Assembly (NCBI GenBank): GCA_015493225.1
Contig: WGDO01000043.1
Coordinates: forward strand, 1-48,720
DNA length: 48,720 nucleotides
Origin: Patescibacteria group bacterium
GTDB lineage: Bacteria > Patescibacteriota > Minisyncoccia > Moranbacterales > DUUL01
Direction: 5' to 3'
The translations under genes and the position numbers were made by a program. This document shows, one piece after another, positions 1 to 48,720 of this stretch (its first letter is position 1; every line of letters starts with the position of its first letter). Under the pieces are notes generated by a model, which had not been told where the DNA came from, made no database searches, and saw only the letters and a program-made list of their open reading frames with translations.

Positions 1-1
1 T

Positions 2-511
2 CAAAAACATTGGAATGGTTGGCCAGATTTAGTAGGACGAGAATCTAAAAAATTTTTATCATGGGATAATCTTCAAAAAGAAGTAAGAAAGGTCTTTAAC
101 GAGCAAAATAGAATTAGAAGAGAACAGGGAAAGATGTTAATTGGGGATATTCAAGAATGGTACAAAGACGAACAAAAAAAACACACATCAACATGGCCGG
201 TAAGCCCTCATAAAAATAAAATCTATCGAAAACATTGGAACAGTTGGCCGGATTTAGTAGGACGAGAATCTAAAAAATTTTTATCATGGAATGATTTTCA
301 GCAAGAAGTAAGAAGGGCCTTTAACGAACAAAATAGAATCAGAAAAGAGCAGGGAAGGACACAGATTACAAATATTATAAAGTGGTACGAAGATGAACAA
401 AAAAAACACAAATTAACATGGCCGGTAAGCCCTTATAAAAATAAAACCTATCAAAAACATTGGAACAGTTGGTTGGATTTAGTAGGAAAAAATAAAAATA
501 AAAAAACATGA
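2..511 (+). CDS. Tandem-repeat protein (75-aa KHWNSWPDLVG...WYxDEQKKH unit), 5' truncated by the window edge
   Basis: The frame of the 134..511 ORF stays open back to base 2 (QKHWNGWPDLVGRESKKFLSW...). The unit recurs with a 225-bp period. Confidence 0.6.
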   Translation, partial: QKHWNGWPDLVGRESKKFLSWDNLQKEVRKVFNEQNRIRREQGKMLIGDIQEWYKDEQKKHTSTWPVSPHKNKIYRKHWNSWPDLVGRESKKFLSWNDFQQEVRRAFNEQNRIRKEQGRTQITNIIKWYEDEQKKHKLTWPVSPYKNKTYQKHWNSWLDLVGKNKNKKT

Positions 512-1569
512 AAAGTATTAAAGACATAAATTTACGAAATAGAAAAATAATTTTACGAGCGGGATGGAATGTTCCGTTGGATGAAAAGACCGGAGAAGTT
601 TTGGACGACAGTCGTTTAGTGGCCAGTGCTAAAACCATTGAGTATATTTTCAAGAAAAAACCAAAAATGCTTTTGGTAATTTCTCACCTGGGACGACCAG
701 GTGGGAAAATTGTACCGGAATTGTCGCTAGAGCATTTAATCAATCCTTTGGAAAAAATACTAAAGCGTCGGATTATTTTAATTGATAAATTAGAAAGATT
801 ACAGGCAATTATGCAGGCAGGAATTTTTGACAAGGAGGCAGTTTATGTTTTAGAAAATATTCGTTTTTGGTCTGGAGAAAAAGAGAACAGTGAGGAACTG
901 GCAAAAATAATTACCAATGGTTTTGGGGTTTATGTTAATGATGCTTTTTCAGTTAGTCATCGAGCCCATTGCTCAATTGCTCAAATGCCCAAGTTTGTAA
1001 CTGACGCTGTCATGGGATTGTTATTTGAGGAAGAATTTGAACACTTATCTATGGTTAGAGATAAGCCGAAACAACCAGCGGTGGCCATTATTGGCGGAAG
1101 TAAAATAGCTACTAAATTACCAGTCATCGAAAATTTGGCTAAAAAATATGAAAAAGTGCTAGTGGGCGGAAAAGTTGCCAACGAAGCTCTTGATGAAAAA
1201 CTAAAACTTCCTAAAAATGTTATTTTACCAGTTGATTTTTCTCCAGCTGAGAAAGAGAATGAAAGACTGGACATTGGGCCTTTAACGGTGGTGTCTTTTC
1301 GAGAAGCTCTCCAGGGCGCAAAAACTATTGTTTGGAATGGGCCACTGGGAAAGTTTGAAGACCCCGAAGCTTCTAATGGCACAAGGAGTATAGTAAAAAT
1401 TATTGAGGAGAGTTCCGCTTTCAAGTTGATTGGTGGCGGAGAGACTTTGGAAGCAATTAAAAAATTTGGACATCCTAACCGTTACAACTATATTTCTAAA
1501 TCTGGTGGAGCAATGCTAGAATTTATGTCTGGTAAAAAATTACCAGGAATTGAAGCGCTTGATAATTAA
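508..1569 (+). CDS. pgk: Phosphoglycerate kinase
   Basis: RAGWNVPLD, SHLGRPGG, VYVLENIRF, VNDAFSVSHRAHCS, IGGSKIATKLPVI, VWNGPLGKFE, GGGETLEAIKKFG motifs. ATGA overlap with the upstream ORF. Confidence 0.97.
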   Translation: MKSIKDINLRNRKIILRAGWNVPLDEKTGEVLDDSRLVASAKTIEYIFKKKPKMLLVISHLGRPGGKIVPELSLEHLINPLEKILKRRIILIDKLERLQAIMQAGIFDKEAVYVLENIRFWSGEKENSEELAKIITNGFGVYVNDAFSVSHRAHCSIAQMPKFVTDAVMGLLFEEEFEHLSMVRDKPKQPAVAIIGGSKIATKLPVIENLAKKYEKVLVGGKVANEALDEKLKLPKNVILPVDFSPAEKENERLDIGPLTVVSFREALQGAKTIVWNGPLGKFEDPEASNGTRSIVKIIEESSAFKLIGGGETLEAIKKFGHPNRYNYISKSGGAMLEFMSGKKLPGIEALDN

Positions 1570-1650
1570 TAATTTGAAAATTTGGATATTTAGAATTTAA
1601 GATTTTTTAATTCTTGTTTAGAAATATAAAAGTTAAATAACAAAAAGAAT

Positions 1651-2865
1651 ATGGAACAGCAATTTTCTGAAGCCATCACAGAAAACTCGCCTAAATATAT
1701 TACGGAGTATTCTCCTGAATATGTGGCTGAAGTAAAAAGCCATCGCACTAAAAATAGTATGTCGTTTGGAGAAAATGAGTTAGCTCATTTAGATTACGAT
1801 TTGAAAGAGAAGGATAGAGATAAAATATATCGAGAGAACAATAAATTATCTGGAAAAGAAAAACATACAATTTTGAACACAGGAGAAGTTGATAATCCTA
1901 TGTATAGATTAAAATATTATATTGCACAAAAAATTAAGAATCTTTCTGAGTACGACCGTGTTAAAAGCGATGACTACGGTAAAATAGGAGAATTTTTAAG
2001 ATACGCTTTAGAATCGCATGATATTAGATGGGCGGTTGCAGTAATGTTAAATAGAATTCGTAAAGATAAAAGTTTAGAACCGCTAGACGAACAAAAAATT
2101 ACTATTCATGATTTAGCTGATTTATTTATTGATATAGACTTAATTCCGAATGGATTTATTAAAAAAATGGCAGAAGTGCATAAAAACAAGTTTGATAAAA
2201 AGGCAGAGATTATGGAGGTAAAATTTTTAGAAATAAAAAATGACTTTAAAATACAAGCTTTTAGGATGATTGATGAGGGAAAACTCCCAATGTCAAAAAG
2301 TCTAGTAGAGAAACGAATCAACGAATACAATGTTATTGTGCATGATCCAATTAACAAAGATTCTTTTGGGGTAGGTGATGCGTTATCAAAAACTATTAGT
2401 GTTAGAATTGATTTGACGGATGACGAACTTAGACACACATTGTTTCATGAATATGTTCATGCTATCGCTGGGCTGACAATTGTTCGTAAAGTCAAGAAAA
2501 GTATTTCATTTATAGAATATGAAAGGGAGGGATTATCAACAGCTGGTTTTTTGGAATATGAAGGTAAAGTGACTGACTTTAAAAGAAGAAAGTATTTATG
2601 GCTGACTGAAGCTGTTACTGAGATTATCACTCTTGAATTATTACGGGAAGATGATGGGAACCATTATATGTTTGAAAGAGCGGAGGTGTTAATATTAATA
2701 AATGCAGGTGTTCCTAAAAAAATGTTTATAGATGCTTATTTTGAAAACTATAGTCTTAAAAATGGTACACCAAAATTTGATGCACTTTTTGCTAAAATTA
2801 AAGAAGTTATGGGGGAAGAATTTATTGAAAAAAAAGGACAGGGAATATTCTTAATGGTCATTTAA
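1651..2865 (+). CDS. Putative zincin-type metallopeptidase (HEYVH ... WLTEAVTEII)
   Basis: HExxH motif (LFHEYVHAIAG) with a downstream Glu-rich helix WLTEAVTEIITLELL. No family recognised. Confidence 0.45.
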   Translation: MEQQFSEAITENSPKYITEYSPEYVAEVKSHRTKNSMSFGENELAHLDYDLKEKDRDKIYRENNKLSGKEKHTILNTGEVDNPMYRLKYYIAQKIKNLSEYDRVKSDDYGKIGEFLRYALESHDIRWAVAVMLNRIRKDKSLEPLDEQKITIHDLADLFIDIDLIPNGFIKKMAEVHKNKFDKKAEIMEVKFLEIKNDFKIQAFRMIDEGKLPMSKSLVEKRINEYNVIVHDPINKDSFGVGDALSKTISVRIDLTDDELRHTLFHEYVHAIAGLTIVRKVKKSISFIEYEREGLSTAGFLEYEGKVTDFKRRKYLWLTEAVTEIITLELLREDDGNHYMFERAEVLILINAGVPKKMFIDAYFENYSLKNGTPKFDALFAKIKEVMGEEFIEKKGQGIFLMVI

Positions 2866-2896
2866 AAATATTAGAATAAATTAATAATAAATAACA

Positions 2897-3487
2897 GTGA
2901 GAAAAATAATATACATTATTCCTGGGTTTCATGGTTCAACTGATTTGGTGAGATATCAAAGAATCATTAAAGTTTTCCGAAAAAGAGGATTTGTCGTTAA
3001 GCCCATTGTAATTTCTTGGAATTATAAGGTTATGACAGATTATGTAGATCAATTTTTGGGGCAATTGATGCATAAAGAAAATGATGAAGTTTACGTGTTT
3101 GGATTTTCTTTTGGGGCGATGATTGTTTTTATTTCTGCTAAAGATATAAAACCAAAAAAGATAATTTTAGCTTCTTTGTCTCCATTTTTCAAAGAAGACT
3201 TGCCGTATCTAAAGAAGTCTTGGCGAAAATATGTTGGTAAGAAAAGACTTATAGATTTTAAAAATTTTTCGTTTGATAAAATAGCTCAAAATATTAAGTG
3301 TAATGTGCAGTTGCTTGTTGGGCAGAGAGAGGATAGTCTATTACATCGAAGAGCGAAGTTAGCATTAGAAAAAATACCAAAAAGTAATTTGTGTATGGTA
3401 AATGGAGCGAGACATAATATAGAACAACAGGAGTATTTTAAAGCAATAACAAAGGTTGATTTTTTTGATGATTATGGTAGGATGTAG
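2897..3487 (+). CDS. Alpha/beta-hydrolase-like protein, GTG start
   Basis: YIIPGFHGSTD, VFGFSFGAMIVFISA (GxSxG-like nucleophile elbow), C-terminal GARHNIEQ. Confidence 0.55.
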   Translation: MRKIIYIIPGFHGSTDLVRYQRIIKVFRKRGFVVKPIVISWNYKVMTDYVDQFLGQLMHKENDEVYVFGFSFGAMIVFISAKDIKPKKIILASLSPFFKEDLPYLKKSWRKYVGKKRLIDFKNFSFDKIAQNIKCNVQLLVGQREDSLLHRRAKLALEKIPKSNLCMVNGARHNIEQQEYFKAITKVDFFDDYGRM

Positions 3488-3526
3488 GCAGGGAAATTAT
3501 TGGCTTAAGGTTTGAATAGCAAACAT

Positions 3527-3597
3527 TCGAAGATCGTCTAACGGTAGGACAACTGGTTCTGGTCCAGTCAATTGGGGTTCGAGTCCCTATCTTCGAA
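3527..3597 (+). tRNA. tRNA-Gln (anticodon CTG), no encoded CCA
   Basis: Cloverleaf by eye: acceptor TCGAAGA/TCTTCGA, D-arm GTCT..GGAC, anticodon arm CTGG-TTCTGGT-CCAG, TPsiC loop GGTTCGAGTCC. Confidence 0.9.
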
Positions 3598-3675
3598 CAA
3601 GGCTGAAAATGTGATAATATAAGAATTACAGATGATGTTATATAACGGAGAGAGAAAGCCAACTGCTTGGCTTTC

Positions 3676-3750
3676 GGATTGAGGGACTCGAAGGAAATTT
3701 TTTTGCTAAAAAATTTCCAGGCCCGAAGGGGAGTCCCTATCTCCGAACAT
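3676..3750. repeat. Hairpin plus duplicated tRNA-Gln 3' end (GAGTCCCTATCTCCGAACA)
   Basis: 18/19 match to the tRNA 3' region (GAGTCCCTATCTTCGAACA). Flanked by the inverted repeats GGGACTC/GAGTCCC and GGAAATTTTTT/AAAAAATTTCC. Confidence 0.6.
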
Positions 3751-3804
3751 AATAATTAATAATTAATAATTAATAATTAATAAATAATAATTAAACAAAA
3801 AACT

Positions 3805-4368
3805 ATGAGTGTAACATTAATCATTTTAGCTGTTGTCGTTGCCTTAGCCGGTTGGCTAATTGCTATGTATAATGGGCTAATAAAATTAAAAAACAGAGTA
3901 AAAGAGGCTTGGTCAGACATTGATGTCCAACTGAAGAGGAGATATGATTTAATTCCAAATTTAGTAGAAACAGTAAAAGGCTATGCTAAACACGAAAGTG
4001 AAACATTGGAAAATGTAATTAAAGCCAGAAATGAGGCGATGGCGACTCAAAAAACAGGAGATGCCAAAGAACAAGCTCAAGCAGAAAATGCTCTATCATC
4101 AACCCTAAAGTCAATTTTTGCTTTAGCAGAAAGTTATCCCGATTTAAAAGCTAATCAAAATTTTCTAGAACTACAAAGAGAGTTAACTGATACTGAGGAT
4201 AAAATTCAAGCTTCTCGAAGGTTTTACAACGGGAACGTTCGTGATTTCAACACTAAGATTGAAACTTTTCCTACAAATATTTTTGCTGGAATGTTGCATT
4301 TCAAAAAATTTGAGTTTTTTGAAATTGGAGATGAAAAACAGCGGGAGAATGTTAAAGTGAAGTTTTAA
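3805..4368 (+). CDS. lemA: LemA family protein
   Basis: N-terminal TM, NRVKEAWSDIDVQLKRRYDLIPNLVETVKGYAKHE, RRFYNGNVRDFNTKIETFPTN. Adjacent to htpX. Confidence 0.95.
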   Translation: MSVTLIILAVVVALAGWLIAMYNGLIKLKNRVKEAWSDIDVQLKRRYDLIPNLVETVKGYAKHESETLENVIKARNEAMATQKTGDAKEQAQAENALSSTLKSIFALAESYPDLKANQNFLELQRELTDTEDKIQASRRFYNGNVRDFNTKIETFPTNIFAGMLHFKKFEFFEIGDEKQRENVKVKF

Positions 4369-4371
4369 TTA

Positions 4372-4450
4372 GTTTATAAGGTTTGTAAAGTCTGTAGACA
4401 ATTTAAAATTTAAAATTTAAAATTTAAATTCAATTTTAAAATGGTTTAAT
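4372..4450. repeat. AT-rich spacer repeat, copy 1 (GTTTATAAGGTTTGTAAAGTC followed by an AATTTAAAATTT array)
   Basis: The 21-nt start is identical to 20619-20639. Both copies are followed by similar TTTAAAATTTAAATTCAATTT tracts. Confidence 0.6.
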
Positions 4451-4582
4451 TTAAAAACTACTAATGTTAGTTGTTTGTTTCTTGTAATTTGTATCTTGTA
4501 TCTTGCGTTGGGTGTTTTGAAATCTGTTTGTTGGTAGTTTAATTTTTTTGTATAGTGAGTTTGAGAATTAATAATTAGTGTT

Positions 4583-5470
4583 ATGGCTACTGCTTACAAC
4601 CAAAAAGATAAAAATATAAGATTGACCTGGATTTATCTTACCGGTTTTTTGATATTTGTGATTGGCATTGGGTGGACTTTTGCTCAGGCCTACGGAAATT
4701 CCCTTATTTTGTATGGGGCAGTTGTTTTTGCGGTGATAATGAATTTTATCAGTTATTGGTGGAGCGATAAAATTGTTTTGAAGATGAGTGGGGCGCATCG
4801 ATTAAAAGAGAATGATGGTCCAGAAGCTAGAGAAATTTATCGTCTAGTAGAAAATTTAGCCATCACTGCCGGAATTCCCACCCCAAAAATTTACTTAATC
4901 CAAGATTCGGCTTTAAACGCTTTTGCCACTGGACGTAATCCGGAGCATGCTGTGGTAGCAATGACCACTGGTATTGTGCAACGATTGGAAAAAAGAGAGC
5001 TGCAGGGAGTGCTTGCTCATGAGATGTCTCACATCGGTAATAGAGATATCCTCCTAGGAACAGTAGTAACCGTTTTAGTCGGCTTTATTTCCATTTTGGC
5101 GGATATGTTTAGACATTCAATGTTTTTTGGCAGTAGAGATAATGATAATAATAATGGAATTTTTGTGATAATTGGATTAGTTTTGTCAATTTTAGCACCA
5201 ATTTCAGCTATGCTGATTCAATTGGCAATTTCTCGAAAGAGGGAATTTCTGGCAGATAGTTCAGGCGCTTTATTAACTCGTTATCCAGAGGGTTTGGCTA
5301 GTGCCCTGGAAAAGATTAGTGCTGATCCTCAGCCACTTAGGAGAGTTAGTCGGGCTACCGCTCATATGTTCATCGCTAATCCATTTAAAGGAAAAAAAAT
5401 GATGCAATTAATGTCAACCCATCCCCCAATTCAAGAACGGATTAAACGATTGAGGGAAATGGGTATTTAA
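4583..5470 (+). CDS. htpX: Membrane zinc metalloprotease HtpX homolog (M48)
   Basis: LAHEMSHIGNRDILLGT, SRKREFLADSSGALLTRYPEGLASALEKI, LMSTHPPIQERIKRLREM. Confidence 0.95.
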   Translation: MATAYNQKDKNIRLTWIYLTGFLIFVIGIGWTFAQAYGNSLILYGAVVFAVIMNFISYWWSDKIVLKMSGAHRLKENDGPEAREIYRLVENLAITAGIPTPKIYLIQDSALNAFATGRNPEHAVVAMTTGIVQRLEKRELQGVLAHEMSHIGNRDILLGTVVTVLVGFISILADMFRHSMFFGSRDNDNNNGIFVIIGLVLSILAPISAMLIQLAISRKREFLADSSGALLTRYPEGLASALEKISADPQPLRRVSRATAHMFIANPFKGKKMMQLMSTHPPIQERIKRLREMGI

Positions 5471-5475
5471 AAGTT

Positions 5476-6237
5476 ATGGATAAATCAGAAAGTGAAATAT
5501 TTATAATGCCTCAAGAAATTGATTATAGTGGATTTACAGAGAAGGACATAATAATCGATTTATTAAGCAAAAGTAATTTATCTCTTGATAGCTTTGCTTT
5601 TTTGATTACCAAAGATGAAAATATAAATTTAAAAATAATTAAACTATTTCAGACGGTTGCCAAAATGGATGATGTGGATCAAGATAGCTTATTACGCAAT
5701 TTACAAAATAATTCATTCAGGCGAACTGCAATTAAAGAATTATTTAGTGATAGCACTATCGATGAGGATGAGATTATTTTGGTATCTGAAGTGTTGAAAA
5801 ATATAATAAATAGCATACATAGTGATAAAGGGTGGGGTAAAAGGATTTTGCAAATAGATCTAAATAAATTAGCTAAGGAAGACAGGGAAAGACGAGAAAA
5901 AATAACACAAAATCAGACAAATAATCAAATAGAATTACCTAAGGGGCCAAAGAAATTAAAAGAGCAATCTAAAAACCTAAAAGATATTGTTTACAAAAAG
6001 CTCGGTGGTTGGGAAAATGTAAGAAATGCCGTGAGAAGAGAAATTAATAGAGAAGTTGACAGCTATGATAATAATGAAGAATATGTTTTTAGAAGCATTA
6101 TTACGGATGACTTTATTGCTTTATTTGTTAAAAATTTTTTACGAGAGCATGACAATTTAACTAATAAGGAATGGGGGATGGCAAAGAAATTAATAGAATG
6201 GCATTTTAATGAAGTTAGAAAATTAAGAGGATATTAA
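5476..6237 (+). CDS. Hypothetical protein
   Basis: 253-aa ORF immediately downstream of htpX. No motif recognised. Confidence 0.6.
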   Translation: MDKSESEIFIMPQEIDYSGFTEKDIIIDLLSKSNLSLDSFAFLITKDENINLKIIKLFQTVAKMDDVDQDSLLRNLQNNSFRRTAIKELFSDSTIDEDEIILVSEVLKNIINSIHSDKGWGKRILQIDLNKLAKEDRERREKITQNQTNNQIELPKGPKKLKEQSKNLKDIVYKKLGGWENVRNAVRREINREVDSYDNNEEYVFRSIITDDFIALFVKNFLREHDNLTNKEWGMAKKLIEWHFNEVRKLRGY

Positions 6238-6351
6238 ATATTATAGAATATCTCTTGCATTATTAGTAAAAAATGCTACACTATAAATAGTTATATAAGA
6301 GAAGAAATTAATACATCTCTCATATCAAATTAAATAATTAAAATTAAAACA

Positions 6352-6810
6352 ATGGAAGAAAATCAACAAATGGAGGAAACTCCAGAAGCAGAAGAAAAAC
6401 AAGTAGAAGAAGCTCCTCAAATGGAACAAAAACAAGAAGAAGTTGTTGAGGCTGAGCCGGTAACTAATACAGACGGTCCAGCGACTGAAACTTCAACTTC
6501 AGATGACATAGAAAAAAATAAAGGAATGGCTATATTAGCTTACATCCTTTTCTTTATTCCAATGTTAACTGAGGCAAAAGATTCAAAATTTGCGATGTTT
6601 CATGCTAACCAGAGTTTGGTCTTGCTTATTGCTGGATTTGTTGGCGTATTCGTTAGTGGTATTATACCTTTTCTAGGGTGGTTTTTGTTAGGGCCAATTG
6701 TTTCAATTGCTTGGATAGTTTTCTTGATCTTAGGAATTCTTAATGCATCAAAGGGAGAGATGAAAGAATTACCACTAATTGGAGGAATTCATATTTTAGA
6801 CAAGAAATAG
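6352..6810 (+). CDS. Small membrane protein with acidic N-terminus (DUF4870/Tic20-like)
   Basis: Glu/Gln-rich N-terminus, then MAILAYILFFIPM ... KFAMFHANQSLVLLI ... LGILNASKGEMKELPLIG. Confidence 0.65.
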   Translation: MEENQQMEETPEAEEKQVEEAPQMEQKQEEVVEAEPVTNTDGPATETSTSDDIEKNKGMAILAYILFFIPMLTEAKDSKFAMFHANQSLVLLIAGFVGVFVSGIIPFLGWFLLGPIVSIAWIVFLILGILNASKGEMKELPLIGGIHILDKK

Positions 6811-6844
6811 TCTAGACAGTAGACGGTAGACGATAGATAGTAGA

Positions 6845-6880
6845 AAAACGAACGGCTTGAGTGGTCGTTCGTTTTGTTGT
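6845..6880 (+). terminator. Intrinsic terminator-like hairpin
   Basis: AAAACGAACG / CGTTCGTTTT perfect 10-bp stem followed by GTTGT. Confidence 0.6.
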
Positions 6881-6955
6881 ATACTGAAGATGGTTGGTGG
6901 AGAGTAGTATGGTTTGTAAATAGTTATTCGTTGGTCAAGGACTCGTAGAGTTTTC

Positions 6956-7034
6956 AGGATTTATGATTTACGATTTAAGAAATGTTTTTGATGGCGCCCA
7001 TAGGGCATTACTCATAAATCCTAAATCATAAATC
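6956..7034. repeat. Palindromic intergenic repeat, copy 1 (upstream of pyk)
   Basis: AGGATTTATGATTTA...GTTTTTGATGGCGCCCATAGGGCATTACTC...TAAATCATAAATC. Closely resembles 41945-42046. Confidence 0.7.
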
Positions 7035-7138
7035 TCGTATCTTTAAACAGTAGTTAAAAATTCTTAAATTCTTAAATTCTTAAATTTGTACATTTGTACA
7101 TTCGTATATTTGTAACAGATTTGTAATTTTGTAAGGGT

Positions 7139-8419
7139 ATGAAAAAAACAAAAATAGTGGCCACCATTGGCCCAGCATCAATGTCAAAACAAAAATTAAA
7201 AAAAATGGCTGAGGCAGGAATGAATGTTTGTCGTCTTAATTTTTCCCACAGTGACCATTTTTGGCATAAAAAAGCCATTGCCAACATAAGAGCAGTGGAA
7301 AAAAGCATTGGACAAAAAATAGGTATCATGGCTGATTTGCAAGGGCCCCGTATTCGCATCGCTAACTCCAGTGATTTATCAATTAAGAAAAAATCAACAA
7401 TTTTATTAACAGATAATTCCAATTCTAAAAAGAGTCGGCGGAAAAGCAAATTGATTTTCGATTGGGATGGTTTTTATGAATATCTTAAACCAGGGTCTAA
7501 AGTTTTTATTGAAGATGGTTTAATTCAATTGGTAGTTAAGGAAGTTCTATCCCAGGGATGTTTGGCGGAGGTTATTATTGGTGGAGTGGTAAAGCCACAC
7601 AAGGCTGTAAATATTCCGTCTATTTCATCCCGGATGAATGTTCTAACTGAAAAAGATTTAGCTGACTTGGAATTTGCCATTAGACACAGAGTTGACATGA
7701 TAGCTGTATCATTTGTTGGCAATAAAATTGATATTCATAAAATTAGAAAAATGGTAGAATATTTTATTGAATATAGACGACCATTTTACACTGCAGAAAA
7801 TTTACTTACCAAGGAAAATTATCAACCCTGGATTATTTCTAAAATTGAAAGACGGCTAGCTATCAAAAATTTGGCGGATATAATTAAAGCTTCCGATGGG
7901 ATTATGATTGCGCGAGGGGATTTAGCCGTGGAAATGCCTCAGAAAAAAGTTGCCTTGTTGGAATTGGAAATTCTTCGAAAAACTAGACGAGCCCGCAAGC
8001 CAGTTATTGTGGCTACTCAAATGCTAGCTTCCATGGAACATAGTAGTCGTCCTACCAGAGCAGAAATAGCCGATGTAACCAATGCGGTTATTAATCACAG
8101 CGATGCAGTAATGCTGAGCGGAGAAACAGCCATGGGAGAATACCCAGTTTTAACCGTAGAAACCATGGCTAATATTATTCAGTCTACTGAAAAATCAAAA
8201 TATGACAATGTAAGAATGAGAAATAGCAGATGGGCAAAATTATTGCTTAGTTCAAAGAAAAATAAACGAAGAAGAGTTAAAACTGCCAAAAACCTAAATG
8301 AACTATTAAAACTAAGTTCTCTTCGACAAGAAAAAATTAAACTCCGCTTATCAAAAAGGCAATTGGCCGACTGGGGAAAAACGACTTTAGTTTGGGGAGT
8401 GGAGACGAAGACAAGATAG
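7139..8419 (+). CDS. pyk: Pyruvate kinase with atypical basic C-terminus
   Basis: KIVATIGPAS, RLNFSHSDH, IMADLQGPRIRI, IARGDLAVEMP, VIVATQMLASM, AVMLSGETAMGEYPV. Confidence 0.93.
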   Translation: MKKTKIVATIGPASMSKQKLKKMAEAGMNVCRLNFSHSDHFWHKKAIANIRAVEKSIGQKIGIMADLQGPRIRIANSSDLSIKKKSTILLTDNSNSKKSRRKSKLIFDWDGFYEYLKPGSKVFIEDGLIQLVVKEVLSQGCLAEVIIGGVVKPHKAVNIPSISSRMNVLTEKDLADLEFAIRHRVDMIAVSFVGNKIDIHKIRKMVEYFIEYRRPFYTAENLLTKENYQPWIISKIERRLAIKNLADIIKASDGIMIARGDLAVEMPQKKVALLELEILRKTRRARKPVIVATQMLASMEHSSRPTRAEIADVTNAVINHSDAVMLSGETAMGEYPVLTVETMANIIQSTEKSKYDNVRMRNSRWAKLLLSSKKNKRRRVKTAKNLNELLKLSSLRQEKIKLRLSKRQLADWGKTTLVWGVETKTR

Positions 8420-8657
8420 AAGGCCTATAAAGTTTACTTTGCCAAATTTTTAACAAGGGCAAAAGTCTATAAAATTAAAAAAGAAACAAGAGACAAATCA
8501 CAAGAAACAAACAAATCCCAAATCCCAATAATCAATTTTTGAGATTTTAAATTTAAGGTTTAGAGTTCGTTTTTTTGTACTTTTTATTTTGGGGATTATC
8601 TGCTAGTAAGGTGTATATTTATTTAAGGAGTTTTTATTAGTAAAAATTTTGTGCTAT

Positions 8658-9086
8658 TTAAACCAATTTAAGATAAGATAAAAGAGTATAAATTTTACAA
8701 CCGATGCAAAATTTGAAAAATGCTTCTAGAGAAACTGCTACAGAAAACAAAATAAAAGTTATTTGATAGCCAATAAAACAATCAATAGATGATAAACTTA
8801 AAAGGATAATTACAAAAAGTAAACCCATTCGAGCGGCAAATCTTTTTGGAGCAGCTCCGATTGGTTTTGGTTTTATATTTAACAAATCTAATATTTTACG
8901 TGACAGACGAGCTAAAATGCTATAACGAGCATTAACAGAGCGAGCCAAAAAATCTAACAACAAAAACCACAAAATATAATTAGTAACAAAATAGCTAAGA
9001 GCTAATAAAATCAAAACAAATATACCAACCAGTTGAGAGGCATGCTCATCAATTGTTTTTTTACTCAGAGGACAAACTGTTTTCAT
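8658..9086 (-). CDS. DUF4395-like membrane protein
   Basis: MKTVCPLSKKTIDEHASQLVGIFVLILLALSYF... matches my recollection of the DUF4395 N-terminus. Several TM segments. Confidence 0.6.
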   Translation of the reverse strand: MKTVCPLSKKTIDEHASQLVGIFVLILLALSYFVTNYILWFLLLDFLARSVNARYSILARLSRKILDLLNIKPKPIGAAPKRFAARMGLLFVIILLSLSSIDCFIGYQITFILFSVAVSLEAFFKFCIGCKIYTLLSYLKLV

Positions 9087-9203
9087 GAAATTAAAATTAT
9101 TTATTACATATATTAAGTATAGTTGATAATGCCTGGAAAAGCAATTTGCTGTTTTGGAAAAAATGCGTTAAAATAGGACTGTTTAAATATTAATATAATC
9201 ACA

Positions 9204-9971
9204 ATGCAAAAATTAGTTTTTTTAGATACGGAAACAACCGGCAATGACACTAAAGAAGATAGGCTTTGTCAAGTATGTTATAAATTTGAAGATGAGAAAG
9301 ATGAGAAGGGCGAAGTTATCGAAAAAGGAAAGATTGTAACCAAAAATTTTAAACCACCAATACCAATTTCCGTTAAAGCCATGAGCGTAACACATATTAC
9401 TAATAAAATGGTGGAAAACGAAGAATCATTTAAGGGGAGCAAGACTGCTAAAGAATTGCAAGATGTTTTAGATGAAAATATTTTAGTAGCCCACAATGCT
9501 AAATTTGATATTGCTATGTTGGAAGCGGAGGGATTGAAAGTTCCAAGAAATATTTGCACCCTAAGATTGGCAAGATATTTAGATGTTGATTGTGAAGTGC
9601 CAGAATACTCTTTGCAGTTTTTACGATATTATTATGAAATGGAGCTAGATGTTATGGCCCATAGTGCCGAAGGAGATGTGCTTGTGCTGGAGGCTTTATT
9701 TAATCATCTATATAAACAAGCTGAAGAAAAAGCTAATTTTTCAAAGAATGATACTGAAGAAGAAAAAAGAGAAATAATTATTCAAAGAATGTTGGATATT
9801 TCCGCCAAGCCTTCTATTATTAGAAAATTTGTTTTTGGAAAATATAATGGTAGAAAATTAGCAGAAATTGCCCTGGAAGATAAAGGCTACTTAGAATGGC
9901 TTCTCCGCACCAAACGGGAGGAGGAAGATGAAGATTGGATTTATACTCTAGAACATTTTTTGGGAAAATAG
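9204..9971 (+). CDS. DnaQ-like 3'-5' exonuclease (exodeoxyribonuclease X-like)
   Basis: VFLDTETTGND (DEDD motif I), LVAHNAKFDIAML, AHSAEGDVLVLEALF. C-terminal FGKYNGRKLAEIALEDKGYLEWLL module. Confidence 0.85.
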   Translation: MQKLVFLDTETTGNDTKEDRLCQVCYKFEDEKDEKGEVIEKGKIVTKNFKPPIPISVKAMSVTHITNKMVENEESFKGSKTAKELQDVLDENILVAHNAKFDIAMLEAEGLKVPRNICTLRLARYLDVDCEVPEYSLQFLRYYYEMELDVMAHSAEGDVLVLEALFNHLYKQAEEKANFSKNDTEEEKREIIIQRMLDISAKPSIIRKFVFGKYNGRKLAEIALEDKGYLEWLLRTKREEEDEDWIYTLEHFLGK

Positions 9972-10057
9972 AAAAAGTGCACTAAACAAAAATATACAAA
10001 TCTTGTATTTTTTTGGCAGTATGTTAAAATAGAAATATAAAATAGTAATCTAAAATT

Positions 10058-10315
10058 ATGGCATCAAATACATTTCATGTTTCAATTCCTAGTTATATGC
10101 AACCGTTTGTTGAGGAAAGAATTAAAGAGCGATTTCATAAATCACCGGGAGCTTACGTGCAGGAATTAATTAGACAAGATCAACTTCGAGCCGAAAAAAT
10201 AAAATTAACAAATATGTTGTTGGTTGGTTTGGCGTCTAAAAAAGTAAAAATGACAAAGCAACGATGGGAAAAGTTAAAGAAAAAAACCATACAAGAAATT
10301 AAGGAGGGCAAATAA
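10058..10315 (+). CDS. ParD-like type II antitoxin
   Basis: HVSIPSYMQPFVEERIKERFHKSPGAYVQELIRQDQ (RHH antitoxin pattern). Stop is adjacent to the toxin start. Confidence 0.8.
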   Translation: MASNTFHVSIPSYMQPFVEERIKERFHKSPGAYVQELIRQDQLRAEKIKLTNMLLVGLASKKVKMTKQRWEKLKKKTIQEIKEGK

Positions 10316-10316
10316 T

Positions 10317-10682
10317 ATGAAAATAGTTTTTTTAAGTGAGGCGGAAACAGACGTTGCTAACACAATAAAATATTTCGTGAAGCAAGATGTTGATCTTGCC
10401 GATGTAATCTTTGATAAGATTTGGTATACCTGTGAGTTATTAGCTGGTATGCCGAGAATGGGCACTTCTGTGAATAATTTTATTGACAATGGTTATTTAA
10501 AGGAGTGCGAGTTAGGGAATGGGTTAACGGGAGAAGATTTTTTTGAGGATGTACGAAAATTTCCAGTAGTGGATTTTAAAAAGTTTCTTATTTTCTATAA
10601 GGTAGTCGATGACAATCTAGAAATCATCAGAATAATACACAGCAGTCGCGACATCCCAACAATTTTCGCAGAGGGAGAATAG
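10317..10682 (+). CDS. ParE/RelE-like toxin
   Basis: EAETDVANTIKYFVKQD ... RKFPVVDFKKFLIFYKVVDDNLEIIRIIHSSRDIPTIF is the ParE C-terminal pattern. Confidence 0.85.
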   Translation: MKIVFLSEAETDVANTIKYFVKQDVDLADVIFDKIWYTCELLAGMPRMGTSVNNFIDNGYLKECELGNGLTGEDFFEDVRKFPVVDFKKFLIFYKVVDDNLEIIRIIHSSRDIPTIFAEGE

Positions 10683-10712
10683 TGGTATTTTTATTTTTTA
10701 AAAAAATAAAAA

Positions 10713-10748
10713 AGGTCGCATACCAGTTAAGGTGAGCGACCTGTTGTT
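10713..10748. terminator. Bidirectional terminator-like hairpin between the TA pair and the DnaB-like gene
   Basis: AGGTCGC / GCGACCT stem, A-tract 5' and T-rich 3'. Confidence 0.55.
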
Positions 10749-10789
10749 TTCAATGGGGTGATATGAATATTATCAATTTTCCCATTGCG

Positions 10790-12118
10790 TTATTCTTTAT
10801 CCCTCCAGGTAAAAGTGGAGGGGTTAAATTTCAAATTAAGAGTGGTAGGAGGACCATACTTGAATATTCTGATTTCAGCATCTTCCCATTCTCCTTCTGA
10901 AGTATTATTGGCATAGTATTCCTCTCTATACAAGCATAGAATTAACCGTGCTAAGTTCTCTCCTTCACTGGTGCCAGATAGATCAGAGGGTAGAGGGCGT
11001 TTGTTTTCTCGTTTATTTACATCCTTGTTTACTTGGGACGAAATAACAATAGGGATACCTAAGTCATTGCCAAGAGCTTTGAAATATCCAGAGATAGCTT
11101 CCAGTTCTTCATTGCGTTTAGCAATTTTTTCTGGCCAGACTAGTTGCTGGAGATTCTCAATTACAACAAGATCTAAACCACTTTTCTTGTGTAATTTTCT
11201 GACTTTCTCCCCAATCTCCATGCTGCACATTCTCTTATCTTCCATGCAGAAAATGTTTAGTAGAGATTTCTTTTCTTTGACTTCAAAAAGGACTTTATCC
11301 AACAGAGAGAGTTCTTTTTTTGTTAGAGGGTTTTTCATATCTCCGCCTCTTTTTACTCTTTTCTCGTGAATCTGACTGCGGGAGACAAATAGTCGAAAGA
11401 AGATTTCCTTCGGTTTTATTTGGGGTCCGAAATAGGCCACGGGCAAATTATTCTCAAAGAATAATTTCTGCAAAAACCCTAAAGCCAGCGACGTTTTCCC
11501 CATACTGGTTTGACCCAGTATGATTGTCACATCATTAGGCAATCCTCCAATGGCATTATTTAAGGAGTGGATGTGAGTTTCGGCAACTGAAAAACTATCC
11601 AGCAGGCTATCCAAGTCAGCTGGTAAAGTTGTAGCAGTCAAGGAAGTTAAATTCATTGAAATAGCATCAAGACTCCTCCGCCATTTGGTCAAGAGTTCCT
11701 CAATAGAAATTGTTGTATCATATCCCTGGGAAGTCATATTAGATGACGAAGAGATTATTTGTCTTCTAATAGACTTCTCTTTAATTTTTTTAGCATAAGA
11801 AATTAAAGTCGAAGGCATAGGGATGACATCTGTTAGATTAGCCAAGTAGGCTGGCCCACCAATTTCCTCGAGTTCGTTACATTCCAGAATATAACTGGAT
11901 ACCAAAGTTAAGTTAAATATTTCATTTCTTTGACGTAACTTAATCATGGCTGAGAAAATTATTTTATGGGCATCTCGGTAGAAATCTTTTGCAGAAATGA
12001 TCTCCAAGATGTCTTCAAATAATTCCAAGACATCCTCCGCCAATATCAATAGCATACCCAAAAGGGCAATTTCTGCCTCCACATCAGATGGAGGAATCAT
12101 CTCTTGTAATTCTTTCAC
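10790..12118 (-). CDS. DnaB-like helicase/ATPase with substituted catalytic residues; likely GTG start at 12118 (ORF track start 12175)
   Basis: N-terminal MIPPSDVEAEIALLGMLL; Walker A GQTSMGKTSLA; Walker B position LVVIENLQQL; SSQVNKDVNKRENKRPLPSDL; LYREEYY. AGAGGTGAT SD lies before the GTG. Confidence 0.88.
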   Translation of the reverse strand: MKELQEMIPPSDVEAEIALLGMLLILAEDVLELFEDILEIISAKDFYRDAHKIIFSAMIKLRQRNEIFNLTLVSSYILECNELEEIGGPAYLANLTDVIPMPSTLISYAKKIKEKSIRRQIISSSSNMTSQGYDTTISIEELLTKWRRSLDAISMNLTSLTATTLPADLDSLLDSFSVAETHIHSLNNAIGGLPNDVTIILGQTSMGKTSLALGFLQKLFFENNLPVAYFGPQIKPKEIFFRLFVSRSQIHEKRVKRGGDMKNPLTKKELSLLDKVLFEVKEKKSLLNIFCMEDKRMCSMEIGEKVRKLHKKSGLDLVVIENLQQLVWPEKIAKRNEELEAISGYFKALGNDLGIPIVISSQVNKDVNKRENKRPLPSDLSGTSEGENLARLILCLYREEYYANNTSEGEWEDAEIRIFKYGPPTTLNLKFNPSTFTWRDKE

Positions 12119-12122
12119 AATA

Positions 12123-13121
12123 TCACCTCTTATATAAACTGACCCAGCCGGGCCAATTTTTTTTATCTTCACCATAAATATGTTTGAGATATCCTTCTAA
12201 ACCTAAGGCGGTTTCCGGAGAATATGCCCCAAATTTTTCTATGGCATATAAAATCTGACGAATTTTTTTCTTTTTTCGTCGGCTAATATGGATCCGACGA
12301 TCAACCACGGTTAGACCCAACATATGAGGAATTGTCTTTCCAAGATTGTCCTTGGTTTTTTTTGGTTTAATTCTAAAGCCGAACTTAGCTGGCACCGCTG
12401 ATAATTCTTGCTCAGTCTCTTCGGAAATTAAATTTGCAGAAACAAAGTTAATATCATCAACATAAATCGACCAAAAAATTTTTTCCCGAATGCAGATTTT
12501 TTCAAACGCATCACACATCGGTTGGTAAACTAAATTCAAGAGGGGCGGACTAGACGAAGCTCCTTGGGGTAAACGACGTTTGCCGTCATATTGATAAGTT
12601 GCTAGCCAGGAAATAATTTCCGCCAGATAACTTTCAATCCCCAACTTTTTAAGAGCTTCAAAAACCATTTTGTCATCAATACCTGGAAAAGCATCAGCGA
12701 TGTCTATTCCAAAGTGATGAGGATTTTTAGATTCTAGTAGTGGCTTTAATTCTTCAGCAGCCATTTTACTATTTCGTCCCAGAATAAATCCGAATGTCCG
12801 GGAATGAGCTGGTGACAAAGAAACAACCCATTGTCCCAGTGGTCTGAGAACTTTTTGTAGATTGGGATGTGGTTCTAGAATTTTCCTGTCTTTATGAGGT
12901 TCTTTGATGACGTAGGAACAAAAACCATATCGAAAAATTTGTTTTTTAGTTCGGCCATCTTTTTTAGTTTCCATTACAACTTTTGGTGTTTCGGCGACGA
13001 CAATAGCTTTTCGCCAGTGCTTTTTAGGAATGCCGGTTAATGCTGACAATCCACCCAATAACCAACGACGTCTCAATTTATTGGAGACGTCAACAACATT
13101 TACTCTAGAGAGTTGTTTCAT
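12123..13121 (-). CDS. Retron-type reverse transcriptase
   Basis: Motif A FGIDIADAFPGID, motif B LPQGASSSPPLLNLV, motif C YVDDINFV, motif D GFRIKPKKTK, C-terminal HMLGLTVVDRRIHISRRKKKKIRQIL. Stop is 4 nt before the DnaB-like GTG start. Confidence 0.9.
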   Translation of the reverse strand: MKQLSRVNVVDVSNKLRRRWLLGGLSALTGIPKKHWRKAIVVAETPKVVMETKKDGRTKKQIFRYGFCSYVIKEPHKDRKILEPHPNLQKVLRPLGQWVVSLSPAHSRTFGFILGRNSKMAAEELKPLLESKNPHHFGIDIADAFPGIDDKMVFEALKKLGIESYLAEIISWLATYQYDGKRRLPQGASSSPPLLNLVYQPMCDAFEKICIREKIFWSIYVDDINFVSANLISEETEQELSAVPAKFGFRIKPKKTKDNLGKTIPHMLGLTVVDRRIHISRRKKKKIRQILYAIEKFGAYSPETALGLEGYLKHIYGEDKKNWPGWVSLYKR

Positions 13122-13166
13122 TGTCTTTCGTCCCCGTTTAAATTTTTAATTATCAACGAACAAAAA

Positions 13167-13491
13167 GTGAGTGAGTACTTTGACCAGTGATCGAAAATGA
13201 AGGCTCCTGAGAGGGTTTCCCTCACTTCCGAGAAATCTGAAATTGCACCACGAAGAAAAAGTGGGATTTCATCCCACATTCCCCCCACGCAAAAATCCTG
13301 CGCAGCAGGCGAGTGAAGCCCACGCTCACAATCTCAGGGGTCCAGGGGTGTCCCCTGGGTTATTCCCGTTTATATTTCCTCCGCCGTCCGATTCAGAAAG
13401 CGGCCTTAAGACGCCTCGTAAATACATTGAGGGACACTCCAGACGAGAAGAAGTGTCTTAGTCTTTTCTTTTTAACGTCATTTCCTCACTC
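13167..13491 (-). ncRNA. Candidate retron ncRNA (msr-msd) upstream of the RT
   Basis: GAGTGAG (13491-13485, minus) pairs with CTCACTC (13175-13169, minus). Between them are perfect hairpins CCAGGGG-TGT-CCCCTGG (13342-13358), GTGGGAT-TTC-ATCCCAC (13261-13277), CCTGC-GCA-GCAGG (13297-13309), GACACT/AGTGTC (13433-13457) and GAGGG-TTT-CCCTC (13211-13223). GC-richer than its surroundings. Confidence 0.65.
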
Positions 13492-13497
13492 GATTTA

Positions 13498-13526
13498 TTT
13501 GTAGCACAAGAGAAAAATATTGTCAA
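13498..13526 (-). promoter_or_regulatory. Sigma70-type promoter for the retron operon
   Basis: Minus strand TTGACA - 17 nt - TACAAA. Predicted start at about 13491 coincides with the first base of the a1-like repeat. Confidence 0.7.
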
Positions 13527-13541
13527 TAAAATGCAGTAAAA

Positions 13542-15338
13542 TTATTTTAACTCATAAATCACTCCTGAAGTTTTGGTGGAGATTATCTTGGGGAATTGAA
13601 GAGGATTTTTTGTTGGCTCTAGATATTGATTTTGAAGGGAATAATTTTCCTTCTTTTTTGTTTTTTCTAAAGATAAAACTTGTTTATAAAGAGGAATTTC
13701 TTCTTTGGAAGTAATTAAATAAATATGGTTATAATTACTGGCATCAATTTTGGCAAAGTCATTGGGATTGAAAAAATAAACAGCTTGTTTCTGAAAGACC
13801 GTATGAAGGGGAGCAGAAATCAAAGACCAGCCGGAGCCAGATGATTTTTGACTAACCAGAATTAAGTCATTAGCTTGAAACTTAGTAGATAATAATTTAA
13901 CTTGATTTAGTAATCCGTCATTTTGTTTGGAAATTACAAAGGGTCCAATCATTAAAATATTGGAAACAATCAAAATAGTCAAAATTAAGTTGCTTATTCT
14001 TTTTTGCCGAAGAGGGTAGCGTTGAAATAAAATAACGGTGTATAAAATTCCAAGAGGAATAAGACTAAAAACAAAACGACGAAGCATCCAGGGATGGTCC
14101 AGGGAAATATTGGCATCTATAAAATAAATTCCGGTAACGCCCAGTAAAAACACCGGCATTAAATAAAGCCATTTTTTTTCTTTTAGTAATCTTATAACCG
14201 CTAAAAATCCCAGCACAAAAAATGGAATTAAATTATAAATATAAAAAACTTTTAGAGCATAAAAATTCTGCCACATTTTTGGTATCAATGAGTGAGCTGT
14301 TAGATTTTCAGAAACAGAGGGACCAGCATTTAAAAGTGAGCTAAAAAATCCTTTTAGAGTCGCCACAAAAAAATTATTAAACAAAACTATTGAAATAACT
14401 GATAAAAGAATAATTAGTAAAATTGGAATCTGATATTTTGGTATGTGAAGTCTGGAATGTTTTTTTAGAATTAAAATTAAAACCAAAATAAAAATGATAG
14501 CAAAAGATTCTATTCGAACAAAAACAGTTGGTAATAAAGGGATGAATACAAACCAAAACAGTGCCGAATCAAACTTTGGGGAAGAATTTTGCAGATATTT
14601 AATTAAAAAATATAAACCGGACCAAAGTAAACTGGCAAAGAAAATCTCCGAAAGAGTGAATTTGTAAAACAAGGTCAAGGGAATAGTTGTCGCCAAACCA
14701 ACAACTGCCAAAAAGGAAAATTTATCAGACTTAGTAATTTGTTTACTAACAGAGAAGAAAGCTAATAAAAATATTATCAGGGGTAAAGCATTGGCAAATT
14801 TTAAGAGATTTACCTTTGAGGAGTAGGCAAAATTCGCTAGATAGGCCGAATAGCCTGGTAGAAATTGACTGCGTAGGACAAAGTTGGCATCTCCTTTTTT
14901 CTGATAAAAAAATCCCGGAAAATTTAGGGCCTTGCCCTCACCGTATATTTTTGCAAAAGTGTTTATGGATTTGCTTTGGTGAGATAGGCTATGGTCTTGA
15001 TTTATTAAAAAAGCGGAAGTAGCAAGGGAGCCTTCATCACGACCACCAAAAATTGTTGGTACGGTAAAAGCAGACAAAACACTAATCCATAAAATTAAAC
15101 CAACCAATAACACCCGTTCTCTGGCGGAGCAAAATTTAATAATAAGTTTGTTTTTTCGTTGTAATCGCCAGAGCCAAAAAATTATTCCAATGATATACAA
15201 GCCGACAATGAGTGGATAAAATATTCCCAAAATAGCCAAAAGTACCGAAACCAACACAGCACCCGACCAAACCAAAAACATCAACTCAAAAATAGACAAA
15301 GTAAATTTATTTTCCCCGGAGGATATTTTTTTAGACAT
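13542..15338 (-). CDS. Polytopic membrane protein, possibly a GT-C family glycosyltransferase
   Basis: About 12 hydrophobic segments. FGGRDEGSLATSAFLINQDHSL and SLDHPWMLRRFVFSLIP in loops. Confidence 0.6.
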   Translation of the reverse strand: MSKKISSGENKFTLSIFELMFLVWSGAVLVSVLLAILGIFYPLIVGLYIIGIIFWLWRLQRKNKLIIKFCSARERVLLVGLILWISVLSAFTVPTIFGGRDEGSLATSAFLINQDHSLSHQSKSINTFAKIYGEGKALNFPGFFYQKKGDANFVLRSQFLPGYSAYLANFAYSSKVNLLKFANALPLIIFLLAFFSVSKQITKSDKFSFLAVVGLATTIPLTLFYKFTLSEIFFASLLWSGLYFLIKYLQNSSPKFDSALFWFVFIPLLPTVFVRIESFAIIFILVLILILKKHSRLHIPKYQIPILLIILLSVISIVLFNNFFVATLKGFFSSLLNAGPSVSENLTAHSLIPKMWQNFYALKVFYIYNLIPFFVLGFLAVIRLLKEKKWLYLMPVFLLGVTGIYFIDANISLDHPWMLRRFVFSLIPLGILYTVILFQRYPLRQKRISNLILTILIVSNILMIGPFVISKQNDGLLNQVKLLSTKFQANDLILVSQKSSGSGWSLISAPLHTVFQKQAVYFFNPNDFAKIDASNYNHIYLITSKEEIPLYKQVLSLEKTKKKENYSLQNQYLEPTKNPLQFPKIISTKTSGVIYELK

Positions 15339-15372
15339 AAAATTATTTTAGTGAATTAAAAATATAAAAAAT

Positions 15373-15426
15373 AACTTGCTACTCTAAGTATAGTATGACA
15401 AAGCCCAGGTAGCAAGTTTTTTTATT
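15373..15426 (+). terminator. Terminator-like hairpin
   Basis: AACTTGCTAC (15373-15382) / GTAGCAAGTT (15409-15418) followed by a T-run. Confidence 0.5.
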
Positions 15427-15767
15427 ACTAAAGTTTATTTAAAATGGTTATAGTAATTACCAAGTTTTTACCCTGTGGATAACTTGGTTTTTGAAATGGA
15501 CAAAAATTGATTTTGGGTTTATACTATAAGCGAGAATTCAAAAATAAAAATAAAAAGCAAAAATATAATTTAAGCAAAAATAAAAAGTAGGAGAAAATCA
15601 TATTTTAGTTTTTTTATTTGAGAATTGTTTCTAAAAATGAATTCAAGTACTTTTACAAATTTCACAAAATTTCAAAGAAATTTTGTTTTTGTTTTTCTGG
15701 AAATAATATTTAGACAAGCTCTTAGATTTCCAAATTCCCTTTTATTTTTTACCAGGAGGAGGAAGGT

Positions 15768-15884
15768 ATGAATTATCGAAAAGCTATTCGCATCCTCATG
15801 TTCAGTCCTATTTATTTTCAGTTGAAACCGTCTCAGCGATGGCAGATAGTGCAGGATTACTGCAAAGAATTTAATTCTCTATAA
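15768..15884 (+). CDS. 38-aa small ORF with strong SD (MNYRKAIRILMFSPIYFQLKPSQRWQIVQDYCKEFNSL)
   Basis: AGGAGGAGGAAGGT immediately upstream of ATG. Not in the supplied ORF track because of its size. Confidence 0.5.
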   Translation: MNYRKAIRILMFSPIYFQLKPSQRWQIVQDYCKEFNSL

Positions 15885-15925
15885 AAAAAGGCTTTATCAT
15901 GAAAAACAAATTTGTTATTATGTAA

Positions 15926-15996
15926 ACCGCCGGCGCTACAATGCTATTATGGCTTTGTAGAAAAAGATGAACCAATCTTTCGCCGACGGTTTTTTG
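15926..15996 (+). ncRNA. Structured hairpin ending in a T-run (terminator or small RNA)
   Basis: ACCGCCGGCG/CGCCGACGGT outer stem (9 of 10 positions paired), inner CTACAA/TTGTAG, then TTTTTTG. Confidence 0.5.
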
Positions 15997-16066
15997 ATTT
16001 TGTTGATTTTAAGAAAATAATCTTTTTCAAGCAATTGAATATTTCCAATAAAAAATAAATAATGAG

Positions 16067-16096
16067 TTGACTTTTACTTATCTCTAGTATAAGATA
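16067..16096 (+). promoter_or_regulatory. Sigma70-type promoter upstream of the small-ORF cluster
   Basis: TTGACT - 17 nt - TAAGAT. Confidence 0.45.
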
Positions 16097-16145
16097 ATAA
16101 TCATCGGAGAGTTGTACATTTATTAAAAAGAACCAAGGAGAAAAA

Positions 16146-16541
16146 ATGATTTCCGTATATAAAGTAGCAATGGTTTTGTTTGGCATAGAAATTATATTAT
16201 TTTTCTTTCTTATTATATGGCCAAAAATAATTGATTGGATTCTTTGTCAATATAACTTAGAAGAAGTAATCAAAACTGTCTTGAAAAAAAATAATGGCAT
16301 AACGAAAGAAGGGATCATTGAATCAGTTCGTCAGGAGTTAATTAGGACTGGTCTGCATGGTAATAATTCCAAGCTACCATACAGGGTAAAGAGAGAAATC
16401 GAAGGCATTCTAATATCCTTACAATTCCAGGGGTATGTAAGCGTGGAATGTCTAGATAAAACCAAAGTTATGCCTAGCCCCTATGGTTTTAATAACCATA
16501 GAGTCAAGATATATAAATATTGCCAGGAGGAGAAACAGTGA
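16146..16541 (+). CDS. Hypothetical protein, N-terminal TM
   Basis: AAGGAG-like SD upstream. MISVYKVAMVLFGIEIILFFFLIIWPKIIDWI. Confidence 0.6.
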   Translation: MISVYKVAMVLFGIEIILFFFLIIWPKIIDWILCQYNLEEVIKTVLKKNNGITKEGIIESVRQELIRTGLHGNNSKLPYRVKREIEGILISLQFQGYVSVECLDKTKVMPSPYGFNNHRVKIYKYCQEEKQ

Positions 16542-16738
16542 CTGACATGATGAAAGGAAATTTTTTTATCCAGGATGTCCTCTTCGGTATTTTACTGGTT
16601 GGTATCCTTGTTATTATCCTTAAGATGTATGAATATATTGATTGGGGAACGATGATATTCATAGAAAGTGGCTTGATTACTGTTGTTGGAGTGGTTTTGT
16701 GGGGGAAGAATAGTAGAAACATAATGAGGGAGGAGTAA
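16520..16738 (+). CDS. Small membrane protein (start uncertain; a GTG at 16539 after AGGAGGAG is likely)
   Basis: CAGGAGGAGAAACAGTGACTGACATG. VLFGILLVGILVIILKMYEYIDWGTMIFIESGLITVVGVVLW. Confidence 0.55.
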   Translation: MPGGETVTDMMKGNFFIQDVLFGILLVGILVIILKMYEYIDWGTMIFIESGLITVVGVVLWGKNSRNIMREE

Positions 16739-16743
16739 AGGCA

Positions 16744-16966
16744 ATGAGCGAAAATAAAGTAATGGCTAAATTGTCCGGAAAAAGGTTTGCTTATTTGTGA
16801 AAAACCTCAGCTCTGTGACAAGGGGAATAAAAAGGGCTATTTTGTTAAAGACGAATGTGGCAATATTATTTCTAATAAATGTGGGGGATGGTGTTGCCAT
16901 AAAGTGAATTGTGAACATCTCTGTATTATCCTCACAGAGGAAACAAAAATTTCCTTTGGGGATTAA
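16744..16966 (+). pseudogene. Cys-rich mini-protein with an apparent frame disruption
   Basis: SD GGGAGGAGTAAAGGCA + ATGAGCGAAAATAAAGTA..., stopped after 18 codons. The +1 frame reads LNCPEKGLLICEKPQLCDKGNKKGYFVKDECGNIISNKCGGWCCHKVNCEHLCIILTEETKISFGD*. Confidence 0.4.
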
Positions 16967-16983
16967 TGAAGGAGTACTTTGTA

Positions 16984-17028
16984 GACCGGGGAAGATCGAC
17001 ATCTTCGCCGGTCTTCTTCGTTTTTTTT
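16984..17028 (+). terminator. Intrinsic terminator
   Basis: GACCGG-GGAAGA...TCTTCG-CCGGTC followed by TTTTTTTT. Confidence 0.75.
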
Positions 17029-17250
17029 GGGAAGATATAACGAATTAATCTTAGTGTAGAATAGTTTTATAAAATGATTGTCAAAACATTTACTTTTTAG
17101 GGGTTTTTGTGCTAGACTGAAGATAGTTGAAACCGAGCATTCGTCGGTCAAGAATTTGCAAGGTTTATAAAAAAACAAGATACAAATAATTTATTGATTC
17201 ATAGGAACCGCATAATTTCCTAACTTCCTAACTTTCTAACTTCCCAAACA

Positions 17251-19050
17251 ATGAACGAAGTAGAACAAATTAAAGACCGATTAAGTGTGGCAGAAATTGT
17301 CGGCGAGTATATTAAGCTGGAAAAATCTGGTGTAAATTACAAAGCCCTCTGCCCATTTCACAACGAGAAAACTCCGTCGTTTACCGTAAACACAGAGCAA
17401 AATTTTTGGTATTGTTTTGGATGTCAGGAGGGAGGGGATATTTTTACTTTTGTTCAAAAAATGGAAGGACTAGATTTTAGAGAATCATTGGAAAAACTAG
17501 CCGAACGAGCTAATGTGGAATTACCAAGATATACTCCTCGAAACAAAGAAGAAAAAAACAAAAAACAAACAGCTTTAGATATTCTTCAATTGACTACTAA
17601 AATTTATCAACAGCAACTAATTAAAAATAAGAAATCGCCGGAAATTTTAAAATATTTAAAAAAACGCGGTTTCACCAAGGCGGTTATTCGTGATTTTAAA
17701 ATTGGCTATGCTCCCGATAGTTGGCGAGCCATCACGGACTATCTAGCCACTAAGAAAAAATTTATTCCGGCAGACATTGTCCAGGCTGGATTGGCAATTC
17801 ATAAAGACAATACCAATCAACAAGATATCCAAAATTACTACGACCGTTTTCGAGACCGAATTATGTTTCCCATCATCGATATCAATGGAAAAACAATTGG
17901 TTATTCGGCGAGGATAGCTCCCGGCGGAGATGAAAAAAATGCTAAATATATTAATAGCCCTCAATCCATAGTTTATGACAAGAGTAAAGTTCTTTATGGT
18001 CTTTATCAAGCTAGACAATCCATTCGTCAAAGGGGGTACGCCATCATTGTTGAAGGAAATGCTGATGTAGTTTTATCCCACAGTATTAATGTTAAAAATG
18101 TGGTGGCCGTATCCGGAACGGCTCTAACCAATGAGCAAATTAAAATTCTCAAACGATATACTAATAAAGTTATGCTTAATTTTGATATGGATGGCGCCGG
18201 ACAAAAAGCAACCAGAAAAAGTATTCAAATTTGTTTACAAAACGATTTACAGGTAAAAATAATTTTACTGGATGAAAAGTATAAAGATGTTGGAGACATT
18301 GTAGCTGAGCAGCCAGATGATTGGAAAAAATTTATTCAAAAAGCTATTCCTATAATGGAATATTATTTTAAAACTTTTTTCGCAGAATATAATGTGGAAG
18401 ATATTCAAGATAGAAAAATAATTATCAGGGAGTTGTTAAAAGTCATTAAAGATATTGCTGATCCCATTGAGCAATCCTATTGGCTTAAAAAATTATCTCT
18501 TCGAACTCAAACCGATGAAGACTTATTGACAAATGAGCTAGAAAAGGTTAAATTAAATAGTAGAGAAACATCTTTGCCGGTACGAAGTTCTGAAAATAAA
18601 AATACAGTCACGGAAAATAATAAGCAAAAGGAAGAGAAAAAAGTTTCTCGCAGTGTTGTTTTGCAACGACGCTTGCTTGGTTTACTGGCTAAATTTCCCA
18701 GAGAACTGAAAAATATTATCGATAGTTTTTCACCAGAAACTTTTTTTGATAAAGATAAAAAAGATATCTTTCAAAAATTAAAAAACAAAGAAGATTTAGG
18801 AAAAATCAAAGATAAAGTTAATAACTACATTGTACAAATTAGTTATCAATATAAAGAAGGTGATGGAATTACTGAGGTTGAAATTGATCCGGTTAAAGAA
18901 TGGAAGTTAAATCTACAAGAATTGACCAAGCTAAAACAACGAGAAAAATTGAAGCAAATAGAATTGGACTTAAAACAGGCCGAGGAAAGTGGCGATGAAA
19001 GGGAAATTGAGAGATTGATGATGGAGTTACAGAAATTACTGAATGGTTGA
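17251..19050 (+). CDS. dnaG: DNA primase
   Basis: CPFHNEKTPSFTVNTEQNFWYCFGCQEGGDIFTF zinc finger. TOPRIM VEGNADVVL ... NFDMDGAGQKA. Confidence 0.97.
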   Translation: MNEVEQIKDRLSVAEIVGEYIKLEKSGVNYKALCPFHNEKTPSFTVNTEQNFWYCFGCQEGGDIFTFVQKMEGLDFRESLEKLAERANVELPRYTPRNKEEKNKKQTALDILQLTTKIYQQQLIKNKKSPEILKYLKKRGFTKAVIRDFKIGYAPDSWRAITDYLATKKKFIPADIVQAGLAIHKDNTNQQDIQNYYDRFRDRIMFPIIDINGKTIGYSARIAPGGDEKNAKYINSPQSIVYDKSKVLYGLYQARQSIRQRGYAIIVEGNADVVLSHSINVKNVVAVSGTALTNEQIKILKRYTNKVMLNFDMDGAGQKATRKSIQICLQNDLQVKIILLDEKYKDVGDIVAEQPDDWKKFIQKAIPIMEYYFKTFFAEYNVEDIQDRKIIIRELLKVIKDIADPIEQSYWLKKLSLRTQTDEDLLTNELEKVKLNSRETSLPVRSSENKNTVTENNKQKEEKKVSRSVVLQRRLLGLLAKFPRELKNIIDSFSPETFFDKDKKDIFQKLKNKEDLGKIKDKVNNYIVQISYQYKEGDGITEVEIDPVKEWKLNLQELTKLKQREKLKQIELDLKQAEESGDEREIERLMMELQKLLNG

Positions 19051-19102
19051 TAATTAGTTCCACAAGAGTTCCACAAACAAGTCTTGTGAGGAAGCGATTA
19101 TT

Positions 19103-19121
19103 CCACAAGCCTTGCTTGTGG
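19103..19121. repeat. Perfect hairpin in the dnaG-rpoD spacer
   Basis: CCACAAGC-CTT-GCTTGTGG. Related CCACAA/TTGTG words just upstream. Confidence 0.5.
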
Positions 19122-19159
19122 AGAAAAATAAACAACATAATACATTTTAATATATTTTT

Positions 19160-20605
19160 ATGGCAAGCAGAAAAAAAACAACCAAAAGAAAACCAAGAGC
19201 AAAAACCACTGTTAAGAAAAAAACTAATACCCCAAAGAGAAAAGTAAAGACAAGGACTAAGGTTGTTGCCAGAAAAAAAACCGTTCGAAAAACAACTACT
19301 CGTCGTCTGGGACGTCCTAAGGCTACTAGAAAAAAAGGGACAACTAAACAAACACGTCGAGTAACGCCCAAGAAAAAACGGATTACCCAAAAAAGAAAAA
19401 CAGTAGTCAAAAAAATAACTCCTAAGAAAAATACTAGACCTAAAACCAAAACAACTGTCAAAAAAATAGTTTCCAAAAATACCACCGGTGGCAAAGTCAA
19501 TGAAAAAGAGGATGTAAATAGTAAGATGACTAAATTTATTGAACAAGGTCGTCAGCGAGGATTTGTAACCGAAGATGAAATAGTGCATTCTTTTGGTACC
19601 ATCGAAGAAAATATTGAAGATGTTGAAAAATTGTATGATTTACTTGAGGAGGGGGGTATTAAAATTTTAACTTCCGATGAAGTTATTAAAGAAGAAGTGG
19701 AAAGAGAAGCTACTGAAAAACCAGAAATTCAAAAAAGGAGATTTGATGAACAATTAAAAGCAGAAAACAGCAATTTATCAGATTCAGTTCAGATGTATTT
19801 ATGGGAAATTGGAAAGACTCCTTTAATAAAAGCAGAAAGAGAGGTCGCTTTGGCAAAAAGAATAGAAAAGGGGGATGAATTAGCCCGAAAGGAATTAACC
19901 GAAGCAAATTTAAGATTGGTTGTTTCCATCGCTAAAAAATATGTGGGGCGAAGTCATAGCTTGTCTTTTCTTGATTTAATTCAAGAAGGAAATATCGGTT
20001 TATTTAGAGCAGTGGAAAAATTTGATTATCGGCGAGGATATAAATTTTCCACTTATGCTACCTGGTGGATTAGACAATCCATTACCAGGGCCATTGCTGA
20101 CCAGTCACGAACCATTAGAATTCCAGTTCATATGGTAGAAACTATCAATAAATATATTCAGACTACCAGAAGACTAGTACAAGAATTAGGACGAGAACCA
20201 TTACCAGAAGAGGTTGCTTCAGAGATGGACTTGGAAGTTGACAAGGTTCGTCATATTATGAAAATTTCCCAAGAAACAGTTTCCCTGGAAACATCTGTTG
20301 GAAGTAGTGATAATAATGAAAGTACTTTAGTTGATTTTATTAAGGATAATAAGATGGTAATGCCAAATAAACAGGCCGCTAGGACACTCCTTAAGAAACA
20401 TATTAAAGAGGCCCTGGAAGGTTTAACCCCCCGGGAGCAAAAGATTTTGAAAATTCGTTTTGGGCTGGACGATGGAGTTACTCATACCTTGGAAGAGGTA
20501 GGGCGTGAATTTGGTGTTACCAGGGAAAGAATTAGACAAATTGAGGCAAAAGCATTGGAGAAAATTAGAAAGCAGGAAGCTAGTGATAAGTTGAAACACT
20601 ATTAA
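19160..20605 (+). CDS. rpoD: RNA polymerase sigma-70 factor with Lys/Arg/Thr-rich N-terminal extension
   Basis: [81 protein letters not shown]. Confidence 0.95.
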
Positions 20606-20618
20606 TAAAGTCTGTAAA

Positions 20619-20705
20619 GTTTATAAGGTTTGTAAAGTCGAAAGTAAATTTAAAATGTTTAATTTAAAATTTAAATTCAATTTAAAAAATCTTAATTTTA
20701 AAACA
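20619..20705. repeat. AT-rich spacer repeat, copy 2
   Basis: GTTTATAAGGTTTGTAAAGTC identical to 4372-4392. Confidence 0.55.
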
Positions 20706-20957
20706 GCTGATTATTTATTACCTGTTTTAAAAATTTAAACATTGAGAATTTTTATCTCCCGTTTAGGGATGAGATTGAAAATTTTAAATTAGAAGACTAT
20801 ACTGAAGACTCCCAATCCTTCCTTTCACGAAAAGACGGAGTAACCCCTTTTGTATAGGGGGCATGAGAGTTGCCTATTTTTTCTAAAAATGGTATTATAG
20901 TATTGTTCATTTGAAACATAGGATTATTTCTAAAATAGAGATTTTGATTTAAAAATA

Positions 20958-21118
20958 ATACCAGTTCCAATTAACTATTGATCATAAGTCGTAGAAAATT
21001 TTGATTTAGACGACGTTGAGAAAGACGAAGTGATGCGGTAGTATCATTGAGTTTTTCGAGACAAGTATAAATCAAAATTTTCAAGACTTGGTGTGCAGTA
21101 GTTAGTTGGAAATGGTAT
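20958..21118 (+). ncRNA. 161-nt self-complementary element, copy A (10 nt upstream of ftsA)
   Basis: About 86% identical (hand count 138/161) to 46946-47106. ATACCA/TGGTAT ends, 15-bp GAAAATTTTGATTTA/TAAATCAAAATTTTC core, compensatory changes between copies. Confidence 0.75.
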
Positions 21119-21128
21119 AAAATAAAAG

Positions 21129-22388
21129 ATGAATAATAAAGAGAGTTACATTGTTACAATAGATGTTGGTTCTTCTGCGGTTAGAACTATTATTGCTCAA
21201 ATAGTAGAGGAGCAAAAACCACGCATTGTCGGTGTAGGGGTTGTCCCTAATACAGGAATGCGTCGAGGAGTGGTAGTAGAAATAGAGGAAACGGTCAGTG
21301 CTATTGGTAAATCTGTAGAGATGGCTGAATTACATTCTGGTGTGCAAGTGGATAGTGCCTTTATTTCTGTCGGTGGGGAAGATCTAGAATTTCAGGAAAT
21401 TACTGGAGTAGTAGCTGTGGGAAGAGCGGATGGAGAAGTTTCTCCATCAGATGCAGAAAGAGCAATCGAAGCTGCTCAGGCAATAAATATCCCTTTAAAT
21501 AAAGAAATTATTCATATTATCCCTCAGAAATTTAAGCTTGACGATCAGGAAAGTGTTAAAGACCCCATTGGTATGAATGGAGTAAGGTTGGAAATGACAG
21601 GGGTAGCTGTTTTAGGATTATCAGCTAATATTAAACACCTAACTAGATGTCTTGAAAACAATGAGATAGATATTGATGGTATAATTGCTATACCAATCGC
21701 AGCTGCTCAGTCAGCTTTAAACAAGAGACAACGTGAGCTAGGTAGTGTTTTGATAGAATTAGGAGCGGGAACTACATCTTTAATAGTCTATGAAGAGCAA
21801 GAAATTATTGACATGAAGGTTATTCCTATCGGCATGAGTTATGTTACTAACGATATTGCCATCGGACTAAGAACTTCAGTGGACGTAGCCGAGAAAGTCA
21901 AACTAAAATATGGTTCAGCTTTACCAAGGGAGATAAACAAAAATGATAAAATAAATTTAGCAGAATTAGACGAAAGTGAAGAGGGCGTAGTGTCACGTCG
22001 TTATGTGGCAGAAATTATCGAAGCACGAATGGAGGAAGTATTTAATTTTGTAGAGAAAGAGCTAAAAAGAATTGAGAGAAGCGCCCTGCTACCAGCTGGA
22101 GCTATTTTGAGTGGAGGTGGAGCTTATGTTCATGGTGCGGTTGATCTAACCAAGGATATTTTAAGACTCCCAGCCCAGATAGGATTTCCGGCCGAAATGA
22201 GTGGGCTGGTTGATAAAGTTGATGGTCCGTCATTTAATGTTTCCATAGGAATGCTATTGTGGGTTTTAGATAATCAAGATAATTCAGAGATGGAAGAAAA
22301 GAAAAATTTAAAATTTCATATTTCTGGTGACTTAACAAAAAAAGGGACAGAAATGGTCAAGGGGTGGTTCAAAAGATTTTTACCATAA
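21129..22388 (+). CDS. ftsA: Cell division protein FtsA
   Basis: IVTIDVGSSAVRTIIAQ, SAFISVGGEDLEF, LIELGAGTTSLIVYE, AILSGGGAYVHG. Adjacent to ftsZ. Confidence 0.95.
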   Translation: MNNKESYIVTIDVGSSAVRTIIAQIVEEQKPRIVGVGVVPNTGMRRGVVVEIEETVSAIGKSVEMAELHSGVQVDSAFISVGGEDLEFQEITGVVAVGRADGEVSPSDAERAIEAAQAINIPLNKEIIHIIPQKFKLDDQESVKDPIGMNGVRLEMTGVAVLGLSANIKHLTRCLENNEIDIDGIIAIPIAAAQSALNKRQRELGSVLIELGAGTTSLIVYEEQEIIDMKVIPIGMSYVTNDIAIGLRTSVDVAEKVKLKYGSALPREINKNDKINLAELDESEEGVVSRRYVAEIIEARMEEVFNFVEKELKRIERSALLPAGAILSGGGAYVHGAVDLTKDILRLPAQIGFPAEMSGLVDKVDGPSFNVSIGMLLWVLDNQDNSEMEEKKNLKFHISGDLTKKGTEMVKGWFKRFLP

Positions 22389-22414
22389 GGGAAAGTAATT
22401 TTATAAAACAACTC

Positions 22415-22443
22415 TTGACTATTTTTTTATAATTTGTTAGAAT
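22415..22443 (+). promoter_or_regulatory. Sigma70-type promoter upstream of ftsZ
   Basis: TTGACT - 17 nt - TAGAAT. Confidence 0.65.
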
Positions 22444-22492
22444 AATAAACTGTGGTAATCTAAGACCCAGTTTAAGATAATAAAATAAAATT

Positions 22493-23803
22493 ATGGTTGA
22501 AATTAAACCAGACGTAGAAACTTTTGCTAGAATTAAAGTGGTCGGTGTCGGAGGAGGAGGAAGTAATGCTATTAGTAGAATGGTAGAGAGTCAGCTTACT
22601 GGCGTTGATTTTATGGTGGTCAATACCGATGCACAAGATTTGCACCACTGTAAAGCTGAAGAAAAAATTCATATTGGAAAAAATCTAACCAGAGGATTGG
22701 GAGCCGGAATGAATCCTGAACTGGGTCGACAAGCGGCTGAAGAAAATAGAGATGAAATACATGAAGCCCTAAAAGGGACAGATATGGTTTTTGTTGTATA
22801 TGGAGCTGGGGGGGGAACTGGGTCTGGCGCTGGACCAGTTATTGCTGAAGCAGCCAAAGAAGCTGGAGCATTAACGATTGGTGTTGTAACTAAACCATTT
22901 ACCTTCGAAGGAAGACAACGTTCGGTTATTGCTGATGAATCTATTGAAAATTTGAAAGAGAGGGTTGATACTCTGATAACAATTCAAAACGATAAACTTC
23001 TACATATTATAGATAAAAATACTTCCTTGATACAGTCTTTTCGAATTGTGGATGATGTTCTTAGACAGGGAGTCCAGGGAATTTCAGATTTAATTACTAA
23101 ACCAGGAATTGTTAATGTTGATTTTGCTGATATCAATGCCATTATGTCTGAAAGTGGAAATGCTTTAATGGGTGTTGGTATTGCTAGCGGAGAAGATCGG
23201 GCTACTCAAGCTGCTAAATCAGCAATTAACTCACCACTTCTTAATGTTTCCATTGATGGAGCTAAGGGAGTTTTATTTAATATTAGTGGCAATGCTGAAG
23301 ACCTTACCATGGCAGAAATAAATGATGCCGCCAGTGCAATTACTGAAAGTGTTGATCCTAATGCTAGAATTATTTTTGGCGCATCTGTTGATGAAAGTGT
23401 TGACGAAGGAGAGATAAGAATAACAGTTATAGCGACAGGCTTTGATTTTGAACAAAATAATAATTCTGGAAATAATATTCCGCCACGTCAAACTATAGAA
23501 TTAGATACTGATACAATAGAAAATGAAGATAGCAAAACTAAAGAGAAATCAGAATCAATATCATTTAATGATGAAAATAATAAGGTCGATAAGTTAAGTA
23601 TAAATGAAGAAATCAAGGAATCTGATCGAGTAGAAGGTGGATTTAAATTATTTAATAAGAAAAAATCTAATTTTGAATTTAGTAAACCAAAAAAAGTGAT
23701 AAAAAAAGATTTTACAGATGATTTAAAAATAGAAGAGAAAGGTTCTACTGATATGGATGACACAGAAGTCCCAGCCTTTATTCGAAAAAAATTAGGAAGA
23801 TAA
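22493..23803 (+). CDS. ftsZ: Cell division protein FtsZ
   Basis: IKVVGVGGGGSNAISRM, VNTDAQDLHHC, VFVVYGAGGGTGSGAGPVIAEAAKE. C-terminal DDTEVPAFIRKKLGR. Confidence 0.98.
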   Translation: MVEIKPDVETFARIKVVGVGGGGSNAISRMVESQLTGVDFMVVNTDAQDLHHCKAEEKIHIGKNLTRGLGAGMNPELGRQAAEENRDEIHEALKGTDMVFVVYGAGGGTGSGAGPVIAEAAKEAGALTIGVVTKPFTFEGRQRSVIADESIENLKERVDTLITIQNDKLLHIIDKNTSLIQSFRIVDDVLRQGVQGISDLITKPGIVNVDFADINAIMSESGNALMGVGIASGEDRATQAAKSAINSPLLNVSIDGAKGVLFNISGNAEDLTMAEINDAASAITESVDPNARIIFGASVDESVDEGEIRITVIATGFDFEQNNNSGNNIPPRQTIELDTDTIENEDSKTKEKSESISFNDENNKVDKLSINEEIKESDRVEGGFKLFNKKKSNFEFSKPKKVIKKDFTDDLKIEEKGSTDMDDTEVPAFIRKKLGR

Positions 23804-23808
23804 AAAGC

Positions 23809-23837
23809 TTGACAGTTTATTTATTTAGATATATTAT
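23809..23837 (+). promoter_or_regulatory. Sigma70-type promoter of the str operon
   Basis: TTGACA - 17 nt - TATTAT. Confidence 0.6.
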
Positions 23838-24036
23838 ACGTAAAGACACAAAAAACATATAAAGGGCTAGTGGCTGAGCTCAGTGTTTTTTATTTACTTA
23901 AAAGTTAGTATTATGTAATTTACAATAAATATCAATTAACCCCAATTTTATAAGAATTTAACCAGTTTCGTTTTGAAATTTTAAAGTTAAGTCAATTAGA
24001 TCTAGTTTGAAATTTAAAACTTAAAATTAATTAAAT

Positions 24037-24450
24037 ATGCCAACTATAAATCAATTAAAAAGAAAGCCAAGAAAGATAACTAAGAAAAAGCCAAAGTCAC
24101 CAGCTTTAACTTATTCTTTTAATTCTTTAAAGAATAAACCCGTAGATAATAATTCTCCATTTAAAAGGGGAGTTTGCGTCAAGGTGGCCACTACCACTCC
24201 AAAAAAGCCAAACTCCGCTTTACGAAAAATTGCCAGAGTAAAGTTGACCAATGGAATGGAAGTGACAGCCTACATTCCTGGTATTGGGCACAATTTACAA
24301 GAGCATTCCATTGTAATGCTTCGAGGGGGAAGAGTGCCAGATCTACCAGGTGTACGATATCATGTTGTTCGAGGAATTCTAGATACAGCTGGAGTTGCTG
24401 ACAGAAAAAAAAGTCGATCTAAGTATGGTGCAAAAAAAGAGAAAAAATAA
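24037..24450 (+). CDS. rpsL: 30S ribosomal protein S12 (with internal extension)
   Basis: [72 protein letters not shown]. Confidence 0.97.
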
Positions 24451-24530
24451 TAAATACTTTTTAGATTATTATAATTCTTATGTCCCTAAATGGGAGTTAA
24501 AAAATTCTTAAATTCTTAAATTTAAATTAA

Positions 24531-24998
24531 ATGTCAAGAAAGAATAAAACATATCGAAATTTTTGGAAAACTGATCCAAAATATAATTCAATGTTGGTAG
24601 GACGATTTGTCGGACAACTAATGCAAGATGGTAAAAGAACCGTAGCTGAAACAATAGTTTATGACGCCTTCAATATTATTCATGAGAAAACAAAAAAAGG
24701 TGGATTGAATATATTTGAGCAGGCCATTAAGAATGTTTCTCCTCTGATGGAGTTAAAAGGACGAAGAATTGGTGGAGCAAATTATCAAGTGCCTATTCCA
24801 GTATCAGGAGACCGGCGTATAACTTTAGCAATGCGATGGATTTTAGCCGCTTCAAAAGCTCGAAAAGGACAGCGAATGGCTGGTAGGTTGGCAGATGAAT
24901 TGCTAGAAGCTACCAACAAAACTGGTGCAGCCATGAAAAAACGAGAAGACACTCATCGAATGGCCGAGGCCAACAAAGCCTTTGCTCATTTTGCATAA
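24531..24998 (+). CDS. rpsG: 30S ribosomal protein S7
   Basis: MSRKNKTYRN, GKRTVAETIVYDAF, PLMELKGRRIGGANYQVPIPV, AMRWILAASKARKGQRMAGRLADELLEA. Confidence 0.97.
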   Translation: MSRKNKTYRNFWKTDPKYNSMLVGRFVGQLMQDGKRTVAETIVYDAFNIIHEKTKKGGLNIFEQAIKNVSPLMELKGRRIGGANYQVPIPVSGDRRITLAMRWILAASKARKGQRMAGRLADELLEATNKTGAAMKKREDTHRMAEANKAFAHFA

Positions 24999-25133
24999 GA
25001 TACAATGCACATTGAGATTCTTAAGATTCTTAAGACTTTTAGAAATTAAAAATTAGAATTAGAATAAAATTAAACAATTAAAGAATTAAAATTTCAATCA
25101 AAATTCGAAATTCAAAATTCAAAATTAAAAACT

Positions 25134-27251
25134 ATGTCAAGACAATACCCCATTGAAAAATATCGAAACATCGGAATTATTGCCCATGTTGATGCTGGTA
25201 AAACAACAACTACTGAGCGTGTTTTATTTTACACTGGAATTTCTCACAAAATTGGAGAAGTTCATGAAGGTGAAGCTACCATGGATTGGATGGAACAGGA
25301 GCAAGAAAGAGGAATTACCATTACTTCCGCTGCAACTACTTGTTATTGGCAGGATCACCAAGTAAATATTATCGATACTCCAGGGCACGTTGACTTTACC
25401 GTTGAAGTAGAGCGTTCTCTACGTGTTCTTGACGGAGGAGTAGTTGTTTTTGACGGGAAAGAAGGAGTTGAACCTCAATCTGAAACGGTTTGGCGACAGG
25501 CCGATAAATATAATGTTCCTCGAGTTTGTTTTATAAATAAAATTGATAAGGAGGGGGCAAATTTTAAAGACGCCCTGACATCTATTCATGACAGACTATC
25601 TCCCAATGCTGTAGCTATTCAATATCCCATTGGCGAAGGTGACACCTATAAAAAACAAAGTGATAGCCCTGAAGCAGTGGGAATTATAGACTTAATTAAA
25701 ATGAAAGCTTGCTATTTTAAGGGGGAGAATGGTATAGATATTGAAGAGAAAGATATCCCAGAAGACTTAAAGACGATTGCCGAAGAATGGCGAGAAAAAA
25801 TGGTTGAAAAAGTTTCTGAGTTAGATGATGAGTTGATGGAAAAATATTTAGAAGGAAATGCTCCCACCGAAGAAGAATTACATAAAGTTATAAGAAAAGG
25901 TACCATTGCTGGAGAAATCTATCCAATAATGGTTGGTTCCGCTTTTAAGAATGTTGGCGTTCAAAAAGTTTTAGATGCCGTCATTAAATATTTACCTTCT
26001 CCAATTGATATTCCTCCAATGGAAGGTGAATTATTAAGCGACCCAGAGAAGAAAGTAAAACGAGAAGCTAAAGATGACGAAAAACTAACTGCGTTGGCTT
26101 TTAAAATCGCAACTGATCCTTTTGTTGGACAACTATCATTTTTTAGAATTTATGCTGGAACTCTAAAGGCTGGTTCTTATGTTTATAATTCATCAAAGGG
26201 CAAAAAGGAACGAGTTGGGCGTATTTTAAGAATGATGTCCAATGACCGGGAAGAAGTTGATGAAATGTATGCTGGTGATATTGGTGCTTTAGTTGGCATG
26301 AAATATACTGGTACAGGAGACACTTTGTGTAGTGAAGATGAGCCAGTTATTTTGGAAAATATTGAATTCCCAGAGCCAGTTATTTCTGTAGCCATTGAAC
26401 CAAAGACAAAAGCCGACCAAGAAAAAATGGCTATTGCTCTCAGTAAATTAGCAGAAGAAGACCCAACTTTCCAAGTTAGAACAGATGAAGATACTGGTCA
26501 AAATATTATTTCTGGGATGGGTGAATTACATTTAGATATTATTATTGATCGAATGAAAAGAGAATTTAAAGTGGAGGCTAATATTGGTAAACCGCAGGTA
26601 GCTTATCGAGAGACAATTAAGCAACAAGCTGAAGCAGAAGGTAAATTTATTAAGCAATCCGGTGGTCGAGGACAATATGGACATTGTTGGTTACGAGTTG
26701 AACCAGGAGAAGAAGGAAAAGGCTTTGAATTTAAAAATGAAATTAAAGGTGGCGTTATTCCCCAGGAATACATTCCAGCCGTAGAAAAAGGTGTGGCAGG
26801 AGCAATGAATAACGGTGTTTTAGCTGGATATCCAATAGTTGATGTAGCTGTAACTCTTTATGATGGTTCTTATCATGATGTTGATTCTTCTGAAGCAGCC
26901 TTTAAAGTTGCCGGATCCATGGCACTTAAAGCGGCTTTACAAAAAGCCAATCCAGTTATTTTAGAGCCAATCATGAAAGTAGAAGTAACTACCCCAGAAC
27001 AATTTATGGGAGATGTTGTTGGAGATCTTAATGCTAAACGTGGACAAATTGATGAGATGATTGATAAAGGTTCAGGAAACGCGATTCTTAAAGTTATTCA
27101 GGCTCAAGTTCCATTATCGTCTTTATTTGGTTATGCTACTCAGTTAAGGTCAATGAGTCAGGGACGAGCTAATTATGCTATGGAATTTGATCATTATGCC
27201 GAAGTTCCAAATAATATTGCCGAAGAAATTAAATCTGGTGATAGGAAATAG
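25134..27251 (+). CDS. fusA: Elongation factor G
   Basis: [85 protein letters not shown]. Confidence 0.98.
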
Positions 27252-27255
27252 AAAT

Positions 27256-27283
27256 TTGACAATTTCTCAAAACAGTTTATAAT
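27256..27283 (+). promoter_or_regulatory. Sigma70-type promoter upstream of tuf
   Basis: TTGACA - 16 nt - TATAAT. Confidence 0.7.
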
Positions 27284-27379
27284 AAATTCAGTACATTTAG
27301 TACTATTTAATTTAATAAGTTAATTAAAAAAACATATCCAGTGGTGGGTTAAATCCATTGGTGTGTAAAGAACAAATAA

Positions 27380-28570
27380 ATGGCAGAAGCATTTGATAGA
27401 AGTTTACCACATGTAAATGTAGGTACAATTGGTCATGTTGATCATGGTAAAACAACTTTGACGGCCGCTATTCTTCATGTATTAAGTATGAAAGGACAAG
27501 CAGACGAAAAAGCTGTTGATGAAATTGACAAAGCCCCAGAAGAAAAAGAACGTGGAATTACCATTGCCACTGCTCACTGTGAATATAATTCTAAAAAGAG
27601 ACATTATGCACATGTAGATTGTCCAGGACATGCTGATTATATTAAAAATATGATCACCGGTGCTGCTCAAATGGATGGTGCTATCTTAGTAGTATCTGCA
27701 ACAGATGGTCCTATGCCTCAAACCAGGGAGCATATCTTACTTGCTAAACAAGTTGGTGTTCCAGAGATTGTAGTATTTATTAATAAAACTGATCAAGTTG
27801 ACGATCCTGATCTTATTGAGTTAGTTGAAGAAGAAATTAGAGAATTGTTAACAAAGTATGAATTTGATGGTGAAAACGCTGCCATTATCAAAGGTTCAGC
27901 CATTAAGGCACTGGAAACAAAGAGTGCTGATGATGAGGATGCTAAACCAATTTTAGAGCTTATTGATGCTTTGGATGAAAAAATTCCAACACCAAAACGA
28001 GATGTAGATAAACCTTTCTTACTACCAATCGAAGATATTTTCTCAATTGAAGGTCGTGGAACCGTAGTAACTGGTAGAATCGAAAGAGGAACAATTAATA
28101 TAAATGATGAAGTAGAAGTTGTTGGTTTGCGAGACTTACAAAAAACAGTTGTTACTGGAATTGAAATGTTTAATAAAGAATTAGATCATGGAGAAGCTGG
28201 TGATAATGCTGGAATTTTACTTCGTGGTTTAAAAAAAGAAGACGTAGAAAGAGGGCAAGTTTTGGCTAAGCCAGGTTCAATTACTCCTCACACTGAGTTT
28301 GATACAGAAGTATATATTTTAACTAAAGATGAAGGTGGACGACATACTCCCTTCTTCAAAGGATACAAACCACAGTTTTACATTAGAACAACTGATGTAA
28401 CTGGTGATGTAACTTTGCCAGAAGGAACTGAGATGGTTATGCCTGGTGATACTGTAAATCTTGGTGTTAAATTAGTGCAACCAGTGGCCATGGAGGATGG
28501 AATGAGGTTTGCTATTCGTGAAGGTGGCAAAACTGTTGGAGCTGGAGTTGTAACAAAGATTATCAAATAG
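27380..28570 (+). CDS. tuf: Elongation factor Tu
   Basis: [73 protein letters not shown]. Confidence 0.99.
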
Positions 28571-28610
28571 ATTTTCTAAAAATTTCCTTAAAATATGGAT
28601 AATATTTTTC

Positions 28611-28638
28611 AAAAAACCGTCGTTTGACGGTTTTTTTG
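28611..28638 (+). terminator. Intrinsic terminator after tuf
   Basis: AAAAAACCGTC-GTTT-GACGGTTTTTTT. Confidence 0.85.
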
Positions 28639-28644
28639 ATTGCA

Positions 28645-28673
28645 TTGACAAAGTGCTATTTTTGGCGTATAAT
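28645..28673 (+). promoter_or_regulatory. Exact-consensus sigma70 promoter upstream of lepB
   Basis: TTGACA - 17 nt - TATAAT. Confidence 0.8.
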
Positions 28674-28710
28674 AAAGCATGAAAGAGAAAAAATTAAATT
28701 ATAATAAGAT

Positions 28711-29334
28711 ATGACAACTAAAAAAAATAAAGACATTAAAATAGAAGATGAAAAGCAGGAAAAGGGATTTTTTATTGAACTAATTAAAACAATTTTTTTG
28801 GCGTTATTAATTGTGACTCCGATTAAAATGTTTATTATTCAGCCATTTTTTGTGCATGGAGCATCAATGCAACCAAATTTTCATGACGGCGATTATCTGA
28901 TTGTTAAAGAATTTGGTTACAAAACAACTGCCATTGCAGCAGGTAATAAAAATATTCTAACAGTTAAGCCTTTTGAAGAAGTAAAAAGAGGTGATGTTAT
29001 TGTTTTTAGAAACCCAAATAATCAAAGTCAATTTTTTATTAAAAGAGTTATTGGTTTGCCAGGAGAAAGGGTTGTGATTGCTAATGGAAAAATTAAAATA
29101 TATAACAATAAAAATAAAAGTGGTTTTGTGCTGGATGAAAAAACATATTTACCTGCCAATATTTTTACAGGAAGGTCTAGAAATTTTAATTTAAAAAAGG
29201 GGGAATATGTAGTTTTGGGGGATAATAGAAATAATAGCAGTGATTCCCGATATTGGGGAATTTTAGATAGGAATCTCATCGTTGGGAAAGTTTTGTTGCG
29301 AGCTTGGCCAATTCAGGATTTAAAAATATTTTAA
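28711..29334 (+). CDS. lepB: Signal peptidase I
   Basis: FFVHGASMQPNFHDGDYLIVKEF, FIKRVIGLPGERV, VVLGDNRNNSSDSRYWG. Confidence 0.95.
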   Translation: MTTKKNKDIKIEDEKQEKGFFIELIKTIFLALLIVTPIKMFIIQPFFVHGASMQPNFHDGDYLIVKEFGYKTTAIAAGNKNILTVKPFEEVKRGDVIVFRNPNNQSQFFIKRVIGLPGERVVIANGKIKIYNNKNKSGFVLDEKTYLPANIFTGRSRNFNLKKGEYVVLGDNRNNSSDSRYWGILDRNLIVGKVLLRAWPIQDLKIF

Positions 29335-29365
29335 GATAGGAAATTAATTTTTTTAATGCAATATT

Positions 29366-30844
29366 ATGCCCAGAAAAAAACAAGAGAATAAAAAAAAGAA
29401 TTTAAAACGTCAAAAGAAAAAGAGATTTCAAACCGTAAGAGGGATGCGAGATATTTTACCAAACGAGCAACCCTATTGGCAAAAATTACGTAAAGTCATT
29501 GAAAAAATAGCTGTTGACTATAATTACAATAGAATTGATTTACCACTTATTGAGGATGTTGATTTATTTAAGCGTGGCACTGGTGAAGAAACAGATATTG
29601 TTTCTAAAGAAATATATGAGTTTAAAACGAAAGGTGGAGAAAAAGTTTGTCTACGACCAGAGGGAACACCTTCAGTCGTTAGGGCTTATTTGCAACATGG
29701 AATGAGGATTGCACCAAAGCCAGTTAAATTATCATATAGTGGCCCAATGTATCGCTATGACCGTCCTCAGGAAGGACGCTATCGAGAATTTTTTCAATTT
29801 GGGTTTGAGGCTCTCGGAGAACAAGATGCTGTTCTTGACGCTCAAATGATTCAAATGGCTATGCGAATCTTTAAAGCTTTGAAAATTCATAATGTCACAT
29901 TGCATTTAAATAGTATTGGCTGTGATGAATGTCGCCCAAGTTATAATAAGCTATTAATTAGTTATTTAAATAATAGAAAAAGTTCGCTGTGTATGGACTG
30001 TAAGAGAAGACTCAAGACTAATCCTTTGAGAGTGTTAGATTGTAAGGAAGAAAAGTGTACTCAGGTTGTTAGTCAGGCTCCTCAAACCGTTGATCACCTT
30101 TGTTCTGACTGTAAAACACATTTTACATCACTGTTAGAATACTTAGATGAAATTCAAATTCCCTATTTGTTACGACCCCAATTAGTTAGAGGGTTAGACT
30201 ATTACACCAAAACAGTTTTCGAATTCTTCATGGAAGATGACCTAGGAAATCAATCTGCACTGGGTGGCGGAGGACGCTATGACTACTTAGTCAGGAAATT
30301 GGGTGGCCCAGATACGCCAGCAGTTGGTTTTGCCTGTGGTATGGATCGGTTAGTTAATGCTATGAAAAGTCAAAAAACAGACACCTATCAACCACCAACA
30401 CCAAAAGTTTATTTAGCGCAATTGGGAGATGTTGCTAAAAAGAAAAGTTTAAGAATTTTTGAGGAATTGGAGAGAACAGGGATTATGGTGGCCGAAAGCT
30501 TTGGAAGAGGGAATCTACGTTCCCAGCTTAGTCAAGCCAACAAAATTAAAGCAGAAATAGTCTTAATAATTGGACAAAGAGAAGCTTTGGATGGCACAGC
30601 TATTTTGAAAGATATGAATAGTGGTGGACAGGAAACAATTCCCCTCGATAAAATTATCAAAGAAGTAAAAAAAAGGTTACATAAAAATGCCGAAATGATT
30701 AAAAAAATTATCAAACAAAAGGCTGCCCAGAAAAAAAAGAGAAAGACAAAGAATACCAGAAAAAAAATTCAACTAAAAGCAAAAAAGAATATTCATAAAA
30801 AAACGAAAAAATCAATTAAGAAAAAAGTTAGTAGAAAAAAATAA
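29366..30844 (+). CDS. hisS: Histidyl-tRNA synthetase with Lys-rich N- and C-terminal tails
   Basis: [73 protein letters not shown]. Confidence 0.95.
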
Positions 30845-30855
30845 GTTACAATTTT

Positions 30856-31257
30856 ATGGATTGTGTATTTTGTAAAATTATTAACAAAGAAATTCCAGCC
30901 TATATTGTTTATGAGGATGATGATTTTTTAGCTTTTTTGGATGTTAGGCCGTTAAATCCTGGCCATACGTTAGTTGTTCCTAAAAAACATTATCGTTGGG
31001 TCTGGGATGTCAAGAATATTGGTAAGTATTATGAAATCGTTGCTAAGATAGCTAGGGCTGTGAAAAAAGCCTTAGAAACAGATCATGTTGTATCCTTAGT
31101 TTTTGGCGAGGAGGTTTCTCATGCTCATGTTTGGTTAGTACCGCGTTATGATGATGATGGACATGGAGGAGTAATTGATTTGGAGAATATCAAAAATATT
31201 AATGAGGAGGAAATGACAAATATTGCTCAAAAGATTAAAAATTCATTGACAAAATAG
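30856..31257 (+). CDS. HIT family protein
   Basis: [44 protein letters not shown]. Terminal HVW motif lies within [10 protein letters not shown]. Confidence 0.9.
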
Positions 31258-31274
31258 AAAAAACAAGATATTAT
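31246..31274 (+). promoter_or_regulatory. Sigma70-type promoter upstream of rpsU
   Basis: TTGACA - 17 nt - TATTAT. Confidence 0.65.
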
Positions 31275-31355
31275 AATAAGAGTAAAATTTATTTATAAAA
31301 GTTACTAATAAATTTTGTAAAGCTAAATAAATTAATAATAGAAAGGAGTTATATT

Positions 31356-31613
31356 ATGGTAGAAGTAGATAAAAAAGAAAATGAAACATCAGAAAGTTTA
31401 ATTAGACGATTCACTCGTTCTATGCAACAAAGCAAAATTTTACCAAAAGTACGAGGACAGCGCTTTTTTAATAAAAAAAAGAATAAAAATAGAGTTAAAA
31501 AAGATGCTATCTATAGAGTAAAAGTTGGTAAAGAAGCCAATAAACTAAAACGAATGGGAATTTTCACCGATGAAAAACTTAAAGATATCAAGAAAAATGT
31601 AGCTAGTAAGTAG
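31356..31613 (+). CDS. rpsU: 30S ribosomal protein S21
   Basis: MVEVDKKENETSESLIRRFTRSMQQSKILPKVRGQRFFNKKKNK. GAAAGGAG SD. Confidence 0.85.
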   Translation: MVEVDKKENETSESLIRRFTRSMQQSKILPKVRGQRFFNKKKNKNRVKKDAIYRVKVGKEANKLKRMGIFTDEKLKDIKKNVASK

Positions 31614-31622
31614 TTTATTTTC

Positions 31623-31650
31623 AGGTAGTTTGATTTAATCAAACTACCTA
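31623..31650 (+). terminator. Hairpin terminator after rpsU
   Basis: AGGTAGTTTGAT-TTA-ATCAAACTACCT, perfect 12-bp stem. Confidence 0.6.
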
Positions 31651-31707
31651 TTAAATAAGGTATGTTACAAAAGATAAATCAAAAAATTATAAATTAAAAT
31701 TAAAAAT

Positions 31708-32160
31708 ATGACATTAAAAGAAACAATTCTGAAAGATTTTATGACAGCCTTCAAGGCAAAAGATATGGTTACTAAAAATACCTTGTCCATGATTAAGTCT
31801 GAAATTGCTAACGCTGAAATTGATTTAGGCGCTAGAGAAGATGGCTTAAAAGATGATGATGTAATTAAAGTTATTAAGAGTGCTGTTAAAAAACGCAAAG
31901 ATGCCATAGAGCAATTTGAGAAGGGTGAAAATATAGAAATGGCGGAAAATGAAAAAGCAGAATTGAAAGTTTTGGAAAAATATTTACCAGAACAAATGAG
32001 TAATGAAGATATTGAAATTAAAATAAAAGAGGTGATTGAAAAAGTTGGCGCCAATTCACCATCAGATCTAGGTAAAATTATGGGAGCAGTAATGAGTGAA
32101 TTAGGGAACGAAGCCGATGGCAATACTGTTCGCGAAATAGCGAGTAAGTTATTGGTGTAA
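31708..32160 (+). CDS. GatB/YqeY domain protein
   Basis: MTLKETILKDFMTAFKAKDMVTKNTLSMIKSEI, VIKSAVKKRKDAIEQFEKG, LEKYLPEQMS, DLGKIMGAVMSELG. Confidence 0.92.
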   Translation: MTLKETILKDFMTAFKAKDMVTKNTLSMIKSEIANAEIDLGAREDGLKDDDVIKVIKSAVKKRKDAIEQFEKGENIEMAENEKAELKVLEKYLPEQMSNEDIEIKIKEVIEKVGANSPSDLGKIMGAVMSELGNEADGNTVREIASKLLV

Positions 32161-32184
32161 ATTGTGAATCTTAAAAAGATGAAT

Positions 32185-32211
32185 AAAAAGCGGGCCTTCG
32201 GCCCGCTTTTT
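32185..32211. terminator. Bidirectional intrinsic terminator between yqeY and miaB
   Basis: AAAAAGCGGGCC-TTC-GGCCCGCTTTTT. Confidence 0.9.
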
Positions 32212-32260
32212 AAAATTAAGATTCTTAAGACACTTAAGTTTCTTAAAAATCTTAAGAAAT

Positions 32261-33445
32261 TTAATTTTCTTCTAATAATTCTAATAACATTTTTTCCCTT
32301 TCTTTTTTAACTTTCCAAGGAATAGGGTCGCCCAGTTTGTAGGAAGCGGTACCAGGGCGAGGGGAATATTTATTTAGAAAGGCACCGGCATATTTTACTT
32401 TTTTAAAAACTTTAATAGTTTTTTCAAAGTCGTCATCAGTTTCCGTGGGGAAACCAATGATAATATCAGTGGTAATTTTGATGTTGGGAATTTCTTTTCT
32501 AACTTTAGAAATCAAATCTAGATAATATTTTTGAGTATAGGGACGATTCATATCTTTTAATACCTTATCACTTCCGGCTTGAATTGGCAGATGTAATTCA
32601 TTCGGAATATTTTTATTATTTTTAATCACCTTAATTAATTCCATTGAGCAATCCTTAGGATGTGAAGTCAAAAATTTAAAAATAATCTCCGGAAATTGCT
32701 TCGCTAAAATATCCAAAAGGGTGGCAAAATTTATTTGTTCTGAAAAACCCCCCAAAGTTCTCGTTCCTCGAACTCTGACCACCTTTACATAGGGGGTGTT
32801 GTAGGAGTTCACATTCTGCCCCAGCAAAGTTACCTCTTTGTAATTTTTATCACTTAAAATTTCAATTTCTTTGACAATCTCCTTCAAGGGTCTAGACCAT
32901 TCTCGGCCACGAGCATAGGGTACGACGCAATAAGAACAAAAATTATTACAACCGGTCATAATCGGCACCATAGCCGTCTCAGAATCTTTGTACTGAGGTT
33001 GAATTGATAAATAATCTTTATATTCCTGTTCTTCTTCTTGTAAAAGATTTAATTTTTGCAGAGCCCGCGGAAAGTCTTTAATAGAAGTAAATAAATCAAC
33101 CTTTCCTTGCAGTGTTTTTTGAAAGTCATCGCGATGAGCAGAGCAACCAGTAACAATAATTTTAGGTAGAGACTGAGTCCCTGAGGACTTTTCTTTTTTC
33201 TTCGCTAGTTTGAGGATATTATTAATTTGCCCAAAAACGCGATGTTCGGAACTGGCCCGAATACCGCAGGTATTAAAAATTATCAAATCAGCTTTAATAA
33301 CTTCTTTCGTTTTTAGTTTTGAATTATTGGTGTCATCCAGAGGAGTAAAGCCATTCTCCCTCATAAAAGTCATAATCCGCTCACTATCCGAAAAATTCAT
33401 TTGACAACCAAAGGTTTTGATGATGTATTTCATTGCAGGGTGCAT
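32261..33445 (-). CDS. miaB: tRNA-2-methylthio-N6-dimethylallyladenosine synthase (MiaB-like radical SAM methylthiotransferase)
   Basis: IKTFGCQMNFSDSERIM, NTCGIRASSEHRVFGQI, MTGCNNFCSYCVVPYARGREWSRP, LLGQNVNSY. Confidence 0.93.
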   Translation of the reverse strand: MHPAMKYIIKTFGCQMNFSDSERIMTFMRENGFTPLDDTNNSKLKTKEVIKADLIIFNTCGIRASSEHRVFGQINNILKLAKKKEKSSGTQSLPKIIVTGCSAHRDDFQKTLQGKVDLFTSIKDFPRALQKLNLLQEEEQEYKDYLSIQPQYKDSETAMVPIMTGCNNFCSYCVVPYARGREWSRPLKEIVKEIEILSDKNYKEVTLLGQNVNSYNTPYVKVVRVRGTRTLGGFSEQINFATLLDILAKQFPEIIFKFLTSHPKDCSMELIKVIKNNKNIPNELHLPIQAGSDKVLKDMNRPYTQKYYLDLISKVRKEIPNIKITTDIIIGFPTETDDDFEKTIKVFKKVKYAGAFLNKYSPRPGTASYKLGDPIPWKVKKEREKMLLELLEEN

Positions 33446-33509
33446 TTAATTGTATTATAATATAAGAATATGGTATAATAAGACAAAAGTCAAATAATAG
33501 TGTATAGTT

Positions 33510-34907
33510 ATGGAAAAAGTAAAACAGAAAATACCTCAATCATTATCCTATAAAAAATGGGGGAGTGTTTTAATAGATTTATATCGTCAAGAAATTGACA
33601 AGAGGAAATTTATGCAAGCCATGAAACTGGGTGGTTTAAATATGAATGGGGTTAATATCACCCCGTTGGATTTTTTTTCTACGACTAGAGACTTAACTAA
33701 TGAAGAAATTGAAGAGGCAATTGCTGGCTATTTGAACATAGAGAATGTTGGTAGTAACATAGAAAATATTGATAGAGCGTTGCATGATTCCAAAGAGTAT
33801 ATTATGAAGTATCTTTTACGGAAGCTGCCAAGAGAAATTATGAATTTGCAAATAAAAAGCACACAAGATGTTTTAAAGATATTTAGAAAGACAAGTACCT
33901 TGAAACCACGAGAAAATCAAGGCTTTGGTCCAGCTTATTGTGATTTGATAAAAACCATGGTTGGTAATTTTATGTTTGACAAAAAAGAATTACAATATTT
34001 AATAAAGGAGACAGAATATTTTTATAACGAAATGTTTAATGGGCATGGAGATGTGAGGCCTTTAAATGTAATTAGTAGACTTCCTAGGGATTATGATAAA
34101 ATTGTAGGAGTACAAATTGATGATTTGATTTTACCTGGTAAAAATCCAGTTACCGCAGAAACCTATTATAGGGGAAAATCTCGAAATAGTTTTGTGACAA
34201 AATTTTTAATAAAACCAGACAGTAATGTCCAAGAAGCTATTAAAGATGGAATTGGATTAAAAATAGAAGCTGATGATAGAGAGTCTATTAAATCATTAAT
34301 GGGGATGACATTAAGAGAATTATTTTTGCAATTTAATATTCAAAAAGTAGAGATTGAAAATACACGATTGTTTAACCCAGAGATGATGATTAAACTTGAA
34401 CGACAGATTAAGGATTTTGTAGAAAATTTAACATATGTCTTAGAAAAAGCAGATACTAAAAATTTAATTACTATAACAGAAGATAATAACCCTCACTCTG
34501 ATAGTCTATTTAGGGCTATTAAAATATGCGAAGGAGAATTGGAGATCCCTCGTGGAGGAGTACAGGGAGCAATGTCTATTAGGCGTAATTTTGAGGTGCA
34601 ATTTGTTTTATCCAACAATAGTAATGAAGATCATTTTTCAAATCATTATGTTTACGAAGCCAAGAAAAAATTAGCTGCTACAACTAGGGGGATAGGAACA
34701 TTTCCAGAAAGCTATTTGGACACAGTCGTTCATGAGGCGAGTTATAACTCGGGCTTAGGATTTGATAGTATTAAAAAACACTTTTTAAATACAATTTTGT
34801 CCAATGTGATATCGTCAAGGAGTAGGGCTAAACGTTTTGTTGTAAAAGAAAGAGTATTAGAATTAATGACTACGGAAATGTTTTATAGTAATGTTAAATT
34901 AAGATAA
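33510..34907 (+). CDS. Hypothetical protein, possible distant RelA/SpoT-like fold
   Basis: 465-aa ORF. YYRGKSRNSFVTKFLIKP...IGLKIEADDRESIKSLM...FEVQFVLSNNSNEDHFSNHYVYEAKKKL vaguely resembles the (p)ppGpp synthetase layout. Confidence 0.35.
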   Translation: MEKVKQKIPQSLSYKKWGSVLIDLYRQEIDKRKFMQAMKLGGLNMNGVNITPLDFFSTTRDLTNEEIEEAIAGYLNIENVGSNIENIDRALHDSKEYIMKYLLRKLPREIMNLQIKSTQDVLKIFRKTSTLKPRENQGFGPAYCDLIKTMVGNFMFDKKELQYLIKETEYFYNEMFNGHGDVRPLNVISRLPRDYDKIVGVQIDDLILPGKNPVTAETYYRGKSRNSFVTKFLIKPDSNVQEAIKDGIGLKIEADDRESIKSLMGMTLRELFLQFNIQKVEIENTRLFNPEMMIKLERQIKDFVENLTYVLEKADTKNLITITEDNNPHSDSLFRAIKICEGELEIPRGGVQGAMSIRRNFEVQFVLSNNSNEDHFSNHYVYEAKKKLAATTRGIGTFPESYLDTVVHEASYNSGLGFDSIKKHFLNTILSNVISSRSRAKRFVVKERVLELMTTEMFYSNVKLR

Positions 34908-34939
34908 AATAGTATTGAATAATATAATAAATTAACTAT

Positions 34940-35311
34940 ATGCAAGAGGCAAGATTATATGAGGTAAATAAAGAGAGGCGAAATAAAAATATTTTTTTTA
35001 ATGTTTTTAATAAAGATAAAAAAACAATTGGTGAAATTAAAATAGAAGATACTGGAATTGACAAAGAAACTGGGCAAAAATATTATTCCCTTAAAACAAT
35101 AAATTCTTTTAATGAAGGAAGGGGAGTGATAAGTGCCATATTGGATGAGGTGGAAAAATTTGCCAAAGAGCAAAATGCTATTGTTAGTACTATATTATGG
35201 AATTTAGAATTAGAAAGAGCTTTTAAAAAAAGAGGTTGGCAGGAATTGACTCGTACAGATTCTAAAATATGGTTACAGTATAATCCAAATGATATAGATA
35301 ATAAAAAATAG
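34940..35311 (+). CDS. GNAT-like hypothetical protein
   Basis: TIGEIKIEDTGI...GRGVISAILDEVEKFAKEQNAIVSTILWNLELERAFKKRGWQELTR resembles a GNAT C-terminal half. Confidence 0.45.
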   Translation: MQEARLYEVNKERRNKNIFFNVFNKDKKTIGEIKIEDTGIDKETGQKYYSLKTINSFNEGRGVISAILDEVEKFAKEQNAIVSTILWNLELERAFKKRGWQELTRTDSKIWLQYNPNDIDNKK

Positions 35312-35335
35312 TCAATATAATTGACTATTTTTTAT
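35303..35335. terminator. Bidirectional terminator between convergent genes
   Basis: AAATAGTCAAT-AT-AATTGACTATTTTTT. Confidence 0.75.
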
Positions 35336-35348
35336 TGTTAAATAGATA

Positions 35349-37142
35349 TTATTTCTCTTTCTTAATTTTTTCCAAAAACTCCTCTACCGACATAGTTTTT
35401 TGTTCCTTGGTTCCGAATTGGCGGATTGTAATGGTTTTGTCGGAGACTTCTTTTTCACCAAGAATAAATAGATAGGGAATTTTTTGTTTGGAAGCCAGGG
35501 CAATTCTTTTGCCCAGACCTTCGTCTTGATTGTGAATTTCCGTTCGTAGACTTTCTTGACGTAAAACTGCATTAACTTTTTCAGTGTAGTCAGAAAATTT
35601 TTCCGAAACCGGCAAAAGGGCCACCTGCACCGGTGCTAACCAAAAAGGAAACGCTCCAGCATAATGCTCAATTAAAACACCCATAAATCTTTCCAGAGAG
35701 CCGAGTAGGGCGCGGTGAATAATAAATGGCTGTTGTTCTGTCCCTTTGTCGTTAGTGTAAGTCATTTGAAATCTTTCCGGTAAATTAAAGTCAAACTGAA
35801 TGGTGGAAAGTTGCCAATAACGACCAATAGCGTCTTTTACTTTAAAGTCAATCTTAGGACCATAGAAAGCCGCTTCACCGATTTCTTCAGTGTAATCAAG
35901 ATTTTGTTTTTCCAAAACCTCTCGAATTGTCTTTTCGGCTACTTCCCATTTTGCATCTTCTCCTAAATATTTATCACTTTTTTTATCTCGAAAGGAAGCA
36001 TAAATTTTCATCTCAAATCCGAAAGTTTCTCCCAATACAAATTGAACGAAATCAATTATTTGTTTCATTTCTTCCGCCAATTGTTCTTTGGTGCAAATGA
36101 TATGAGCATCATCCTGAGTAAAACCACGTACTCGAGTTAGTCCCCCCAGTTCGCCTTTTTTCTCATAGCGGTAAACCGTGCCAAACTCATAATATTTCAA
36201 GGGCAATTCACGATAAGAATGTTTATCATCTTTGTAAATAGAAACATGGAAGGGACAATTCATCGGCTTTAATAAATATATTTCACTTTCTTTGGTTTGT
36301 CTTTTGTCTTGCCAATCTTCCAAAGTTTGTCCCAGTTCCATCGGTGGGAACATAGAGTCGTTATAAAAGCCCCAATGACCAGAAGTCTCCCAGAGAGTTT
36401 TTTTACCAATATGCGGAGTGATAACGGGAACATAATTTCTTTTTAGCTGTTCGTCTTCAAACCATCGTTTCAGAGTGTTTAAAATAGCAGCTCCTTTTGG
36501 TTTCCAAAGAGGAAGGCCAGCACCAACATTTTGGTCAATGGTAAATAAATCTAATTCTTTGCCTAATTTACGATGGTCTCGTTTTTTAGCTTCTTCCTGT
36601 TGGAATAGATATTGTTTCAACTCTTTTTTGTTGTTAAAAACTACCCCATAAATTCTTTGTAATTGTTGGTTATTTTCGTCCGCCTTCCAGTAAGCCCCGG
36701 AAATTTTGGTTAACTTAAAAGCGCTCGGATCAATCTCTCCCGTTGATTCTAAATGAGGCCCCTTGCAAAGGTCAACCAACGGTCCCGATTTGTAGACACT
36801 AACCATCTTTTCTCCTTTTTCCGCCAAATCTTTAATCAATTCCACTTTCAAGGGTTGGTCAACTTTTTGAAAATGTTCCAGAACATCCTTAATAGACATT
36901 TCTTTCATTTCAAACTTATAATTTTCCTTAATGATTTTCTTCATCTTTTCCTCCAAAATTTCCAAATCTTCTGGAATTAGAGTGCGAGGTAAATCAAAAT
37001 CATAGTAAAATCCATTTTCTATGGCTGGTCCAATTCCCAGTTTAGCTTCTGGGAACATTTCCAAAACTGCCGTAGCTAAGATATGTGCCATGGAATGACG
37101 CTTGATATTCATTTTTTCTGCTTGTTTTTCTTTTTTAGACAT
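35349..37142 (-). CDS. thrS: Threonyl-tRNA synthetase
   Basis: RHSMAHILATAVLEMFP, FYYDFDL, MNCPFHVSIYK, RGFTQDDAHIICT, FNLPERFQMTY, HRALLGSLERFMGVLIEHYAGAFPFWLAPVQV. Confidence 0.97.
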   Translation of the reverse strand: MSKKEKQAEKMNIKRHSMAHILATAVLEMFPEAKLGIGPAIENGFYYDFDLPRTLIPEDLEILEEKMKKIIKENYKFEMKEMSIKDVLEHFQKVDQPLKVELIKDLAEKGEKMVSVYKSGPLVDLCKGPHLESTGEIDPSAFKLTKISGAYWKADENNQQLQRIYGVVFNNKKELKQYLFQQEEAKKRDHRKLGKELDLFTIDQNVGAGLPLWKPKGAAILNTLKRWFEDEQLKRNYVPVITPHIGKKTLWETSGHWGFYNDSMFPPMELGQTLEDWQDKRQTKESEIYLLKPMNCPFHVSIYKDDKHSYRELPLKYYEFGTVYRYEKKGELGGLTRVRGFTQDDAHIICTKEQLAEEMKQIIDFVQFVLGETFGFEMKIYASFRDKKSDKYLGEDAKWEVAEKTIREVLEKQNLDYTEEIGEAAFYGPKIDFKVKDAIGRYWQLSTIQFDFNLPERFQMTYTNDKGTEQQPFIIHRALLGSLERFMGVLIEHYAGAFPFWLAPVQVALLPVSEKFSDYTEKVNAVLRQESLRTEIHNQDEGLGKRIALASKQKIPYLFILGEKEVSDKTITIRQFGTKEQKTMSVEEFLEKIKKEK

Positions 37143-37200
37143 AATATATGATTAATTTTTAGACAAGACGCTTAAGAATCTTAAGTATCTTATAAAATAT

Positions 37201-37414
37201 TAAAAACCCAATATTTTTTAGAAACTAGCGAAATAGATTTAATAACAAAAAATTTATTAAATTTACTAAGGCCCACATTATGTAGGGCGGTTCCACTTAG
37301 TTTCCCAAAAATATTGGGCTCTCTTTGAAATTATCACGATAATTTCAACAGTTTCTTTTCTCTAAAACTATTTCGCAAGCTCCACGATTGGTTAGGTCGT
37401 TTCAATACTTGAAC
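37201..37414 (-). promoter_or_regulatory. T-box-like leader (riboswitch) upstream of thrS
   Basis: Minus strand ACTAAG-TGGAACC-GCCC...GGGC-CTTAGT antiterminator with a 7-nt TGGNACC bulge. Competing terminator CCCAATATTTTT...AAACTA / TAGTTTCTAAAAAATATTGGG-TTTTT. Promoter TAGACA-16-TATACT just upstream. Confidence 0.82.
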
Positions 37415-37445
37415 ATCTCTAGTATACAACAAACTAGTAATTTGT

Positions 37446-40400
37446 CTAGACTATTTTAACTTTATCACTTCCCACAACACTTTTAATTTTGTTTAAAAAT
37501 TCTTCAGTGCATTTTACCTGATAATTAGTTTCCAATTTATTCCTAGAATTGGCCACAGCAAGATAAACTTTACTGTTACCTTTTTCAGCCTGAGAAATAA
37601 TTTCGGTGATTTCAGCCAGAGTGTCAGAATTAATTTCAATGGTAATATTTTTATTTTCAGGAATAGCGTTAGAACTATTATTTAAAGACTGCCGATTATT
37701 AGCTTGACCAAGGGGGGCTGTTTTAGTATTTTCATATTTTTTCAATTCTTTTTCATTGATTATCACACCACTCTCACAGAGCAATTTTGATTCCCCATCT
37801 TTTTCAGAGTAACGTCCCTTTAGCAAAACAATATTCTCCTCTTTCCATAAATCAAAATCTCTTTCCAAAACCTTAGGAAAAACCAAAACTTCCATTTTTC
37901 CCAAACTATCTTCAATGGTTGCAAAGTACATCAGTTGATTCCGACGAGTATAAATTTTATGAATTTTGGTAATAATTCCCCCAACGGTAATTCTCTGGTC
38001 TAAATGTTGGCGAGAAAGGCTGTTGATTGGCACAGCATTTTTTTGAAAAAAATCTTGAAAATTTCGAAGAGGATGGTCAGAAATATATAAGCCTAATAAT
38101 TCTTTTTCCCAAGACAAGCGTTGTTTTTTGGAAACAATCTCTGCTTGTTGTAAAACAAGCTTTGGCGCTTCTATACTTTCGGTACTATTGTCACCGGTAG
38201 AGAATAGAGAAGATTGCCCACTAGCCGTATTTTTTTGATGAGCCTTAGCATAATCCAGTAGTATTTGGATATTTGATAGTACTTTATTTCTGTGACCATC
38301 GGTAATATTATCAAATGCACCAGACTTTGACAAAGCGTCTAATGACCGTTTATTCATGTCTTTATCTTGAACTCTTTCAACAAAATTGATGATATCTTTA
38401 AACTGGCCATCCATTTTTCGTTCAGCAATGATTTTTTCAACTATATTTGTACCAACACCTTTGATAGCTTCCAACCCAAAACGAATAGTATTAAATTTTG
38501 GTTTAGGTTTATCTTTTTCAGATTTTTTTGCTAATTCTTCTTTTCGTTTTTTAATTTCTTCCGGGGTTAAAACTTTTCCATCTTCCATTTTAAGAATTTT
38601 TCTTTTGGTAACTGGATTTTTAACAACGGCAAAGGCATTAAAACTTTCATTGACATCAGGCGGTAGAACCTTAATTCCCATGGCCCGAGCTTCTTCTATT
38701 TCAATGGCTACTCGATCTGTATCCCCCTTGTCGGCGTTTAATAAAGCAGCCATGAACTGAACAGGGTAGTGAGCTTTAAGGTAAGCCGTCTGATAACCAA
38801 TCAAAGCATAACACGCTGCGTGACTTCTGTTGAAACCGTAACCGGCGAACGGCTCAATAAATGAAAATATTTTTTCGGACAAGGATCTGTCAATTCCTTG
38901 TTTTTCCGCCCCGTCAATAAATTTAATTTTCTCCTTGGCAATCATTTCCGGAATTTTTTTACCCATCGCCTTTCTTAGGACATCAGCTTCTCCACCACTA
39001 AAACCGGCAATGGCCTGGGCCATTTGCATAACTTGCTCTTGGTAAACGGCTACTCCATAAGTTTTCTCCAGGATTGGTTTTAAATTAGGATGAAGATAGG
39101 TAATTTGCTTTTTGCCATGTTTACCAGCGATAAAATCTGGAATCCATTCCATTGGTCCGGGACGATACAAGGCAACCATAGCAATGATGTCCTCAAAGGT
39201 TGTTGGTTTCAACTGTTTTAGATATCTTTTCATTCCAGCAGATTCCAATTGAAAAATTCCAGTGGTATCACCATGTTGAAAAAGTTGATAGGTTTGTTCA
39301 TCATCCAGTGGTATTTTATTTACCTCAATTATATCACCAGTGGTAGCTTTAATAATAGAAATAGCATTTTCAATGATGGTTAAATTTTTCAATCCCAAAA
39401 AGTCCATTTTTAATAAACCAATTTTTTCTACATAGGAGGCCTTAGAAGAAGCGGCATACTGAGTAACAATGGCGTTTTCGTTTTTTCCCTTTCCTTTCAT
39501 ATATTGCATTGGAGAATATTCTACCACCGGGTCAGCAGTGATTACAACTCCACAGGCATGAACCGAAGCATGGCGGGCAACTCCTTCCAATTTCAGAGCA
39601 GCGGTAATAACTTTTTTAGCATCAGCATTATTTTTATACTCAGCTTTTAACTCCTTGCTCGTTTCCAGAGCATCTGGTAATTTTGTAAAGTCCGGCACCA
39701 TCTTTGACAATTTATCACAGTAGGAATATTCCACATCTAAAACTCGGCCGGCATCACGAATGGCTGCTTTAGCCGCCATGGTTCCAAAAGTAATAATTTG
39801 AGCCACATGGTCATCACCATATTTTTTTCGAACATAGGCCAAAACTTCATCACGACGATGGTCAGAAAAGTCAACGTCAACATCAGGCATAGATATTCGG
39901 TCCGGGTTTAAAAATCTTTCAAAAAGTAAATCATACTTAATCGGGTCAATATCAGTAATTTTAGTTAGATAAGAAACAAAACTTCCCGCCGCACTACCAC
40001 GACCTGGCCCCACAGCAATTCCTTCGTCTTTCGCCCAGTTAATGAAATCAGCCACAATAAGAAAGTAAGCGTCAAAACCCATTTTAGAAATAATGCCTAA
40101 TTCATATTTTAATCGCTCCTCATGCTCCTCGGTATATTCCAGCCCTTGATCTAGATAGCGTTCTTTTATACCGGCATCGCAGAGTTTTCTTAAATAACTA
40201 GCCGGAGTAAATCCTTCCGGTACATCAAAGGAAGGCAATAAAGTTTCCCCAAATTTAATGCTAACATCACATTTGTCAGCAATTTTTTGGGTATTCTCCA
40301 GCGCCTCCGGAATGTGTCCGAAATTTTCCCACATTTCTTCCTGGGTTTTAAGATGAAGTTTGTGGTCTGTCATGGAAAGTCGATTCTCATCATTAATTTT

Positions 40401-41096
40401 TTTTCCCGTTTGAATACAAACTAAAATATCCTGAATAGCACTATCCTCTGGATAAATATAATGAAGGTCAGCTGTGGCCACCACCGGCACTCCTGTTTCC
40501 TTAGATATTTTTGTTAAACCATCATTGGCAATTTTTTGTTTTTCCAGATTTGGAAGATGCTGTAATTCTAAATAATAATTTCCTTTGCCAAAAATTTCTT
40601 GATATTCCAGAGCTTTTTTCTTGGCCGTGTCATATTTACCACCAATAACTAATTGAGAAATTTCTCCCTGTACACAACCACTCATTCCAATAATTCCCTC
40701 GGAATATTTTTTTAATATTTCCATATCAATTCTTGGCTTATAGTAAAAGCCTTCCAGGTTAGCCAGAGTAACAAGCTTCATTAAGTTTTTATAGCCAGTG
40801 TTGTTACGAGCTAATAAAGTCAGATGATAGCGGGTGTCATCAATTCCGGCTCGCTTATTTTTTCGTCCGTTGGGAGCTAAATATGTTTCACATCCTAGGA
40901 TTGGTTTAATGCCTTTTTGAACCGCCTTATCATAAAACTCCGGAACACCATACATTGTACCGTGATCGGTTATAGCAATAGAATCCATTCCCAGTTCTTT
41001 TACTCGGTCCAGGATATCATCAATTTTTCCCAACCCGTCCAACAAACTATAATGAGTGTGAACGTGGAGGTGGGTGAAGGGCTTACTTTTTGGCAT
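37446..41096 (-). CDS. dnaE: DNA polymerase III subunit alpha
   Basis: FTHLHVHTHYSLLDGLGKID, PGRGSAAGSFVSYLTKITDIDPIKYDLLFERFLNPDRISMPDVDVDF, NRSHAACYALIGYQTAYLKAHYP. Confidence 0.98.
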   Translation of the reverse strand: MPKSKPFTHLHVHTHYSLLDGLGKIDDILDRVKELGMDSIAITDHGTMYGVPEFYDKAVQKGIKPILGCETYLAPNGRKNKRAGIDDTRYHLTLLARNNTGYKNLMKLVTLANLEGFYYKPRIDMEILKKYSEGIIGMSGCVQGEISQLVIGGKYDTAKKKALEYQEIFGKGNYYLELQHLPNLEKQKIANDGLTKISKETGVPVVATADLHYIYPEDSAIQDILVCIQTGKKINDENRLSMTDHKLHLKTQEEMWENFGHIPEALENTQKIADKCDVSIKFGETLLPSFDVPEGFTPASYLRKLCDAGIKERYLDQGLEYTEEHEERLKYELGIISKMGFDAYFLIVADFINWAKDEGIAVGPGRGSAAGSFVSYLTKITDIDPIKYDLLFERFLNPDRISMPDVDVDFSDHRRDEVLAYVRKKYGDDHVAQIITFGTMAAKAAIRDAGRVLDVEYSYCDKLSKMVPDFTKLPDALETSKELKAEYKNNADAKKVITAALKLEGVARHASVHACGVVITADPVVEYSPMQYMKGKGKNENAIVTQYAASSKASYVEKIGLLKMDFLGLKNLTIIENAISIIKATTGDIIEVNKIPLDDEQTYQLFQHGDTTGIFQLESAGMKRYLKQLKPTTFEDIIAMVALYRPGPMEWIPDFIAGKHGKKQITYLHPNLKPILEKTYGVAVYQEQVMQMAQAIAGFSGGEADVLRKAMGKKIPEMIAKEKIKFIDGAEKQGIDRSLSEKIFSFIEPFAGYGFNRSHAACYALIGYQTAYLKAHYPVQFMAALLNADKGDTDRVAIEIEEARAMGIKVLPPDVNESFNAFAVVKNPVTKRKILKMEDGKVLTPEEIKKRKEELAKKSEKDKPKPKFNTIRFGLEAIKGVGTNIVEKIIAERKMDGQFKDIINFVERVQDKDMNKRSLDALSKSGAFDNITDGHRNKVLSNIQILLDYAKAHQKNTASGQSSLFSTGDNSTESIEAPKLVLQQAEIVSKKQRLSWEKELLGLYISDHPLRNFQDFFQKNAVPINSLSRQHLDQRITVGGIITKIHKIYTRRNQLMYFATIEDSLGKMEVLVFPKVLERDFDLWKEENIVLLKGRYSEKDGESKLLCESGVIINEKELKKYENTKTAPLGQANNRQSLNNSSNAIPENKNITIEINSDTLAEITEIISQAEKGNSKVYLAVANSRNKLETNYQVKCTEEFLNKIKSVVGSDKVKIV

Positions 41097-41505
41097 AGTT
41101 TTTGTTATTGTAGAGATATTTATTTTTTGGCACTCTCATAAGCTGACAAAGTTTTTTAGTTTTAAATTTTAATTTTTAAATTTTAAATGAATTTTAAATT
41201 ATCAAATTTTTAATAATAAATATTAATTGATATATTTCCTAATAGGTTTTTGTTAATTCATGGATATTGATTGGAAATTTATAATTCAAAATTAAGCATT
41301 CATTTAGAACTTAAAATTTAAAACTTAAAATTGCTCGTCAGAGCAGTCTGTTCTTCATTATAAAACATTCTCCTCTCCCTGGCAAATTTTTTAAATTTTT
41401 AAGCACCAACAAAACATTCTTTTATCAAAAATAAAAACTTTCTTAAAACAAAAGTACGAAAATGTCTTGGGTGAAAAATAAATAGAAAATGACTTTGAAT
41501 AAAAA

Positions 41506-41541
41506 AACATCCCAGGCAGAATAAGACTGCCCGGGGATGAT
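41506..41541 (-). terminator. Intrinsic terminator on the minus strand
   Basis: Minus strand CATCCCCGGGCAG-TCTTATT-CTGCCTGGGATG followed by TTTTTTT. Confidence 0.8.
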
Positions 41542-41557
41542 GATTATAATGGTTTTT

Positions 41558-41791
41558 CTATAGCCGTCGTAATTTCTTCCTTGCTTCGGTTAAACGTTTT
41601 TTAAGATAACTGATTTCTGCTTGCAAGTCAGTTTGTTGTTGACAATCACAAGTACGAAGCTTGCCAGTTCTTTTGCCAATGGCTCGCTCCAGTTCTGTTA
41701 TTGTTTTTTTAAGACCAGTATATTTTTTCTTTCCTTTATTTGTGAGACTGCCGTTTTTCTTTCAATGCTTCGTTTTTCTTTTTTTTGGCAT
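41558..41791 (-). pseudogene. Small Lys-rich coiled-coil ORF interrupted by an in-frame TGA at codon 10
   Basis: AGGGAG SD + MPKKRKTKH*KKNGSLTNKGKKKYTGLKKTITELERAIGKRTGKLRTCDCQQQTDLQAEISYLKKRLTEARKKLRRL*. A strong terminator follows. Confidence 0.4.
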
Positions 41792-41944
41792 GCGTAATTC
41801 TCCCTTTTTTTCTAAAATTAACAAAAAAAAGAAGGGATATATAAAGAACTCCCCCCTTGCCTATGATTTAACTTTAAGCTTTTTGGGTTTATTTGTCAAA
41901 CTTACTGATGCGGATTTTTGAAATTTGTGGTACGATGTATGTAA

Positions 41945-42046
41945 AGATTTAAGATTTAAGATTTATGATTTAGGAAGTGTTTTTGAAGGCGCCCGCAGGG
42001 CGCCACTCGTAAATCGTAAATCTTAAATCCTAAATCATAAATCATA
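41945..42046. repeat. Palindromic intergenic repeat, copy 2 (upstream of polA)
   Basis: GATTTATGATTTAGGAAGTGTTTTTGAAGGCGCCCGCAGGGCGCCACTCGTAAATC... Shares its core and layout with 6956-7034. Confidence 0.7.
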
Positions 42047-42055
42047 AAAACTATC

Positions 42056-44776
42056 ATGCCAAAAAAAACTTCCAATAAATCAAACACCAAGCCCAATCAT
42101 AAACGAAAAATCCTCGCCCTAATCGACGGTAACGCCTTAGTCCATCGTGCCTATCACGCCTTGCCACCCTTGACCACTAAAGAAGGAAAACCCAGTGGGG
42201 CAGTTTATGGTTTTGCTTTGACTCTTTTCGGGATGATAGATAAGGTAAAACCAGATTACATTATTGCTGCCTTCGATGTAAAAGGTCCGACTTTTCGGCA
42301 CAAGGAATTTAAGGAATATAAAGCCAACCGAAAAAAAGCGCCAGATGATTTATACGAACAAATACCAATGTGTCAGGAATTACTAAAGTCATACGGGGTA
42401 CCGATTTATACCAAAAAAGGCTTTGAAGCCGATGATATTTTAGGAACAATTTCCAAGGATAAAAATATTGAAAAAGCACTGGATACTTTAATTGTTACTG
42501 GCGATATGGACTTAGCTCAGTTGGTGGATAAAGACACCAGTATTTTTACCCTGCGACGAGGTGTAAAAGATACAGTTATTTACGACGAAAAGGGGGTAAT
42601 GGAAAGATACAAAATCAGACCAGACCAAATTGTCGATTACAAAGCTCTGCGAGGAGACCCCTCCGATAATATTCCTGGAGTAAAAGGTATTGGTGATAAA
42701 ACAGCAGTTGACCTTTTGCAAAAATTTGAGCATCTAGATAATATTTATAAAAATTTAGATAAAATTGAGAAACCAGCCATTAGAAAAAAGTTAGAAGATA
42801 ATGAGAAAGAGGCTTTTCTGAGTTATAAATTAGCAACGATTAAAACTGATATGGATATAAAAGTTGAGCTAGAAGAAGCACGAGTTGATAAATTTAGCAA
42901 AGAAGAGCTGGCACAATATTTACAAAAGATGGGTTTTCAGACCTTATACAAAAGGTTGATGGGGGGAGCGAGTCCCACTTCGCTTTCGGCTACGCGGGAT
43001 AAACTCCATGGGGAGTTTAAATTCACCGAAATTAAAACTAAAAAAGAGATACAAAAATTAATTAAAAAAATAAAAAAACAAAAAACTTTTTCTTACTACC
43101 TAGACATCGATAGTAATAAATTCTATTCCGCTAAAATTTTAGGGTTGGGAATAAACATTGGCGATAAAAATATTTATTATCTGGCAGAAAACCTTATTGA
43201 TAATTTAGAACCTTTTTTTCAGGATGAAGGGACTGAAAAAAATGGACAGGATGTTAAATTAAGTTTTGAAATATTAAATAAACATTTTGAGTTGTTGTTA
43301 GATAGGGAAACAAATAATTTTTTTGATGTTGGGTTGGCGGCCTATCTTTTGGGGCAGAACAAAAGAGATGATTTAGAAAAGATAATTTTTGAGGAGTTTG
43401 GAGAAAATTTTAAAAACGATGGGAAACGGGGTAATCAAGCTAGCTTACTAAGTGGGCTAGAGGAAAATCAGAAAAAATTAATAGCTGAAAAAGCTGGTTG
43501 GGTTAGTCAGTTAGCAGGGGTTTATAAAAATAAATTTAAAAAAGAAAAGGGGGAAAATAAGGTGTTCACTGAGCTAGAAATGCCATTAGTTAAAGTCTTG
43601 GCAAAAATGGAAATTAATGGTGTGAAAATTAATAAAGAAGCATTAGAAGTACTTTCAAGAATGCTTGGACAAAAGTTAGATAAATTAGAAAAAATGATTT
43701 ATGGATTAACTGGCGTGGAATTTAATATTAAATCTCCTAGTCAGTTGGCAGTGGTTTTGTTTGAGAAAATGAAGTTGCCAACGAAGGGAATTAAAAAAGG
43801 CAAGACTGGCTATTCAACAGATGTTCAACAACTTGAAAAATTAAAAGATATTCATCCAGTAATAAAATTTATAGAGGAATATCGTGGATTAGCTAAATTA
43901 AAAAGTACTTATTCTGATCCGCTAGCGGAGCTAATGGAAGATGATGGACGAATTCATGCCAATTTTAATCAAACGGGGGCAATTACCGGAAGACTTTCAT
44001 CATCGGATCCAAATCTGCAAAATATTCCTAAATATGGAGAAATTGCTAAACTAATTAGGCGAGCTTTCATTGCTGAAAAAGGTAAAATTTTGGTATCGGC
44101 TGATTATTCTCAAATTGATTTGCGAGTAGCAGCCCATCTCTCCCAAGATCCCAAGATGATGAAAATCTTCCAGGAAGGGAAAGACATTCACAGATCCACC
44201 GCTGCCTGGGTGAATAACATTGAGTTAGATAAAGTTACCAAAGAGCAACGGAGTGAAGCTAAGTCTTTAAATTTTGGGGTTTTGTACGGCATGGGAATTT
44301 ATGGATTTATGAGGGATAGTGGTGTTGATTATGAACGAGCGGAATTTTTTATTCAAGAATATATGAAAACTTTTTCTAAATTGAAAGAGTTTATAGAAAG
44401 AGTAAAGGAAGACGCTAGAGTAAATGGTTACGTAGAAACTGAATTTGGACGAAGACGACAAATACCAGCTATTAACGCTAGCAATCCCATGGCTAGGTCT
44501 GGAGCAGAGAGAGCAGCAGTTAATTTTCCCATCCAAGGTTTAACTGCAGATATTATGAAATTAGCGATGTTGAAAATTGATGAAAAATTACTTCAAAAAA
44601 AATATCCGTCCGCTAAAATGGAATTACAGATTCATGATGAAGTCATTATTGAAATAGACGAAAATCAAGCGGAGGACTTTGGAAAAGACCTAAAAGAAGT
44701 CATGGAAAATGTTTACAAGCTCAGAGTGCCCCTAATCGTCGAAGTAAGCACCGGAAAAAATTGGGGAGAGTTATAG
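42056..44776 (+). CDS. polA: DNA polymerase I
   Basis: LALIDGNALVHRAYHALP, YKALRGDPSDNIPGVKGIGDKTA, TGRLSSSDPNLQNIP, SADYSQIDLRVAAHLSQD, ERAAVNFPIQGLTADIMKLAM, QIHDEVIIE. Confidence 0.98.
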   Translation: MPKKTSNKSNTKPNHKRKILALIDGNALVHRAYHALPPLTTKEGKPSGAVYGFALTLFGMIDKVKPDYIIAAFDVKGPTFRHKEFKEYKANRKKAPDDLYEQIPMCQELLKSYGVPIYTKKGFEADDILGTISKDKNIEKALDTLIVTGDMDLAQLVDKDTSIFTLRRGVKDTVIYDEKGVMERYKIRPDQIVDYKALRGDPSDNIPGVKGIGDKTAVDLLQKFEHLDNIYKNLDKIEKPAIRKKLEDNEKEAFLSYKLATIKTDMDIKVELEEARVDKFSKEELAQYLQKMGFQTLYKRLMGGASPTSLSATRDKLHGEFKFTEIKTKKEIQKLIKKIKKQKTFSYYLDIDSNKFYSAKILGLGINIGDKNIYYLAENLIDNLEPFFQDEGTEKNGQDVKLSFEILNKHFELLLDRETNNFFDVGLAAYLLGQNKRDDLEKIIFEEFGENFKNDGKRGNQASLLSGLEENQKKLIAEKAGWVSQLAGVYKNKFKKEKGENKVFTELEMPLVKVLAKMEINGVKINKEALEVLSRMLGQKLDKLEKMIYGLTGVEFNIKSPSQLAVVLFEKMKLPTKGIKKGKTGYSTDVQQLEKLKDIHPVIKFIEEYRGLAKLKSTYSDPLAELMEDDGRIHANFNQTGAITGRLSSSDPNLQNIPKYGEIAKLIRRAFIAEKGKILVSADYSQIDLRVAAHLSQDPKMMKIFQEGKDIHRSTAAWVNNIELDKVTKEQRSEAKSLNFGVLYGMGIYGFMRDSGVDYERAEFFIQEYMKTFSKLKEFIERVKEDARVNGYVETEFGRRRQIPAINASNPMARSGAERAAVNFPIQGLTADIMKLAMLKIDEKLLQKKYPSAKMELQIHDEVIIEIDENQAEDFGKDLKEVMENVYKLRVPLIVEVSTGKNWGEL
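42973..43006. repeat. 34-bp repeat inside polA, copy 1
   Basis: TCCCACTTCGCTTTCGGCTACGCGGGATAAACTC, 30/34 identical to 46794-46827. Encodes part of GASPTSLSATRDKLHGEF in-frame. Confidence 0.75.
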
Positions 44777-44839
44777 CGCTTCGCTTTAATTTTTCCGCCC
44801 TAGGCGGATTAGTCTGGGTTGGAAATTTTGATTAAATGA

Positions 44840-44913
44840 TAGAAGGCGAGCAAAGCCGGGCTTATAGAGCGTAACGAAGTGGAGCGATAAGCCTGACTTT
44901 GCCGCTCGAATAA
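44840..44913. repeat. Long imperfect intergenic hairpin
   Basis: CGAGCAAAGCCGGGCTTAT ... ATAAGCCTGACTTTGCCGCTCG. Confidence 0.5.
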
Positions 44914-45032
44914 ATTCTTTCGGGCAGGTAGCGAGAGAAGCGATGATAGGAGCTTGATAGTTCGTTTGAGGGTATAAAAGACCCTTTTGATTGAGCGATT
45001 ATTTTTAGTTTTAGAATATATTTATCTACAAG

Positions 45033-45072
45033 CCGTTACGTCTAACTCACGACCGTGAGCTAGGCGTAACGG
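45033..45072. repeat. 40-nt near-perfect hairpin
   Basis: CCGTTACGTCTAACTCACG-AC-CGTGAGCTAGGCGTAACGG. 19 positions per arm, one mismatch and one wobble. Confidence 0.7.
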
Positions 45073-45105
45073 GAGATTTAGTTTTTGTATTGATAGTAAT
45101 CTACA

Positions 45106-45134
45106 TTGACAGTTATCTTTTTATTTACTACTAT
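45106..45134 (+). promoter_or_regulatory. Sigma70-type promoter upstream of the purC-purE fusion
   Basis: TTGACA - 17 nt - TACTAT. Confidence 0.6.
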
Positions 45135-45210
45135 TAAATTAAGCATAGAGGGAGGCGCTTTAAACATAAGGCGTCTTTAAATTGTACTTTTTTATTTTGG
45201 AGGAAGTAAG

Positions 45211-46539
45211 GTGAAAAATGTGCCAAAGAAAACAAGTGAGGTTGTTAACAGCGGTAAAACAAAAAAAATACTTGGTGTTAAGGGGCGGCCTGATTTGGTA
45301 ATTGTTGAAAGTAACAATAAAATTACCAAGAATGATGACCCTTCTCAAACAGAAAAAATGAAGGGGAAGGGGCAATGTGCGACAGCAACCACCAGTGCAG
45401 TTTTTGAGATTCTCAAAAGAGCTGGGATACCTGTTGCTTACAAACAACGACTTTCCAAAACAAAATTTTTGGCTGAGCGCTGTAAAATGATACATCTGGA
45501 AGTCGTCGGTCGGCGGTATGCAGTTGGCAGTTTTCTTAAGAGATTTCCAAATCTTGGAGTTTCTGACGGTCAACCACCGCACAGATTTCATGGCTGGAAG
45601 TTTGAGCTCTTTCTTAAAACCACAGGTCTTAAGATAAGAGACAAAAATGGTAAATTACTTGGTGAAATTCCAGTTGATGATCCATTTATTTCTAATCCCT
45701 ATGATAAAAAATGGGAACTTCGTTACCCAAAAATTCCTTTGTGGGATAAAAAATCTTCCCTAGGGACAAGGGTTAAGTCTTCGGCTATTCTTCCTAAGGG
45801 AGTTAATGTGGAGCAGATTGAAGAAATACTCAAGCAAGTTGCTCTTGTCTTGGAAGGGGCATTTGCTCAGATGGGCATCCGCTTCATTGACTTCAAGATT
45901 GAGTTTGGTATTACCACCAAAGGGGATCTCGTTGTTGCTGACGTGATTGATAATGATAGCTGGAGAGCACGTGATAGTAACTGGGAGGAATTAAGCAAAC
46001 AGTTATTTCGTGATAATGCTGCCAGAAAACTCATCAAAGACAAATACACGCTGATGGCCGAGCTTGTGCAAGGTTTTAGGATTCCTAAACAAGTTTTGGT
46101 TTTGTGGAGAGGTTCTCCGTCAGATAACTTTCCTGAAGTGCCTGTTATTGCTGGAGTAAAAGTTGTCAAGATAACACTCTCTGGGCACAAGTCTCCTAAA
46201 AAGTGTTTGGCAAAACTGGAACAGCTTTTAGCTGAATATCCTGAGGGAGGTGTAGTATTATCGATTGTTGGCATGAGCAATGGACTTGGGCCTACGCTTG
46301 CAGCTCGTACTTCTTGGCCTGTGATTGCCATTCCTGTTACAGCCAAAAACCGTCCGCATGATGTCTGGAGCAGTTTGGAGTCACCCAGCGGAGTTCCTTT
46401 GCTGACAGTACTGTCGCCAAACAATGCAGTTCTTGCGGCAGTTAACGTTCTGGCTCAAAAAAATCCAGTTGCCTACATGACAAGACAGTTAGCAATTGAA
46501 AAATTGGATGGACAATTATTTCATTGTGCATTAAAATAA
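45211..46539 (+). CDS. Bifunctional SAICAR synthetase / AIR carboxylase (PurC-PurE fusion, PAICS-like), GTG start
   Basis: PurC: RRYAVGSFLKRFPNLG, DFKIEFGITTKGDLVVADVIDNDSWR. PurE: MSNGLGPTLAARTSWPVIAIP...DVWSSLESPSGVPLLTVLSPNNAVLAAVNVLA. SD GGAGGAAGTAAG. Confidence 0.9.
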   Translation: MKNVPKKTSEVVNSGKTKKILGVKGRPDLVIVESNNKITKNDDPSQTEKMKGKGQCATATTSAVFEILKRAGIPVAYKQRLSKTKFLAERCKMIHLEVVGRRYAVGSFLKRFPNLGVSDGQPPHRFHGWKFELFLKTTGLKIRDKNGKLLGEIPVDDPFISNPYDKKWELRYPKIPLWDKKSSLGTRVKSSAILPKGVNVEQIEEILKQVALVLEGAFAQMGIRFIDFKIEFGITTKGDLVVADVIDNDSWRARDSNWEELSKQLFRDNAARKLIKDKYTLMAELVQGFRIPKQVLVLWRGSPSDNFPEVPVIAGVKVVKITLSGHKSPKKCLAKLEQLLAEYPEGGVVLSIVGMSNGLGPTLAARTSWPVIAIPVTAKNRPHDVWSSLESPSGVPLLTVLSPNNAVLAAVNVLAQKNPVAYMTRQLAIEKLDGQLFHCALK

Positions 46540-46582
46540 GGAAGTAGCTTCTATATTGAGACTACTCATTCTTTCCTCAAAG

Positions 46583-46622
46583 ACAGCCAACCCTATGATT
46601 TATACTGGGCTGGCTGTTTTTC
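46583..46622 (+). terminator. Intrinsic terminator after purC-purE
   Basis: ACAGCCA-ACCC...GGGC-TGGCTGT followed by TTTTC. Confidence 0.8.
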
Positions 46623-46762
46623 TTTGCTTAAACTAGAAACAAATTTAAAGTATTTTTAATTTTTTAACAATTTCTAACTTTGTTATAGCACTATTCAATT
46701 GAATAGTGAAATACTTGATTTTTGAAATAGTTTTTTTAATTTCAATTTTCTTAAAAACCCCC

Positions 46763-46864
46763 GAAAACTGAACAAATCCTTTTTATTCCGCTCTCCCACT
46801 TCGCCTTTGGCTTTGCGGGATAAACTCATAGCTACGCGGACCAAAAAGAATTTGTCCAGTTTTC
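46763..46864. repeat. Palindromic element with 29-nt arms enclosing repeat copy 2 (46794-46827)
   Basis: GAAAACTGAACAAATCCTTTTTATTCCGC versus the reverse complement of GCGGACCAAAAAGAATTTGTCCAGTTTTC, about 25/29. The loop carries TCCCACTTCGCCTTTGGCTTTGCGGGATAAACTC. Confidence 0.7.
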
Positions 46865-46945
46865 CGCCCCCTTTAAAAAAGGGGGCAACTTAAAATCATA
46901 AATCGTGTCATCGACAATTTTTTAAAAAGGTGTTAAAATACAATT

Positions 46946-47106
46946 ATACTATTTCCAATTAACCACTGGCCGTAAGTCGTAGAAAATTTTGATTTAGACG
47001 ATGTTGAAAAAAGTAAAGTGATGCTGTAGTATCATTGAGCTTTTTGAAACAAGTATAAATCAAAATTTTCAAGACTTGGTGAGCAGTGGTTGACTGGAAA
47101 TAGTAT
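46946..47106 (+). ncRNA. 161-nt self-complementary element, copy B (24 nt upstream of the DUF3048 gene)
   Basis: Same length, layout and pairing as 20958-21118, with compensatory substitutions. Confidence 0.75.
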
Positions 47107-47130
47107 CAACTAAATATTAAACAAAAATAA

Positions 47131-48351
47131 ATGGAAGAAAAAAAGGATTATAAAATTTTAATTGTGGCTGTAATTGTTTTGCTTTTGGCTGGAGCAAGCT
47201 TTTTTATTTTGAGTAAAAAGGGTCGTAAAGCCGAACCGATTGTCGTAGATAATACCAAACAAGAAAAGGAAGTTGTAGAGCCCTTTGAGATGAAGGACGG
47301 TATTAGCCCAATTAGTGGAGTAGAATGTGATAATTGGAATAGACGACCATTCGCCATTATGTATTCCGGTGATATGGACGCCCGACGTAACTTTAGAGCT
47401 TTATCCCAAGCCGATTTTGTCTTAGAAATGGATCATCGCCCAATGCATTCTCAGCCGAGACTAATGGGAGTTTTTCAATGTGCCACTCCGACAGCCATGG
47501 GACCGATGCGTTCTGGACGAACTGATCATATTAATGTGGCCGCTTCTCTAGGGGCAATTTATGTTCCCTGGGGTGGTTCCAGTGTTGGAAAAAATTTATT
47601 AAAAAAACATGTAGTTGATCATATTGATTGTAACGGTGAGGTAGCTCCTGTTGGATATGCACCAGCTTGTCGAAAAGACGCCTCCTTATTAGTGGCTCCT
47701 TTGCATAGTGCTGGTCCAGCTTTTTCTAATTTGGCAGAATTGATAAAAATTGCTAAAGAAAATAATTACGACTTGACTTACAAAGGAAAGGGATTTCACC
47801 ATCAAAACGATTTGCCTCGTGATCAACGACCAAGTTATGGACGAGTAATTGTTAAACAGATTTATCCCTATAGAGCTGTCTATCAATACGATCCAGAAAC
47901 AAACAGTTACAAAAGATTTTTATTGAAAAAAGAAGGAGCTATGCCAAAACCAGACATTGACCAGGCTACCAAAAAACAATATGCTCCAAAAAATATTATC
48001 ACCATTATTACCAAAAAGGAAGCCTGGAGAACAGATGTCGATTACAAAGCCCAGGGATTGCAAGACCCTTGGGACGGCGTAAATGAAGAACACAAAATCA
48101 GAGACAATGGGCAATATCCAAACTTTCAATTGGGAGACCCTTGGTTTGACACTAAATTTGAAGGACCAGTACGAATTTTTATGAATGGGCAAGACATTAA
48201 AGGGACCTGGAAAAAGTCCAAAGGAGTCAATGAGCCGTTTAGATTTTACGATGAAAAAGGTGAGCCGATCAAATTTGTTCCCGGACAAATTTGGATGCAT
48301 GTCTTAGCTCACGACAAACATGTTAGCTACCGCACCGAACCGGAGAATTAA
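47131..48351 (+). CDS. DUF3048 (YerB-like) domain protein with N-terminal membrane anchor
   Basis: N-terminal TM. RPFAIMYSGDMDARRNFRALSQADFVLEM, MGPMRSGRTDHINVAASLGAIYVPWGGS, FHHQNDLPRDQRPSYG. Confidence 0.85.
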   Translation: MEEKKDYKILIVAVIVLLLAGASFFILSKKGRKAEPIVVDNTKQEKEVVEPFEMKDGISPISGVECDNWNRRPFAIMYSGDMDARRNFRALSQADFVLEMDHRPMHSQPRLMGVFQCATPTAMGPMRSGRTDHINVAASLGAIYVPWGGSSVGKNLLKKHVVDHIDCNGEVAPVGYAPACRKDASLLVAPLHSAGPAFSNLAELIKIAKENNYDLTYKGKGFHHQNDLPRDQRPSYGRVIVKQIYPYRAVYQYDPETNSYKRFLLKKEGAMPKPDIDQATKKQYAPKNIITIITKKEAWRTDVDYKAQGLQDPWDGVNEEHKIRDNGQYPNFQLGDPWFDTKFEGPVRIFMNGQDIKGTWKKSKGVNEPFRFYDEKGEPIKFVPGQIWMHVLAHDKHVSYRTEPEN

Positions 48352-48426
48352 TATTCTTTAAAAATATTGACAAACAAAAACTTGAAAATTAAAAAGTAGC
48401 AAACTAAAGTCAGATTGCTGAATTAT

Positions 48427-48458
48427 AAAACCCGATTCTCAATAATCGGGTTTTATTT
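48427..48458 (+). terminator. Intrinsic terminator
   Basis: AAAACCCGAT-TCTCAATA-ATCGGGTTTT. Confidence 0.8.
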
Positions 48459-48589
48459 ATTCTCCTTTTAATCTTCCAAAAATCTTCCGCCTGAATTATT
48501 TTCCCAATTATGAGATTATCAATAATATCATAATAGAAAAAGTGAGATGTCGGAGAAGTGTTTTAGATAATGTTAGTTGTACGTGATAA

Positions 48590-48720
48590 TGTCATACTAG
48601 CTACCAAATAGAAATGTCATACTTGCAAAAATATGCTAGTATTACTTGTTAATCAATAAACAAGTAATACTATGGGAAACATAATAACAATGTCCACAAA
48701 AGAAGCAGAAAGGTATGACA
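48590..48720 (+). mobile_element. Left end of an IS-like element running off the window
   Basis: Two TGTCATACT sites 25 bp apart, then a perfect 13-bp inverted repeat abutting the ATG of an ORF starting MGNIITMSTKEAERYD (ISNCY/IS481-like transposase N-terminus). Confidence 0.6.
48672..48720 (+). CDS. Transposase N-terminus (truncated by the window edge)
   Basis: ATGGGAAACATAATAACAATGTCCACAAAAGAAGCAGAAAGGTATGAC; MSTKEAERYD resembles helix-turn-helix IS transposase starts. Confidence 0.5.
   Translation, partial: MGNIITMSTKEAERYD

Follow-up and report, generated by a model that had tools for sequence, protein, structure and literature searches.

By their reverse transcriptases (RTs), the closest described relatives of the locus reported here are the retrons of types III-A, VI and II-A (PADLOC models RT_III-A, RT_VI and RT_II-A; Ec86 by both sequence and fold), whose partner genes encode a PRTase with a winged helix (III-A), an NDT (II-A) or an HTH protein (VI). 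The ATPase retrons (type I-A Ec78/Eco7 PtuAB, Ec83 and Eco8) combine an RT-RNA system with an ATPase-domain partner, and their partners are annotated as other types of ATPase joined to a nuclease. Retrons are complexes of RT, RNA and DNA that restrain a toxic partner until phage infection triggers its release (PMC12548924, PMC13405049), and the effectors described include ATPases with nucleases, cold-shock proteins, HEPN RNases, membrane proteins and the like (PMC13405049). Here, we report a cassette from Patescibacteria that shares with retrons a promoter, an RNA with self-complementary ends, an RT and a partner gene, as well as RT profile, tree position and fold. It differs from types III-A, VI and II-A in having a partner of the DnaB family, in the absence of the RT motifs NAxxH and VTG and in fitting no PADLOC type, and from the ATPase retrons in that its ATPase is of the RecA/DnaB type, without a nuclease and without hydrolysis residues. 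On balance we favour, with moderate confidence, the reading of a retron-like operon with a disarmed DnaB partner, a putative replication poison that would be released on phage infection.

The window, meaning the whole stretch of 48,720 nucleotides analysed, is contig C43 of a genome of 1.3 Mb in 87 contigs (G000), which together with its relatives we take to belong to the class Paceibacteria (Patescibacteria). A single cassette on the minus strand, from position 13526 to about 10700, consists of a promoter, a structured RNA of ~340 nt, the RT gene, the DnaB-like gene and a terminator (Table 1). It holds two protein genes only, and a nuclease, an NADase and a membrane effector are all absent by Pfam and direct reading. 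The GTG of the DnaB-like gene lies 4 nt beyond the TGA of the RT and is preceded by AAGAGGTGAT, in agreement with the initial annotation, which had placed a Shine-Dalgarno sequence inside the RT end; the ATG further upstream likewise opens the frame, and the starts of the homologues favour GTG.

Table 1. Positions of the cassette features within the window, in the order of transcription.
Feature	Position	Strand	Basis and remarks
Promoter	13498..13526	-	TTGACA 13526-13521, 17 nt, TACAAA 13503-13498, extended -10 TG; direct reading
Structured non-coding RNA, msr/msd-like	13159..13500	-	Fold z, three-locus consensus structure, unique in genome
a1-like 5' arm GAGTGAG, pairs with a2	13485..13491	-	Separate folds, three-locus alignment
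TGACG just inside a1, candidate branch/priming guanosine 13479	13476..13480	-	Putative role, after the retron anatomy of PMC6868368
Conserved hairpin GCCGC-TTTCTGAATCGGAC-GGCGG	13381..13405	-	Helix 6, 100% paired, 2 pairs compensated
Invariant block CCAGGGGACACCCCTGGACCCCT, 23 nt, 7-bp hairpin with ACA loop	13336..13358	-	Identical in three loci
Long imperfect hairpins, probable reverse-transcribed (msd) part	13185..13335	-	Helices 9-11; putative assignment
a2-like 3' arm CTCACTC	13169..13175	-	Separate folds, three-locus alignment
Retron-type RT, 332 aa, YVDD	12123..13121	-	Pfam RVT_1, PADLOC, NCBIfam, tree, fold
DnaB-like protein, full DnaB fold	10790..12118	-	GTG start 12118; alternative ATG 12175; catalytic Glu and Arg finger lost
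Intrinsic terminator AGGTCGC...GCGACCTTTTTT	10700..10742	-	3' of the DnaB-like gene; direct reading

The flanks of the cassette are made up of housekeeping genes, namely those for pyruvate kinase, DnaG (dnaG), an rpoD-type sigma factor, ftsA, ftsZ and elongation factors, and DNA polymerase III alpha and polymerase I are also encoded nearby. The dnaG and rpoD genes (17251-20605) were considered as parts of the system and rejected as housekeeping genes that do not recur at the other loci. A gene for a ParE-type toxin, preceded by a small gene that is probably its antitoxin, is located at 10058-10682 (plus strand), convergent with the DnaB-like gene and using the same intergenic terminator hairpin; this pair is absent from the other loci. 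Elsewhere in the window, SAICAR synthetase and AIR carboxylase domains are found in one frame (45211-46539, plus strand), an unusual fusion or arrangement in the purine pathway.

The association of the two protein genes is recurrent. Among 384 genomes of the class, the nearest relative of the RT was found in a Candidatus Giovannonibacteria MAG (G505, contig JAUYMO010000036.1), with 55% identity over the last 99 residues of an RT that is interrupted by the contig end, and the gene that follows encodes a DnaB-like protein of 436 aa with an 8-nt overlap. A search of 131 genomes of the window's order with the RT gave 413 bits in G820 and 379 bits in G824, the next best score being 35.5 bits; in both genomes the DnaB-like gene overlaps the RT gene, in G824 as ATGA provided that translation begins at the internal ATG. 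Conservation of the DnaB neighbour was a check set beforehand, and an overlapping or abutting DnaB-like gene accompanies every RT of the clade, four of four (window, G820, G824 and G505). Beside the other, more distant retron-like RTs retrieved from the phylum and from viral contigs the DnaB-like profile found no partner, with the single exception of L214, which is treated below. A terminator is located 3' of the DnaB-like gene in all four loci, the flanking genes are dissimilar across them, and no third gene recurs beside them.

The distribution of the two genes is also shared. The profile of the DnaB-like family gave 700-723 bits in G000, G820 and G824 only, while ordinary DnaB, found nearly everywhere in the 131 genomes, reached at most 276 bits with it, and the RT of the cassette scored 379-758 bits against at most 36 for other RTs of the order. 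Both genes occur together in 3 of the 131 genomes and both are missing from the remaining 128; within the order the DnaB-like gene is never found without the RT. All four carriers keep an ordinary DnaB elsewhere in the genome. The trees of RT and DnaB agree in the order (window,(G820,G824)), to which G505 is external in the DnaB tree, as is expected of a module inherited together. That RT, RNA and DnaB-like protein make up one coupled system is, in our judgement, highly probable. Wider searches gave little else: genome contigs scanned with the RT alone gave no match, and with the pair alignment the G505 contig only; in viral contigs, the RT family alignments found one distant RT in one search and none in another, and the DnaB-like search found ordinary phage DnaBs only. 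Distant and diverse retron-like RTs (L006-L072) are present in roughly 4-5% of the sampled genomes of the phylum and class. The G505 genome harbours, besides its ordinary DnaB and its DnaB-like copy, a partial third DnaB-related frame (G505:C30:36-443, L261; 72 bits).

A promoter of the form TTGACA-17-TACAAA had been claimed upstream of the RNA, and it is read there directly. A consensus scan of the window found 8 sites against 7.2 expected, and it does not list this promoter because it requires the -10 element to end in T. Alone, the promoter in the window does not exceed chance; what gives it weight is the comparison of three loci, since TTGACA with a spacer of 17-18 nt is found directly 5' of the RNA arm in all three comparable loci (window, G820 and G824), followed in the homologues by the -10 elements TATAAA (G820) and TAATAA (G824).

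The RNA itself, previously described as a multi-hairpin non-coding region, is strongly supported as a structured element. Folded separately, the RNA region adopts similar structures in the three loci, with z-scores of -3.4 to -3.9 in the window and of -6.4 and -4.0 in the two homologous loci. In the consensus structure of the three loci 86.7% of cells are paired, against 40-52% when the partners are slid by 1-3 columns, a control that favours the structure because the structure was derived from these same three sequences, the only loci with readable RNA. Two-sided compensation was observed in 34 of 96 pairs, where shuffles gave 15.4 and the slid controls 5-8, and such two-sided changes are stronger evidence for RNA structure than the pairing percentage.

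The arms of the closing stem are unlike between the loci but complementary within each: GAGTGAG/CTCACTC in the window, CAGCGAGTGACT/AGTCACTCGCTG in G820 and GAGCGGGTAA/TTACCCGCTC in G824. Complementary RNA ends (a1/a2), a feature of retrons, are present in all three, and the 7-bp core of the window is shorter than the ~8-30 bases of a1/a2 in retrons (PMC6868368). The 5' arm is followed by GAC in 3 of 3 loci (alignment columns 23-25), within TGACG in the window and TAGAC in G820 and G824, and the candidate priming context is TAGA or ATGA as against the usual TAGC of retrons. The 20-nt core of the invariant block has one occurrence in the whole genome even with up to 2 mismatches allowed, and, one chance match of 24 nt aside, the RNA as a whole matches nothing else there. 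Strict and permissive Rfam searches gave no credible match for the RNA and no intron match, an exact search of viral contigs for the 23-nt block had no hit, and a covariance model of two conserved hairpins, run on 64 sources that were mostly retron-RT loci, recovered the three known loci only.

The RT, noted at the outset for its LPQGASSSPP and YVDD motifs, is a complete protein with the Pfam RVT_1 domain. Retron RTs make up all of the best 25 PADLOC models listed for each of the RTs of full length (window, G820 and G824), with top scores of 112.6 bits for the window (RT_III-A), 119 for G820 (RT_VI) and 115 for G824 (RT_VI), while a DGR RT used as control was assigned to DRT/UG and general RT models. 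NCBIfam gave the RT 94 bits with retron_St85, 35 with group II and 12 with Drt2. A maximum-likelihood tree groups these RTs with those of retrons and divides both from the group II and DGR RTs at a support of 100/98 (93/96 for that division in a larger tree); the clade is set apart on a long separate branch with a stem of 1.56-1.83. The predicted structure (pLDDT 86, pTM 0.84) has retron RTs at PDB fold ranks 1-16 (Ec86, Eco7, Ec78, Eco2, Ec83 and Eco8), a result that may be favoured by the alignment of retron-like viral RTs on which the model was built. The phylogenetic placement, another check set beforehand, is by PADLOC, tree and fold with the retron RTs.

Other classes of RT were considered and rejected. 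A diversity-generating retroelement (DGR) is not indicated, as there is no repeat pair nearby, the RNA region has no second copy in the genome and the RT has a retron profile. The group II intron model scored 35 bits against a cut-off of 300, Rfam had no intron match and the tree separates the RT from those of group II introns. For none of the full-length RTs (window, G820 and G824) does PADLOC list a DRT/UG model among the best 25. The genome has one more RT fragment, itself interrupted (G000:C21, L001, 1291-1800, minus strand; YADDF, FLGY), which adjoins a tyrosine recombinase and by eye is group II/DGR-like rather than retron-like.

Both signature motifs of retron RTs are missing. Region X, where NAxxH is expected, reads AAEEL in the window, ATEIL in G820 and ATETL in G824, and region Y has MLG or LLG in place of VTG in all four RTs. 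Of 16 validated retron RTs, 14 have NAxxH and 14 have VTG (PMC6868368), and NAxxH is present in 63 of 80 viral retron-like RTs. The initial annotation had taken the C-terminal region to be VTG-like and to fit retron RTs; this did not hold, the motif being xLGLT. The RT belongs to the retron lineage by profiles, tree and fold, yet lacks both signature motifs, and because of this 'retron-like' is a safer term than 'retron'. The proposal of a new retron-type system is upheld in so far as the RT clusters with retrons and has a conserved DnaB neighbour, and weakened as a plain claim to a retron. The missing motifs weaken the statement that the locus is a retron and leave untouched the statement that it works like one.

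The partner is of full length with both DnaB domains in one protein (Pfam), as had been annotated, although 'homolog' understates what is a catalytically altered paralogue. The four DnaB-like proteins form one clade (100/100) outside the host and viral DnaBs and are a monophyletic offshoot of the replicative helicase. With replicative DnaB they share the N-terminal domain, the linker helix, the RecA-like domain, the Walker A GKT with its P-loop lysine, kept in all four, and a complete predicted fold (pLDDT 87) whose best Foldseek matches are the DnaBs of V. cholerae and E. coli. They differ from it in the residues of catalysis, which in DnaB include a catalytic Glu and Lys and Arg fingers (PMC8421360), and in being a second copy beside an ordinary DnaB. 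The catalytic Glu of SLEM is replaced by Q, G, G and Q in the four proteins, the Walker B DYLQL reads ENLQQL (Asp to Glu), KHRNGP has become K--xGxP with the Lys finger kept and the Arg finger deleted, and DLRESG has become D[LVI]xG. The 18 ordinary DnaBs taken for comparison retain the Glu, the Walker B Asp and both fingers without exception, whereas Glu, Asp and Arg are lost in 4 of 4 DnaB-like proteins, and the NCBIfam DnaB model gives 227 against a cut-off of 385. That all four have lost catalytic residues yet kept Walker A and the fold suggests proteins that bind nucleotide but do not hydrolyse it normally. Judged by their sequences, these proteins are probably hydrolysis-dead, and probably able to bind nucleotide and assemble but not to turn over.

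The exception noted above is L214 (IMG/VR 3300005144_000001, 1814-3801), where a retron-type RT with both NAxxH and VTG is preceded by a 284-aa protein with a DnaB_C domain. Its ATPase has a degenerate Walker A (GRT), lacks the N-terminal domain of DnaB and stands nearest to ordinary DnaB. Unlike in the clade of the window, the RT lies elsewhere in the tree and the ATPase stands ahead of it. If this single case is real, a degenerate DnaB domain may have been recruited by retron-type RTs twice.

The arrangement of the cassette suggests how it may operate. One promoter would give rise to a transcript with the folded RNA followed by the translationally coupled genes of the RT and the DnaB-like protein. 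The RT would bind the RNA and copy part of it into single-stranded DNA, primed, to judge by the anatomy, from the guanosine adjoining the a1/a2 stem; it is likely that retron-like DNA is made. Since the RT is without NAxxH and VTG, which are presumed necessary in retrons for priming and for recognition of the RNA, a modified priming scheme is possible. Restraint is proposed because described retrons work in this way: the complex of RT, RNA and DNA would keep the DnaB-like protein inactive until phage infection disturbed it and freed DnaB-like subunits. These could then poison replication by mixing into DnaB rings or by capturing primase, loader or single-stranded DNA, and the resulting halt of replication would constitute abortive infection. 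Poisoning of the helicase, argued from analogy, is a tentative element of this scheme, to which we give somewhat less than an even chance. Likewise tentative, and rather doubtful when taken as a whole, is the full proposal of a new retron-like type in which a hydrolysis-dead helicase copy is restrained by the complex and freed to jam the forks of phage and host.

The chief rival leaves the cassette intact and changes the role of the partner: the DnaB-like ring would be a static, non-toxic scaffold or sensor encircling or protecting the reverse-transcribed single strand and reporting damage or phage single-strand-binding protein, with the harm done by another host factor. Single-stranded DNA is bound by DnaB rings, a loss of hydrolysis suits a static clamp, and a cassette of two genes without nuclease, NADase or membrane effector also speaks for such a role. 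The second gene of described retrons is, however, usually a toxic effector (PMC12548924, PMC13405049), and the surroundings of the four loci share no further gene; this rival appears rather unlikely. A smaller probability attaches to an RT-RNA lineage outside the retrons, with its own priming and product and paired with a DnaB-like protein, whose likeness to retrons would be convergent or ancestral. The absence of both motifs and the long separate branch of the RT agree with this, but it has to account for PADLOC models that are all retron RTs among the best 25 listed while the DGR control goes to DRT/UG, for retrons as the best PDB folds, and for an RNA with self-complementary closing ends and a conserved GAC alongside.

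DnaB genes are frequent in phages and plasmids, and the helicase could in principle be of phage or plasmid type, serve the replication of a mobile element and stand beside an RT by happenstance. However, the catalytic residues are lost in 4 of 4 copies, integrase, capsid and replication genes are absent beside the loci, and the nearest viral DnaBs are ordinary and fall outside the DnaB-like clade; a phage replication module was rejected on the catalytic loss and the tree, and the broader idea is very improbable. Chance adjacency, in which a retron RT would lie beside a housekeeping helicase gene unrelated to it, is refuted by recurrence and has practically no probability left: the pair is found in four genomes with a common distribution, common terminators and overlapping or abutting genes, and the ordinary DnaB is located elsewhere in each of them.

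The suggestion that DnaB is not a standard retron effector class agrees with the databases and literature searched. The sole PADLOC match of the DnaB-like protein is mad8, at 20 bits, and no model fits the pair. Among the papers searched, none joined retrons with DnaB or a replicative helicase as a system, and none had a description of retrons of such a kind in Patescibacteria. The cassette offers a test of whether NAxxH and VTG are truly essential for retron-type priming. If our favoured reading of a retron-like operon with a disarmed DnaB partner is true, retron-like systems would extend to the ultra-small Patescibacteria, where both the RT clade and the RNA are distinct, and a disarmed replicative helicase would represent a new way of stopping infection, in which the replication machine is sabotaged with a dead part.
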